Shown in pieces: positions 1 to 64,000 of a DNA stretch of 64,000 bases (its first letter is position 1; every line of letters begins with the position of its first letter). This DNA is from an uncultured bacterium (GTDB taxonomy: Bacteria > Patescibacteriota > Gracilibacteria > BD1-5 > UBA2023), in the NCBI GenBank assembly GCA_903908595.1, contig CAIVSN010000142.1, forward strand, positions 20,058 to 84,057. The letters run 5' to 3'. The translations under genes were made by a program, and so were the position numbers. The notes below the pieces were generated by a model. The model ran no database searches, was not told where the DNA came from, and was given only the letters and a program-made list of their open reading frames with translations.

Positions 1-1388
1 GTACCGGAACCGGCATATTGCGCGGGATTGTCGATTTGGAGGAGGCAGGCGTCGCCGTCGAGCTTACAGTAGTGACCGTTTATGTCCTGGCAGGAGAAGT
101 TGTTCGAGACGGTACGCCAAGTACAGGTATTCGGCTGGAGATCGGCGGAAGTGTCAGAAAGAGTCGTGACTCAGGAGAAAGTTTTAGGAACGCAAGTCTG
201 CGGAACCGGGACGAAGGCGGGAGTCGTGGAAACCGCAACGTTCGTGCCGGAGCCAGCGGATCCAGAGTTAGAAACGGGGTTGGGAGATACGGAGAGGTCG
301 ACGGGTGAACCGCAAGCGATAGCGCGGGGATCGTATACGCCGGGTTCTCAGGCGCAGTAGTTAGCCTGTTTGGAATAGTCGAAACGGCAGTTCGAATACT
401 GCGGATCGTCGCAGTTCATATCCCAAGAGTATATTAAGCCGTCGGTCATGCGGAAGTAAGCAGCAGGATTGTCGAAAGCGGTAAAATTTTTCATTTGGAC
501 GGGAGTGTGCCAAGGACCCGATTTGGAATGCACGTTGTCATGGACGTTCGAAACGAGGAAAGATCAGGATCCGGTAGTTGTCGGGGATACGAAAAAGGAA
601 ACGTTTCAAGAATACGCAAAAGCGGGGAGGATGACTTCGGCCTGCATGGACTGCTGGGAGTAGATACCGGATACCGAGTAGGAATAATTGAAACCGTCCG
701 TACCCTTGTAGGTCCAAATTCCGAGGCCGGATTTCGTTTCCATATAGAGCGGGAAAGAAGCGGGAGGCACGTAGTCGGTCGGAGGTGCCGAAAGAGTGAT
801 CCATTGCCATACGTCATCGTACCACGGAACGTCGGGAACGGTAATCACGGGTTTGGGGGTGAGTAAGACGGGAAAAGCGGAAAGCGTCATAGTGGCTTTG
901 TCGAGCTCGTAGTATTCCATGGAAGGACCCACGGAATTCGCAGGGTTGTACTTGATGACGTTGACTTTCCCCGTGTTGGCATTTTTGTAAACGAAATACG
1001 GTTCATGGAAGACGAGGAAAAGTCAATTGGACGAATTGTATATGAACCTAGGGCCGAGAATCGGGGTGTAATACGCCTGTTGCACAGTCAGATCAGAATC
1101 GAGCGCCTGTATGATTTCAGAATGCATTTCGGTAATTTGCAAGGTCATAGGGTACGAAAAGCCGGGTTGGAAAGACTTTCAATCCAAGGATACGTTAGAG
1201 AACCAAGCTCAATTATAATTAGTATACAGACCGTTTACGAAGACAAGCGGGGTATGTCATTTTTGGAAATCGGTGGGATTGGATACCGCGTTGAAAGCAT
1301 CGGCCTGGGATATGGAAACGGACGCGAGCGCGATTATGGCGAAAAGCACGAAGAGAGAGAAAGCGTAGGATTTGGCAAGGAGTTTCAT
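1..1388 (-). CDS. Large secreted protein with N-terminal signal peptide (MKLLAKSYAFSLFVLFAIIALASVSISQADAF...), 3' end outside window; candidate phage adhesin/minor coat-like protein
   Basis: ORFs 606..932 and 348..533 are in one frame, separated only by TGA; frame opens at ATG 1388 with a signal peptide; further in-frame TGA at 1257, 1179, 1089, 1023 and near 173; no TAA/TAG to the window edge. Confidence 0.7.
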
Positions 1389-1400
1389 GGGTAGTAAGGA

Positions 1401-1691
1401 TTATTTGGATTTGCCGAGCTGGTATCATTTCGCGGAGAGCTTCCAGATGATAGAGAAGGATATCGGAATGAGCCAGAAGAGCAGGATGAGCATATTGTAA
1501 AAATCGGAATCGACGTAGTAGGCGCCGTCGTTGTCCTGGTAGCCGAGACGGAGGAAATTCCCGGTGCCAGAGAATTCCGCGTAGCGGACAGCGGCTTCAG
1601 GTAAGGATATAACGAGATCGGGACAGTCGAGACCGGAGACGGAGGAGGAACCAGTGTCGAAGGTAATGAAGGTGCAGGTTCAGAGGTTCAT
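1401..1691 (-). CDS. Small membrane protein (C-terminal TM helix), 96 aa
   Basis: ATG to TAA across two in-frame TGA: MNL(G)TCTFITFDTGSSSVSGLDCPDLVISLPEAAVRYAEF...NMLILLFWLIPISFSIIWKLSAK(G)YQLGKSK. Confidence 0.6.
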
Positions 1692-1703
1692 GGTCGGATT
1701 AGG

Positions 1704-1853
1704 TTAACGGCGGGAAAAGAAGGAGACGAGCCAGCCGGCGAGGAAGAATATGAAGCAGGTGAAGAAAATCGGGACGATGTAGTTGACGAGAAAAAGCTGG
1801 AGCAGGAGCATCAGCTTGGACATGAACGCGGTAAGCAGGTTTTCGTCGTACAT
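1704..1853 (-). CDS. Small single-TM protein, 49 aa
   Basis: MYDENLLTAFMSKLMLLLQLFLVNYIVPIFFTCFIFFLAGWLVSFFSRR, ending TAA. Confidence 0.55.
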   Translation of the reverse strand: MYDENLLTAFMSKLMLLLQLFLVNYIVPIFFTCFIFFLAGWLVSFFSRR

Positions 1854-1913
1854 AGGCGGTTAATAATGCAGATTCCGGCCATCCGGGCGAGGGATGGCAG
1901 GGCGTCTGGACGG

Positions 1914-2294
1914 TTAACGGTGGCCGATAAAGCCTTTGACGAACCGGACGATACCATAGACGGCAGCGAGGATCACAAAGTACTTTCCGAATTGCATCAG
2001 GACGGTCAGGATGCTAAGGGTAGCATTGATTGACTGTTCCCCGAGCGCGTCGACGTCGGCCTGAGGCATGGTGATACCCGTTAGCGGGGTATACACGGCC
2101 TGGGCGTTGGCTTCCGGGACGGAAACGAGGGCGACGACGGACTGGAATGCGTTTGTAGCATAGCCAGCAGGAGTTGCGGTTCGTACCGTAACGGAACCGA
2201 GGGCGGAGACGGCGACTACCGCGAGGGAGAGAGCAATGAAGCCAGCCTTGAGAGCCTTTGACGCTTTGATTTTTTCTACGAGAGAAGCGATCAT
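1914..2294 (-). CDS. Signal-peptide plus TM protein, 126 aa; candidate major coat protein/pilin-like
   Basis: MIASLVEKIKASKALKAGFIALSLAVVAVSALG...ANAQAVYTPLTGITMPQADVDALGEQSINATLSILTVLMQFGKYFVILAAVYGIVRFVKGFIGHR; AxA-like cleavage site followed by a short mature domain with one TM and a basic tail. Confidence 0.6.
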   Translation of the reverse strand: MIASLVEKIKASKALKAGFIALSLAVVAVSALGSVTVRTATPAGYATNAFQSVVALVSVPEANAQAVYTPLTGITMPQADVDALGEQSINATLSILTVLMQFGKYFVILAAVYGIVRFVKGFIGHR

Positions 2295-2588
2295 TGGACG
2301 AAAGTGAGAAGTAGGACAAGGGGAGTATCCGCGAGGAGTATCCGCCCGGGCCGTCATCCGAAGGTTCGGAGAACGAAGCGGGAGACAAGTTAAGATTGCG
2401 AGTTGCAAAAAAGCGGTTCCAGAGACTCTCGGGCGGGTTCGGGGCCGGAGAGTTTCGTGAACCGCTTTGATGTTTGCTCGTGTCAATTTCCTTTCCTTTA
2501 AGAGTGCGGGCTTTTTCCGGAGTAAGTATTCGTTACAGTTCCCGGTTTCCGACGTTTGTTTTTTTATTTGGAAGCACTCCGGCAGAAG

Positions 2589-2906
2589 CTATTTGGCTGC
2601 GGGAAGGCTTTGGAAGAATTCACGAAGCTTCTGGAATTCCTGCGGGGTGAAGTGGCAGGCAGAGACGTCTTCGAAGAATGCCTTGATATCCCAGGAGTAA
2701 GCCCGGACGGTGAGGGATAGGCAGACTTCGGGGATAGCTACCACTTCGCCGGTTTCGAGCGTGGTCTTCTGGGTCACGAAGGAATCGATGGTGAGGGTGC
2801 GGTCGGGTTTTCCCTCTTCGTTGAGGGTGCCGGTATTGAAGAGCGACTTGAAATCGATTTTCTTGAATTCGAATTTCTTGACGAATTTCTTTGCAGGTTC
2901 GGACAT
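2589..2906 (-). CDS. Small cytoplasmic protein, 105 aa, unknown (ssDNA-binding role only a positional guess)
   Basis: MSEPAKKFVKKFEFKKIDFKSLFNTGTLNEEGKPDRTL...; uninterrupted ORF. Confidence 0.5.
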   Translation of the reverse strand: MSEPAKKFVKKFEFKKIDFKSLFNTGTLNEEGKPDRTLTIDSFVTQKTTLETGEVVAIPEVCLSLTVRAYSWDIKAFFEDVSACHFTPQEFQKLREFFQSLPAAK

Positions 2907-3053
2907 ATGAGAATTTGTAAGGAGATGAGAGAAAACCACAGACATTTGTTTTTGTTGTCTATGGTTGGAATATAGCGGGATTTTGGTAGGTGTCAAATTA
3001 AAAGTGCCAATTAATGGTACTTTTAATGCCTATTTAGAAGGCGGAATATTGTT

Positions 3054-3206
3054 TCAATTCTTGTAGTGCTGGAAAAACCAGATGAGGTGAGAAACCTTGT
3101 CGTCATAAGTTTTCAATTCCACTCCGCCAATTTCGATTTTCATATCGAGAAGTTTATTGACAGTTTCGGGATTGAGCTTAACAGATTGTATTTTGCTTGC
3201 TACCAT
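3054..3206 (-). CDS. Small hypothetical protein, 50 aa
   Basis: MVASKIQSVKLNPETVNKLLDMKIEIGGVELKTYDDKVSHLIWFFQHYKN. Confidence 0.4.
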   Translation of the reverse strand: MVASKIQSVKLNPETVNKLLDMKIEIGGVELKTYDDKVSHLIWFFQHYKN

Positions 3207-3265
3207 GTAACGAATATGAGTATTCCGAAGAATATACACAGGAATAGTAAAAATGGAAGTGCGAG

Positions 3266-4015
3266 CTATTTTTGGGATTTAGCGGCTTTGGCTTTGGCGG
3301 CTTTGTTACGATAGTAACCGTAGTACGGGACGAAAGGCTTTTTGGGCTTTTCGTTGGAGCCGGGGTTTTGGTTGGAGCCGGGCTTTTCAGCTACGACCGG
3401 AACGAAAGCGGAAACCGCTTGGATGATCGCGGCGGCCAGTCCGGAGACGTCGGAGGCTTGAACGTCGGGAAGAGGCTTGACGGATTTCGCTTTCGGGACG
3501 TAAGCGGGAGCAAGGTACAATTCCTTTTCGACCGGATCGGAAATGGCGGATATCCAAGTTTCGAGCGGAAGTTCGGCATTGAAGTTGAGAAGGTCGGAAT
3601 AATCGGCAAACCGAATATTTTTGGATTCGCAAAACGCCTTGGCATTGGGAGTAAACCAAGAAGTAGTTACGAAGACGAGCAAGCAATCGTGCTGGCGGGA
3701 GATATCGGATACCTTGCCGTAGAATTTGGCCACTTCTCATTCATCGATGTGATAGACCGCCCATTTCTTGCACTGGACTATCAGGTATTGATTGGATCAA
3801 TCCTCTTTGGACCTAGCGGCCTTGATATCTATCCCGCCATCGTCGAATCAGCCGTTTCTGTACGAGGAAAAGCCGTATTCCGGGAGCTTGAAGAAGTCCG
3901 TGACGTACTGCTCGAAGCCCGTGGGAGTGAGGCGGTCGACGAAAGAGGAGATTATGGTGGCGTTTTCAAGTCCGCCGGAAAACCTGACGAGGTCGGTGAA
4001 TGATTCCTTGTTCAT
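3266..4015 (-). CDS. Mrr/type IV restriction-endonuclease-like protein
   Basis: ORFs 3848..4045 and 3266..3733 share a frame across TGA: FEQYVTDFFKLPEYGFSSYRNG(G)FDDGGIDIKAARSKEDWSNQYLIVQCKKWAVYHIDE(G)EVAKFYGKVSD; DGGIDI...QCKKW matches the D-(Q/E)xK core of Mrr-like nucleases. Confidence 0.65.
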
Positions 4016-4053
4016 GGATCCAGAATACCAGAATGTTTTTCGCAAGTCAAAAT

Positions 4054-5010
4054 CTAGGAAAGGGAATCGGCGTCGGTATCGGTGACGTGGGCGGGGCCAA
4101 TTACCATCTGGATGAGCTTCTGGCGGGCTTGGATTCGGACATGGTCGGAAACGGTGTTCCCGTAGATGCCGGAAGAAAGGAGCGCGGAAAGGAACCGAGT
4201 ATCGACGGATTGGGGCAGGCGGATTTTGAGGCGGCGGATTTCCTTGCGGTCCTGGAGGTCGAGGACGATGGAAATGCCGAAGAGGTGATAGGTTTTCGGT
4301 AACTTGTCCCGGTGGGATTCCGGGAAGTCCGATCGGGCTCCGGCGTCGTCATCGTCAGATTCCAGATCGAGCAACAGGTCGCGTTCGGGAGGATAGATGA
4401 AATCCGGCCGCTTGAACCGGTTCGTTACCGGAGGCTGACGATGGTATTCGACGAGGTTGTCCTTGAGGCGTGCAAAGAAAGCGGCAGCGTACTCGGAATC
4501 GACGGGAGAAATAGGGACGGCGGGGTCGCCGGAGGGTTCGTCCGTTTCGTCGAGTTCGGGTTTCGGATGGTCGAAGTCGTATTCGGCCTGGTTCGAGTAC
4601 GGCGATTCGTCGGGATCGGATTCTTCCGGGGATTGGCCGGCAAAGTCGTAGTACGGGGAAAGCATCCAAAGGACGATGGCAAGGTTGGCCAGGACAAGGA
4701 AGAGGGAAAGGAAGAGTTCGAATTTGGAGTCGGCAAGGTAGAAACCCGCAACGGAGGCCAGGAAAACCGGAGCGAAACAATCGACGAAAGACAAGTCGAG
4801 CGAGAGGTCGCCGTTTCAGTCGGTCCAGAATTCCACCCAGTATTCCCGGAAGGAGACCACCGAGAAAGCGAGGAAGAGAGAGCCAAAGAGTACGGCAAGG
4901 AACGGATGGCCGTTGTGGATGTTCGAGGTGATGGCGTATCAGGCGATAAGGCCTTGGGAGAAGAAACGGAGAATGGACAGCGTTTCGTCGAGAGATGGGA
5001 GCTTAAGCAT
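4054..5010 (-). CDS. Membrane protein with acidic cytoplasmic region, 318 aa
   Basis: ORF 4054..4794 extends upstream through two TGA to ATG 5010 (MLKLPSLDETLSILRFFSQGLIA(G)YAITSNIHNGHPFLAVLFGSLFLAFSVVSFREYWVEFWTD(G)NGDLSLDLSFVDCF...); stop TAG. Confidence 0.6.
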
Positions 5011-5021
5011 AGGAAGGATTA

Positions 5022-5687
5022 TTAGTTTGGGTTTTGAAGTAATTCCAGAATCAGTTGATTCGGAATGAGGGAGCGGCGTTTGTCTCCGGCACGTCAGAGG
5101 GAGACGATACCGGCGGAAGTACAGCGGGGGACCGGGACGTGGCAGCACGAATTCCCCGATCATTCCGGGGTCTTGTACCCGCACCGGGGTTTCGGTTGCC
5201 AGGACAAATCATTCGTGAAGATATGCGTTGGCTTGCGGTAGGGGTATCAGTAGGAGCAAAAGGTAATCAGGCGGGCAAATCAATCGGACCATTCGAGAAA
5301 ATCGATCATTGTTTTCTGCTTGGCCATGTTGCCGCGGGGATTCTCGACATAGTATTTCATCGATGAATTCTTTTTGAGGTAATGTTCGATGATTTCAAGA
5401 GTCTTTTCTAGGATACGATCGCCATGGCGGGCTTTTTCGTTCTTGGCGTTTCCCAGCTTGTCGCGATAGAATCAGGACGAGGCAAAGGAAAACGTCGTGC
5501 AATCCGGGGATGCCCAGATTATGTCCGGACAAATATCGCAGTAGTCGAACGGATCGAAATCGAGGATATCCATGACGAGGTCACAACGATGCTTCGGGTC
5601 GATATCGAGGGAGATGACGCGCATTCAGAGCGATTCGGCAATCTTGCCGACGCACCTGGTACCGGCGAAGAGTTCGAGCATTTGCAT
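5022..5687 (-). CDS. DNA cytosine C5-methyltransferase-like protein
   Basis: MQMLELFAGTRCVGKIAESL(G)MRVISLDIDPKHRCDLVMDILDFDPFDYCDICPDIIWASPDCTTFSFASS(G)FYRDKL...YYVENPRGNMAKQ: motif I ELFAG, catalytic-loop-like PDCTTFS, and ENPRG; about six in-frame TGA; stop TAA. Confidence 0.7.
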
Positions 5688-5854
5688 TATGCGGAACGTT
5701 CGAACAATACCCGGTTTATTGCCTCTACCCGGTTGAACGCGGAGATATCGAGGACGGTGAGTTTTTCGTCGATTTCGGTTTTTTGCCTTTTGAGACGTAC
5801 CGATACGAATTTTGCCCGGACGTTTTCGGGACTTTTGATTTTGGAGGTTGGCAT
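5687..5854 (-). CDS. Small hypothetical protein, 55 aa
   Basis: MPTSKIKSPENVRAKFVSVRLKRQKTEIDEKLTVLDISAFNRVEAINRVLFERSA, stop TAA. Confidence 0.4.
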   Translation of the reverse strand: MPTSKIKSPENVRAKFVSVRLKRQKTEIDEKLTVLDISAFNRVEAINRVLFERSA

Positions 5855-5887
5855 ATGGGAGGATTATTTGTTTTGGAGTCATGCGGT

Positions 5888-6253
5888 TTATTTGACGAGC
5901 CTCTGGAAGTCAAGGTGATCCTGCGGTGGCGACTTTTTGCCGTATATCCGGGAAATGCCGGAATTGAACCGGTCGACTTTCTTGGCGAGGTTTTCATGTC
6001 TGGATTTGAGGGATTTCAAGTCGGAGAGCAGAAACATTTTGATAGCGAGGGTATTGTTTACCCTTTGCCGGACGAGGTTGAGCTTTTTGAGCCGTTCGTA
6101 TTCGGCGTCGAAATATTCGCGGTCGTGGGTACCGAAACCGGAGTAGAGGAGCGCGATATCCTCGTCCGTGTAATCGGTCGCCAGGACGACTTGGATATCG
6201 AGGAGCTTTTTCGGGGTTTCGGTGGGATGGGCATTATTATGTGAGTGTGCCAT
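5888..6253 (-). CDS. Hypothetical protein, 121 aa
   Basis: Uninterrupted ORF MAHSHNNAHPTETPKKLLDIQVVLATDYTDEDIALLYSGFG... Confidence 0.5.
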   Translation of the reverse strand: MAHSHNNAHPTETPKKLLDIQVVLATDYTDEDIALLYSGFGTHDREYFDAEYERLKKLNLVRQRVNNTLAIKMFLLSDLKSLKSRHENLAKKVDRFNSGISRIYGKKSPPQDHLDFQRLVK

Positions 6254-6268
6254 ATCAGAAGGATAGGG

Positions 6269-7477
6269 TTAAGGATCGGCGTAAAGTTTTTTGAGCTGGT
6301 AGACGTCGGTAAGTTCGGCGGGGATTTCCTTGTCGGAGAACACTTCGAAACCCTTGAGGAGGAGCTTCATACCGTAGACCCGGTAGAGTTCTTCGAACAT
6401 GGCGTCCTCGGACGTGTGTTTCCTGTAGGTCTTGAGGTAGCTGGTGGCCATGAGGATGGAGCGGTTGAGTATCCGCTTCATCACGGCCCTTGATACCTCG
6501 TCCGTGTTGCGGTCGTAGTGGTCGGCGGTGAGTTCCACGTCGTGGACGTAGCGCTTGGACTCGGTGAGCTTCCAAATGTCGAATTTGTCGCCGGTATTCG
6601 CGTTTATGTAATCGGCGGCATCGGTTTCGACGCTTTTGAGAAGCGCGTTGAGGGAAGAATCGACGAGGTCCTTGATTCCCTTTGCCTTTTTCCGGTATTC
6701 GAGGCGGGTGATGGGTTTGGTGGACTGCATGTACGGCAGGTACGGCCGTTCGCCGAGCGCGACGATTTCGAGCTTGTTGTTGTCGATGATGTCGAGCGTC
6801 TTGTTGTAGATCGCGAATTGCGTGGTTTCGGTGACGGAACAGCGCCACGTTTCGCGACCTTCGGTGACGAAGTTCTTGACCCGGTTCCGGTAGCGCACGT
6901 ACTTTTTGAGGAAGTCGTGGCAATCGATGCCCTGGATGTCGAACCGGTAGTCGATCCGGGAAACGAGCCGTGGGACGTCGGGATTGAATTCGAGCAGTCC
7001 GAGAAAGTACGGCAGGAAATCCTGGTACGCCATGCAGAAGAGCCCGACGAATTCGATTTCCGAAAATATTTTGTCGGGTTCGGCCTGCGGGATGGAATAT
7101 TCGACTTCCTCACCGGAGAGGGGGGATATGGTCTTGATTACCAACGGCGGTTTGGTCGACGGCATTTTCAGGTGGATTTGGGCGATCATTTTCTCGGTTT
7201 CGCTTTGGATATCGTAGAGCTTGATCCGGTTGCTTTTGGCATAGCCGCGGAAGACGAGCCGGAAACCGTGGTCAAGAAACTTTTCGGCGTTGTTTTCCAC
7301 GAGGCCGGAGATTTGGCGGGCGAATGCGGAAGTTTCAGAGATTCGGAGCGTGAGATAGTCGATGTTCTTGGAAAAGAGGGTGATTTTGCTTTTGTGAGAA
7401 GCTTTTTCCGGGTCGGTTTTCGGGTCGTTTTCAGCATGGGGGGTTTTCGCATTTCCCCCCTTTTGAGTTTTAGGCAT
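6269..7477 (-). CDS. Putative replication initiator, Rep_trans/phage Rep-like (rolling-circle)
   Basis: 402 aa; VSRIDYRFDIQGID, TTQFAIYNKTLDIIDNNK, PITRLEYRKKAKGI resemble motifs of Rep_trans/inovirus replication initiators; first gene of the one-strand cassette. Confidence 0.5.
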   Translation of the reverse strand: MPKTQKGGNAKTPHAENDPKTDPEKASHKSKITLFSKNIDYLTLRISETSAFARQISGLVENNAEKFLDHGFRLVFRGYAKSNRIKLYDIQSETEKMIAQIHLKMPSTKPPLVIKTISPLSGEEVEYSIPQAEPDKIFSEIEFVGLFCMAYQDFLPYFLGLLEFNPDVPRLVSRIDYRFDIQGIDCHDFLKKYVRYRNRVKNFVTEGRETWRCSVTETTQFAIYNKTLDIIDNNKLEIVALGERPYLPYMQSTKPITRLEYRKKAKGIKDLVDSSLNALLKSVETDAADYINANTGDKFDIWKLTESKRYVHDVELTADHYDRNTDEVSRAVMKRILNRSILMATSYLKTYRKHTSEDAMFEELYRVYGMKLLLKGFEVFSDKEIPAELTDVYQLKKLYADP

Positions 7478-7514
7478 TGGAATGCACTTTACTGTTTGTT
7501 TTTTTGGGAGTGAA

Positions 7515-7540
7515 CCACCCCCCTTTAACATGGGGGGTGG
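7515..7540. other. GC-rich perfect hairpin upstream of the Rep gene
   Basis: CCACCCCCC-tttaacat-GGGGGGTGG; related G6/C6 tracts recur at about 7438-7460. Confidence 0.6.
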
Positions 7541-7716
7541 GAGAGTCCCGGAATATTGGTATTTTTCGTGGGAGCTTTTTTTGGAATGAACGAAAAAAAG
7601 TCCCACCCGTTAATTGGTGAAACTGTGAATAGAAATAGGTATCTTTGTATTTGTTTATTTGCCGTCTGCCCTTCCCTCTCGGGGATGAGGCCGCTGCGTG
7701 TATGGTTTTGGCTTAA

Positions 7717-7794
7717 TGGTGCAACCGGCGCGACTCGAACGCGCGGCCTCCTCCTTCGCAGGGAGGCGCTCTAATCCAACTGAGCTACGGCTGC
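7717..7794 (-). tRNA. tRNA-Arg(GCG), CCA encoded
   Basis: GCAGCCG TA GCTC..GAGC CCTCC CTGCGAA GGAGG ... GCGCG TTCGAGT CGCGC CGGTTGC A CCA. Confidence 0.9.
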
Positions 7795-7945
7795 AAAAAC
7801 GCCCGTGGAGCATAGCGAATTATGGGTTTTTTGCAAGGGGAAGTCAGCATGACCTGTTACGAAATCAGTCTGAACAAAAGAAAACACCCGGATGCCACGA
7901 TGATAAAGACTGGAAATCCCCCCCTAGGGAAACGAGAATCGAATG

Positions 7946-8743
7946 TTACAGCGGCATGAGATTCGTGCTCACATAGCTCTTGACCACGTACCCAATTTCC
8001 GTGATCATGTTCGGATGGTCCGAGACTCCAAAGAACCTGCTGGAAGAACCGAGCAGTTTTTTGGCTTCGATGAACGCGTTATCCTGGCCTTCGAATATTT
8101 CCTTGGAAATAGGGCTTTCGGACTTGTAGAGATTCGGGAGCCGATTTTTACCGGGCCTGGCTATGTCGTAAATTATCGACTGATCCGTATCGGGATGCAA
8201 GACTATCCAACTGTGATCGCCCCCCTCGGCCACATCCGTATGGAAGGATACGCCGCTCATATATACGCTCGGGATGCCTATGGAGCGCAATATGCCCTGT
8301 CACAGGGCGGCCCGTTCCGCACATTGGGCCGAACCGTCACGAAAATCCGAAAGTTTCGGCGTGGAATCCGCATATTTCGCGTTCCGAATCCCAGTAGCGC
8401 CCGCAAGTTCGTCAGCTGCAATACCAAGTCGCTGCTCCATTCCGTTCTGAACGGTCATGAGCGCGAAAAACAATTTGGGATCGACATTTTTTCGGACGCC
8501 TTCGGGGAATTTTCGATACCATACCTCGAAAACGTCCTTTCTGGAAGCGTAAAGTCGATTCAAATCTTCTCATTTTGCAAAAGCCGGAAACGCGTCGTAA
8601 TCCAATTTCAAATTCGTCGTAAGCACCGGCGAAAATATCGACCCTCCGACGGGCAGGATGTCGCCATTGCGCAATTCTCCCCAGATTCACCGGTGGAGAT
8701 GGGAAAACGAATGGGGTTGCGAAGGTTGGTTGATAGGGTTCAT
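7946..8743 (-). CDS. Transglutaminase-like cysteine protease-fold protein
   Basis: ORFs 8300..8563 and 7946..8290 in one frame across TGA; SAQCAERAAL(G)QGILRSIGIPSVYMSG...GGDHSWIVLHPD has the Cys/His/Asp arrangement of transglutaminase-like domains. Confidence 0.6.
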
Positions 8744-8803
8744 AGAGGGGGTTCTCAGGAAATTGCGTCCATGCTACCACGAATATTCCGTCCTGTAAAA
8801 AAA

Positions 8804-9142
8804 CTAACCGGCTCGGGGCATGCCATAATAATCGAACCCCTTGAGATCGACCATCGATTTCGTCATGAAATTTTTCTTCTTTCCCTTCTTGAAAAAACCC
8901 CGCGAGTCCAGAATTCCCATTTCGATGAGGGATTCTATGTTTTTCGTTCAGAGCTTTTTCTTCGGGAAATTCTGCTTGTTTTCCATGTAATGCTTCCGCT
9001 GCTTGAAACTGGTGTTCTTGCGGGTCTGGGGATTCTCGTTGCCGATATAAACCGCAAAGGCCTTTTTCTTGCCTTTTGAATTTTTCCGTGCCTGAGCCTG
9101 TTTCTTGACGAGGCGGGGCGAGAGTCCGTGTGTATTGGCCAT
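8804..9142 (-). CDS. Small basic protein, 112 aa, unknown
   Basis: MANTHGLSPRLVKKQAQARKNSKGKKKAFAVYIGNENPQTRKN...KKKL(G)TKNIESLIEMGILDSRGFFKKGKKKNFMTKSMVDLKGFDYYGMPRAG, stop TAG. Confidence 0.55.
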
Positions 9143-9165
9143 GAGCAGATTATATGGAAAAATAC

Positions 9166-9191
9166 AAAAAAGAAACCCAGGGTTTCTTTTT
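9166..9191. terminator. Hairpin terminator
   Basis: AAAAAAGAAACCC-AGGGTTTCTTTTT. Confidence 0.6.
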
Positions 9192-9369
9192 CGAACGAAA
9201 ATCGCAACGAATAGGCGCGTCTGGGCAAAATGTGTATTGGGACGGACAATGGGACTCTTCCTCCGCTCCGCTGCGGACGCGCTCGGCCGGAAGCCAAACC
9301 GTTGGCTTCCTAAAGCGCTGACGCGCTTTGCCTCGCGTTCGAGTCCCATTATCCGCCGGCCGCTTCGTG

Positions 9370-9396
9370 AAAAAAGAGTCCCGAAGGACTCTTTTT
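9370..9396. terminator. Hairpin terminator downstream of the tRNA-Gly pair
   Basis: AAAAAAGAGTCC-CGAA-GGACTCTTTTT. Confidence 0.7.
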
Positions 9397-9407
9397 GAGG
9401 GTGTATT

Positions 9408-9484
9408 TGGAGCGGATAATGGGACTCGAACCCACAACGGCCGCCATGGCAAGGCGGTACTCTAGCCAATTGAGCTATATCCGC
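9408..9484 (-). tRNA. tRNA-Gly(GCC), CCA encoded
   Basis: GCGGATA TA GCTC..GAGT CCGCC TTGCCAT GGCGG ... GTGGG TTCGAGT CCCAT TATCCGC T CCA. Confidence 0.9.
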
Positions 9485-9497
9485 AAAAATGGACATT

Positions 9498-9576
9498 TGG
9501 AGCGGGGGACCGGGTTTGAACCGGCACACCCAAGGGTTGAAGCCTTAGTACACTCGCTCTTTTATGTTACCCCCGC
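9498..9576 (-). tRNA. tRNA with UCA anticodon, interpreted as tRNA-Gly(UCA) reading UGA
   Basis: GCGGGGG TA ACAT AAAAGAGCGA GTGT AC TAAGG CTTCAAC CCTTG GGTGT GCCGG TTCAAAC CCGGT CCCCCGC T CCA; 79 nt, 7-bp acceptor, anticodon loop CU-UCA-AC, encoded CCA, no long variable arm. Confidence 0.88.
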
Positions 9577-9594
9577 AAGGATTTTTGCTTGCCC

Positions 9595-9622
9595 ATTGTA
9601 TGAAAAGTCGGCAGTCTGTCAA
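9595..9622 (-). promoter_or_regulatory. Sigma70-type promoter of the tRNA-Gly(UCA)-tRNA-Gly(GCC) operon
   Basis: Minus strand TTGACA-16 nt-TACAAT about 20 bp upstream of the tRNA 5' end. Confidence 0.7.
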
Positions 9623-9673
9623 AATTGGTTGCAACGAGTTTGCGAACTTCGCGACTTGGGATACACTCCGAAC

Positions 9674-11350
9674 ATGAATTTCGACCTAACGACAGAAATC
9701 GTGGAAGCCGTAGTTTCCGATACGGAAGCCTTTACCAAGGACCAGCTCCAAGCTATTGTCCGGCGGATTTCGGCAAAATACAAAAGTGCGGATTCGCCGC
9801 CGTTGTTCCGGCTTCTGGAAACCTATCGGTCCGGGGTGAAAAAAGGGGAATACGCGAACGATACCCGGATCCTCAAACTCTTCCGCAAACGGGCCGTGAG
9901 GTCGCTTTCGGGAGTTTCCGTGATTTCGTTACTCACCAAATTCTGGGGCTGCCCCGGGAAATGCGTTTTCTGCCCCACGTTCGACCACCTCCCGAAAAGC
10001 TACGTCCCCCAGGAACCGGCGGTCATGCGGGCGGAACTCAACGAATTCGACACGGTACGGCAAATCCAGAACCGGCTCCGGTCGCTCGAAGTCACCGGGC
10101 ACACCGTTGCCAAGTGCGACGTGCGCGTTATCGGGGGAACTTGGAGCGTCTATCCTCCGGAATACCGGGAGGCCGTGATGAAAGGGATTTACGATGCGCA
10201 TACCACGTTCTCCGAATTGCGTAAATACATCGAGGAAGGCGAATCGAACGACCCCTTCTCTGGATTCAAAATCCGGAAAGGCTACGGAATGATCGCGTCG
10301 GAAACCCTGGAAGAAGCGCAAAAGCGCAATGAAAGCGCCGAATCCCGTGTCATAGGAATCGCCATCGAGACACGTCCGGACTGGATTACCCCGGATGAAG
10401 TTCGACAGCTCCGTGTCTATGGTGTCACTCGTGTCGAAATTGGCTATCAAACGACGAACGACGAGATAAACGCGCTCAATAAACGGGGGCATGGAAATAT
10501 CGAATCCATTCGCGCGACCCGGCTTCTCAAGGATGCCGGATTCAAAGTGGTAGCCCACATGATGCCGAATCTCCTTGGATCCGACCCGGACCAAGATCGG
10601 CAATCCATGCGGGAAATCTTCGACAACCCCGATTTCCGGCCGGACGAACTCAAAATCTATCCAATGGTCGTCACCGACCGATCGGAACTCACGGAAATCT
10701 GGCGGAACGGTGGCTTCACGCCCTACGACGACGAAACCCTCGTCGACCTGATGGCTGACCTGGAAGGGATGATTCCCGAATACGTCCGCCTGAACCGGAG
10801 CTACCGGGACATTCCTTCCAACATGATCCTCGCGGGATCCAAACTCTCGAACCTTCGGGAACTGACCGCTTGACGGATGAAAGAAAAAAGCATTTCCAGA
10901 AAGGACATATCGGCACGGGAAATACGCGCCAAGAAGAACGACCCACATGACGCGGTTCTGGAAATCTCGGAATACGACGCGAGCCTGGGGCACGAATTCC
11001 TCTTGCAATTCGTCGATCCCGTGGACCGGACGCTCTTCGGGCTCCTCCGGCTGAGGATCCCGAGCCAGCACTTCACCGGAGAAACCCCTATCCTCCCGGA
11101 ACTCGACGGCTGTGCCATTATCCGGGAAATCCACGTCTTCGGCGACCAACTCCCCGTCGGGGCACCGCCGGACGGCAGCGGGCAACATATGGGATTCGGG
11201 AAAAAAATGCTCGCGGAATCCGAAAAAATCATCCGGGAACGATATCCGGAAATCCGGAAAATGGCGGTCATTTCGGGTACGGGCGTCCGTCCGTACTATC
11301 GGAAATTCGGGTATGCTGACAGTGGAAGCTATCTGGTAAAACATCTGTAG
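9674..11350 (+). CDS. elp3: Elp3-family tRNA uridine(34) acetyltransferase/radical SAM protein
   Basis: Radical SAM motif CPGKCVFCPT; C-terminal GNAT domain (GFGKKMLAESEKIIRERYPEIRKMAVISGTGVRPYYRKFGY) follows in the same frame after one TGA. Confidence 0.92.
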
Positions 11351-11514
11351 AAATACGACGTCGGGCAAAATTCCACTACTCGCGTAGCCTTGGGTCGTTG
11401 CGCATTCGATTCCCTCGGCCCAAACTGCGCCGTCTTGCCCGAAAAACGAATACTCAACCACCCCGCATCGCTCGTAGGAAGGAGAGAATCGTCTATTTTT
11501 TTACCCGGAAATCC

Positions 11515-11543
11515 AAAAAAAAAGCCCCGAAGGGGCCTTTTTT
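11515..11543. terminator. Bidirectional terminator between convergent genes
   Basis: AAAAAAAAAGCCCCGAAGGGGCCTTTTTT. Confidence 0.8.
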
Positions 11544-11545
11544 CA

Positions 11546-14500
11546 CTATCTCGAAATCCTTCTGAGCGTGTACTGCTCCAGGTATTTGGAGAGGAGCGGA
11601 GGCGGGTTCTTGAACGCCCGGGTAGAGTAATTGATGGTTACCCCGGTAGAGAGCGCCGTGGAAGCCTCGTTCGCCCGGATGAACGTCCGGCTGTTCACGA
11701 GATCCGTCAGGCTCGCATACACGTTTCCATCAACGGAAAGCTGTACGGTGGAAGCGGCCGAACCGGTCATTTTCCCTTCCAGGGCCATATAGACTCAGGA
11801 AATAGTCTTTACTGTGTCCTTGACCTGAACGGAAACCCCGGAATACGTACCGGTAGCCGATGGCTTCACGATAACGAATGACCAACTCGAATTCGGGTTC
11901 GCATACGTGATATCCCCATTGATTATCAGGGTACCTTCCTCGATAATCATAGTTCCGATTCCGTCGAGGACAAGATTGCCGTTGATCGTCACGGTTCCGC
12001 TTTTGATGGAATAGATATTCGACGCGTCACCCATCTTGGCGAAGTTGGCGAAGTTGAAATCCCCCATATTGGATACGGTCACGTCAGATGTCGAACCGGC
12101 ATTGACGCTTCCGACATTTATATCGTCAGCGCTCTGGCTGCCGATGGAACCGGCCGCTCCCGAAAGGGCTACGGCGGAAGAGCTCGCGCCAGAAGTGACT
12201 ACGAAGTTGCCGGATTGGATACTGGAGAGAAAGTCTTGGGTAATGGTATTCACGCTGTAACCGACCTGGGTTCCGATATAGGCGTTTCCTCCGGCGGTAT
12301 TGCTGACGGCCTGCCGGGAAACCCGGACTTTGATCGGATCCACGAGGTATCCGACCCCCAGGGTAAAGTTGTTTTGCATTACCGCGGATCCGAAGCTGAG
12401 CGGAGGATTGACGTCATCCGAGCTCGAACCGCTCGGAATGGGAGAACTGTCTCCTGAGAATCTTTTCCCGCTTCCACCGTTAACGGAACTGACGGCTCCT
12501 CCGGCCCCGACGGTAAATACGGTTTTGTTATTGGTACAAGATACCACTCAGGAATCGAATTCCACCGTTCCGGCCCCGATACATTCGTGAGCTCAAAACG
12601 CCGTGGTGACCGATCCGTTCGGCTGGATCAACGGGGAAATGTTCGATATTTTCGCATCGTGTCCGGCAAGGATGGTAGGGAACGGCGAAGTAATCGCGAA
12701 GGAATCGCCATTTTCGAATACCGGCACGTTGTTTCCGACGATCCATTGGTAATTGTTAATCGGCAATCCCTGCGGACGGGTAGGATTCACGGGATCGTAC
12801 GAGATGATGAGCGGATTGGACCTCGGGGTGGTCGTAGTAGTGGTATTCAATTGGCAATCCGTACAGACGGCATTGTTTATCGGACCGGCGGCGGTGGAAC
12901 CCGCATCGCACGTTTCGGTGGTTTTCACGACGCAATCGTAATGATCGAATACGCTTACGGTTTGCGGAAGCCCGAGTACCATTTGGATTTCGGTGCGGTT
13001 GACCGCCGTACAAGACTGGGCTCCGGCAATTGGGACGGGGGAAGAAAACGTCTTCGTCCAGATATCCACGATTCCGTTTCCGCAATACGGATTGGATCCT
13101 CCTCCGCCACCGCCGCAGACTCCGACGCACGGAATATATCCGACGCGCTGGCGACAGCTTCCCGCATCGATGATACCCGGAGACGCTGACGGAGTTCACT
13201 GCGTAGAACCGTTGACGTAACACACGGCAATCGTATTGTTAGCGGTCGAAGTGCTGTAGCTGCAGATTCCGGTAGGACCGGTGATCGTAGTACCGTTTCC
13301 GCAGTCGATGCTGAACGGCGGATTAATACCGGCGGACGCGGTAGCCGTACAGGTCATGGCAAGCGAATAGGTTCCATTGATGCTACTTACGGGACTGAAC
13401 AGCAGGCGTTCGCAGATGGAACCCCCACCTCCGCCTCCGGAAGAAGCGGAAATACTAACCTTACAGGAAGCCGGTATGACCGATGCGGCTTCCCCGTTCA
13501 CGCTACACGAAGCGATGTTGGATCCGAAAGCGGAATAGGTACAAGTACCCGTTCTTCCGCTGATGGAAGTGCCGTTTCCACAGTCGATGCTGTACGTGGG
13601 ATTCGCTCCCGCCGCAGCGGTAGCCGCACAGGTCAGAACCGAACTGTAAGGCACGGAACTCTGGTTCGTAGTGACGGAAGACGTGAGGGTGCTGCAAAAC
13701 GAACTCGGACCGGAAGAAGTGAAGCTTGCGGCACATGGTCCACCGACATTGGACGCTCAACAGGCCCAGGTGTAGGAAGTGGTAGCGGCGACGACGATTC
13801 CCGTAAACGAACTGACCGTTACCCCGGAGAGACAGAGTCAAGTGGAAGTGGAAGTGAGCGGAGCGGGTTGCGGACCGACGGTAGTACCCGGCACGCACGT
13901 ATTGACGGTGAGGTTCGCGGTACAGAGCCCGCCGACGGCGGAGCCGTTACATCCCCAGTTATAGGTGGTTACGTTCCCTACTGTGGTCGCGGCGAACCCG
14001 TTTACGGTTTGCCCAGCCGGACAGAGCCCGGCGGTGGAAGCGGTCACGGGCGCGGTCTGCGTCCCGACGGTGGTTCCGGGGGCGCAGGCGGGGGCGGTGG
14101 TGGAGTAGTTCGCGGTACAAAGGCCGCCGACGGCGGAGGCTCAGCAGCCCCAGACGTAGGTGGTGACCGTGCCGACGGTGGAGGCGGCGAACCCGTTTAC
14201 GGTTTGCCCTGCCGGACAGAGCCCGGCGGTGGAGGCGGTCACGGGAGCCGTCTGGGCGCCCGTTACGGCTCCCGGAACGCAGGCGGGGCCGGAAGTGTTG
14301 TAGCTCGCGGTACAGAGCCCGCCGACGGCGGAGCCGTTACATCCCCAGTTATAGGTGGTGACGGTGCCGGCGGTAGTCGCGGCGAACCCGTTTACGGTTT
14401 GCCCTGCCGGACAGAGCCCGGCGGTGGAGGCGGTCACGGGAGCCGTCTGGGCGCCCGTTACGGCTCCCGGAACGCAGGCGGGGCCACTGGTTGTAACGGT

Positions 14501-16417
14501 GACATTGGCTGGATCGCTATTGTTGTTCCCGTAATTATTGAAAGGATTTTCGTTGACGTTCGCTACCGTAGCCAGATTCCGGAAAGATCCGGTGGTCGCG
14601 GTGGTCGTCGCGGGAACGGTGATATCCGGGAAATCGGCACCGGAAGAAACCGTACTCATGGAAGTACAATTGAAACCCCTTCCGGTTCGGTTGCACGTCC
14701 ATCCGAGACCGGACGGCGTTCCGACGAAATCGACGCCGTTCGGAGACGGTCCCGAATCCGAAACGGTAGTTGCCGTCGAAGCGGCGGCGGCGCCGTTGTT
14801 CGTTACCCGAATGATATAGTTGAAAGCGGTATTGATGCGGAAAGCGACGGGATACCCGTCCTGTGCGTCCTGCGAAAGGTTGTTCACGTACTTTTTGAGC
14901 GACAAATCGAAATTGGAAAGCGGGGAAGTATACGTAGCGGAACACGAACCCCCAATGCCGGAAGTCCCACAGCCCCAGGTATACGAAGTCACGTTCCCGA
15001 CGGTAGTGGACGCGAAACCGGTGACGGCTTGTCCTGCGGGACAGAGCCCGGCAGTGGAGGCGGTGATCGGCGAGGACTGCACGCCACTGGTAGATCCCGG
15101 AGTACAGGCTCCGGCGCTCGGGGAATACACCGCCTGACAGAGTCAGCCCGGAGTGCTTCCGTTACACGACCAAGTATATACGACCGTGGTTCCGACCGGG
15201 GTCGACACGAAATCCCCGACGGCCTTTCCGGCGGGACAGAGCCCGGCGGTGGAGGCGGTTACGGGATTCGTTTGGTTTCCCGTCGTGGTTCCCGGAGTAC
15301 AAGCAACCGGTACCGGGGTCGTAATGATAACGTTGGCCTCGTCGCAGTTGTTCCCTCCGAAATCATTGAGGCTCGCTTCTTCGTTGTTTCGAACGCAGGA
15401 ATAGTTCATGAGGGAACTTTCGTACGGAGCCGTGGCCCCGACCTTCGCCTTGACGGTAATGACCGGGAGATCCTGCCCGGAAGCGAATACGGTATCGGTA
15501 TAACAGCTAAAACTCGTGCTGGTGGAAGTGCAGGTCCATCCGGATCCGCCAACGGCGGAAGCAGTTCCCGGATTCTCTATCGTCACTCCGGCAGGGAAGG
15601 CTATGTCTGAAACGGTAATTCGCCCACGGGTAGATGCTCCGCCGTTGTTCCGAGCTTTGAAAGTGTAGTCGATGGATTGTCCACGGGTTACCGTAACGGG
15701 AGAACCGTTCTGGGCATCTTGTCATTGCACGTATTTCTTCAGCGAAAGGTCGAAAGCCGAGACCTTGCAGTTCGCGGGGCACGCGCTGCCGGATACGCCG
15801 TTCTGGGCACCGAGATCGCAGTCCTCCCTTGAATCCTTCACCCCGTCGCCGCACCAATTGGAGTAATAAAACACGCATTCCGAATGGGATTCCGCAGTAG
15901 CGAAAGCCGTTGCGCTCGTGAAATACGTCGCATTGTAAATGAGCTTGAAACTCGGGGTCGTCCGGCTTCCCCCCGTATTCGGACCGGAAACGAACTGGAG
16001 CCCCGTCCCAGGTGCGGATTGTACGTATTTGCTCGCGGTTTGACCCGGAGTGAGAGCGATATACCAACCCTTGGTCGGGGAATACGAGGAGAACAGGGAA
16101 CTGTTCAGTTTCCACATGTTCGCGGATTCCGCCCAAGAAAACCCGGTCTGGACGTATTCGGTCTTCACCGTTCCGGGATTGTTCGCGAAAATGGCCGTAT
16201 TTACCGATCCGGCCGTGAAGTCGTCGTACAGGTTGCCGACGTATTGCCCCTGGTAGAGGGTGTCTCACTGGAAACATTGGTTGCACGAGGATCCGGCGCT
16301 TCAAAAGGTCGAACACGACACTTCCGGATATCCGGCTCAGGCGAACGCCGAGGAGGAAGCGAACGCGCTAGCGAGAAGGAAAGCAAGGCGAAATACGAAG
16401 AGAGGGGAGGTTTTCAT
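11546..16417 (-). CDS. Large secreted surface protein (~1623 aa) with signal peptide and DUF11-like/repeat modules
   Basis: Eight track ORFs (11546..11788, 11795..12547, 12593..13069, 13196..13654, 13838..14047, 14141..15130, 15143..15586, 15722..16168) share one frame and are split only by TGA; starts MKTSPLFVFRLAFLLASAFASSSAFA(G)AGYPEVSCSTF(G)SAG; FDLSLKKYVNN...RVTNNG...VSDSG is DUF11-like. Confidence 0.8.
13870..15290 (-). repeat. In-gene repeat array, ~195-bp units, at least 5-6 modules
   Basis: Protein unit GPACVPGAVTGAQTAPVTASTAGLCPAGQTVNGFAATT.GTVTTYNWGC...; units near 14200-14290 and 14395-14490 nearly identical at DNA level. Confidence 0.75.
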
Positions 16418-16427
16418 ATGGGGCGGG

Positions 16428-16703
16428 TTATTTAATATCGAGTTGGTTGTTGATGGAATTCCGAGAATCCGGAGCGTCTACCAACAGTGGAATTTTTACG
16501 TTTTCGCCAGCCGGTTCAGAGGGCGTTACGATGCTTCATTCCGTCACGATATTGTTCGTCTTCGGCGGGTTTTGAAGCGTCTTCGGCGGGTTCTGAAGGG
16601 TTTTCGCCCCCTGATCGGCTTTGGGTTCCCGGGGAGGGGCCTTGCCGAAAGAGCAGGAGACGAGCAATGAAGCAATACACAGCGAAATGATAATTTTTTT
16701 CAT
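16428..16703 (-). CDS. Small lipoprotein
   Basis: MKKIIISLCIASLLVSCSFGKAPPREPKADQGAKTLQNPPKTLQNPPKTNNIVTE(G)SIVTPSEPAGENVKIPLLVDAPDSRNSINNQLDIK; lipobox LVSC; stop TAA. Confidence 0.65.
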
Positions 16704-16776
16704 AGTTATATATGTAATTTCATAATATGCAATACATTCGAAAAACCTAACCGGGAATATTTGCTACCTTCGAAAA

Positions 16777-19700
16777 CTAGCCGACGCCGAAAGGATCCGT
16801 AGCCGGATTCACCGGAGTACCGCCCGACCCCGGGGTCGGGGTGACGATCGGCTGGTCGAGCGTCGGAGTGCTCGTCCCACCTCCGGGACCGATTGGGGTC
16901 ACGGGAGTGCCAACCGGGCCGTCGAAGACCTCGCCACCCGGCTGGGTCGTGGGATCGGTCGGCGTTACCGGATCGGTGGGCTTCTCTATGGTAACTTTCT
17001 CCTCAACGACCGTAGTGACTTTCGGATTCGTCTCCGTTTTCTCTTCGGTACTGCGCGATGCGGTTTCGACGACTTTGGTTACCGCCCGGTTGATCACCGT
17101 TTCCGTCACGATCTGGGACAAATTGAGTCCGAAGGTACCGGATCCTACCCCGCCGGTTCCATCATACCGGTCACTGGCGGTAACGAGCGATCCGGTCGGA
17201 GTGAGATCCGAGATCGGGGTCGAGGTCTCGACGGTCCGGCCCTTCACGGTAACCAGCGGGAACGCGAGAGCGAAAACGTCGTTGAAGCAGGTGGCTCCCG
17301 GAAGCGCGGCCCGGGTAGCGAGGAATTTCGGACGGATTGCAAGATCGAGAAGTCCTTCGTACCGCTTCGGCATGGTGCCGTTCAGGAGGTATTCGCGGTA
17401 TTCTTCGGGTTTCAATTCGGTAAGATTGGCCCTTTTCAAGACCTCGTTCGCGAGATTGAGATTTTTCGCGAACGCTCCGGAATCCTCGGCATTCTTCAAT
17501 ATCATAGCCTTCATTTGCGGGCTGTCTACCGGGATAGCCGCTGCCATGACCTGCATGTCGCCGGAGAACCGGAACAGGCCGCCGAGCGTGCGCTGCTGTT
17601 TTTTCCCACCCACCGATCCGACCTGAGAAAAGCTCACGGTTCCCGCGATGTCCCGATACCCCGCACCGACGAGGCTGGAAAGGGGGGCGAGCGCTACCTT
17701 GTCGGTAGGGCTTCCCGTTTGGTTCAACCCCGACTGGATTTTGGCGTATTCGGCAACGGCGACTGCGTCCGAAGCGGGAATCGACAAGAGCTTGCGGAAC
17801 GCGGATTCGTTCTTCTTCTGTTCGGCAACCATCTGGGCATTCGTCACGTTGCTGTCTTCCCGCGTTTTCCGGCTGCCGGAAGTCACGAGGAGGAGATGGT
17901 CCAAGAACGACTTGAGGTGCCCGGTGGTATCCGGAATCTTGGTGACCTTGTCGGAGATGAATTTCAATGGCGCTCCGCCCTTCGCGAGCTCCGCCTTCGC
18001 TTCGGCGTACTTGCCCGCGATAATCAGGTTGAGCGCGGCGACCATGTGGCCGTTCGATCGGGAAAGACCGTAAATCTTCGATCGTTCGGCATCGGAAAAG
18101 GTATTTCGATCATAAATATTCCTCAGTTCGACGGCTTCTTCGGGCGTTGCGGGAATGACCGTGGAGTCTCTCGCCGCCTCCGACGCCGCCGGAACCTGGT
18201 CGATGACGATGCCCATGGTAACGATGCCTTCCCCGGTTCGGGATTCTACCTGCTGGAACCGGATCCGGTTGCCCGCTGTGGGCACGACTTCGGAGCTGCC
18301 GTTCGCGGACGGCTTCGCGACCAATCCGGATTGGAGCGACACGTGCCCGTTTTCAAGCGCGGCGGTGTCAATGAGTATCGAACCGCTTGTTCCCATCTTC
18401 AATTCCGGAATGTCTTCGATTTTCAGCTGCTTCTGGGTAAGCCTCGCTTCGAAACCGTCCTTTCCGGTTTTGGTCGCGTACCCCGCGACGTTCTGGACAT
18501 TGAGCCCGAGGAATACCGCGGCAATCCCCGGAACGAACGTCACGTTCAGTCCCGCCAGATGGAAGCCCTTGTTGCTCGCGAGCAACGCGTCCCGATAGGC
18601 GCTTTTGTACTGCGTCATGGAATTCTTGATAAGGAGCTTCCGCGCGATGGCATCGGTTTCGGGGATGCTGGCGATGGCCGCCCGGGTATCCTTGAGGAAT
18701 TTTCGCATCAGCGCGATTTCGCTCAGCAGATTGATATCTTTGGGATCTTTCTTGTTCGCCTGTCCTTCCAGGTCTGCAAGAATTTTTTCCAGTTCGGCCA
18801 CGTTCAGCTGCCCGCGGTCGTCGATATCGATTTTCTCCAAGAGGTTTTCCAATCGCACTTCCTGCTTCTCGATCGCGTTCGCCACGTCGTTCGGATTGAA
18901 ATCGAATCCGAGCGAAGGGATAGTATCGCCATTTCCCCGGAGTTCCTTGGAAAGGCCCAATCTCGCTCCGAAAACGTAATTCCCTTCGAGCTTGCCGGAC
19001 TGCAGCCGGGCATTTTCGTTCGCTACGGTAAAATTCCCGGACACGGATGCCGTAATCGGGAAAATGATCCCGTCCACCCCGGCCACGGCGCTTGCCGCGA
19101 CTCCGGCCTGGGCATTGAACCGTTCGGTCTTGACGCCGACGATGTCCTGATGGAGCCCGATAACGAGCGTCGGTTGGATTTTGGTTTCGCGGGACTTTTC
19201 GGTAGTCGTAGTGGAACCCTTGTCCGTTTGGGAAACGGAGGTCGAATCGGAAGAAGAAACCCTGGTGCTGCTGGAAGTCTGGCTTCCGCCATTGGTTTCG
19301 TTAACGGTTCGGGAAATCTCGGTGCCGGCGGAATTCTGGACGATATGGATGTTCCGAATGATGGTATTGACCGTGTTGGTGTCGGTCGTCGTGGTTCTGG
19401 TAGTAAGGGTATTGGTGTTGGATTCGACAAGATTCGTGGTCGTGTTGGTCACCTGCTCCGTAACGGCCCCGTTCACTCCGACGGACGCGAATACCTGGGG
19501 ATTGATCTCGTACACCCGGATCGCCGTCTGGTCGAGCAGGGTCTTCATGCTGCTGGAGTCGAGTTCCGGGAGCCCGGCTCCGGTAAGCTTGGCCTGGACT
19601 TTGCCGACCATGCCTTCCTGGGAGAGCTTCTCGCGGATCGCCCGGATCTGCCGAGCCTGTTCCTTGGCCTTTTCCGTTTGGTAGTTCTGGATATCCCCGG

Positions 19701-20880
19701 CAGCGTCGATTTTTCCGGCTACCGTGGTATTGGATCGTTCGACTTCGAGCAAAAATGCCCGTTGGAACGCTTCGATGAGGGATCCTCGAGTTGATTCGTC
19801 CTTCCATGAAGCCTCGACTTCCACGGGGGTTTTCCCGATTTTTTTGGAAATGAGGACATAGACGTCCTTTTCGGAACGGATCTGGGGAGCGAGCGCCTGG
19901 TAGGCCATGAGTTCCGGAGCGACCCGGAGCTGGGTATCCTTCCCGAGGCCGAACATCTTTTGGAATCCCGCAATCAGGACGTTCGAGCTGCGTTCCTTCT
20001 CATTGAAAGAAGTCAGCGTTCCGTCCCTGTTGAAGTCGAGGAGCCGGGCAAGCATCTGTTTGCCGTCGATCGTCGGGTTTTCCGAAATGGGTACGGCACG
20101 CTGGATCTTGGTACGGGCGGAGAGGTTTTTGGATAGCTTTTCGTCTTTCAGCGCATCGCGCAATTCGAGGATCGCGAGGAGTTCCAGGGTGGAATAGTTA
20201 TTTTCCCTGTTTCCGAAACGGCTCTTGCCCACGTATCCGTTGGCATCGAGCAACCTCGTAAGTGGCGACTCTTTGCTGGCATCGGGGAAATACGCGTCGT
20301 TGGTGGAAAAAATCTCGAACTTCGCCCGGTTTTTCAGAAGGATATCCAGCGCGTCGTTAAAATTGATCCGGTCGTCGAACCTGGCCCGGAGCTGGGTCAC
20401 CATGGCTTCGGTTTCGCTGACGGAAACTTTGAGATCGGCCGATTGCGGAGGGGCTTCCGCCACGATGGCTTTGGCATCGGCGGCCTTTTGCCGTTGGATC
20501 GGAGCGGCTTCGGCACGTACAGTCTGAAGGGCGGCGGCGGCTTTGGAATCCCCGGTCGATGCGGCCTTCGTCGCGCCGGCCTGCAAGTTGGCCGTTCTCT
20601 TTTGGGCGACAGCCGCTATCTGCCGGCGGGCCGCGCTTTCGAACGCGGCTGCCTGCTCTTTCAGGTAATCGCCCAGAAGCTGGTTCGTTACTTCCGCATT
20701 GGAAGCGACCCTGGCGAGCATGGCTTTCTGGTCGGCCAATCTCGCGGCAATAGCATCGAAGTCCTCTTGGGAAATCTTCAATTTGTCCTGCTTGAGACGC
20801 TGTTCGAACTCGTCAAGCGTCGTCGGGTTGATGTCGGGCGTCTGAGATTTGATCTCGAGAGTGGGAGTAGATTTTGTCAT
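16777..20880 (-). CDS. Very large uncharacterised protein, 1367 aa, no in-frame TGA
   Basis: Single uninterrupted ORF with Ala-rich coiled-coil-like N-terminus and Pro/Gly/Thr-rich C-terminus. Confidence 0.75.
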   Translation of the reverse strand: MTKSTPTLEIKSQTPDINPTTLDEFEQRLKQDKLKISQEDFDAIAARLADQKAMLARVASNAEVTNQLLGDYLKEQAAAFESAARRQIAAVAQKRTANLQAGATKAASTGDSKAAAALQTVRAEAAPIQRQKAADAKAIVAEAPPQSADLKVSVSETEAMVTQLRARFDDRINFNDALDILLKNRAKFEIFSTNDAYFPDASKESPLTRLLDANGYVGKSRFGNRENNYSTLELLAILELRDALKDEKLSKNLSARTKIQRAVPISENPTIDGKQMLARLLDFNRDGTLTSFNEKERSSNVLIAGFQKMFGLGKDTQLRVAPELMAYQALAPQIRSEKDVYVLISKKIGKTPVEVEASWKDESTRGSLIEAFQRAFLLEVERSNTTVAGKIDAAGDIQNYQTEKAKEQARQIRAIREKLSQEGMVGKVQAKLTGAGLPELDSSSMKTLLDQTAIRVYEINPQVFASVGVNGAVTEQVTNTTTNLVESNTNTLTTRTTTTDTNTVNTIIRNIHIVQNSAGTEISRTVNETNGGSQTSSSTRVSSSDSTSVSQTDKGSTTTTEKSRETKIQPTLVIGLHQDIVGVKTERFNAQAGVAASAVAGVDGIIFPITASVSGNFTVANENARLQSGKLEGNYVFGARLGLSKELRGNGDTIPSLGFDFNPNDVANAIEKQEVRLENLLEKIDIDDRGQLNVAELEKILADLEGQANKKDPKDINLLSEIALMRKFLKDTRAAIASIPETDAIARKLLIKNSMTQYKSAYRDALLASNKGFHLAGLNVTFVPGIAAVFLGLNVQNVAGYATKTGKDGFEARLTQKQLKIEDIPELKMGTSGSILIDTAALENGHVSLQSGLVAKPSANGSSEVVPTAGNRIRFQQVESRTGEGIVTMGIVIDQVPAASEAARDSTVIPATPEEAVELRNIYDRNTFSDAERSKIYGLSRSNGHMVAALNLIIAGKYAEAKAELAKGGAPLKFISDKVTKIPDTTGHLKSFLDHLLLVTSGSRKTREDSNVTNAQMVAEQKKNESAFRKLLSIPASDAVAVAEYAKIQSGLNQTGSPTDKVALAPLSSLVGAGYRDIAGTVSFSQVGSVGGKKQQRTLGGLFRFSGDMQVMAAAIPVDSPQMKAMILKNAEDSGAFAKNLNLANEVLKRANLTELKPEEYREYLLNGTMPKRYEGLLDLAIRPKFLATRAALPGATCFNDVFALAFPLVTVKGRTVETSTPISDLTPTGSLVTASDRYDGTGGVGSGTFGLNLSQIVTETVINRAVTKVVETASRSTEEKTETNPKVTTVVEEKVTIEKPTDPVTPTDPTTQPGGEVFDGPVGTPVTPIGPGGGTSTPTLDQPIVTPTPGSGGTPVNPATDPFGVG

Positions 20881-20942
20881 AAAAAAAGTGGATTACCCCC
20901 ACACCTTGCCACATATGCGAAAAAAATGCAAAAAAAGCGGAT

Positions 20943-21110
20943 ATATCCAACGGGAATTGGTTTTCGGTATTTTACGGCCACAGATTCGGAATAGATTTTA
21001 TTTTTCTTCTTTCGGGAGCTTATCGGGAATAAGTGACCGAAGAAAAAAATAAAAGATGTCCGAAGATGTGGCTGGAAAAACCGGGAAACCAATTCCCGTT
21101 GGGTATATAT
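20943..21110. repeat. E1 palindromic repeat, copy A
   Basis: tatatCCAACGGGAATTGGTTTTCGGTATTTTACGG...CCGGGAAACCAATTCCCGTTGGgtata with internal stem TTTATTTTTCTTCTTTCGG..CCGAAGAAAAAAATAAA. Confidence 0.85.
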
Positions 21111-21123
21111 TGTCAGGTTCAAA

Positions 21124-21155
21124 AAAACTCCCGGGAGGACCGGGAGTTTTCTTGT
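21124..21155. terminator. Hairpin terminator
   Basis: AAAAAAACTCCCGG-GAGGA-CCGGGAGTTTTCTT. Confidence 0.6.
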
Positions 21156-21218
21156 GATACAATCGATTCAAGGAATCCTGGAGAGGAGTCCGCGTTTTCT
21201 TATGATATAATCTACTCT

Positions 21219-21341
21219 GGAAACCTTGGAAAAACGATGGAATCCGAAGTCTATTTCGAGCACCGTAGCGAGGCGTGGCAGCGCCACGTTGAGCGAGGAG
21301 CGCAGAAATAGACAAGGAGTTCACGTTTTGCCAGGGTTTCC
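21219..21341. repeat. E2 palindromic repeat
   Basis: GGAAACCTTGG..AAACG...GTCTATTTCGAG...GGCGTGGCAGCGCCACG...CAGAAATAGAC...CGTTTTGCCAGGGTTTCC. Confidence 0.75.
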
Positions 21342-22117
21342 TACACGGATTTCCGCTTTCTCGCGAACATGAACGCAAGCGCGAGGAGCATGGCGAGCCC
21401 CATGAAAAGAAGGGTGTCGGCAGCTCCGGTCTTGACCTTGGTAGCTCCGGTAGGAACCGGGGTGGTTGTCGGAGGCGTCGGGGGAGTCGTGGGCGTTACC
21501 GGAATGACGGCAGCGGCCGTAGCAACGCTCGCCTTAAACGCGGCACATTCCAAATGGCTTACAAGGGCACCTGCTTTCCCGGTGGTTTCGCTTACGGTAT
21601 GGTAATTCACTGGGAATTTCACGAGACCGACGTATTCTCCGTTTTTCTTGTCGGAACGTTCGAGCTGGTAATTGGCACCGAGAGAAGCTTCGAGGACCGT
21701 TACCTTTTTACCGGGCTTCAGGCTGAACACGTCACGCTTCGTTCCGCTTCCCGTCTCGGGAGTAAAAATAACCTCGGCTCCCGTCTTCCAAAAATCGGTA
21801 TCCTTGGTCGGATTGTTGAGCCATGCGGTACCGTTTCCCCCGATGTTGACCATGGCGGGGTACGTGATTTCGTCCTTGTACAGGACCACTTCTCAGGAAG
21901 TCGCATTGGTCCAAGAATCGGAGAGTCCGGTAATTTTGTCTCCCGCCTTGAGGGAACCGCCCTCGAAACATTCGGTATTTGCGGAAGTGGCGCACCCGTT
22001 GCCCGAGAATATCGGAAGGGAACAATCGGTTTTTTTGAAATCACCCATGGTGATCGCGTAGGCCGAACTGCTGACGCCAAGCATAGCGACGGCCAATAAT
22101 GAGAGAATCAGTTTCAT
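21341..22117 (-). CDS. Secreted protein with signal peptide and C-terminal TM plus basic tail (sortase/anchor-like topology)
   Basis: MKLILSLLAVAMLGVSSSAYAITMGDFKKTDCS...NATS(G)EVVLYKDEI...TGAADTLLFMGLAMLLALAFMFARKRKSV; two ORFs joined across TGA; stop TAG. Confidence 0.7.
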
Positions 22118-22249
22118 AAAAAGGAGGTTGGGGAAATAATGTCCATGCGATGATAGGCTCCGCAAAGTTTTTGTCAAAAAATAAATTGCAAAGTCTTCGC
22201 ATCCTCCCTATACTACACTCACTAATTTTCTAAGTTTTTGACAAAAAAT

Positions 22250-22795
22250 ATGTTAGACTTTTTAACAGCCGATCTTCAAAAGGCCGAAGACCACCTGAAA
22301 AACGAATTCGCGAAACTCCAGGTCGGAAGGGCGAATCCGGCCCTTGTGGAAGGGATTACCATTTCGGTTTACGGATCGTTCCAACCGCTCAGGAACGTCG
22401 CGAGCGTTTCGATCATGGATTCCCAGACCATTTCGATCCAACCGTGGGACAAATCGCTCATACGGGATATCGACCGAGCCATTACCGATGCCAGTCTTGG
22501 GCTCAATCCCCAGAACAACGGCGAGTCCATCACGATCAAGGTTCCGACCCTCACCGAAGAACGGCGGAAGGATCTCGTAAAACTCGCGAAGAAACTCGCG
22601 GAAGACGGGAAAGTCGCCGTCCGCAATATCCGGGCCGATGCCATGAAAAAAATCAAAAACGCCGAATCCGGCAAGGAAATCGGGGAAGATATCGCCAAGG
22701 GGTACGAAACGGACCTCCAAAAACGAGTCGGCAAAGAGATTGAGAAAATCGAGGAAATCCTCGCGAAAAAAGAAGCGGACATTATGAAAGTTTAG
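22250..22795 (+). CDS. frr: Ribosome recycling factor
   Basis: MLDFLTADLQKAEDHLKNEFAKLQVGRANPALVEGITISVYG...LNPQNNGESITIKVPTLTEERRKDLVKLAKKLAEDGKVAVRNIRADA. Confidence 0.95.
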   Translation: MLDFLTADLQKAEDHLKNEFAKLQVGRANPALVEGITISVYGSFQPLRNVASVSIMDSQTISIQPWDKSLIRDIDRAITDASLGLNPQNNGESITIKVPTLTEERRKDLVKLAKKLAEDGKVAVRNIRADAMKKIKNAESGKEIGEDIAKGYETDLQKRVGKEIEKIEEILAKKEADIMKV

Positions 22796-22800
22796 CGGAT

Positions 22801-25791
22801 ATGCCGGTACTCGCGACCAACACGCTATATTCCAGATCGGGTGGGATTCTCACCCGGTCCGTTTTTTGTCGCGACACCTGGGAGGCCCTCTTGAAAAACG
22901 ATCCGGTCCTGAAAAAATTCCTGTTCGTCTTCGACGGCTTCGCCGAAGAAACTTCCTACAAGCGGTTTCTGGAAGAACTCATGGGAATAAAAATCCGCGA
23001 AATCAAGAGCACTTCGGACGTATTGGAATACCGGGATGCAACGTCCGGATACTTCTGCGGAACTACCGGGATCTTCGACGCGAATCCCCGGTACGACTAC
23101 CTGCGCAAGGTATCGACCCTCGCGATCCGAAGGGGCGATGCGCTTCCGGCCAAGAAACTCGTGGAACGGCTCATGGAGCTCGGATACGAACACAGTCCCC
23201 ACCTTTCCCGTCCATACACTTTTGGCATCCAAGGTTCGGAGGCGAAAGTGCGCGACGGACACCGCCTGTTGCAACTGAGCTACTTCGACGACGAAATCGA
23301 CGATATCCTGATGCTCGACGAATCGGGCGGGAAATCGCCAATCCGGCTCAACGATGCTATTTTTTATTCGAAAAACGGGGAGTCATTACCGGAATCGAGT
23401 TCGTCCATCCAGGAGGTCGGGGGGGATTTCGCCTGGACGTTCGATCTGGATTTCCACCCGGATCGGGAAGCGTTGCGGGAACAATTTCCCAAGTGGATCG
23501 GGTTCGAGAGCTCCGGCATTCCCTTGGACGTTTCTCCGATTTCTTTCGACGGACTCGAGGAATTCGGCAAATTTATCGGGGACCACGGGGCGGATACCGT
23601 CATCTATACCGCCCAAAAATGAGCCGTCGACCGATACCTCGAACATAACGGGCTCGCGGTATCGGAAATCGTGCCGATCCCGAAAATCCGCCTCGAAAGC
23701 GCCCAATCGAAAGATACCGCCTATATCGCCGACGACGTGCTCGGGCAACTGTTCGTAGAAAAGCGTTCCCGCAAGCAAAGCCTCAGGAGCCTCGATCTCC
23801 TCATGACGCTCAAACCGGGAGACTACGTCGTCCACCAAGAGCACGGAATCGGGAAATTCCTCGAAATGACGGAAAAGGAAGTCATGGGGATCAATCGCGA
23901 ATACGTGGCTATCGGCTATGCCAAGGACGACAAGCTGTATGTCCCCATCACCGAGCTCTACCGGGTCACCAAGTATCTCGGCGAAGAACACCCCAAACTC
24001 CACGACCTCGGAGGCACCGTCTGGAAAAAAACCCTGAAGGACACGGAAGCCGAAGTCCTGAAAACCGCGTCGGAACTCCTCGACATCTACGCGAGGCGCA
24101 AGATCACGCCCGGATACGCCTTCGGGAAATTCCCGGAAAAGGAGACGGCGTTCCGATTGGCCTTTCCCCATATCCATACGGCCGATCAAATCTCGGCCAT
24201 CGAAGACATTTTCGAAGACATGGAATCCCCGGAACCGATGGACCGGCTCCTCTGCGGGGACGTGGGATTCGGAAAAACGGAGGTTGCCATGAATGCGGCG
24301 TACAAGGCGGTGCTTTCCGGAAAACAGGCAGCCATTATCTCCCCGCTCGTGGTCCTGACCCTGGAACATTTCGATTCCTTCGTCAAACGCTTCGCGGGCA
24401 CCGGGATTGGGATCGCGGTCCTATCCCGGCTTTCGGGTACCAAGGAAGCGGATGCGGCCCTCGAAGGCATCCGAAACGGCACCGTTAAGATCATCGTGGG
24501 AACTCACCGGCTCTTGGGGGCGGACGTCCGGTTCCAGAAGCTCGGGCTCCTCGTTATCGACGAGGAGCACCGCTTCGGGGTGCTCGACAAGGAAAAAATC
24601 AAGCGGCTCCGGGCGGGGATCGACATCCTGAGCCTTTCCGCGACGCCGATTCCCCGATCGCTCAACCTTTCCCTCTCCGGCCTCAAAAAGCTCAGCATCC
24701 TCACGACCCCGCCCCCGAACAAGAAACCCATCGGAACCCAGGTCATCAAGTGGGACGAAACCATCATCCGCGAAACGATCGTCCGGGAACTCGACCGGGG
24801 CGGACAGGTCATTTTCCTTCACAACCGCGTCGCTTCGCTCGCGGGAACCGCGAAGGAAATCGAGCGGATCGCCGGCCGCAAACTCCACCCGCTCCTGCTG
24901 CACGGGCAGATGAAGGCGGAAGAAATCGAAAACGTGCTCCTCGATTTCCGCTCCGGGGAAAGCAACTGCCTCGTCAGTACCACGGTCATCGAAAACGGGG
25001 TGAATTTTCTGAACGCGAACACCATTGTCATCGACCACGCGGACGAATTCGGGCTCGCCCAGCTCCACCAGCTCCGGGGGCGCGTCGGGCGGAAGGACCG
25101 GGACGCCCACTGCCTGCTCGTCTACCGCAAGGAAGTCCTGCCCGACGATTCCAAGAAGCGCCTCATTTCGCTCGTGGAATATTCGCACCTCGGCGCGGGA
25201 TTCGAAATCGCCATGCGGGACCTCGAAATCCGCGGCGCCGGGGAAATCCTCGGTATCGCGCAGTCGGGCCGGTCGAGGGAAACCGGGGTGAGCCTGTATC
25301 TCAAGCTCCTCGAAAACAAGATGCAGGAACTGCAGACCGGAACCGTGCCGCACACCACCGACGTCAAGATCGAGCTCGACGTACAATTCGTCCTGCCGGA
25401 CACGCTGTTCAACGGGGATATCGACAAGATACAATTTTACCGGTCGCTCGAAGGCATCGACAGCGTCGAAGATCTGGAAAGCACGCGAATCTCGATTACC
25501 GGGACCCATGGGGAAAACGAGGATGTGGAACGACTGTTTTTGCTCCTCAAGGCCCGGATACTCCTCTCCGAATATGGGATTTTCCATCTCAAAAAAGTGC
25601 TCCGGGACTACGTGTTCGATTTCCGGGGCGCCACCACGCGGGACATCCGGAATTTCCTGGCCATCGACCGGGAAGGGAATTTTCTCGTGCAGAACCTGGA
25701 TCGGGTGCGCGTCGGGCAGAACATCTACGCGGGAGACCTCGACTTTTTGTCAAAGCTCGTATACTCTCTTACGGCAGCGAAGCAACCGTAA
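22801..25791 (+). CDS. mfd: Transcription-repair coupling factor
   Basis: ORFs 22801..23622 and 23671..25791 in one frame across TGA at 23620; GDYVVHQEHGIGKF, GDVGFGKTEVAMNAAYKAV, DEEHRFGV, SATPIPRSLNLSLSG. Confidence 0.95.
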
Positions 25792-25806
25792 CCCACCCCG
25801 ACCAAA

Positions 25807-26805
25807 ATGGCCCCGTCTTCCCATATTTTTCATTTTACCGGCAACCTCCAACTTCGGATGGAGGCGGGGCTTTTGGCATGGCAGAACGCTTTCCGGGAAA
25901 AGCACGGCAATCTGAATTTCAGCCGGTGCAATATCGACGATACCTCGCCGGAGCGCCTGTTCGAGGAACTCAGCACTCCCCCGTTCCTCGCGGAAAAACG
26001 GCTTACCCTGGTTCGTATTACGCCCAAACCGAAGGCGAAAGAAGGATGATCCAAGAAGGAACCGAAGAAAGCTCCCGAACGGCCCTTTCCCGGGTACGAA
26101 GAACCGAAATACTGGAAAAAGCTCATCGGGGCGATACCGGAAGACCATATCGTCGCGTTCGTCGGGGCGGGGCATGTTTCCGCACTGGAAAAAATCCTCT
26201 TGGAAACCGCCGCCGTCAAGGATTTTTCCACGGACGACGTTTCCGATTTCATCCAGAGCCGGCTGCCGTTGATTTCCCCCGCCAATGCCCGGATTCTGAT
26301 GAACCGGATCGGCGGGAACATGCTCCTCCTGGAAAACGAAATCCAAAAGCTCGCGCTCTTGCCGTCCATTTCCGAAACCGATATCCTGGAAAACACCTTC
26401 GAGTCCGCCGAAGTCATCGTATTCGAGATTACCGACGCGCTCTTGGCGGGAAACGTCGGAAAGTCCCGAATCCTGTTCCGAAAATTCCACTCGCAGTTCG
26501 AAAGGGATCCGGAATTCCTCGGCTCGATCCTGGGGGTAATCCGCAAATCGTGAGTATATGCGGGGCTCGTTTCCCACGGGATTTCCCCCCGGAGCGCAGC
26601 GGAATTGCTCGAACTCAAGCCCATGCCGGCAAGGATCATGCAATCCGTTCCAAAAGGGCGGCTCCGCGCTTTCTGAAGCTTTTACGAATCCTTAATCCAC
26701 GCGGATATATTGCTCAAGACCGGCAGGCTCGTCGGTAACGACGGACTGCTCCACCATATCGAAACCGGACTCCTCAAATACAGTTTGTCTTTGAAAGGAA
26801 GCTAA
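25807..26805 (+). CDS. holA: DNA polymerase III delta subunit-like
   Basis: Frame continuous across TGA near 26047, 26551 and 26674; FHFTGNLQLRMEAGLLAWQNAF, GGNMLLLENEIQKLALL, FEITDALLAGNVGKSRILFRKF; stop TAA. Confidence 0.75.
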
Positions 26806-26842
26806 TTTGGATACAATCTCGAAAATTATTATTTCTTACCCT

Positions 26843-27832
26843 ATGAAACTCCTTACCCTACTCATTGCTTCTGGACTCCTGTTGTCCTCTTGTACTTTCG
26901 GCGGAACCGATAAGAATGCCGTTTCCGGCACGTCCAACGATTCCGTCGTCCAAAAACAGCCATCCGTGTCGACCGTTGCTCCGGAGGTCGCGCCGGAAGC
27001 CAAGCCCAAAGAAACGGTTGCCAAAGAAACGGTTGCCAAAGAAGGCTCCGAAGTTTCCGTGGATTACGTCGGAAAATTGGAAGACGGATCGGTTTTCGAT
27101 TCCTCCATCGAGTCCGAAGCGAAAAAAGTGCCCACGTATTCGCCGAACAGCGGCAGAAAATACGTACCCTTTGAAGTCAAGCTGCAAGCGGACGGCGGAT
27201 CCATTCCGGGATTTTGGAAAGGGATCGTCGGCATGAAAATCGGCGAAACCAAAAAAATCACCATCCCCGCCGAAGACGCGTACGGACCGTTGAAGTGGAT
27301 AGACGCCGGCGATAGCATCGTGGACAAGAAGATTTTTGACGACATCATCGTTCAGACCATCAAGAAAAGCATGACGCTCGATATTATCAAAATGGACATT
27401 CCCCTTGCCGATTATATGAAATGAGGCACGGAACTCCCGAAAGTCGGACAGGTACTCACCAACGAAAAGGGCATAGAAGCCAAAGTGGACAAGATTGACG
27501 ATAAGAACATTTCCGTCAGCATCGACAATTCCAAGACGAACGCTTTCTCCGGAAAGAAGTTGGAAAAGGGAACCCAAATCATTACCGAAGACGGAAATCC
27601 CGCCACTATCACGAAGGTCGGAACGGACGATATCACCCTCGAAATCAAGAACCAATCGAATCCGTTCTCCGGAAAGAAGCTCGCGGTCGGCCTTGAAGGC
27701 ATGATCCAAGACAAGAAAGTCAAGATCGTCAAGATCGACAAGGACATGGTTACCGTCAATGTCCAAGGCAAAAGCCATCCCCTTGCCGGGAAGACCCTCG
27801 TCTTCGATATCACGCTCAAGGATATCAAATAG
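26843..27832 (+). CDS. FKBP-type peptidyl-prolyl isomerase lipoprotein
   Basis: Lipobox LLLSSC; VSVDYVGKLEDGSVFDSS...GGSIPGFWKGIVGMKIGETKKITIPAEDAYG; one TGA (DYMK(G)GTELPKVGQ). Confidence 0.85.
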
Positions 27833-27838
27833 CACGGC

Positions 27839-28486
27839 ATGAGAATTTTCCTCGCGACGCTGTTTCCGAATTCGCTGAATAGCTATTTTGAGACGAGCAT
27901 CCTGAGAAAAGCTCGAGAATCCGGGATTCTGGAAATCACGGTCTGCAATATCGCGGATTTCAGCACCAAGAACACCCGGCGGTCCGACGACCGCCCGTAC
28001 GGGGGAATGGCCGGCACGATTATCGCGCCGGAACCCTGTGCCCGCGCCATAGATAACTGCCAGTCTTTGGCAAACGGTCCCGTCCGTTGGATTTGTCCGG
28101 ACCCACGGGGAGAAATCCTGGCGCAAGAGAAGCTTCTCCTTTGGGCATCCACCGAAAATCTCGGCATCCTGTGCGGCCATTACGAAGGCATCGACGAACG
28201 GGTTTTCGAAGAATACGACATTGAAAAGGTCTCGCTCGGGAATTTTATCCTCACCGGCGGGGAAATCGCGGCCGGGGTCCTCATTGACGGAGTTACGCGG
28301 CTCCTTCCCGGCATTCTCAGCGAGCGTTCGCTCGAAGAGGAATCGTTTGGCGTTGGACTCGGGGGGAAAAAAGAATATCCTCACTATACCCGCCCGGAAA
28401 TATGGAAGAACCGCAGGGTGCCATCGGAACTCCTCTCGGGCAATCCGAAAACCATACGTATTTGGAAGCAACATAATACCATCTAA
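27839..28486 (+). CDS. trmD: tRNA (guanine37-N1)-methyltransferase
   Basis: DDRPYGGMAGTIIAPEP, ILCGHYEGIDERV, EKVSLGNFILTGGEIAAGVLIDGVTRLLPGIL, PHYTRPEIW. Confidence 0.95.
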   Translation: MRIFLATLFPNSLNSYFETSILRKARESGILEITVCNIADFSTKNTRRSDDRPYGGMAGTIIAPEPCARAIDNCQSLANGPVRWICPDPRGEILAQEKLLLWASTENLGILCGHYEGIDERVFEEYDIEKVSLGNFILTGGEIAAGVLIDGVTRLLPGILSERSLEEESFGVGLGGKKEYPHYTRPEIWKNRRVPSELLSGNPKTIRIWKQHNTI

Positions 28487-28487
28487 C

Positions 28488-29084
28488 ATGAACTATCTGT
28501 CATCCGTTTTCAATCTCCAGGAACTCCAGCAATTCCTGGCCTATGTCACGACGTCGCTCTCCCTCGAAATGATTATCAAGATAATGATCAGCTGCCTGTT
28601 CATTATCTGGTTCGCCGTGGCCGTGTGGGTCATCAAGGATATCACTACCCGCTCGACGAGCATTATCATACAATCGTTTTCCTTGCTCCTGATTATCTTC
28701 TTTACGCCCATCTTCGGACTCCCCCTCTATTTGCTCATTCGCCCGAGAGCCACGCTGTTCGAACAGCATTATGAGGAAAATTGGCTGGAGAGCTTTGACA
28801 AACAGGAAGAAACCCTAACCGTAGCATGCATCAAATGCCGGGAAGAAATCGGCGCGAACGCGAAATTCTGCCCGTTCTGCGGAACGAAGCAATTCGATAC
28901 CTGCAACGAATGTTCGACAAAAATGCTCCTGAGTTGGAAATATTGCACCAGTTGCGGAACGCATCGGACGGACGAGAAGAAAAAGGGGGTTCCGAAAAAA
29001 GAATCCCGGAATATCCCGGTCGAATCCGAGGAGACTACGGTTGGTTGAAAATCGGAAGAAACGGCAATATTACCGACAGAATAA
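28488..29084 (+). CDS. Membrane protein with C-terminal double zinc ribbon
   Basis: Two TM segments then CIKCREEIGANAKFCPFCGTKQFDTCNECSTKMLLSWKYCTSCG; TGA then TAA at 29082. Confidence 0.7.
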
Positions 29085-29142
29085 GGATCAGGACGGTCAT
29101 GATGACGATGATTTTTTTTGCTCTTTGTGACATGGGAATGGG

Positions 29143-31764
29143 TTATTCGGTATAGGTTACGCCTCAGATAATGACGGAATTCGCATCAAGGTCAAATCGG
29201 ATTTCAGTATCGCCAAGGACATAGTGTTTGACAGCTATGTCCAATAGGCCGCCAATCTTCCGGAATTGGTTTTCAAAATCTATGGTATTGATCTGTACGG
29301 GGAGCAACTTCACTTCGATTCCCCCGTACAGATTGACGCCATTGGAATTTTTTACGGTAAATGCCACGTTCCGGAACGCATGGATTTCCGTTTGGAATAC
29401 GTAATCGGACGATACGGTAATCACATAGCTCTGCATCTTGGTCGGAACGGTCGTTACGACATCGAAAATGGAAATGAGGTAGTTACCGTCGACGATTTCC
29501 GCTTTGACGTTTTTCATGGCAATTGGCAAGGCACCCGAAACGATGGCAAAGTCCCCCTCGATCAGCTCGCGTTGCTTGAAGAGTTGCATCTTTGCATTAG
29601 GAGCTTCTCCGGTTTGCGTTACGATGGCACCGCTCGAAGCTACCGCTTCGGCACTCTCGAAAAAAGTCAGTTTGAAATAATTGCGAAAATCGCGCCGCTC
29701 CCTTTCTTCCGTCGAATTCGATATCACGGGCCGTTCGGCAAGGTCTTTCTTTTTCGCGTCAAGACTGACGGTCGCTTTTTGGAACGAAGCATTCTCGGCC
29801 CCCGAAGCGTCCTTGAAGACCAGTTCCTGTATCGTATGTCATTTCGGGATGAATTTGAAGGTGAACGGCCTTGAGAAAATCTTTACCGACACCCGGTAGA
29901 AGCCGTCTAATTTATAATCGTTGCCGACTTTCAGCGTTTCCGTATCCACTCAGGAATACTCCTTGAAGAACGACACGAGATCCTCGATGGTGAGTTCGTA
30001 TTCGGGACGTTCGAGACCCGTGGCTCACTTGCTCGCTTCCGAAAGCTCTATTTGCGTACGGTAGTTTTCGTAGTCCCGGAAAATACCGTACAGGGCGTTC
30101 ATTTTCTGATTCGAGTTGGTAAACTGGGTCAGGTTATTCACGCTGTTATCCTCGGTTTTTCCCAACTCGGAGAGATAGAGTTCGCGATAGTTTTTCAAGA
30201 ACGATACCTGGTTCTGAATGAGGAATTCGAGTGCCGTCAAGGATTCCTCGGGAATATTGGCCTTGTTTCTCGAAGTTTGGAAATTGGGTTTCAAAGTGAG
30301 ATTGTCCGACGTTCCATCGAAAAAACGGAATTCGATTCCCGATGCCATACGCTCGGTGATGGAGTGAAAGCTGAAATAGAAGATGGAAAGCATGTTGGAT
30401 TTTTCCACGTTTCCCGACAAGAACTGGATATAATTGTCAGCGATGGAAAGGAGCTGGGAAAACAGCCGGAAATTCGAATCGCTGGACGTTCCTTCGTTGT
30501 TGAGGAATTCTTTGAGATAGTAGGTGAACCCGAGGAATTCCCGCTCCCCCATGGACTTGGAATTCACGAGAAACGTGATGTAACCCGTAAGATTCTTCTG
30601 AAGCTCTTCCGAATCGCGTTTCCCGAAAAAATATTGCGTGTAGATGCCCGACAATAGCTTATATACCCGCTGGTTGTTCGATTTGGAATTCGGAAAAACG
30701 GTTTGGTACACGTTGGTGATCGTGCTTCCCCCGATTCCGTAGTATTCCGAGGAATGATTGACATTTACGGAATTTCAAAGCGTGATGTACTTCCGTATCA
30801 GCTTTTTCGCATCCGCTCATTCCTGCGGACCAATGGCTTCGAGTCGTTTCAGGCGATCCTGTATCTGTTTCGAAACGTTGGCGGAATCGATGGATTTTTC
30901 CTTGCAAAAACTACACTCGTCAATCTCCAGGAGGATCATGGTCTGAAGCAACGATATCAGGGATCCTTCCAGAATCACCCTTTTTTTCTGTCAATTCACG
31001 AAAAACAAGCCGAACTCGTCGATTTTATCCAATCCCTTCGATTGGGATGGATTGAATTTGGCGAGCAATTTCCGAATCTCGTCCTGCCGGTTATCGTAAT
31101 ATTTGCGGTATTCGTCGAAAAGTACTTTGGTCGTTTCGGCATTTTCTCAGAAAATCAAGGCGAATCAGGATTCAACGTAAGGATCTGAAATCGTCAAAGT
31201 AGCCAGTTGTCCGACGCGGAAAACGTCGGATTTTACCAATTTGGGCGCCAAGTCCGGATCGTATCCGAAAAATTCCGAAGGGAATATTTCCAACGTGGTC
31301 ATGACTTCTTCCTTACTGAGAAGCTCCACTCGGAGCAGGGCCGATAGGGAATAGATCCGTATGTCATTGCGGGTGTCCAGGAAGTAGGCCCCGTTCGAAA
31401 GGTGGCTAATGGTAAAATCCGCGTGTTTGACGGCATATTCCCGGTACGCGTCGAAAGCGTTTACCAAATACAGTCACTTTCCCACGGAGATGGTTTTCGT
31501 ATCCATGGACAGATCGATCTTGGGAACTTCGGAATCGTCCAGATAGAAAATCGCGTCCCCGTCGTCCAAACGCTTCGCGAGGACTTTGGTGCTTTCTTGC
31601 ATATCCACGAGCTTGCCTCATACGAGGGAATACGGGATGTCCTTCGGGAAAATCTGCTCGTCAACGAAATCCGGAGTCTTTGAAACCGGTTTTTGTCCGA
31701 GCGAAACCCCGATGAGGATGGTGGACAAAATGGTTACGAGCAATCAGTAGAATATTTTTTTCAT
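29143..31764 (-). CDS. Large exported protein (~873 aa), unknown function
   Basis: ORFs 31165..31467, 30025..30711, 29164..29727 in one frame split by TGA; starts MKKIFYGLLVTILSTILIGVSLGQKPVSKTPDF; stop TAA. Confidence 0.7.
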
Positions 31765-31811
31765 GGGTACATCATATCAGGAAATATTTGAAGTTACAAT
31801 TTATGGCTCGC

Positions 31812-32828
31812 TTATATGTCTCGACAATCTCGTTCGATTATTTCTTTATACCTTTTCACGAAGGGGGAATCCCACAGGATAAGTCACGCTTCCCGGTTCT
31901 CGTCGAGCGAATTCCTGGTAAAATTTTCGCTTCAGACGAACAGGATCGTATCGTCGATCAGGAGCGTTTTCGCGTGGACGTACGGGGACTTCGCCTGACG
32001 GAAATCCACTCCGATACCCTTCATACGCTCCGACAGGGCCTTCCGCTCGGCATCCGGCGCATAGGCTAGGCAAACTCGCACCGAAACGCCCCGTTTCCGC
32101 AATTCGGCGAATATTCATAGCAGCGATTCGTCCGACAGGGACGCCGCGAACAGGCGGACTTCGGTTTTGGCGGCGCGGAGATGCGATTCCAATTTGATCC
32201 GGGAATCGGTGGGCGAAAGGTAGGCATTCTCCTGGGAACCGCGAAAAGGGAACCGCTGGAAATCGGCTTCGAACAGCCGTTTCATGAACCCGACGGTCGG
32301 AACATCGGGGGTTTCCACCAAGAATTCCCGGTTTTTCGCGAACGATGTAGCGGTAAAATTCGAGGTAGCCAAATACAGGACGTCATCGGCCAGCACGTAT
32401 TTCGCATGATTGAAATTCTGCCGGGTCTCGTCCGCCCATCCGACCAGGATGCCCTCGTTCGCGAGCCGGGCGAACATATCCGCATTGCCCTTCGGGTTTT
32501 CATAGGGCGACCTTTCGAGAATGACCCTAACGGGAAGATTCCTCCGGCGTGCCGAAATCAGCGAATTGACGAGCTTCGTGTCCGAAAGGAGGTACACGTT
32601 CAGATCGACCGCGCGTTTCGCTCCATCGATTCTCGCCGCGAGCATGTCGCCGTTTCCGTCGTCAGGGGAAACCCAGACGCGGTGTTCGATGGGCCGGATT
32701 TCCGAAACGGCGTGCGCCGATCGGGGAATTTGCGCTTCCCACTCGCGCAATTCGGCATAATCCGAATACCGGCTTTCGCAGGAAACGCAAAGGAGCGTAG
32801 AAAACAACAGCAGGATATGCCTAACCAA
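31812..32828 (-). CDS. Phospholipase D-like lipoprotein
   Basis: VRHILLLFSTLLCVSC lipobox; RVILERSPYENPKGNADMFARLANEGILVGWADETRQNFNHAKYVLADDVLYLATSNFT and a second half after TGA (YVHAKTLLIDDTILFVSEAKI...). Confidence 0.75.
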
Positions 32829-32982
32829 ATGTGGTTTTCGGTATTTTATAGTTACGGATTCGGAATAGATTATATTTTTCTTCTTTCGGGAGCGTATCGG
32901 CAATACGTGACCGAAGAAAAAAATCGAAGATATCCGAATAGGTAAGCTGGAAAAACCGGGGAACCGATTTTGGTCAGGTATA
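32819..32982. repeat. E1 palindromic repeat, copy B (diverged)
   Basis: cctaaccaaatgtggttttcggtattttatagtt...gctggaaaaaccggggaaccgattttggtcaggtata. Confidence 0.75.
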
Positions 32983-33001
32983 CCGCCTATCGGAAAGGGT
33001 T

Positions 33002-33262
33002 TCATACGGAAATGCGAACGGAATAGGATTCCGAAGATCCGAGCGCTTGGGCGACGATTTCGCTTATGGGTTCGCCGTACATTCGGATCTCCGTCCTGGC
33101 CAGCGTATGGATGACCCGTACTTTGATATAAGAATTTTTTACGAAAACCGATACGATGGCATCGGCAAGGTGCTGCTGGCCGATGCTGACGAAATGGTCG
33201 CGTACCCTTTTGGTCAAGAGGGCCGACTGCGCGATGGGCGAGAGGATCTTACCGATTTCCAT
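33002..33262 (-). CDS. DUF721/DciA-like small protein
   Basis: MEIGKILSPIAQSALLTKRVRDHFVSIGQQHLADAIVSVFVKNSYIKVRVIHTLARTEIRMYGEPISEIVAQ. Confidence 0.4.
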   Translation of the reverse strand: MEIGKILSPIAQSALLTKRVRDHFVSIGQQHLADAIVSVFVKNSYIKVRVIHTLARTEIRMYGEPISEIVAQALGSSESYSVRISV

Positions 33263-33923
33263 AATCCAACATGGCAAAGCGGGGAATTCCCGAAGTATCG
33301 CTCCAGCTTTCGACGGCAAGCCCGTATCATTCGGCCCAGGCCTTTACCAAAGGGAGTTGCGTATGTCAGAATTCGAGCGCCAACCTCATGCCTTTGCAAG
33401 ATTCCGCCAACCGGAGCGATTCCCCGAGCAGCCGCACGATGAGGTCGAATCCGCGTTCCCCGCCCCCGTACAGGGCGATGGCGGGGTCTTCGGCCACGAC
33501 GTCTTCCCCGACGTCTTCCCCGGGGCCGACATAGGGAAGGTTCGCGAGGATCAAGACGTATTTCCCGGCAATTTTCGCGAGTCCGTTCGCATCGAAAAAC
33601 GGCGCGAGCAAATCCCCTTGGACGAATTCCACGGGAATCCGATTCGTTTCGGCATTTTTCCGGGCCACCTCGAGCGCGTCTGTGGAAATATCGACGGCGA
33701 ACCATTCCGAGTCGGGAAACCGGGAGGCTACCGACAAAATAACCGCCCCTGAACCCGTTCCCACGTCGATGACGGCGTCGGGACGGGGAAAACCCTTGGA
33801 ACGCTGAACCGTTCAAAGCACGAGCGACTCGGTTTCCAGACGCGGGGTCAGTACCCGGCGATCGCACTCCAACGTCACGCCCAGGAAAACGACGCGTTCG
33901 GAAACGCCCGGATGGCTAGGCAT
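33249..33923 (-). CDS. prmC: Release factor glutamine methyltransferase
   Basis: VTLECDRRVLTPRLETESLVL(G)...VIDVGTGSGAVILSVASRFPDSEWFAVDISTDALEVARKNAE...VLILANLPYVGP; stop TAA. Confidence 0.85.
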
Positions 33924-34683
33924 TCTCGAATTTTTTGTATTCGAATATCACGGAAGTGGCAATCAGTATCACTGCCAAATAGGCCACGGCCGTCCCGAAA
34001 TTGACCGCGTAAAAACTGGACGCGAGCCCTACCGGCGTGCCTAGGGTATTTTTTGCCATGTTCAGCGCTTCGAACTGGGGAAACAGGGCCATGAGGAATT
34101 TTGACAAGTACACGAGCCCCATATTCTCGTTCCGGAGGGCCATGTCCAGGACTCCCGTGACGGAATGCGATGCGATGTACACCCCCAGGGTGAACAGGAT
34201 GGAAAGGAGCGGGGAACTGAACGTGGAGAAAAAGAGGATGATGGCGAAAACGAGCAGAAGCTTCATGGCTATGGCCCCGACCGCGACCAATACCAGCGGG
34301 TCGAAAGCGATCCCTTGGAACGCGATGAGTCCGGAAAGCACCAATCCCTGAAATGCCACCAGCAGGAGAATAATCGCTCAGAATCAGAGGAATTTTCCAA
34401 GGATGTAATCCTTTCGCGCAATCGGCTTGGAGAGGATGAGGTAGATGGTACGGCCCTCGATTTCCTTGAACAGGATCTGTCCGCCGACGAAAATCACGGC
34501 GATGAGCCCCCCGATTTCTATCATGGCGAGCCCGAAATCCACGACGAGGCGCTTGGTTTCCCCGAGCGAAAGGCTCGCGAGCACCAAGGAAAAACCGATC
34601 AGCACGCAGGCAAACAGGAGGATGACGGTAAGAATTCGGTTCCGGAGAAGTTCCCGGAAGGTATTTATGGCGATATTGTTCAT
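33916..34683 (-). CDS. ABC-2-type transporter permease
   Basis: ORFs 34384..34839 and 33916..34359 in one frame; six TM segments; ILFKEIEGRTIYLILSKPIARKDYILGKFL(G)F(G)AIILLL. Confidence 0.65.
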
Positions 34684-34720
34684 GTCGCAGAGTATAAAAA
34701 AAATGCAAAAAATCACAAGC

Positions 34721-35008
34721 GGAACGGAAAATTCGGCGAGGCCCAGGCGGAATATCGCGCCGGGAACCGCGTTAAAACGACGAAATCCGAAGTCAATTTC
34801 GAGTACCGTAGCGAGGCGTACCGATAGGTACGCCCGCAAGGAACGGAAAATTCGGCGAGGCCCGGGCGGAATATCGCGCCGGAAACCGCGTTAAAACGAC
34901 GAAATCCGAAGTCAATTTCGAGTACCGTAGCGAGGCGTACCGATAGGTACGCCCGCAAGGAACGCAGAAATTGACAAGGAGTTCGCGTTTTAACGCGGTT
35001 TCCCTATT
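34721..35008. repeat. E2 repeat with 119-bp tandem duplication
   Basis: GGAACGGAAAATTCGGCGAGG... recurs at 34721 and 34840, third partial unit at 34959; outer IR GGAAACCGCGTTAAAACG/CGTTTTAACGCGGTTTCC. Confidence 0.85.
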
Positions 35009-35054
35009 CGAATTTACCGAAGCGGAGGAGTTCGGGGGCATCCCGCCTCGGCTT

Positions 35055-35927
35055 TCATTCGACAATGACGTCGCCCAGCTCTATCGTGCCTTCTTTGGTT
35101 ACCACATGAATTCGGCCGCCGGCGGTCGTCCGGAAGCTACCGGGCGTCAGTGCGGAGGGATCCGACGCCACCACCGTGCAACCGCAAATCTTGATTCGCT
35201 TCCCGTCCAGCACCGTCCAAGCCCCCGGCCAAGTAGTGCAGGCCTGCCATCGCCGGTAAACCTCCGTCGCGGTCATTTCCGCCCAAAGGATCCGGCCATT
35301 GTCTTTCTCGAACTTCTTGGTATAGGTCGCGAGCGAATGGTCCTGTTCCACGATGGAAATTCTGTGGTCCGCATGCTTCCGGAGCGCGGAAAGCAGCGAA
35401 TTTCCGGAAATTTTCGCGAATTTCGCAAACAGCGTATCGCTGGTTTCTTCCGGATCGATGGCAATGGCGGTCATCTCCAGGATTCCGCCCTCGTCCATGC
35501 CGGCGGTCATTTCCATGATGGTGACCCCCGTTTCTTTTTCCCCTTCCAGCAACGCCGACTGTATCGGGGAAGCCCCCCGGTACTTCGGCAAAAGCGAGCC
35601 GTGGACGTTCACGGGGAGACGCTTCGGCAGAGCGAGGATTTCGACCGGGAGAATCCTTCCGTACGCAACCACGACAAGGTAGTCCACTTCGAATTTTTGC
35701 AGTTCGGCAAGGAATTCCGGATTATTCCGTATTTTTTCGGGGCGGTACAGCGGCAAGCCGCTCTCCATGGCGAGCCGGGATACCGGGCTCGCCGTCATGT
35801 CCGCGTGGCGGCCGACCGGGCGATCCGGCTGGCTCACGGCGTACGCTACCTCGACGTCGTCGGCCGCGAGGCAATCCCGGAGCACTGCGGCCGAGAGTTC
35901 GGGGGTTCCGAAAAATCCTATTTTCAT
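35055..35927 (-). CDS. fmt: Methionyl-tRNA formyltransferase
   Basis: MKIGFFGTPELSAAVLRDCL...VVAYGRILPVEILALPKRLPVNVHGSLLPKYRGASPIQSALLEGEKETGVTIMEMTAGMDEGGIL. Confidence 0.95.
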   Translation of the reverse strand: MKIGFFGTPELSAAVLRDCLAADDVEVAYAVSQPDRPVGRHADMTASPVSRLAMESGLPLYRPEKIRNNPEFLAELQKFEVDYLVVVAYGRILPVEILALPKRLPVNVHGSLLPKYRGASPIQSALLEGEKETGVTIMEMTAGMDEGGILEMTAIAIDPEETSDTLFAKFAKISGNSLLSALRKHADHRISIVEQDHSLATYTKKFEKDNGRILWAEMTATEVYRRWQACTTWPGAWTVLDGKRIKICGCTVVASDPSALTPGSFRTTAGGRIHVVTKEGTIELGDVIVE

Positions 35928-37756
35928 GCGGTTATCATGTGATTGAATTGCGAATCTCAACGGGTCAGCCGCAGCACGACTCCCCCGTACGGCGTTCCGG
36001 ATCCGTCGGTCAGGGTCTTCTGGGAACGGACGTTCCGGAGCGTGACTCCGGTCATGGTTCCGGGAAAACCGATGGTCGTCGGGAATCTCGTCCCGGAAAC
36101 TTCGGTATCGAGGGGATACACGAGAAAAATGTTCTTTTGGACGGCATCGTCCACGGGAATCACCTGCTGGGGAAGATCGAATGTCCCCGAGAGGGTGAAG
36201 GCCAGGGAAGGCGTGGAACTCGTCCGTATTTCGCGCTTGTAGGTGCGGTTTTCGGATACCAGCGCATACCCGGGCTTGGTCGATCCGGAATAGGAAAGGG
36301 TTCCGATTTTCGTCGCCCAATCGTAATCCATCAGTACGGGATTGGACGTCCGATAGGTATTGAGATTGACGATGATTCCCCGTTTGTCTTTGGAAAACTG
36401 CATGGAGTAGTCGGAAATGGTGCCTTCCCACACTTCCCGGTCGAGATCCTGGATGAGATTGCCTATTCGCGACTGGACGTAGGAATTTTTGGCGGACTCC
36501 CCGAGCGAGGAAAAAATCTTGTACCCCGTAACGGAAATGAGGGAAATCAGCGTCATGACAATCAGGAGTTCCACCAGGGAAAATCCGGATTTCGCGGGGT
36601 GCTTCAGGGAAAGGATCTTGGTGATGAACACGATGACCAGGACCAGTGCCACGAACAGGATGATTTTGCCGATTTTGTCGAGGAACACCGCGGAAATCCC
36701 AAAAAACAACGCGATGGAGTACACGAAATTCCGAATGAACGCGTCCGACATGCCAATCGCCTTGAGCCGGTAGTGCAGATGGTGGATCCGATCGCCCTTG
36801 AGGGGATTTTTCCCGTTGAAAATCCTGGCGAAAATGACATAGATGGCATCTACCAGATATACCCCCAGCGCCGTGGCGACGGTGGCAATCTTCCCGCCTA
36901 CCAGGATGGCGAGCGACGCGATCATGAACGCGAGAAACATCGTCCCGCTGTCCCCGAGCAGCATCTTCGGGGTCAGGTTGTAATACCAGGCCCATATCAG
37001 CGGAGGAATGACGATGGCCAGTACCCCGAATACGAAAATGGAGTTCTGTCGGAGCGCCGGCGTGGTGTCGAGCAGATAGAATCGGATGGTAGAGATCAGG
37101 ATCACGAACAGGGTGATCGTGGTAAGGCCCACCGTAAGTCCGGGAACCCCGTCGCTCCAGTTGACGCTGTTGAACACCAGGACGTACCAGAAAACGGTGA
37201 AAAAGAGCGGGATGAGGAACACCTCGTACCCGAACAGGGACACCGAGAAAAAATCGAGGTACAGGATGCCCCCGAAAATATTGGAAACGTAGCTGATCTT
37301 GATGCTCGTCAATCCGATGATGAGCCCCACCAGCACCTGCATGGCCAGTCGGACTTTCGGAGAAATGGCAAAGCCGGTCTTCCGGGTCCTGGAAAGCTCT
37401 TCGGTCGAGGTTCTCGGCTTCGTCTTCTCGTCCCGGTCGAACTTGAAGATCGTGTCGAGGTCGTCGACGAAGCTCAAACCCGTAACGATGCCTCACAGGA
37501 CGGCCAGCACGATCAGCTTGTCGCTGAGTTCGAGGAGTCCCGCCAGGATGGAAATGCCGGAAATCAGGAGAAAATTCAGATAGAGCAGGAGTCAGAAACC
37601 GAACGGGACGGGTTCCCGGTCGTGACCGTACGGCGCCGGATTGTCGAGCAGCCCGTACTTGCGGAAAATTCTGGCCCCGAAAAAAAACATAAGGTAGCTT
37701 CCCGCGAACGAAAGGGTCGCGATGGAAAGAAACGTTATCGGATTGGCCAACAGCAT
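35918..37756 (-). CDS. WecA/MraY-family phosphoglycosyltransferase fused to a C-terminal type IV pilin/pseudopilin domain
   Basis: MLLANPITFLSIATLSF...KYGLLDNPAPYGHDREPVPFGF(G)LLLY; NSVNWSDGVPGL; LLGDSGTMFLAF; DRIHHLHYRL; then in the same ORF HPAKSGFSLVELLIVMTLISLISVTGYKIFSSLGESAKN. No TAA/TAG between domains. Confidence 0.85.
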
Positions 37757-37758
37757 GG

Positions 37759-38511
37759 TTATTTTTGTAATTCTTCTTGCAATTCCTTTTGCTTGTCGCG
37801 CACGTATTCCATGAATTCCTTCCGGCGGTACGTCGCGACGTATCCGACCACGCCGAGGAATATCGCCAGGAAGAACCAGGATATCCAGTCCAACACTATA
37901 TCGATATACGTCGTAAAGAAAACCCCGAGCGTCAATATGGCGAACGACCAGAGTATCGACCCGATGACGTTGTACCGCCAGAATTTGTCGTTTTTCATGG
38001 AAAACGAGCCCGCGAGAAACGGCACGAACGCTCGGGTGAAATTATGGAATTTGCCGAACACGATGAACAGCGGGCCGTTTTTATCGATGCGCTTGGCGAG
38101 AATCTTCTGTTCGGTCTTGCCGAGCGCGAACACGTCCCCGTATTTTGCCAGGAAAGCGAGCCCGTACCTCACGCCGAGCCAGTATCCCACCCAGTTGCCC
38201 AATATCGCCCCGACGCACGCCGCGAAAACCGCCAGCAGGAAATGGGATTGCCCATAGAATCCGCCGACCACCAGCATGACCTGTTGCCCGGGCACCATGA
38301 TTCCGATGACCGGAAAGGATTCGATGAAGCTCGTCAGGAACACGATGACAAAATTCCAATGGCCGAGCTGTGCGGAGAGCGCCCCTACGGCCCGGATGGC
38401 CCGTTCGGCTAAGTCGGGACGGAAAATAAAAATGCCCAATATCGCCATAAAGAACAGGCTCATGATCCCTTGGAGCCATTGGATTCAAATCGTGGGAGTT
38501 GGTTTTTTCAT
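37759..38511 (-). CDS. DedA-family membrane protein
   Basis: FIESFPVIGIMVPGQQVMLVVGGFYGQSHFLLAVFAACVGAILGNWVGYWLGVRYG...GKFHNFTRAFVPFLAGSFSM; upstream MKKPTPTI(G)IQWLQGI. Confidence 0.85.
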
Positions 38512-38580
38512 GCATACACGATAGTGCGGAATCCAAAAAATCAACTTCTTATGCCGAATTGGGCGAATTTCGATGGTTTG

Positions 38581-38777
38581 TACCCAACGGGAATTGGTTT
38601 TCGGTATTTTACGGTTACAGATTCGGAACAGGTTTTATTTTTCTTCTTCCGGGAGCTTATCGGGAATAAGTGACCGAAGAAAAAAATAAAAGATGTCCGA
38701 ATATGTGGCTGGAAAAACCGGGAAACCAATTCCGGATCCGTAACCGTAAAATACCGAAAACCAATTCCTATTGGGTA
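38581..38777. repeat. E1 palindromic repeat, copy C (rearranged)
   Basis: Normal E1 up to ...CCGGGAAACCAATTCC, then ggatccgtaaccgtaaaataccgaaaaccaattcctattgggta, the inverse complement of an E1 left end. Confidence 0.8.
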
Positions 38778-38848
38778 TATGAAACCATAAAAAAGAGACC
38801 CTCCTGCAAAAAAATCGAATTCCGGGAAGGATAGGAATGGGTTCGTCA

Positions 38849-40483
38849 TTACTTGACCGTCTTCTTTTTCGAAACGTTCGGAGTCCTTGTGGGGTTTACG
38901 CTGGTTTTTGATGGCGCGACGGAAGGGGGCGCGACCTTGGCTCCAGTCATCGAAGGCGGAAGCGCCAGCGCCCCGGTTCCCACCGGTTTTACCGCACCGG
39001 TAGAGGTCGGAAGGGGAACAATGGGCGGTTTTGCGGCACCGGTACCCGTAATTGCTGGAAGCTTCGAGCCGGAGCCGGTTAAACTGACGGATCCTATGGA
39101 AGTGCGTTTCACGTTCGCGGTCGGCTTGCGCAATATGATGCCGGATCCGGTTGCGGGCGCTATGGCCACCGCTCCGGTCGATGCCAGAAGGGCTCCGGTT
39201 CATTCCGGGATTGGCGGGAGAATCGCGCCCGTGCCGGCGACGGCCGTAGCGCCGGTAAGAAACGGTACCGCCGGTACGATGGAGCCGGTGGAAACGCCGC
39301 TTCCAGCCACCGGTGGCACGGCGGTATCCGCGGGCGGAACGAGTGGGATTTTCGGCAACTTGGGAGTTACTACGGCGACGACCGGCGGCTCCGTCACGCT
39401 CGCTTTTTCCCCTTTCAAATCCAGGATTCCGAACCCGTACAGCGAACCGACGATTCCAAGGGAAACGACCATGGCGGCCATTCCGTAGATCACCTTTTTC
39501 CTCTTGTCGAACAATTCGGACAACCCGCCCTTCCGATCCTTGGAAAGATCTTTCGCCACGGCCTCCACGTATTCCAGCGGGATTGCCGGTACCGGTGCCG
39601 GAGCTACTGCCGAGGCGACCAACGTGGCCTCGGAAAGGGGTTCGACGGCGAAAATCTCTTCCTTCGAAGCGGCTTCGGCCACGACCTGCTCCATGGAAAG
39701 CAATACCGCGGATTGGGGAGAAGCGGTTTCCTTCGAGGATACCGGGGCAACGGAATCCGCTGTCACCGCTTGGATTTCAGCTTCGGAGGTTGCTGATCGA
39801 ATCGGGGTGGGATTCGGAACCACGGCTTCCGCGACTGCCGGTTTTTCCACTACTTCGTTTTCCGATCCGAAGGAACCCATTTCCGCAATATCCTTGAAGA
39901 GGAAATCGTTCTCGAATTCCAAGTTCGGGAAGAATTCGGAACTGGCTGCCGGGGATTTTTTATCGGTGACGAGCGCCTTCGGGGCGGGAACCTCGACGGG
40001 GAACGCTTTCGTTTCCGCGATTGGAGCGGGTTCGGCGACTGGCTCTGCGGCAATCTTCGGCGCAGTAGCCGGTTCCGGTTCGATGGCCAAGGAAACGGTT
40101 GGCACCGGTTGGGAAATTTCCGTTGGCAAAGACGAAACGACGGGTGGCGCGACCTCCTTCGTTACTTGGCTTACGACGGGAGTTTCCATTGCGGCAGAAG
40201 CCGGAGCTACCGCGGGAATAGATCCGGGTTTTTTGAAACTCGCGAGCGAGAGTTTGGGCTTATGGGAAACCTCCTGGGGGGATTTGGCTTCCGGTTCGAT
40301 CGCCACGGCCGGAAGGACGGCCGCTGGAGAAGCCACTGCTACGGTTTCGGGAAGAGATGCCGGGGTTTCGGCGGTTTCGGGAAGCGATGCCGGGGTTTCG
40401 GCAATGGAAACCGGAACGCTGGCAAGCTGGTTTCCGCTCTGGATTTTTTGCTTTTTCAATGCTGAGAGATCGAGTTTGGCCAT
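38849..40483 (-). CDS. Ala/Pro/Val-rich protein with one central TM segment
   Basis: ORFs 39200..40483 and 38849..39169 in one frame across TGA; KKVIYGMAAMVVSLGIVGSLYGFGIL. Confidence 0.65.
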
Positions 40484-40633
40484 AGGGAAGAAAAGTACCC
40501 TCCCACTGTACGATATTTTATTTGATAAGTCAAAAAGTAGACGTTTCTCCGTTTTCTTCTTTACTTAACGAGATTTTGGATAGAATTAGCGCAACTTTTT
40601 CTGAAAGGGTTTTTTTATTTTGAACCGATTACT

Positions 40634-42433
40634 ATGCTATACCGAAATGTCGCAATCATTGCCCACGTTGACCACGGAAAGACCACCCTCGTCGATGCCC
40701 TCCTCAAGCAGTCCGGGGTTTTCCGCGACAACGAAGCGGTAGAAGTGTGCGTCATGGACTCCAACGACCAAGAAAAGGAGCGCGGGATTACCATCTATGC
40801 GAAAAACACTGCCGTATTCTACAAGGATGTCAAAATCAACATCGTCGATACCCCCGGGCATGCCGACTTCGGATCCGAAGTCGAGCGGGTGCTGCGGATG
40901 GTCGACTCCGTCTGCCTCGTCGTCGACGCCTACGAAGGACCGATGCCGCAGACCAAATTCGTCCTCAAGAAGGCCCTGAGCCTCGGACTTCGGCCGATCG
41001 TCATCATCAACAAGATCGACAAGCCTACGGCGCGTCCCGACGAGGTCGTCGACATGCTCTTCGATCTCTTCGTCCAGCTCGGCGCTTCCGACGAACAGCT
41101 CGATTTTCCGGTCGTCTACGCGATTGCCCGGGAAGGGGTGGCGGTACGGAAACTCACCGACGAGAAAGTCGACATCCACCCGATTTTCGACATCATCCTC
41201 GAACACGTCGCCGCGGCGGAGAACGATTTGGAAAAGCCGTTCCGGATGCAGATCGCGAACCTCGCCTATGACAACTATCTCGGCCGCCTCGGTATCGGAC
41301 GCGTCTACGAAGGGGTCGTAAAGGCCGGACAGACCGTTACCATCCTCGGCAACGACGGTGCGAAGCGAACCGGAAAAATATCCAAGTGTTTCACCTCCCT
41401 CGGGCTCAAGCGGAACGAAGTGGCAGCAGCGGAAGCCGGAGATATCGTGACGATTGCGGGCATCGCCGACATCTACGTCGGGGAAACCGTTTCCAGCGTT
41501 CCGGATTTCGACGCCATGCCCCCGATCACCATCGACGAGCCGACGCTCAAAATGGAATTCCGCGTCAACGATTCCCCGTTTGCCGGCAAGGAAGGCAAGT
41601 ACGTGACTTCCCGCAATATCCGGGAACGCCTCGAAAAGGAATTGGAAATGAACGTGGGACTCAAGGTCGATTTCGAGGGTTCCGACGGAAACGGGTACAA
41701 CGTGTCCGGGCGTGGCGAACTCCATCTCTCCGTGCTCATCGAATCGATGCGGCGGGAAGGTTTCGAACTCTGCGTCGGGGCTCCTCAAGTCATCTTCCAC
41801 GAAGACGGCGGGAAAAGGCAGGAACCGATCGAGCAGGTAACGGTCTTCGTGCCGGAAGCCGACTCCGGATCCATCATCGAAGCCCTCGGGAAGCGGAAGG
41901 GCCTCATCAAGAACATGGACACCAAGAACTGAATCACGAATCTCGAATTCGAAGTACCGACCCGTGGGCTCCTCGGGTTCCGATCCCAGTTCGTCACACA
42001 GACCAAGGGAGAAGGCATCATCTATTCCGCGTTTTCCCATTACGAGGACTACAAGGGAACGATCGAAAAACGGGAAGTCGGATCCATGATTTCCGGCGTG
42101 GGCGGCAACTCCATGGCCTACTCGCTCTGGAAGCTCGAAGAACGCGGACCGATTTTTATCGATCCGCAGACCGAAGTTTACGAAGGGATGGTCATCGGGG
42201 AACACCTCAAGGGAGGCGACCTCGTCGTCAACCCCACCAAGAACAAGCAGCTCACCAACATGCGGGCTTCCGGAACGGACGAAGCGGTCCGGCTCACGCC
42301 CCCGCGCAAATTCTCCCTGGAAGAAGCGCTCGACTACATTTCTTCCAACGAATACGTCGAGGTCACCCCATTGAATATCCGCCTCCGCAAGAAATGACTC
42401 ACCGAAGCCGACCGCAAACGGAACGGCAAATAG
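40634..42433 (+). CDS. typA: Translational GTPase TypA/BipA
   Basis: [35 protein letters not shown]; after TGA: (G)[31 protein letters not shown]...NIRLRKK(G)[11 protein letters not shown]; stop TAG. Confidence 0.97.
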
Positions 42434-42436
42434 GGT

Positions 42437-42723
42437 GGGAACTCGGGCAAAACGCGAACTCCTTGTCAATTTCTCCGCTCCTCGCTCTGCGTATACCCAA
42501 ACGAATTTGGTTTTCGGTATTTTATGGTCATAGATTTGGAATAGATTTTATTTTTCTTCTTTTGGGAGCTTATCGGCAATAAGTGACCAAAGAAAAAAAT
42601 AAAAGATATCCAAATATGTGACGAGAAAAACCGGGAAACCAATTTCGTTTGGGTATACTTGCCAGTACGCTTCGCTACGGTGCTCGAAATTGACTTCGGA
42701 TTTCATCGTTTTTCCCGAGTCCC
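42437..42723. repeat. E2 repeat interrupted by E1 copy D
   Basis: gggaactcgggcaaaacgcgaactccttgtcaatttc...[E1]...cgaaattgacttcggatttcatcgtttttcccgagtccc. Confidence 0.85.
42494..42655. repeat. E1 palindromic repeat, copy D (nested in E2)
   Basis: tacccaaacgaatttggttttcgg...ccgggaaaccaatttcgtttgggta, flanked by TA on both sides. Confidence 0.88.
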
Positions 42724-42755
42724 GGGGGAAGACGCGACCGGAAAAAGACAATTTT

Positions 42756-42783
42756 TTGACAAAATCCCCTCCTTCCATACAAT
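42756..42783 (+). promoter_or_regulatory. Promoter upstream of rpsU
   Basis: TTGACA-16 nt-TACAAT. Confidence 0.65.
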
Positions 42784-42809
42784 CTCCATCATTCTAACAC
42801 CCATTCCAC

Positions 42810-43013
42810 ATGATCGTATACGCGATTAAAAACTCTACCGAGTCCAACGAAAAACTCGTTCTCCGCTACAAGAAGATGTTCTTCCAAACCCGCACTGCCA
42901 ACAAGCTCAAAGCCGAAGCCCAGGAGCAACGGAAGGTAAGCCGGCGGAAAATCCGGGAAGCCGCGATCGTCCGGAATTTTTACCGAGTGGCTAACAAAAA
43001 CAACGCCGCGTAG
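42810..43013 (+). CDS. rpsU: Ribosomal protein bS21
   Basis: MIVYAIKNSTESNEKLVLRYKKMFFQTRTANKLKAEAQEQRKVSRRKIREAAIVRNFYRVANK. Confidence 0.8.
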   Translation: MIVYAIKNSTESNEKLVLRYKKMFFQTRTANKLKAEAQEQRKVSRRKIREAAIVRNFYRVANKNNAA

Positions 43014-43033
43014 TTAAAACTATATTATACCAC

Positions 43034-43065
43034 AAAAAAACAGATCTGTAACGGTCTGTTTTTTT
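43034..43065. terminator. Hairpin terminator
   Basis: AAAAAAACAGATCTGTAACGGTCTGTTTTTTT. Confidence 0.65.
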
Positions 43066-43114
43066 GACCTTCGCGAAAAGATAGGATACGCTATGGAGGT
43101 CAATATAAAAACCA

Positions 43115-44263
43115 ATGCAAAATACCCCTATCGCCGATCTCCTGACCGAACTGGAAACCCCAAAGACCCCTTTGATCGAAGGGATTGCCAGAAATCCCGA
43201 AACGCCGGCCGTTTCCCCGTTCAACACCTCCATTTCCTTCCTGTCGAACCGGATGGAAGATACCCTCCTGAACCTCGAAGAAACGCCTTCGGTGACATGG
43301 GACATGCTTTCCAGCCTCGAAGAAATACCGGTTGTCACCGAGGCAAAAACAGCGGCGATTCCCGATATGCTCCTAAGCCTGGAAGCGTCGCCCGTCGCCC
43401 GGACGATTTTGGACGTATCGGTGGTACCGAAATCCCCGGCTTCGAACCTCGCGGCGAACCTGAAAGCCGGACTCCGATTCCTTTCCCATTACGTAGCGGT
43501 TTCCAGTATCGTATTCGCGGTACTGCTCGTTGCGACGAATTGGTCGGCCTACTATACGGTAGTCCTCAACTATGTAAGCCCCGGGGAAGTCCTCGCGGCG
43601 AACCAGCAGATCCAAGAAACCCTCTCCAATTCCAAAATCACCGTGTATGCCGACGAGTCCGGCACGAGCGCTTTTGAGAAGAACGAGAAGGCTGAAGATA
43701 TAAAGAAGCAACTGGACGCGGAAAACATCCAAGTCGACGAAGAGCCGTTTTCCATGAAAAACCTCATCCCGACCGAGCCGAACATTTCCGCGAAATTCAA
43801 TATCACCCCCTACGAAAACCGCATCATCATTCCGAAAATCGGGAAAAACATCCCTCTGGTCGATATTTCCATCACGAAGTCTTTCGATTTCGATCACATG
43901 GAAAATATCTTCATGACGGAATTGGAGAAGGGCGTGGTCCGATACCCCGGATCGGCGGCCCCCGGTGAAAAAGGCAACGCGTTCGTCTTTGGCCACTCGT
44001 CCAACTATCCTTGGATGAAAGGGAACTACAACGAAGTTTTCGCGCTCCTCGACAACGTCGAATTCGGCGATCAGATCATCGTTTTTTATAACCAGAAAAA
44101 ATTCGTGTACACCGTCCGGGAGAAAAAAATCGTCCGTCCCGGGGACGTGAAAGCACTGGAAAGGAATCCCGAAGCCACCGAACTCTCGCTCATGACGTGC
44201 TGGCCCATCGGCACCACCCTCAAGCGCATGCTCGTGTTCGCCGAATTAACCGAAACCCACTAA
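43115..44263 (+). CDS. Sortase-family transpeptidase
   Basis: RIIIPKIGKNIPLVDIS, GNAFVFGHSS, LMTCWPIGTTLKRMLVFAEL (catalytic His, Cys, Arg). Confidence 0.85.
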   Translation: MQNTPIADLLTELETPKTPLIEGIARNPETPAVSPFNTSISFLSNRMEDTLLNLEETPSVTWDMLSSLEEIPVVTEAKTAAIPDMLLSLEASPVARTILDVSVVPKSPASNLAANLKAGLRFLSHYVAVSSIVFAVLLVATNWSAYYTVVLNYVSPGEVLAANQQIQETLSNSKITVYADESGTSAFEKNEKAEDIKKQLDAENIQVDEEPFSMKNLIPTEPNISAKFNITPYENRIIIPKIGKNIPLVDISITKSFDFDHMENIFMTELEKGVVRYPGSAAPGEKGNAFVFGHSSNYPWMKGNYNEVFALLDNVEFGDQIIVFYNQKKFVYTVREKKIVRPGDVKALERNPEATELSLMTCWPIGTTLKRMLVFAELTETH

Positions 44264-44264
44264 C

Positions 44265-44564
44265 ATGAACTACTTCGCTTCCACGTACGGGTACGATACC
44301 GCCCCCCTCCAATCGATCCAGCAAACCGAGCTCGCGTATATCGGAGCTATCGCTGCCGCTGGTATCTTCGCGTATTTCCTGCTCCCGGTTTTTCGAAAAA
44401 TGCTCGACGACCGAAAGGCGAAACGGGAAAAGAACGCGAAAAAAAATCGGATCAAGGATCTCATCCTCATGAAGGAAATCCAGGGGGAAATCGAGACGGA
44501 AATGCGGGAGGCCCTTATTCACTCGGAACTCCGCTCCAAAAAGGAAGGGGAACCCTCAGCGTAA
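44265..44564 (+). CDS. Single-TM hypothetical protein
   Basis: MNYFASTYGYDTAPLQSIQQTELAYIGAIAAAGIFAYFLLPVFRKMLDDRKAKREKN... Confidence 0.5.
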   Translation: MNYFASTYGYDTAPLQSIQQTELAYIGAIAAAGIFAYFLLPVFRKMLDDRKAKREKNAKKNRIKDLILMKEIQGEIETEMREALIHSELRSKKEGEPSA

Positions 44565-45171
44565 ATTCCCGCAATCGGACGCCATCCGAATCCTGCCAGC
44601 CCAAGCTCAACGCTTGGGCGATCCGTTGCAGTTGGATATGGGATTGGCCCAAATACCGCGCGAGTTCGACGTCGTCCGGATACGCGAAAACCCGGGCGAT
44701 AATGCCGTCGTTCAGCGCCGCGATATTCGCGCGGACGGCTCATTGGGAAACGTAAGACGAGGGCTTCCTTCCGGGATCGTACACGAGGCTCGCGATGTCG
44801 ATTCCCAAGGTGACGCTCGCCGTTTTCGGAAGCGAATAGCGATTTTCCCGTTGGGAAAAATACCCCAAGGAGGCATATTCCTTCCGCATGTAATCGTATA
44901 CCCCCTTAACGAAGGTTCCGTTGAGGCAAAAGGTTTCCCCCGACTCCACCCGAGGTCCAATCCGGGATTGGAAAAGGGCCAGCAAATATTCCTCCCGTTT
45001 CGTTTCGGAAAGGGTTTTCAGCCATTCGGAAACGTCCGGCCTATCGAGCGTGTCGAAATGCACGTGTCCGGGGATTTCCGAAAACGGCGTTTCCGGCTGG
45101 AAGCACGGAAAAACGAGGTCGTTCGTCCCGTCGTCGACGTATTTTATGGAATCGGTGCCAATGAGGTGCAT
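44515..45171 (-). CDS. Hypothetical protein, 218 aa
   Basis: MHLIGTDSIKYVDDGTNDLVFPCF...SYVSQ(G)AVRANIAALNDGIIARVFAYPDDVELARYLGQSHIQLQRIAQ...; stop TAA. Confidence 0.5.
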
Positions 45172-45174
45172 GAA

Positions 45175-45627
45175 TTATTCGTGATGGTATTTGGATCCCT
45201 TCCATATCTCGTGCACCCGGTAAATCTGCTCCGAAAGCACCAGGAGCGCCAATCCGTGAGGCAAGGTAAACTCGGAAACGGCCAGGAGTTCCTCGGTGTG
45301 CGGCCGGAGCAATTCCCGATCCAACCCGAAGCTTCCGCCGATCACGAAAATCGGCTCGCGTCCGCCATCCCGGTATTTTTGCAATTTGGAGGAGAATTCG
45401 AGCGTCGTGCACCCCTTGCCGAATTCGTCGAGCACCCAGGCCTTTTCTCGGAGCTTGGCGAGGATTTCCACGACCCTCTGGGTTTCCTGCCGGATGACGA
45501 ACGCCCGTTCCGTATGCTTCACTGGGCGGATCCGCACCCATTCGACGCTTCACTTCAGCCGTTTTTCATACATGCCCACTTCCGACGAGAAGTGGCCACC
45601 GGCATCGGCGACGTACAGGATTTTCAT
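45175..45627 (-). CDS. rlmH: 23S rRNA (pseudouridine1915-N3)-methyltransferase RlmH
   Basis: MKILYVADAGGHFSSEVGMYEKRLK(G)SVEWVRIRPVKHTE...IFVIGGSFGLDRELL...LVLSEQIYRVHEIWKGSKYHH. Confidence 0.8.
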
Positions 45628-45667
45628 ATCCCGATTGTACGAAGTACGAAAAAAACGCAAAGAGATT

Positions 45668-45695
45668 TTGACTCTCGCGATACTTTCAATACAAT
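45668..45695 (+). promoter_or_regulatory. Promoter of tRNA-Thr/Tyr/Leu cluster
   Basis: TTGACT-16 nt-TACAAT. Confidence 0.6.
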
Positions 45696-45705
45696 GCGCC
45701 CACTT

Positions 45706-45781
45706 GCCACTTTAGCTCAGCTGGTAGAGCAACGGTCTTGTAAACCGTGGGTCGTCGGTTCGATTCCGACAAGTGGCTCCA
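45706..45781 (+). tRNA. tRNA-Thr(TGT)
   Basis: GCCACTTTAGCTCAGCTGGTAGAGCAACGGTCTTGTAAACCGTGGGTCGTCGGTTCGATTCCGACAAGTGGCTCCA. Confidence 0.95.
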
Positions 45782-45848
45782 GTAATACTAACGAGCAAGG
45801 GGCTTCGGTAACGGACAATTGTCCGTATCGCGGCTTCTCTGCTTTTAT

Positions 45849-45933
45849 GGGTCGGTTCCAGAGCGGTCAAATGGGGAGGACTGTAAATCCTTTGGCTTCG
45901 CCTTCGTAGGTTCAAATCCTACCCGGCCCACCA
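45849..45933 (+). tRNA. tRNA-Tyr(GTA)
   Basis: GGGTCGG...AGGACTGTAAATCCT...long variable arm...GTAGGTTCAAATCCTACCCGGCCCACCA. Confidence 0.93.
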
Positions 45934-45987
45934 TTATTCAAAACCAACGCCCCTTGGGGCAGAAACGCAGCGCAGAAAGCCATTCCC

Positions 45988-46071
45988 GCCCGGATGGTGG
46001 AATGGTAGACACGACGGTCTTAGAAGCCGTTGCCGCGAGGTGTGAGAGTTCAAGTCTCTCTCCGGGCACCA
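45988..46071 (+). tRNA. tRNA-Leu(TAG)
   Basis: GCCCGGATGGTGGAATGGTAGACACGACGGTCTTAGAAGCCGT...GAGAGTTCAAGTCTCTCTCCGGGCACCA. Confidence 0.93.
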
Positions 46072-46095
46072 GTCGAACTGACAACGCCGAGTCCA

Positions 46096-46257
46096 TATGC
46101 CCAATAGGAATTGATTTTCGGTATTTTACGGTTACAGATTCGGAACAGGTTGTATTTTTCTTCATTCAGGAGCTTATCAGCGATAAGCGACCGGAGAAAA
46201 AAAAGATGTCCGAATATGCGACTGGAAAAACCGGGAAACCAATTCCTATTGGGCATA
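46096..46257. repeat. E1 palindromic repeat, copy E
   Basis: TATGCCCAATAGGAATTG...AATTCCTATTGGGCATA. Confidence 0.85.
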
Positions 46258-46263
46258 CGTTCC

Positions 46264-46387
46264 GGGAACCTTGGCAAAACGATGAAATCCGAAGCTAAAT
46301 TTGAGTACCGTAGCGAAACGTACTGGCAAGTACGTAGAGCGAGGAACGGAAAATTTGGCAAGGAGTTCGCGTTTTCCCAAGGTTCCC
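46264..46387. repeat. E2 palindromic repeat
   Basis: gggaaccttggcaaaacgatgaaatccgaagctaaatttgagtaccg...acgtactggcaagtacgt...gaaaatttggcaaggagttcgcgttttcccaaggttccc. Confidence 0.82.
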
Positions 46388-46449
46388 CCGTTGGACAATA
46401 CTTTACCCCGGCTCACCCGTATTAAGCGGAAGCGACAAATTTTTTTCCT

Positions 46450-46668
46450 ATGAAAAAGGATATCCACCCAAAAACGCGCAAGATCCAGATTACCTGTTCT
46501 TGCGGAAACAGCTTCGAGACCCTCAGTACCATCCGGGATCAGGAACTCAAAGTGGAAGCCTGCATGAAATGCCACCCGTTCTATACCGGGGAAAAGCGGC
46601 TCCTCAAGACCTCCAGCGTCGACAAATTCTACGCTCGCCAGAAGAAGGCAGAAGAACTCAGGAAATAG
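46450..46668 (+). CDS. rpmE: Ribosomal protein bL31
   Basis: MKKDIHPKTRKIQITCSCGNSFETLSTIRDQELKVEACMKCHPFYTGEKRLLKTSSVDKFYARQKK with zinc-binding CxC/CxxC. Confidence 0.95.
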   Translation: MKKDIHPKTRKIQITCSCGNSFETLSTIRDQELKVEACMKCHPFYTGEKRLLKTSSVDKFYARQKKAEELRK

Positions 46669-46680
46669 TTGCCACTTACG

Positions 46681-46708
46681 AAAAAAGCTCCGGAAACGGA
46701 GCTTTTTT
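46681..46708. terminator. Terminator after rpmE
   Basis: AAAAAAGCTCCGGAAACGGAGCTTTTTT. Confidence 0.8.
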
Positions 46709-46753
46709 CGATGTCGAGAGCAAGGGGGGGAACACCGTCATATGAATGCCCGA

Positions 46754-46968
46754 TATACCCAACGGGAATTGGTTTTCGGTATTTTACGGTTGGAGGCCTC
46801 TGCAAAACGCGAACTCCTCGCTCATTTCTCCGCTCCTTGCGGATTCGGAACGGGTTGTATTTTTTCTTCTTTCGGGAGCTTATCGTCAATAAGTAACCGA
46901 AGAAAAAAATAAAAGGTGTCCGGATACGTGGCTGGAAAAACCAGGAAACCGATTCCCGTTTGGTATAT
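46754..46968. repeat. E1 palindromic repeat, copy F, carrying an internal E2 fragment
   Basis: tatacccaacgggaattggttttcggtattttacggt[tggaggcctctgcaaaacgcgaactcctcgctcatttctccgctccttgc]ggattcggaacggg...aaaccgattcccgtttggtata. Confidence 0.8.
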
Positions 46969-46969
46969 T

Positions 46970-47094
46970 TCCCAGGACTTCGGAAAAACGATGAAATCCG
47001 AAGCCGAATTCGAGTACCGTAGCGAGGCGTACGATAGTACGCCCGCAAGGAACGGAAAATTCAGCGAGGAGTTCGCGTTTTGCACAGGGCACCA
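46970..47094. repeat. E2 palindromic repeat
   Basis: cggaaaaacgatgaaatccgaagccgaattcgagtaccgtagcgaggcgtacgatagtacgcccgcaaggaacggaaaattcagcgaggagttcgcgttttg. Confidence 0.75.
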
Positions 47095-47214
47095 GGAACC
47101 CGTCAAAACGATGAAATCCGAAGCCGGATTCGAGTACCGTAGGGAAACGTACTGGCAAGTACGTTGAGCGAGGAACGGAGAAACCGGCGAGGAGTTCGCG
47201 TTTTGACGGGTTCC
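47095..47214. repeat. E2 palindromic repeat
   Basis: GGAACCCGTCAAAACG...gccggattcgag...gagaaaccggc...CGTTTTGACGGGTTCC (perfect 16-bp outer IR). Confidence 0.85.
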
Positions 47215-48227
47215 TACACCGGCTTCATGGCAAAGAATCGGAAGAGGATATAACTCGTGACGAGCAACAGCACCCCGATGACGATGTATTTGACGATGCC
47301 CTTTGCCTTCTTCATTTTCTCGTCGTCTCCCCCGCTTGTCAGCACGAGGAATCCGGCGTATATGATCAGGACGACGATGACCAGGGAAAGGAAGCCGTTG
47401 ACGTAGTTGATAACGCTGGTAAACAGCGTAATGGACTCGGATACCTTCGGATCCTTGATACTGCAGACGCTCCCGATCGAAGTGGATTGACAACCGTTCA
47501 CTTCCCCGTACAAGACCCTGATCAGGGTTTCCGGAAGCTTGATCAGGAAAAACCCGAGCACCGCGTAAATAATGGTCCTCTTGCCTCACTTCGCCTTTTC
47601 CTCATCCCCGCCCGCGGTGACGATCTTATAGAAGGCAAAGATGGCCATAGCGAGAAACGCGAACGATGCCAGCAATTGAATCAGGTGGACGAACGGCATG
47701 ATGATATTCTTGGAAAATGCCAACGCGGTATTCCCGTTCACGTTTTTGTCGTACAGCAAATCCACTACGGAAAATGCCGATTGCATGACCACGATGCCGA
47801 GCGTGGTCCAAATAATGGTCGCTTTCCACTTCTTGACGTCCTCTTCCGATCCGCCGCTCACGAGGATGCGGAAAACCGATATTACCAGATAGATGATGGC
47901 AATCAGCATGATGACGTTCTTAAGGTCGCGAGCGATTCGCATCATGAGGTTCTTCGCCCCTTTCGCGCCGGTATCCGACGTGGTAAAGTACGTGAAAGAG
48001 CTTCAGAATCCGAAATCGGATACTCCCTCCACGCTTTTGACGAACGCTTCGGTTTCGTCGGCCCGGTTGACGGTCTTGGGATTCGTCACGCCATTACCCT
48101 TGTCGAGGTCGAGATTGCTTTCTTGCGTTGAGCCGAAATTCTGGTCGGCCGCGAACGACGAGTGGGCGAAAAGCGGTACGGATGCCGCGAATGTCGCGAG
48201 CAAAAAGAGTCGGAGGAGTTTTTTCAT
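47214..48227 (-). CDS. Multi-TM secretion/pilus membrane protein (TrbC/VirB2-like halves)
   Basis: ORFs 48003..48227, 47586..47945, 47214..47561 in one frame across TGA; signal peptide MKKLLRLFLLATFAASVPLFAHSSFA and two similar TM modules (...ILVSGGSEEDVKKWKATIIWTTLGIVV; ...LVLTSGGDDEKMKKAKGIVKYIVIGVLLL). Confidence 0.65.
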
Positions 48228-48307
48228 GCCGCCATTGTAATCCGCAGCCTATAATTCGCAACCCCGACATTTCCATTTCAAAGCGACAACTGGCATTCTG
48301 ATTGGCA

Positions 48308-48471
48308 TACCCAATAGGAATTGGTTTTCGGCTTTTTACGGTTACGGATTCGGAACAGGTTTTATTTTTCTTCTTTCGGGAGCTTATCGGGAATAAGTGA
48401 CCGAAGAAAAAAATAAAAGATGTCCGAATACGTGACTGGAAAAACCGGGAAACCAATTCCTATTGGGTATA
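48308..48471. repeat. E1 palindromic repeat, copy G
   Basis: atacccaataggaattggttttcgg...ccgggaaaccaattcctattgggtat. Confidence 0.85.
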
Positions 48472-48488
48472 TATGGAAATCCTACCGC

Positions 48489-51404
48489 CTAATTCATCGA
48501 AATTCCGAGTCTCGCCTCGATTTCCATGTCGACGTATTCCTTTTTCCGGCCATAGACTTTGCGGGAGTATTCCTTGATGATCTTCGCGGCTTCCGGATTT
48601 TTGTAGGTATTGTCCCAGAAGGTCTTGAGGTCGAACGGGCGGGTGGTCGCGTTGTCGATGTTCAGCTTGCAGTAGGTGGTGAAATTGGCGATTCCGATAA
48701 TGTCCTGTTGGGAAAGGAGCGGGGCGTATTCCTTCTCCAGGTATTCCGCGTCTTCCGCGCCGACCTTGAAGCTCATGATGGTACCGGCATTCCCGAATAC
48801 CGCGTCCTTGATGGTCGGCTTGCCATCCTTGCTGCTTCCCCCGATTTGCGCGATGAACTGGTGGGCCATAATCAGCGCCAAGTGGTATTTCCGGGCTTCC
48901 GAGAGGATTTCTCCGAAGGTGTCCGTCGCGAAGTTCTGGAACTCGTCCACGTAGAGAAAGAAGTCCTTCCGTTGGTCTTCCGGCGTATCGGCGCGGCTCA
49001 TCGCGGCCATGTTGATTTTGGAGACGAATATGAGGCCCAGGAGCTGGGCGTTGAGGTCCCCGATCATTCCCTTCGAAAGGTTGACCATCAGGACTTTGCG
49101 ATCGTCCATGACCCGGCGGAGGTTGAAGGCGGATTTCGGCTGCCCGATGATGTTGCGAATGGTGGTGTTGGTGACGAACGGACCGAATTTGGAACTGAAA
49201 TACGGGATCATTTCCTGCTTCTCCCGATCCCCGGTGTTCGCGTATTCGTGATCCCAGAAGGCCTTGACCACGGGATTTTTGACCTTGGAAACCTTGTACT
49301 TCATGAACGCGTCGTCGACGAACAGCCGCGGTACGTCGATCAGGGTTCCCCCTTCCTCGTCGTCGTCCATCAGCGTCAGGCAACCGTTCCGGAAGTAGTG
49401 CTGGATCCGCGGCCCGAAGACTTCCTCGTTGAATATCTTGATGAAAATGGACGTGGCATCGAGCGCGGCCCGGTCCTTTTCGACGGCGCGGAGCGCGGGA
49501 TCGGTCGCGATGATTTCGAGCATATTCAGTCCCATCGGCCGCTCGAAGTCGCCCGGATTGAAGATGATGATGTCTTTCGCCCGTTCTTTCGGGGTGAAAG
49601 CGATGATGTCCTCGACCAGATCCCCGTGCGGGTCGATGACGGCCAAACCGTCTCCGTTCCACAGATCCTGGCGCGCGAGATACGAGAGGAATACCGATTT
49701 TCCCCCTCCCGACTTTCCAATTACGTAATGGTGACGCCCGCGGTCCTTTCTGGAAAAATACACCGGCGTCTTCGTATTGCGGTATTCGTTCCAGCCCATG
49801 ATGACGCCGTCCGTGAACAACGGGAATCCTCAGAGCTTCCGGGGAACGTCCATTTCTTTGGGTTTTTTTCCCGGATCGACCGGTTTCCCCTTGTTCTCGC
49901 CGTCCTGATGAATGGGATATACCGTTCCGTCGACCCCGACGAAACTCCGTTCGTGGTCGCGGACCAACACCTTGTTATCGTCCACTTGCAGCAGCGTGCC
50001 GTCTTCGGAGAACACGTTGCCCTTGGCATCTCGCCGGTAATCCGAGAGGATGAGCGGGTTCTTGAGCGTCCGGAGGTTGTGCGGAGGCGCGAGCATCTTG
50101 TAGTCCAACCACTTGATAATCGGGGATTTGTTGTAATTGATGTCCGGAAAGTGGTACAGCGTGGAGAGTTCGTCCACGGAAAATACGGATTTGGACTGGA
50201 GGAACCCGATCATTCGGAACCGGTAGGCAAAATACCGTATCGGCGTCATGATGGCCGCGAAAAGATCTTCCCATTGCGGGTTATCGAGCTTGTTGTTGTA
50301 TTCGTCGGTATACATGGACATGGCGCCGATAACGGATTCCAGCGCGTTCTTGGTCGCCGTGGAATCTTCGGAGGATACCAGGAGCCGGATCGAAGCGAGA
50401 AATGCCGGCTGCCCCGCGGATTCCCCGACCGCCTTGTGGGACTCCTGTTCCGCTTGGTTGAAAATCTTGTAAGAATCCCCTCCCGATGCGCCCGGAGCAT
50501 TGCTTCCATCGCCTTTTCCGGCACTGAAAAATTCCACGAGCCAACTGAGGAACGACAGGGGGGCCTTGATGGATTCCCAGAGGGGATTTTCTTTGAATCA
50601 CTTCTTGTATTCCCCTTTGGCCACCTGACCGGCCGCCTTTTTCGCGTGGCGGTTCCAGCCCCCTCCCCTCGGCTTGATGACGAACTGCAGGGCGGCGTTG
50701 TCGAATTTTCTCAGGGTACCGAAATTGTTCGTGAGCGTGGAAAGCGGATCGTCCTCGAAATACTTGTACGTTTTTATCGGGAAGATATCGTCGTTGAGCT
50801 TGCCGATGGAAGCCGCCCGGAGCGTGTAATTCTCCGGTTTGATATCCGGGAATTCGCTCACCGGGATTTCCTTGACTTCCGCATCGGGATAATTGGAGGT
50901 AATCTGTTGCGCTACCAAATGGACGTAATCGCGGTACGTTACGACGAAAAACGACAATTGCCCCTTGCTGTAAATGAGCTCCATGGAAATCTTCGCGTGA
51001 TCGAAAACGAAGTCCCGGACGCTGTCCCAGAAGGTAATGTTCGAAATCTTGATGATCGATTTATAAAAAATCGACATGATTCCCATTTTTTCCTTGAAAT
51101 CCTTTTTCGTTTCTTTTTCTTTGTCGAGCTTGGAGTCGGCCCTCGGGAGGGTGATTTGCATATATACGAGCCGCCGCGCATTGTAGATTTCGTACATGAT
51201 CCGCAGGAGCTTGACGAACATGTATCCCACGAAGAGCAGGAGCAGGAAGAGCAGGATGACGAATCCGGCGTTGGCGAGCATGTCCAATACCCAGCTCGAC
51301 GAGGAACCGGCGGCGGGTTCCGGCGGCTTGGGTGTGGAAATGCCGCTTTTCCCGGCTCCGGCGATTCCGGCGGCGTGGGCCGTCGCGATAATTTGGTAGA
51401 ACAT
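48489..51404 (-). CDS. Type IV secretion-like ATPase (VirB4/VirD4/DUF87-type), 971 aa
   Basis: Three track ORFs in one frame across TGA; N-terminal TM; VIGKSGGGKSVFLSYLARQDL (Walker A), LAVIDPHGDLVEDI, FLYVDEFQNFATDTF (Walker B). Confidence 0.8.
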
Positions 51405-51503
51405 AGATTTTTTTCCATGCTACCACTTCCGATTGCCACGGGCAACTATTATGCGCGTTTTTCGTAACTTTTTCCTTTACGATTGGAGTTGGCGTGGTAT
51501 GGT

Positions 51504-51670
51504 TATGCGCCTAACCAAATCTGGTTTCCCGGTTTTCCAGTCACGTATTCGGTTATCTTTCATTTTTTTCTTCGGCCATGTATTGCCGATACGCTCACAA
51601 AAGAAGAAACATACAATCCATTCCGAATCCATGGCCATAAAATACCGAAAACCGGATTCGCTTAAGCATA
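51504..51670. repeat. E1 palindromic repeat, copy H (diverged, opposite orientation)
   Basis: tatgcgcctaaccaaatctggtttcccggttttccagtcacgtattcgg...cataaaataccgaaaaccggattcgcttaagcata. Confidence 0.7.
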
Positions 51671-51687
51671 ACGTAACCCATTCATCC

Positions 51688-53178
51688 ATGAGACTCTTGC
51701 ATTCGATGGTACTCCAGGGAATCCACGGACTGCCCATCGACATAGAAATCGACACGCAACCCGGAATCCCGAGCTTTACGATCGTCGGGCTCTGAGACGC
51801 GTCCATCCAGGAAAGCCGGGAAAGGATACGATCGGCCATCAAAAACTCAGATCGGTCGTTTCCCCTGAAACGGGTAACGATCAACCTCGCTCCCGCCCAC
51901 GTCAAAAAAACGGGGAGCCATTTCGATCTCGCGATTGCCGCCGGACTCGTACTCCGTGAAAACGAAAGCCGGGAAGCCGAAGAACGGCTGAAAGATACCC
52001 TCATCCTCGGGGAACTCGCGCTCGACGGAAAGCTCCGGCCGCTGCTCGGAGCCCTCCCGTTGGTCATTTCCGCGAAGAGACAGGGGATTTCCCGGGTCAT
52101 GGTGCCGAGATCGAGCGCGGAAGAAATATCGTGAATCGACGGAATCGAAATCGTCCCGGCCGATTGCCTGAACGAGGCCCTGACATTTTTCGAAAACGGA
52201 ATTTTCGTGGAAATCGCGAAAAAGGAATGCGGAACGCGGGAAAAACCGATCCGGGTCCCCTTCGAATCCATCGCCGGGCAGGCACGAGCGAAACGATGCC
52301 TGATAATCGCGGCGACCGGACGGCACAACATCCTGCTCGAATGACCCCCGGGATCCGGGAAAAGCATGCTCTGTTGCGCCCTGGAAGGCATACTGCCGGA
52401 CTTGCGAGGGGAAGAGAACCTGGAAGTCTCCCAGATATATTCCGTTCTCTGACTCGGCCACGATATTGCCAGCCGGTGTCGTCCGTTCCGGCATATCCAC
52501 CATACCGCAAGCGCGGTCAGCGTGGTGGGATGAGGCAAATACTGCCACCCGGGGGAAATGAGCCTCGCGCATCACGGGGTGCTCTTCATGGACGAAATCC
52601 TGGAATTCGCCCGGCCGGTCATCGAATCCCTCCGGGAACCGATGGAATCCCGGGAAATCCGCATTTCCCGCGCTCACGGCACGTATGCTTATCCCGCGTC
52701 GTTCATGCTGGTCGGAGCGATGAATCCCTGCCCCTGCGGCTATTTGGGAGACCCCGAACACGTCTGTAAGGACACCTCCAACGAAGTATTGAAATACCGG
52801 GGCAAACTCTCCGGACCGATTCTCGACCGTATCGACCTCTTCGTCCAAGTACCCCGGGTTCCCATCGGGGAAATACGGCAGAAATCCGACGGTTTGCTTA
52901 CGACGGCGGAAGCCAAAGAACGCGTTTCCGATGCGTCGCGGATCGCGATTTCCCGGCAGGGGAAACCCAATGCGGAACTCCTCCCCCGGGAACTAGCGGA
53001 ATTGGAAACGGAATCCGACGCGCTCCCGCTCTTGGAAAAAGCCGTGGAGCGGCTGGCGCTTTCGCTTCGGGCTTACCACCGGATACTACGGGTAAGCCGA
53101 ACCATAGCCGACCTCGAATCGTCAAAAAAAATCGCATCCGCGCACGTTGCGGAAGCGATGGGATATCGTCAGAATTAA
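51688..53178 (+). CDS. comM: ComM/YifB Mg-chelatase-like AAA+ ATPase
   Basis: IEIDTQPGIPSFTIVGL(G)DASIQESRERIRSAIKNS; (G)PPGSGKSML; SVVG(G)GKYCHPGEMSLAHHGVLFMDEILEF; GAMNPCPCGYLGD. Confidence 0.92.
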
Positions 53179-54224
53179 CTTTGCTTCAATTGGTACATAT
53201 TCCGCCCAACACGTTCGACGTACTTCCGGTTTTGGAGGTTCATGTAGATGGTGCTCGTTTTTACCTGGCGGACCTTGAGGACTTTCGCGATGATTTCCTC
53301 GGTGGAAAGCGGGGCTTTTGCCTTGTTGAAAACGTCCATGATCACGTCGAGGACCGTTCCAGGCTTGTATCCCCATTCCTTGAGGACGTAGATTCCCCGT
53401 CCGATCAGGACGAATTCGTTGTTCCGAATGAGTTCGTTGTGAATCGTGGCCACCTTGACCGGCTCCTTGAAATGCTCGGCGATAGCATTCGTCATGTCGA
53501 CGAAATGCGTTGGCTCTTTTTTCTTCTTGAGAATGTAGATGGCCTTGTCCTTGAGGGTCGAAGGATTGAGGATTTTCCATTTCTCCAACCCGATGAACTT
53601 CTCTTCTCCCTTCACGATATCCAGGAACACGTCGAGCGTCGCGTCAATAAGCAAGATGTCGATTTTGCCGAATTGGGCGAAAAGATTGATCTTGACCATC
53701 TCGTACAGCGTCGTGTTCTCGATGATGTCTCCCCGCTTCTTCAAAACCCTGAGGGCTTCCTTGTGTATCTCGGAGATAGCCCGTCGGTTTACTTCCGGGA
53801 GCGTGAAATACGTCAGGGTTCCAAGCTGGGGTTTGGATTTCTGAATGTTGAAATCGGATTGGAGGACAATCTCCACGATACCGTCATTGATATCTTCGGA
53901 ATCAAGTCCGAGTTCGGTAATTACCCGGGAAATGAGTCGGTCGCGGGTAAGCAATCCGCCGTGGATCCGTAGGATCTTTTCTCCGCTGGATTGGATTTCC
54001 AAGAGCCGGGAAGATTTTACGATGCGTCCGATCTTCCTGATTCCCACGTCTTCGATTTGCCGCACCCGCTCCCTCGTGATTCCATAATCGTCCCCAATCG
54101 ATTGCAAAGTCTCCCTTTCCCCAGAAAGTCCTATTCGACGCATAATCACCGCCTTTTCCTTTTCCGTGAGGCCTTCCAGGACCGCGAGGAAACCGGAATG
54201 TACTTCGCTAGACACGAGAGTCAT
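53175..54224 (-). CDS. Sigma-70 region-4 HTH fused to HARE-HTH/RpoE-delta-like domain
   Basis: LTEKEKAVIMRRIGLSGERETLQSIGDDYGITRERVRQIEDVGIRKIGRIV; C-terminal HFVDMTNAIAEHFKEPVKVATIHNELIRNNEFVLIGRGIYVLKEWGYKPGTVLDVI; no sigma region 2. Confidence 0.7.
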   Translation of the reverse strand: MTLVSSEVHSGFLAVLEGLTEKEKAVIMRRIGLSGERETLQSIGDDYGITRERVRQIEDVGIRKIGRIVKSSRLLEIQSSGEKILRIHGGLLTRDRLISRVITELGLDSEDINDGIVEIVLQSDFNIQKSKPQLGTLTYFTLPEVNRRAISEIHKEALRVLKKRGDIIENTTLYEMVKINLFAQFGKIDILLIDATLDVFLDIVKGEEKFIGLEKWKILNPSTLKDKAIYILKKKKEPTHFVDMTNAIAEHFKEPVKVATIHNELIRNNEFVLIGRGIYVLKEWGYKPGTVLDVIMDVFNKAKAPLSTEEIIAKVLKVRQVKTSTIYMNLQNRKYVERVGRNMYQLKQS

Positions 54225-54312
54225 AGTTGGGGTAAATAAGGGATTGCGTACGTATGTATATATTGCGAATCATGGAAAAGTCAAGAAAGTCGTGATATTC
54301 GCTATCCGTCGC

Positions 54313-54927
54313 CTAAATGGGAAGGGTCATGTTCGATTTGTCGCTTCCTTTTTCCAATATGGCCCGGTATTCTTCGAACTGGGCGTCCGTGGTCGGACTG
54401 TTCTCTATGTACAAGGAAGAAAGCACCTCTTTTTTCTGTTCGCGATACGCAAGCATGCCACCGGCGACAAGCAGGATGGAACCCACTAGGGCAAAAATCG
54501 GAGCTTCGAAAAAAACGATGTCCTTGGTAAAGGATGACAAAGAACGGACGAACGTCAACCCCATGATCAGGGAAGCAAACTGAAAGACTCAGAAAAAGAT
54601 CATGACCGCCGCATCAGAAACCCGGACCCCCAGCCGGTATTTGAGGATTTCCTTCGTCGAATTCGAAAAAATGAGAATCAGCGAACCGAGAATGCTGAGC
54701 ACCAGAAAGAAACCCACGGCGCCGATGAATCGCGAAAAAACGAGGTACGTGTCATTTTCCCCGAAGGCAAACCAGGGGAAAAGAAAACTCGTGGCAACGA
54801 ACGATTGTCCCAAGAACGCGATACGGGAAGAAGCGCGGAGATGAAAAAAATTGAATGAGAGTGCTGACGTGATTTTCAGGATTCGGAGCCGGAGCTTCCG
54901 ATACGAAGTCGGGGAAGATACTGTCAT
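54313..54927 (-). CDS. Four-TM membrane protein
   Basis: ORFs 54589..54975 and 54313..54564 in one frame across TGA; stop TAG. Confidence 0.6.
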
Positions 54928-55101
54928 AGAAGGTGAAATGTATACTGAATTATACGGAATAGTAAACGAAGGCAATATTGACTTTGGGAAATTCTGTCGT
55001 TATATGTGCGTATGTCAATACGAAAACCCGAGGACAATCTTTGGTTCCACGTCTACCGACTCTGCGCCGGTTTTGTTTCGAGCCTAGCAAATGCCCTTGT
55101 A

Positions 55102-56496
55102 ATGGTTTTTGATTCCGCGTTCCGCAAGGAAAAACGGAAAAAAATGCCATCGAACCATTTTCTCTCAAGCCTGCATTTCCTCCTCCACGAGTTCCCGAAG
55201 TCATTTTGGAAATTTCCCACCGGTATCGGGATCGGCCGAAGTGTGGGAACCGTCCTCCTGTATTTTTTTGGAAACCGGAGGTATTTCACGGAAGCTTCGG
55301 AAGCACCGACGGCATCCCAAAAGGCAAAAAATTCAAAGCGTTCCGGCTTCACCCTGATAGAGATGGTGATTTCGATAACGCTGTTTTCCGGCATCCTCCT
55401 CGCGGCGTTCTCGGCGTTCGGGAACATTGCCCATTTCAAGAACAAGATCGTTTCCGACGTCGACGTATACGAACAGCTCTACGTTTCCGTGGAACAGCTT
55501 ACGACGATCATCAAGGACGGCGGGGATATCGACTACGAGGAATATTTCAACCGTTCCGTACTGGGAACCTCGCTATCATGAGGGCACTACCACGTGCCAA
55601 GCGGATACGGCAATTACGGATCCGACGGCACCTTGAAGACGCTCACGTTCTGAAACAGCGGGTACCATTGCCGGAGCAGTTCGCCAACCTCCTCGGTCAC
55701 TAGCTCCGGTTGTGCCCTGGATGTGGCGCTGAACGATTCGTCGGTATCCCAAGCGGGAAAAAATCAAAGGTATGGGCAATACAAGCTCCAATTCTTCGAT
55801 TACAACAGCCGGGGAAACAATGACACGACGATTTGTGACGGCCGTGGCAAACCCGGAAAGTCGCTCGGGGATCAGGACTGCGACAACAGCATTACCGGCG
55901 ACTACGACGACGAATCCCTCGGGCTCGGTCCGGCGGTTTTCCCAAAAAACCTCCCGCTTCCGGAACTCTACCTCGTCAACAAAAGCGGGGCGATCCCGAC
56001 CCGGCTCTTCCTGAGGCTCAAGATCGAGCGGGATCCCGACGCGCCCCCCACGGCCCCTTGCGATACGACGGGCGCAGGGTCGGGATCGGGCTGCATCGGC
56101 AGGCTCCAAATGCTTCGCCTCATTGGTAAAGACCTAGGATCCGATCATGCCAAAACCGGTTCCGCCCCGTCATATGACGGAAAAATCGATACTTGGGAGT
56201 GTCAACAGGATTTCCCTTGCAGATCGGTAAAAAACATGTACGATAATTACTTGCCGACGGGAGTAGACAGCGAATGGATCGACGTTTTCAGCAGGGATAT
56301 TTCGGTGAATTCGGCCCAGTTTTTCCTGAACCCGAACCTGGATTATAACCTCGCCTGGAAAGACACGAGCGATACGCTCGCGAATTCGTACCTCAGGATG
56401 CGGCTCAGCCTCGGGTACAGCTGGAAAAAGCGCAAGCTTATCAAGCTCGCCGTACCGGAAATCAATATCACCACCACGCTCAACCTAAGAAAATAA
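55102..56496 (+). CDS. Type IV pilin-like protein (long leader, exact start uncertain)
   Basis: KNSKRSGFTLIEMVISITLFSGILLAAFSAFG prepilin motif; ORFs 55006..55581 and 55723..56496 in one frame across TGA. Confidence 0.75.
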
Positions 56497-56499
56497 ACT

Positions 56500-57552
56500 A
56501 TGTTCCAACTCGCCCGCGACCGAACCGGTTCCGCCCTCATGGTATCCATGGCCCTCATGGGAGTGCTTTCGCTCATGATGATCCTGCTCATGGAAAAGAT
56601 CATCCCTGCCAGCCAGGCCACGAAGGGGATTGAACACAGCGCGGTAGCCCTGTATCGAAGCGCTTCCATGATAGAAAAAGCCTTCGCTACCATGAATTAT
56701 AAGAAACCGGGGGAAGCCACGGGAAACGGAACCCAGAGCTGGGCTTCCGGGAGCGGGACCTACAGCATAACCCAAAACAGCGCGATCATCCCGATTCCCG
56801 GCAAGGGGAACAGCGAGTACGATTCGAACTGGAATCGCATCAACGCGGGGAATCCGATACAGCTAAAAATCAAACCTTTGTCACAAGATAACCTGAAACT
56901 ACTCTTGCTGGAAATGGTAATCGACTTACGGATGCCGAAATTGGGAAGCTCGGACCTAAAAGCGGGAGATTCGATTGCGACGCAATTTTTCACGGGAAGC
57001 GCAGCATATTCGGTATTGACGGTAAGCCTTTCGAATAGCGCTGGAACAACCTTGACCGCCCATTACGGCACGGGATGCGCACCTGACCTGGCAGCATTGA
57101 AAAATTGAATCAATGCCACCATGATCAATAGACCGGATCCCATAAAACTCGGGGATATCTGTATGAAAAACCTTACCAATACCGCGGCACCCAAGAGTTT
57201 GTCGCTCCAACTGGGGAGTGCGAGTAACCCTAATTTCTGCCTCAGCGGAGGCTGCACGCTCAAATTCAATCTCGTAAACAAGCTCCAAAATGCCAACGCG
57301 AAAAGCGTGCCGTACCTGGAATACCGAATCAGAAAATATACCACCCTGAATACTGACGAAAGCTGCTTTTCGCAATATCCGCCGCTCGGCACATGCGGCT
57401 CATATGGCGCGATGGAATTGGACAGCGCGATAGCCCTTCCCTTTACCACCGTCAGTTCCGAAGGTATGGCCAACGGCTTCCGCCGTACCAACAAGAGGGA
57501 TCTCCAACAGCTTACCACGAGCGAAGAACTGGACTTCGCCGTTTTCCAATAG
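56500..57552 (+). CDS. PilX/minor-pilin-like protein
   Basis: MFQLARDRTGSALMVSMALMGVLSLMMILLMEKII; two ORFs joined across TGA. Confidence 0.55.
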
Positions 57553-57553
57553 C

Positions 57554-58537
57554 ATGGAAACCATCGATATCTCCGCAGCGGACGAATGACAACGCCTCGA
57601 CCGGTATCTACGGAAGCTTCTCCCATCGGCACCGCTCTCGGGAATATACAAGCTTGCCCGGACCGGAAAAATCAAAATCGATGGCAAACGTGTCGATAAT
57701 GAATATCGCGTCGAAGCGTGAGACCGGTTGGAAATCCATCTCCCCGAAGATCAAATCGCAGCCTTCCAAAAAGCAGCGGAACTTCCGATTTTGCCAACAT
57801 TGACAAACAACGAGTTTCCGAAATGGATCATTTATGAAGACGATTCAATCCTGGCATTGAACAAACCGGCAAAAATCAATGTCCATCCTGGCGACCACAA
57901 AACGACGGAAGTGTCCATAATCCAGTTGGCTCAAGACTATCTCTGAGCCAAATCCCGCACTCCGATCTTTGCCCCGTCGCTCGTTCACCGGATTGATCGT
58001 GATACCACGGGGGTGCTCTTGATTGCCAAAGATCGACACGGTTTGAATTTTTTGCTGGAAGAATTGCAGGCGCACCGGATACGGAAGGAATACCTGGCCA
58101 TAGCGGTCGGGGAACTGAAGGGGGGCAATTCGATCCGAAGCCCGTTGCTCCGTGTCGAAAACGCGAAGAACGAATCGAAAGTCCGGATCGACCCCGCATG
58201 ACAAAAAGCAATCACCCACTATCGGAGCCTCGCCGTCGGCGGCGGGCTCAGTCTGCTGGAAGTCGGTCTCGAAACGGGAAGGATGCATCAGATTCGGGTG
58301 CACTTGAGCTCCATCGGGCATCCGATTCTCGGGGATGCCGCATACGGAAGCACTTCCGCAAACCGGAATTATACCCTCAAATGAACCGCCCAACGGCAAA
58401 TGCTCCACGCCTGGAAGCTCGAATTCACCCATCCGGAAACCCGAAAAAAAATGACGGTTACGGCTCCGATACCCCTGGACATGCAATCGGTGATTTCCAC
58501 CTATCTTCCCGTGCTCTGAGCGTTCGATGCCTTGTAA
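57554..58537 (+). CDS. RluC/RluD-family rRNA pseudouridine synthase
   Basis: QRLDRYLRKLLP...KIKIDGKRV; VHRIDRDTTGVLLIAKD; LETGRMHQIRVHLSSIGHPILGDAAYG; split only by TGA; stop TAA. Confidence 0.9.
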
Positions 58538-59520
58538 ATAACCTGCCCGATCGGGTTCATCGTATCCCGGAGATATTCGCGGATCATCAGGTACCGGTCT
58601 TCGATCATGACCATGAGGATATGCGAACCATAGGTCTGCTCGAACTCGCGGTACGCGTCGAACGCGTCGTCGAATACCTTCTGGGTGTGGGCGATTTCGT
58701 TCGTAGTACGATTGCCAATATCGCCGATAGCCGTCGCGATCGATTCGCTGCTCGGGAACCGGTCATCGGGAGCATTGGGATTCGCGGCACTGGAACCTCT
58801 CATCTTGTTCTCGTTCTTAATGACTTCCGACAGCTGGTTCCTGACATTGAAATCGACATAGTCCAAATAGTGACGGTAATTGCAGTACTCAATGATGCTT
58901 CCCCGCACCAGGGAACGCTTGACGCTCAGTTCCGAACCCTCGCCTTCTTCCTTGGAAACGTTCCGGCAACCACGGGTGGTCATCTGAGCTTCGATTTGCT
59001 GAGTAGCCTGTTCTAGTTTCCGGACGATGTTGGTACCCTCGGGCTTGAACTGTTTAACGAGGCGGGTATGGATTTTGTATTTCGCGTTCAGGACCGCGCA
59101 GGCATACACGGCATTCATGCGCTCTTTATAGAGCAGGGAGGCTTTTTCGACTTGCGATCCAAGGGGAAGATTCTGGCTTTCCAAAGCCACGGTCGCCTGC
59201 AATTCGTCCTGAGTGCCTTTGACTTCCTCGATACCCTTCTTGAATTTTTCGTTGGACTGGGGATCGAAAATATCGGGGTAGTATATTTTTTTTATCGTCA
59301 GGAGTTCGGTGGGAATCTTTTGGTTCGTTCCCAAAGGGGTATTCCAGGGCGGTGCCTTGCTGGTGTCGGATTCGTAACACATGGCGTCGACGGCGTCGGT
59401 ATACCCTTGGTATTTGCCCAATTCGGGTGGCTCTTCCGCCTGAGCGTGCCCCAATAAAAACAAGAATACGGCCGATATTCAGAAACCGATACGCAATGTG
59501 CGAAAATTTACATGACTCAT
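58501..59520 (-). CDS. Exported protein, pilus/secretion-associated by context
   Basis: Signal peptide MSHVNFRTLRIGF(G)ISAVFLFLLGHAQAEEPPEL; stop TAG; convergent overlap with the rlu gene. Confidence 0.6.
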
Positions 59521-61904
59521 ATGCGAAAATTAATTTCCTTTTCTATAAATTCCCTTTCCCGTCCGTATTTCAAGCGGGAAATCTCCCGATACGCCTTGGC
59601 GAGTTTGAGATTTCCCGTCTCCAGGTACGGACTGGTCGGGGTAAGGCTGAACGGTGTCGATGGTTGTCCATCTATGGCAATTTTGGCAACTCACTTGTAC
59701 TTATCCATGTTCACGAGGTCCATGTCGGAAAACGCTGGGTTGAACTGCTTTGCCAAAAATTCCGCATCTTCGGGACCGACCTTGTACGACATCATCGACC
59801 CGACGTTCCCGAAAATCGCGTCCTTGAGATTCACGTTCGACTTGGTCAGCGCGTCGGATTTCTGGAGCTGTCCGAGATACTGGTGGGCTACCACGAGCCC
59901 AAGCCGGTACTTCCGGGCTTCGGAAAGGATGGATTCGATGGATTCGGTGATGTAGTTCTGGAACTCGTCGATATAGAGGAAAAAATCGTGTCGATCCTGT
60001 CTATCGATACTCTGCCTCCGCATGGCGGCCATCTGGATCTTGGATACCAGGATCAGCCCGAGGAGATTCGAATTGAAGTCCCCCAATACCCCCTTGGACA
60101 GGTTGATAAAGAGGATTTTCGACGTCTGCATGCAATCGTAGACATCGAACGAGCTCTTCGTCTGCCCGATAATGTTCCGCATCAGCTTGTTCGTGATGAA
60201 CCCGCCGAATTTCGCGGCGAAATACGGGATGATTTCGCCTTTTTCGCGCTCCCCCATCTTGGCGAACGTCTGGTCCCACCAGCCGCGTACTACGGGGTCT
60301 TTGACCGTCCGACGACGCTCTTTCTGGAATTCGTCGTCCGTAAAGAGCCGAAGGATGTCCGTAAGGGCACAGCCTCCGGGATAGTCCATGAGCGTCAGTA
60401 CCCCGTTGCGGAAATAGTCCTGGATTCGAGGTCCGAATATCTCGGATCCGAAGAGCTTGATCATGATATTGAGCGCGTCCTGGGCCACGATCTGCTTCTC
60501 GTCGTCGCTTCCCGCTTCGAGAATGTTGATACCGAGCGGCCTCGCCATATCCGCGGGATCGAAATAGATGATATCCTCGGAACGGGTTTTCGGGACGAAC
60601 GGGAGCAAATCCTTGGCCAGGTCGCCATGGGGATCGATTACCGCGATGCCGCGCCCGGCCCGGATATCCTGACGGGCCATGGACTGGAGTATGCTTGATT
60701 TTCCCGTACCCGTCTGCCCGATGACGTAGAAATGCCGGAACCGGTCCTCGTTCTTGAGGTAGATATTCCTCGTAACGCCCTGATAGGTATTGGTACCGAG
60801 CAGCAATCCTTCGTGGGGAATATTGATAGGCGCCTTCACGATTTTGAAATTCTGCCATCGGATTTCCGCGATGCGGTTGTACTTGGAATGGGGAAAATGG
60901 AAGAGCGACGCCAATTCTTCGGTCGTAAATATCGTCGAATGCGAAGAGTTCGACGACCTCGCGAGGTATTGTGCCAGAAACTGATCAAACGCGCGAATTC
61001 GGGTAAGCTTGAGGCTATTATATCCCGGAGCTCCATACTGGGCATAGGCTGCGGCGATATTCGACACGATGGACTCGATGGACTTTTCGTGCACGCCCGC
61101 CGCCAGCACCCGGATCGAGGTACGGAAACCCGTCTTCTTGGCCTTCTCGCGGATTCACTCCTTTTCCGTCGCGTGCTCGTCGGAATCGTGGGAATCCTTC
61201 GATTCATGGTCGTCCACCCCGCCGAACAGGGTGCCGAAAAGTTTTCCGATACCGAATCCGTGACCGGATTTCCCCAATGATTTCTCGAATTTGAGCGCTT
61301 TGGATTGCCAAGTATCGCGCATGGGGGAAATCGCGATCTGGACGATTGCGCTTTCCGCCGGAGAAAGCTTGGCTAACGCTCCAAGTACCGCGTTCATCGG
61401 ATCGGATTCGAGCTTCTGATAGGATTTGATGGGTTCGAAATACGACTTCTTCGTAATGAGCTGGCCTCAGCGAACCACGTTGCGCCCCTCGAAAATATTC
61501 ATTTCGTCGATTTGTTCCACGAGCGCATCCGAATACATTCCGGTTATCAGCTTCTCGATGGCTCACCGGATTTTGGTAGGAGCGACTACCACGAGCGAAA
61601 TCTCCCCCGCATGGGAAACGATCTCGAGCGAAAGGCTGGAAGCACCGAAAAAACGGCTCATGAACCCGTTCTCCCCCATGGACCGGAAACCGACGAGGAG
61701 TTGTTCCATCAGGCTGATTTGCTCTTTGAAATCCCGGGTCGTCTCCCGCTTCTCATCGCTATCGCTGTCTCTCCGTGGCAAGAGGACGCGCAAAAACACG
61801 ATATCGAGCATCTGTCCGAAACGGCGATGTCGGTAATACCGAGCCAGCAATACCCCGAAAAATACGAGGACTCCAGCGGAAATAGCGAGGGTGATTCCAT
61901 TCAT
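59508..61904 (-). CDS. Type IV secretion-like ATPase, paralogue of 48489..51404, 798 aa
   Basis: ORFs 61563..61904, 61155..61397, 59691..61109 in one frame across TGA; VIGQTGTGKSSILQSMARQDIRAGRGIAVIDPHGDLAKDLLPF; FLYIDEFQNYITESIESILSEARKY; stop TAA. Confidence 0.8.
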
Positions 61905-61936
61905 AAGCAGAGTATATCAGACATGGCGGAAAACAC

Positions 61937-61964
61937 AAAAAATCCCCCGTCCAGGGAGATTTTT
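61937..61964. terminator. Terminator T1
   Basis: AAAAAATCCCCCGTCCAGGGAGATTTTT. Confidence 0.6.
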
Positions 61965-62040
61965 CATTTGCTTCTGCTATTTTTTAGCATGCATAAAAGG
62001 GATTTAAAAAGTAAACATTGTCTGGTTCAATTCATGAGAA

Positions 62041-62301
62041 TTATTTATACACATCTCATCTCGCTCAAATCTTTATAACGGATATTATCAATTGATCTTT
62101 TTCCATTTTGTAAATGACTCGGTATTTTCAGACTCTGAGCCTATATCTTTTTTCTTCTTTGGGTTGCAATATCTTGATATCAAGCAGATCCGTCCTTCAA
62201 ACAGACAAGATGGTCAAGCTTTCTTCTATTTCTTCCTGATACTTTGACGGTATGGATAAAAACTCTTTCGCGGCCGATTTTTTGAAAACTATCTTATACA
62301 T
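62041..62301 (-). CDS. RelE/ParE-family toxin with four in-frame UGA
   Basis: MYKIVFKKSAAKEFLSIPSKYQEEIEESLTILSV(G)RTDLLDIKILQPKEEKRYRLRV(G)KYRVIYKMEKDQLIISVIKI(G)AR(G)DVYK, stop TAA; RYRLRVGxYRVIY and IGxRxDVY are RelE-family hallmarks. Confidence 0.87.
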
Positions 62302-62452
62302 TCGTGAGCTTTTTATTAAGCTTTACGAATTTTTTCAATTCCTCAAAATCAAAATCTTCTTCCGTTTCACGAACACGGAGTTCATTCAATTCCTGAGTAG
62401 ATATTTCTTCAATATCAAAGGAACTACTGTTCTTAAAATTTGATAGACTCAT
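62294..62452 (-). CDS. Cognate small antitoxin (52 aa), overlapping the toxin start by 8 nt
   Basis: MSLSNFKNSSSFDIEEISTQELNELRVRETEEDFDFEELKKFVKLNKKLTNV. Confidence 0.65.
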   Translation of the reverse strand: MSLSNFKNSSSFDIEEISTQELNELRVRETEEDFDFEELKKFVKLNKKLTNV

Positions 62453-62525
62453 GTTTTCAAAAAAATTATGCAACAAATATAGTATATCCAAACCCGAAGA
62501 AAAACAAAAACAACCCGGAAATTCA

Positions 62526-62553
62526 CAAAAAATCCCCCGTCTCCGAAGAGAAG
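62526..62553. terminator. Terminator T2
   Basis: AAAAAATCCCCCGTCTCCGAAGAGAAGGGGGATTTTT. Confidence 0.75.
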
Positions 62554-62592
62554 GGGGATTTTTCTATAACCCTTTGTACACATCTCCACGTT

Positions 62593-62758
62593 TATACCCA
62601 ATAGGAATTGGTTTTCGGTATTTTACGGTCATAGATTCGGAACAGGTTTTATTTTTCTTCTTTCGGGAGCTTATCGGGAATAAGTGACCGAAGAAAAAAA
62701 TAAAAGATGTCCGGATACGTGGCTGGAAAAACCGGGAAACCAATTCCTATTGGGTATA
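62593..62758. repeat. E1 palindromic repeat, copy I
   Basis: tatacccaataggaattggttttcggtattttacggtcatag...ccgggaaaccaattcctattgggtata. Confidence 0.88.
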
Positions 62759-62967
62759 TCTATCTTTACTATCTGAATAGAATCTCATTTGGAAAAGAGT
62801 ATACGGTACTTGGAAGTCTTTAATCGAAAAATATTAATTTTCCCTTGGAGTGGCTTGATATCGTATCAGGAAACATTGCCGGTCAGCAAATCATCCACGA
62901 TTTTACCAATATCGATACGCCCGGAGGAATTGATTTTGGCAATCTGCTTCTGCCATTTTTTCACCAT
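62671..62967 (-). CDS. Second RelE/HigB-like toxin whose ORF ends inside E1 copy I
   Basis: MVKKWQKQIAKINSSGRIDIGKIVDDLLTGNVS(G)YDIKPLQGKINIFRLKTSKYRILFSK(G)DSIQIVKID, then IPNRNWFPGFSSHVSGHLLFFSSVTYSR from E1, stop TAA. Confidence 0.65.
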
Positions 62968-62968
62968 A

Positions 62969-63160
62969 TTATCGAAGTGACTTGATATAGGAAAGGACTT
63001 CCGTTGCCGGTACTCATCATTCGAAATCTGCAACCGTTTCCCAACCTTCATCATGGTCGGTTCAACTGGAAAAAAAATCCAATTTTTCCAGGGTTCGGTA
63101 TTCGCTTACGGTTATCTTTACGAGAACGTTTTCTTTGTCCCTATCGGGAATTTTTGCCAT
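62969..63160 (-). CDS. Small antitoxin-like protein (63 aa) upstream of the second toxin
   Basis: MAKIPDRDKENVLVKITVSEYRTLEKLDFFSS(G)TDHDEGWETVADFE(G)(G)VPATEVLSYIKSLR, stop TAA. Confidence 0.5.
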
Positions 63161-63212
63161 ATGCCTATAATAAATAACTGGTTTGGATTATATGTAAATA
63201 AACACGAAGCAC

Positions 63213-63249
63213 AAAAAATCCCCCATCTCCGAAGAGAAGGGGGATTTTT
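63213..63249. terminator. Terminator T3
   Basis: AAAAAATCCCCCATCTCCGAAGAGAAGGGGGATTTTTTT. Confidence 0.78.
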
Positions 63250-63298
63250 TTGCAGAGTACCTTGCGGAACCGAGAAACAAGAACCTAAATCTGTAAAA

Positions 63299-64000
63299 TT
63301 ATTTTACGGAAGTAAGAGGGAATGTTTCAGCGTTCTTCGGGTAATTAGCAGCGTCGAGAGTACCTACCTGAAGGCTCGTCAGTTGAACTGACCAGTCTGG
63401 AGTCGTAGCAGTACCGTTTCCGACAGCACCAACCAACTTAACGATGTACGTTGAAGAAGTGTTAGCATCGACGGTAGTACCTGCATTGAAGGTAACTGCG
63501 CCAGTAGTTCCTACGCCAGTAGCTACGGTTGCGTTATCGCTCGCACGAACGATAGTAAGCGTACCTCCGGTGTAACCAGAGAGAACGTTTGCGAATGTAG
63601 CTCCGGAAAGGGTAACGGTGTTTTTACCGTAAGCGTATACCGTGAACCGCATAGCGTCAGTAGCAATGTTCTTGCTCGTTGGAGTTACGAGAGCCACCTT
63701 GAAGGTATTCTGGGCAACGTCGTGGGAAGGCCCAACAACGGTTACGCCAGCCATAGCAACGAGTGCTCCGTTTGACCCGGTAATGTTAGAACCGGCAGTA
63801 ACCACGTTTACTACGACGCCCGATTGATCGGTAGATGAGTTAACATCAGCGACTACGTAGAAAGTAGCAGACTTGTCCATCGCGATCGAGCTAGCAGAAC
63901 TGCTGTCAAGATTTGCGAATTTCGCTCCGTTTGCAGTAACGTCAGAAGCCGTTCCGATAACCGTACCTACGGAGTCCGTAAGGAGGATGTTAGAGAGGGC
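63299..64000 (-). CDS. S-layer/surface protein C-terminal part (5' end outside window)
   Basis: Thr/Val/Gly-rich beta protein ...MDKSATFYVVADVNSSTDQSGVVVNVVTAGSNITGSNGALVAMAGVTV...; frame open to window edge. Confidence 0.65.
   Translation of the reverse strand, partial: ALSNILLTDSVGTVIGTASDVTANGAKFANLDSSSASSIAMDKSATFYVVADVNSSTDQSGVVVNVVTAGSNITGSNGALVAMAGVTVVGPSHDVAQNTFKVALVTPTSKNIATDAMRFTVYAYGKNTVTLSGATFANVLSGYTGGTLTIVRASDNATVATGVGTTGAVTFNAGTTVDANTSSTYIVKLVGAVGNGTATTPDWSVQLTSLQVGTLDAANYPKNAETFPLTSVK

What the first reader, a model, noticed from the sequence alone, without database searches (positions are those of the whole stretch)
42437..42723. Clean insertion of E1 inside E2 with an apparent TA duplication
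Intact E2 (for example 46264..46387, reverse complement) reads ..ctcgctctacgTActtgccagtacg... Here it reads ctcgctctgcgTA[TACCCAAACG...CGTTTGGGTA]TActtgccagtacg, with the rest of E2 resuming exactly. This shows E1 is (or was) mobile as a unit, and the TA target duplication is like that of IS630/Tc1-mariner-type MITEs.
Basis: seen in the sequence. Interest (0 to 1): 0.78.

Follow-up and report, generated by a model that had tools for sequence, protein, structure and literature searches.

The report
IS630-type MITE inserted in hairpin repeat
A short non-coding jumping element (E1), almost certainly moved by an IS630-type transposase still present in this bacterium, has jumped into a TA inside a second, older hairpin repeat (E2), and independent E1 copies have hit the very same TA in other E2 copies.

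Summary
Window 42439-42723 is one E2 repeat cut by a 162-bp E1 (TACCC...GGGTA, 42494-42655), with the target TA on both sides. Among 81 full E1 copies, 69 have TA on both sides and 80 on at least one. The assembly carries a 1355-bp IS630 element (DD34E transposase, NF033545, 179 bits against a cut-off of 100) with matching TACCCAA...TTGGGTA ends and TA flanks, plus three more contig ends broken inside copies of it. E1 (about 161 core matches) is absent from 39 relatives; E2 (about 219) occurs, weakly, in 7 of the 39. One same-genus genome lacks both at this locus.

Those E1 copies are scattered in the E1 tree, so the hits are mostly independent. The two arms of both repeats co-vary between copies.

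So: a new family of a well-known kind (IS630 MITE), with a recurrent palindrome target. Whether the recurrence comes from transposase preference or from tolerance of such insertions is open.

The parts
42439..42491 (+). 5' half of the interrupted E2 hairpin repeat
   Evidence: joins with the 3' half to one continuous E2 match, E = 6e-36; arms complementary to the 3' half
42492..42493 (.). target TA, left copy
   Evidence: Direct reading; intact E2 copies have a single TA here
42494..42655 (+). E1: 162-bp IS630-type MITE, TACCCAAACG...CGTTTGGGTA, no coding sequence of its own
   Evidence: right terminal repeat matches each end of the resident IS630 at 28 of 33 positions, left at 22 of 33
42656..42657 (.). 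target TA, right copy (duplication)
42658..42723 (+). 3' half of the interrupted E2 hairpin repeat
46267..46386 (-). uninterrupted E2 (reference empty site)
   Evidence: DNA fold z = -6.7
20943..21106 (+). E1 copy, TA/TA flanks
32817..32981 (+). E1 copy, diverged subfamily (TGCCTAACC...GGTCAGGTA), TA/TA flanks
38581..38778 (+). E1 copy with a rearranged right end: a second E1 end in inverted orientation follows it
46097..46256 (+). E1 copy next to the intact E2, TA/TA flanks
46755..46966 (+). E1 copy split by a fragment of E2 (the reverse nesting)
48307..48470 (+). E1 copy, left flank CA instead of TA, right flank TA
51507..51670 (-). E1 copy, diverged subfamily, TA/TA flanks
62594..62757 (+). 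E1 copy close to the consensus, TA/TA flanks
40634..42433 (+). typA/bipA gene upstream; one open frame only if TGA is read as Gly

Best explanation
E1 is a non-autonomous miniature element (MITE) of the IS630/Tc1-mariner group. An IS630 transposase made by a resident 1355-bp insertion sequence recognises the shared terminal repeats (TACCCAA.....AATTGG), cuts E1 out at its ends and joins it into a TA, which is duplicated. Here the target was the TA at the tip of the hairpin repeat E2 downstream of typA. Shown: the nested anatomy, the TA duplication, the shared ends, the resident transposase and repeated hits at the same TA. Inferred: that this transposase actually moved E1, and that movement was cut-and-paste.
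For: Junctions and a paralogous empty site. TA/TA in 69 of 81 full copies, 80 of 81 on at least one side. Resident IS630: DDE_3 PF13358 at 110 bits against a cut-off of 28.6, NF033545 transpos_IS630 at 179 bits against 100, catalytic D173-D253-34-E288, ends TACCCAACACGAATTGGTTTCCCGGTTTTTC and TACCCAACGGGAATTGGTTTCCCGGTTTTC, TA flanks. Three more contigs break inside IS copies, each with TA-TACCCAACGGG and different outer DNA. About 161 core matches in the own genome, 0 for the reversed control, 0 of 39 relatives with E1: a recent, lineage-limited spread. Eleven junctions at the same TA of E2, in both E1 orientations, scattered in the E1 tree.
Against: No transposition was observed. E1's left end matches the IS less well (22-24 of 33) than its right end (28 of 33 for this copy), and the E1 core is unrelated to the IS, so the partner is inferred from the ends alone. 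12 of 81 copies have a changed flank on at least one side. No strain pair with an empty E2 at this locus was available.
Confidence: 0.95

Rival explanations
1. The nested E1-in-E2 unit arose once and spread as a composite, with E2 as the mover.
For: E2 is itself a multi-copy family (about 219 tail matches), and all apex insertions use the same one of the two near-symmetric tip TAs.
Against: E1 lies in both orientations in the apex sites; apex E1 copies carry different end variants (AAACGAA, AATTGGA, AACAGGA, AAAAGGA, AATAGGA) and need 4 changes on the E1 tree, no better than shuffled labels, with 0 of 200 bootstrap trees making them one group; host E2 copies differ in their own arms.
Confidence: 0.05
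2. The repeated use of the E2 tip TA is a structural preference: the transposase favours TA at the tip of a hairpin or cruciform.
For: 7 of 81 full E1 copies are at this TA; 0.7 to 1.8 expected if all intergenic TAs were equal (P from 8e-6 to 0.002, depending on the intergenic share assumed). Judged by local bases the site is middling (45th percentile of window TAs, while actual insertion sites average the 84th). E2 folds strongly.
Against: The other tip TA has no insertions; it scores worse on local bases (19th percentile). Non-E2 target sites show no palindrome excess. Numbers are small and the intergenic share is only estimated.
Confidence: 0.3
3. The repeated use reflects tolerance plus local base preference: E2 tips are harmless landing pads, a tip insertion leaves the E2 stems intact, and the left tip TA is the best-scoring common TA in E2.
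For: Among the TAs common in E2 the left tip TA scores best locally (45th percentile against 2nd to 36th for the others); the E2 stems still pair around E1; four further clean E1 insertions lie elsewhere in E2.
Against: Does not by itself explain why a middling site is hit several times more often than average.
Confidence: 0.55
4. E1 is an internal part of E2 that most E2 copies have lost.
For: Remnants of E1 exist in some E2 copies (C136, C31, C59).
Against: E1 stands alone at about 70 sampled sites; the E2-like repeats found in relatives have no E1; E1 occurs in either orientation within E2.
Confidence: 0.01

Closest known systems
IS630 family insertion sequences (ISY100, Synechocystis)
   Same: DDE transposase, inserts into TA and duplicates it; 34 of 39 in vitro products had a normal TA duplication, others had one side altered (PMC2170065), close to 69 of 81 here
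   Different: The elements here are 162 to 164-bp MITEs; transposase identity to the best plasmid-borne IS630 hit is 43.8%
MITEs of IS630/Tc1-mariner elements in bacteria (reviewed in PMC2229807, PMC10969869; both seen here only as search hits)
   Same: Short, non-coding, terminal inverted repeats shared with a full element, TA flanks, high copy number
   Different: Own sequence family; no match in 39 relatives; almost the whole element is an imperfect palindrome whose end variants match each other within a copy
REP-targeting insertion sequences (IS1397, ISKpn1, IS621, ISPpu9, ISPpu10; PMC1525189)
   Same: A mobile element repeatedly inserted at one fixed point of an abundant extragenic palindrome
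   Different: That survey lists families IS3, IS110, IS4, IS256 and IS5, not IS630; here only about one E1 in seven sits in the palindrome family, whereas ISPpu9 and ISPpu10 are 7 of 7
Template-switch maintenance of hairpin arms (PMC8794818, PMC8604942; abstracts only)
   Same: Paired changes in both arms, as in E1 ends and E2 stems
   Different: Not demonstrated in this organism; inferred from co-variation and few G-T intermediates

Membership tests
IS630-derived MITE (E1) | Duplication of a TA target on insertion | tested here: met
   TA/TA in 69 of 81 copies; clean single-TA empty sites in E2
IS630-derived MITE (E1) | Terminal inverted repeats shared with an IS630 element of the same genome | tested here: met
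   TACCCAA..AATTGGTTT at both ends of the IS at C168 and of E1; right end 28 of 33 identical for this copy
IS630-derived MITE (E1) | No transposase of its own, short, multi-copy | tested here: met
   Mostly 160-166 bp, about 161 core matches
IS630-derived MITE (E1) | Mobilised by the IS630 transposase | not testable with these tools
   Needs an experiment
IS630 family (resident element, C168:11225-12579) | Transposase recognised as IS630, DD34E triad | tested here: met
   NF033545 179 bits against a cut-off of 100; D173, D253, 34 residues, E288
IS630 family (resident element) | Terminal inverted repeats and TA flanks | tested here: met
   27 of 30 end positions match; TA on both sides
REP-targeting mobile elements | Near-exclusive insertion into the palindrome family | tested here: not met
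   11 of 81 full E1 copies touch E2, 7 of them at the tip TA

The most novel reading that the evidence does not exclude
An IS630-type transposase whose MITEs favour the tips of a resident long-hairpin repeat for structural reasons (cruciform or single-strand hairpin), making E2 a standing landing pad, while both repeats keep their arms paired through template-switch correction.
Probability: 0.2. Interest if true: 0.55.

Novelty: new member of a known kind. Interest (0 to 1): 0.4.

Why it matters
It pins down the mechanism and the order of events for two abundant repeats in a bacterium that appears to read TGA as glycine: E2 is older and shared with relatives, E1 is a recent lineage-limited invader that still has an apparently intact transposase. 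It also gives an internal set of repeated insertions at one TA that can be used to ask whether IS630/Tc1-type transposases read DNA shape. As a class of event it is ordinary.

Tried and rejected
Rfam on the window: only tRNAs, no family for E1 or E2. Target sites as palindromes in general: non-E2 sites show no palindrome excess (mean 1.25 of 5 pairs against 1.37 shuffled). Composite spreading as a unit: rejected by the tree and both orientations. E1 as an internal deletion of the resident IS: the core has no similarity beyond the ends. IS5/PIF-type 3-bp duplication: not considered further once the IS630 partner was found. Strain-level empty E2 at this locus: the only same-genus genome lacks E2 as well. 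The intergenic share was only crudely estimated (greedy ORFs% coding, an overestimate), so the enrichment is given as a range. Literature searches gave no paper on MITEs in this bacterial group.

Full report
What is there. E2 occupies 42439-42723 and is cut by E1 at 42494-42655, with TA at 42492-42493 and again at 42656-42657. Joining the flanks with one TA gives a continuous E2 (E = 6e-36). The arms of the two halves pair with each other and differ from those of other E2 copies, so the halves belong together.

E1 family. A 24-base core pattern of E1 matches 161 places in the 2.41-Mb assembly and none when reversed. From the stretches fetched, 105 distinct copies were located, 81 of them full length with both ends. 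TA stands on both sides in 69 and on at least one side in 80. My end-finding rule favours the A of the left TA but not its T, so the T frequency (about 90% against roughly 25% expected) is the unbiased part. Two subfamilies exist, TACCCAA(TAGG/CGGG/..)AATTGG and TACCTAAGCGAATTTGG.

The mover. PF13358 finds one intact gene at C168: 342 aa, IS630 by NCBIfam (179 bits, cut-off 100), DD34E, with weak matches to Sleeping Beauty and Mos1 chains in the PDB. It lies in a 1355-bp element with ends TACCCAACACGAATTGGTTTCCCGGTTTTTC and TACCCAACGGGAATTGGTTTCCCGGTTTTC (27 of 30 matching) and TA outside both. Three further contigs end inside copies of the same element, each with a different outer flank after TA, so the IS is present at least four times. 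E1 shares its ends, not its core. The closest named genome hit is a Runella MAG contig at 53%; the closest plasmid hit is 43.8%.

Age. E1 is found in none of 39 relatives, the same-genus genome included. E2-like repeats occur in 7 of the 39 (aligned). At the typA locus the same-genus genome is collinear on both sides (window 40585-42420 and 42742-43157), but window 42421-42741 is replaced by 18 bases: it has neither E2 nor E1 there. So E2 is the older family, E1 came later, and in this lineage E2 was present at this site before E1 entered it.

Repeated hits on one TA. Mapping E1 sites onto the E2 model and searching both junctions genome-wide gives eleven E2 copies with E1 material at the same tip TA: C142 (this one), C9, C14, C103 and C144:4312 (complete E1, TA/TA); C144:68461 (cut by a contig end); C5 and C76 (one E2 half lost or rearranged); C136, C31:11844 and C59 (remnants). 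In C136 only TACCCAATGGGTA is left inside an otherwise whole E2, which looks like deletion between the palindrome arms (inference). E1 lies in both orientations relative to E2. On the E1 tree the apex copies are scattered (4 changes against 3.5 for shuffled labels; one group in 0 of 200 bootstrap trees), so most are separate insertions. Four other clean insertions are elsewhere in E2. The opposite tip TA has none.

Why that TA. Outside E2 the targets are AT-rich around TA, with A at -3 and T at +4 favoured. By that measure the tip TA is average (45th percentile of window TAs) but the best of the TAs common in E2; the opposite tip TA is at the 19th percentile. Against all intergenic TAs, 7 of 81 is 4 to 10 times the expected number (P between 8e-6 and 0.002, depending on the intergenic share assumed). 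I favour tolerance plus local base preference over a structural preference, weakly; the data do not decide.

Paired arms. E2 is a 40-pair hairpin in which 16 pairs change on both sides between copies (109 cells against 35 shuffled; 97.8% of cells paired; slid controls 28-49%), with few G-T intermediates. E1 end variants match within a copy: the hexamer at positions 8-13 is the same at both ends in 49 of 81 copies against 14 shuffled. Since E1 is a mobile DNA element, the simplest common cause is arm-to-arm correction by template switching during replication (mechanism described in PMC8794818 and PMC8604942, abstracts only); selection for an RNA structure in E2 is not excluded.

Verdict. Observation confirmed, interpretation supported. 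E1 is a new IS630 MITE family, ordinary in kind. The extra interest is the recurrent palindrome-tip target and the co-varying arms.

Noticed in passing
window 46267-46386 (-), 21222-21340 (-), 34884-35002 (-), 46969-47204 (-) and about 219 places genome-wide: E2 is a 120-bp, 40-pair hairpin repeat with strong co-variation, tandem arrays of about 120-145 bp spacing, copies that often start just after a stop codon, and a TCCGGG-like 3' flank. No Rfam family in the window scan. Its function and mode of spread are unknown.
   Followed up: partly
window 40634-42433 (typA) and 9498-9576 (tRNA called SeC, tca): typA is one frame only if TGA is sense (2 TGA codons); the tRNA with anticodon TCA beside a tRNA-Gly is probably the UGA-glycine tRNA, as in Gracilibacteria/Absconditabacteria (code 25). 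Taxon inferred, not looked up by name.
   Followed up: partly
whole assembly G000: 2.4 Mb in 186 contigs, against 0.7 to 1.5 Mb in 39 relatives; many contigs end inside E1, E2 or the IS. Repeat expansion or a mixed bin could explain the size.
   Followed up: no
L160 (C136:571-609), L162 (C31:11844): E1 remnants reduced to TACCCAATGGGTA and TACCCGATTCCTATTGGGTA at the E2 tip TA: losses of the E1 interior.
   Followed up: partly
window 46755-46966: Reverse nesting: an E2 fragment lies inside an E1 copy.
   Followed up: no
L010 540-900 and 1470-1560: Repeated stretch with tRNA-like ends (GGGACTTGAACCCGAGGCATTTTCGGAGCGGAGCGG...) downstream of a tRNA-Leu-like gene; a further repeat family.
   Followed up: no
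window 13915-15296: Tandem 195-bp direct repeats inside a long open frame.
   Followed up: no
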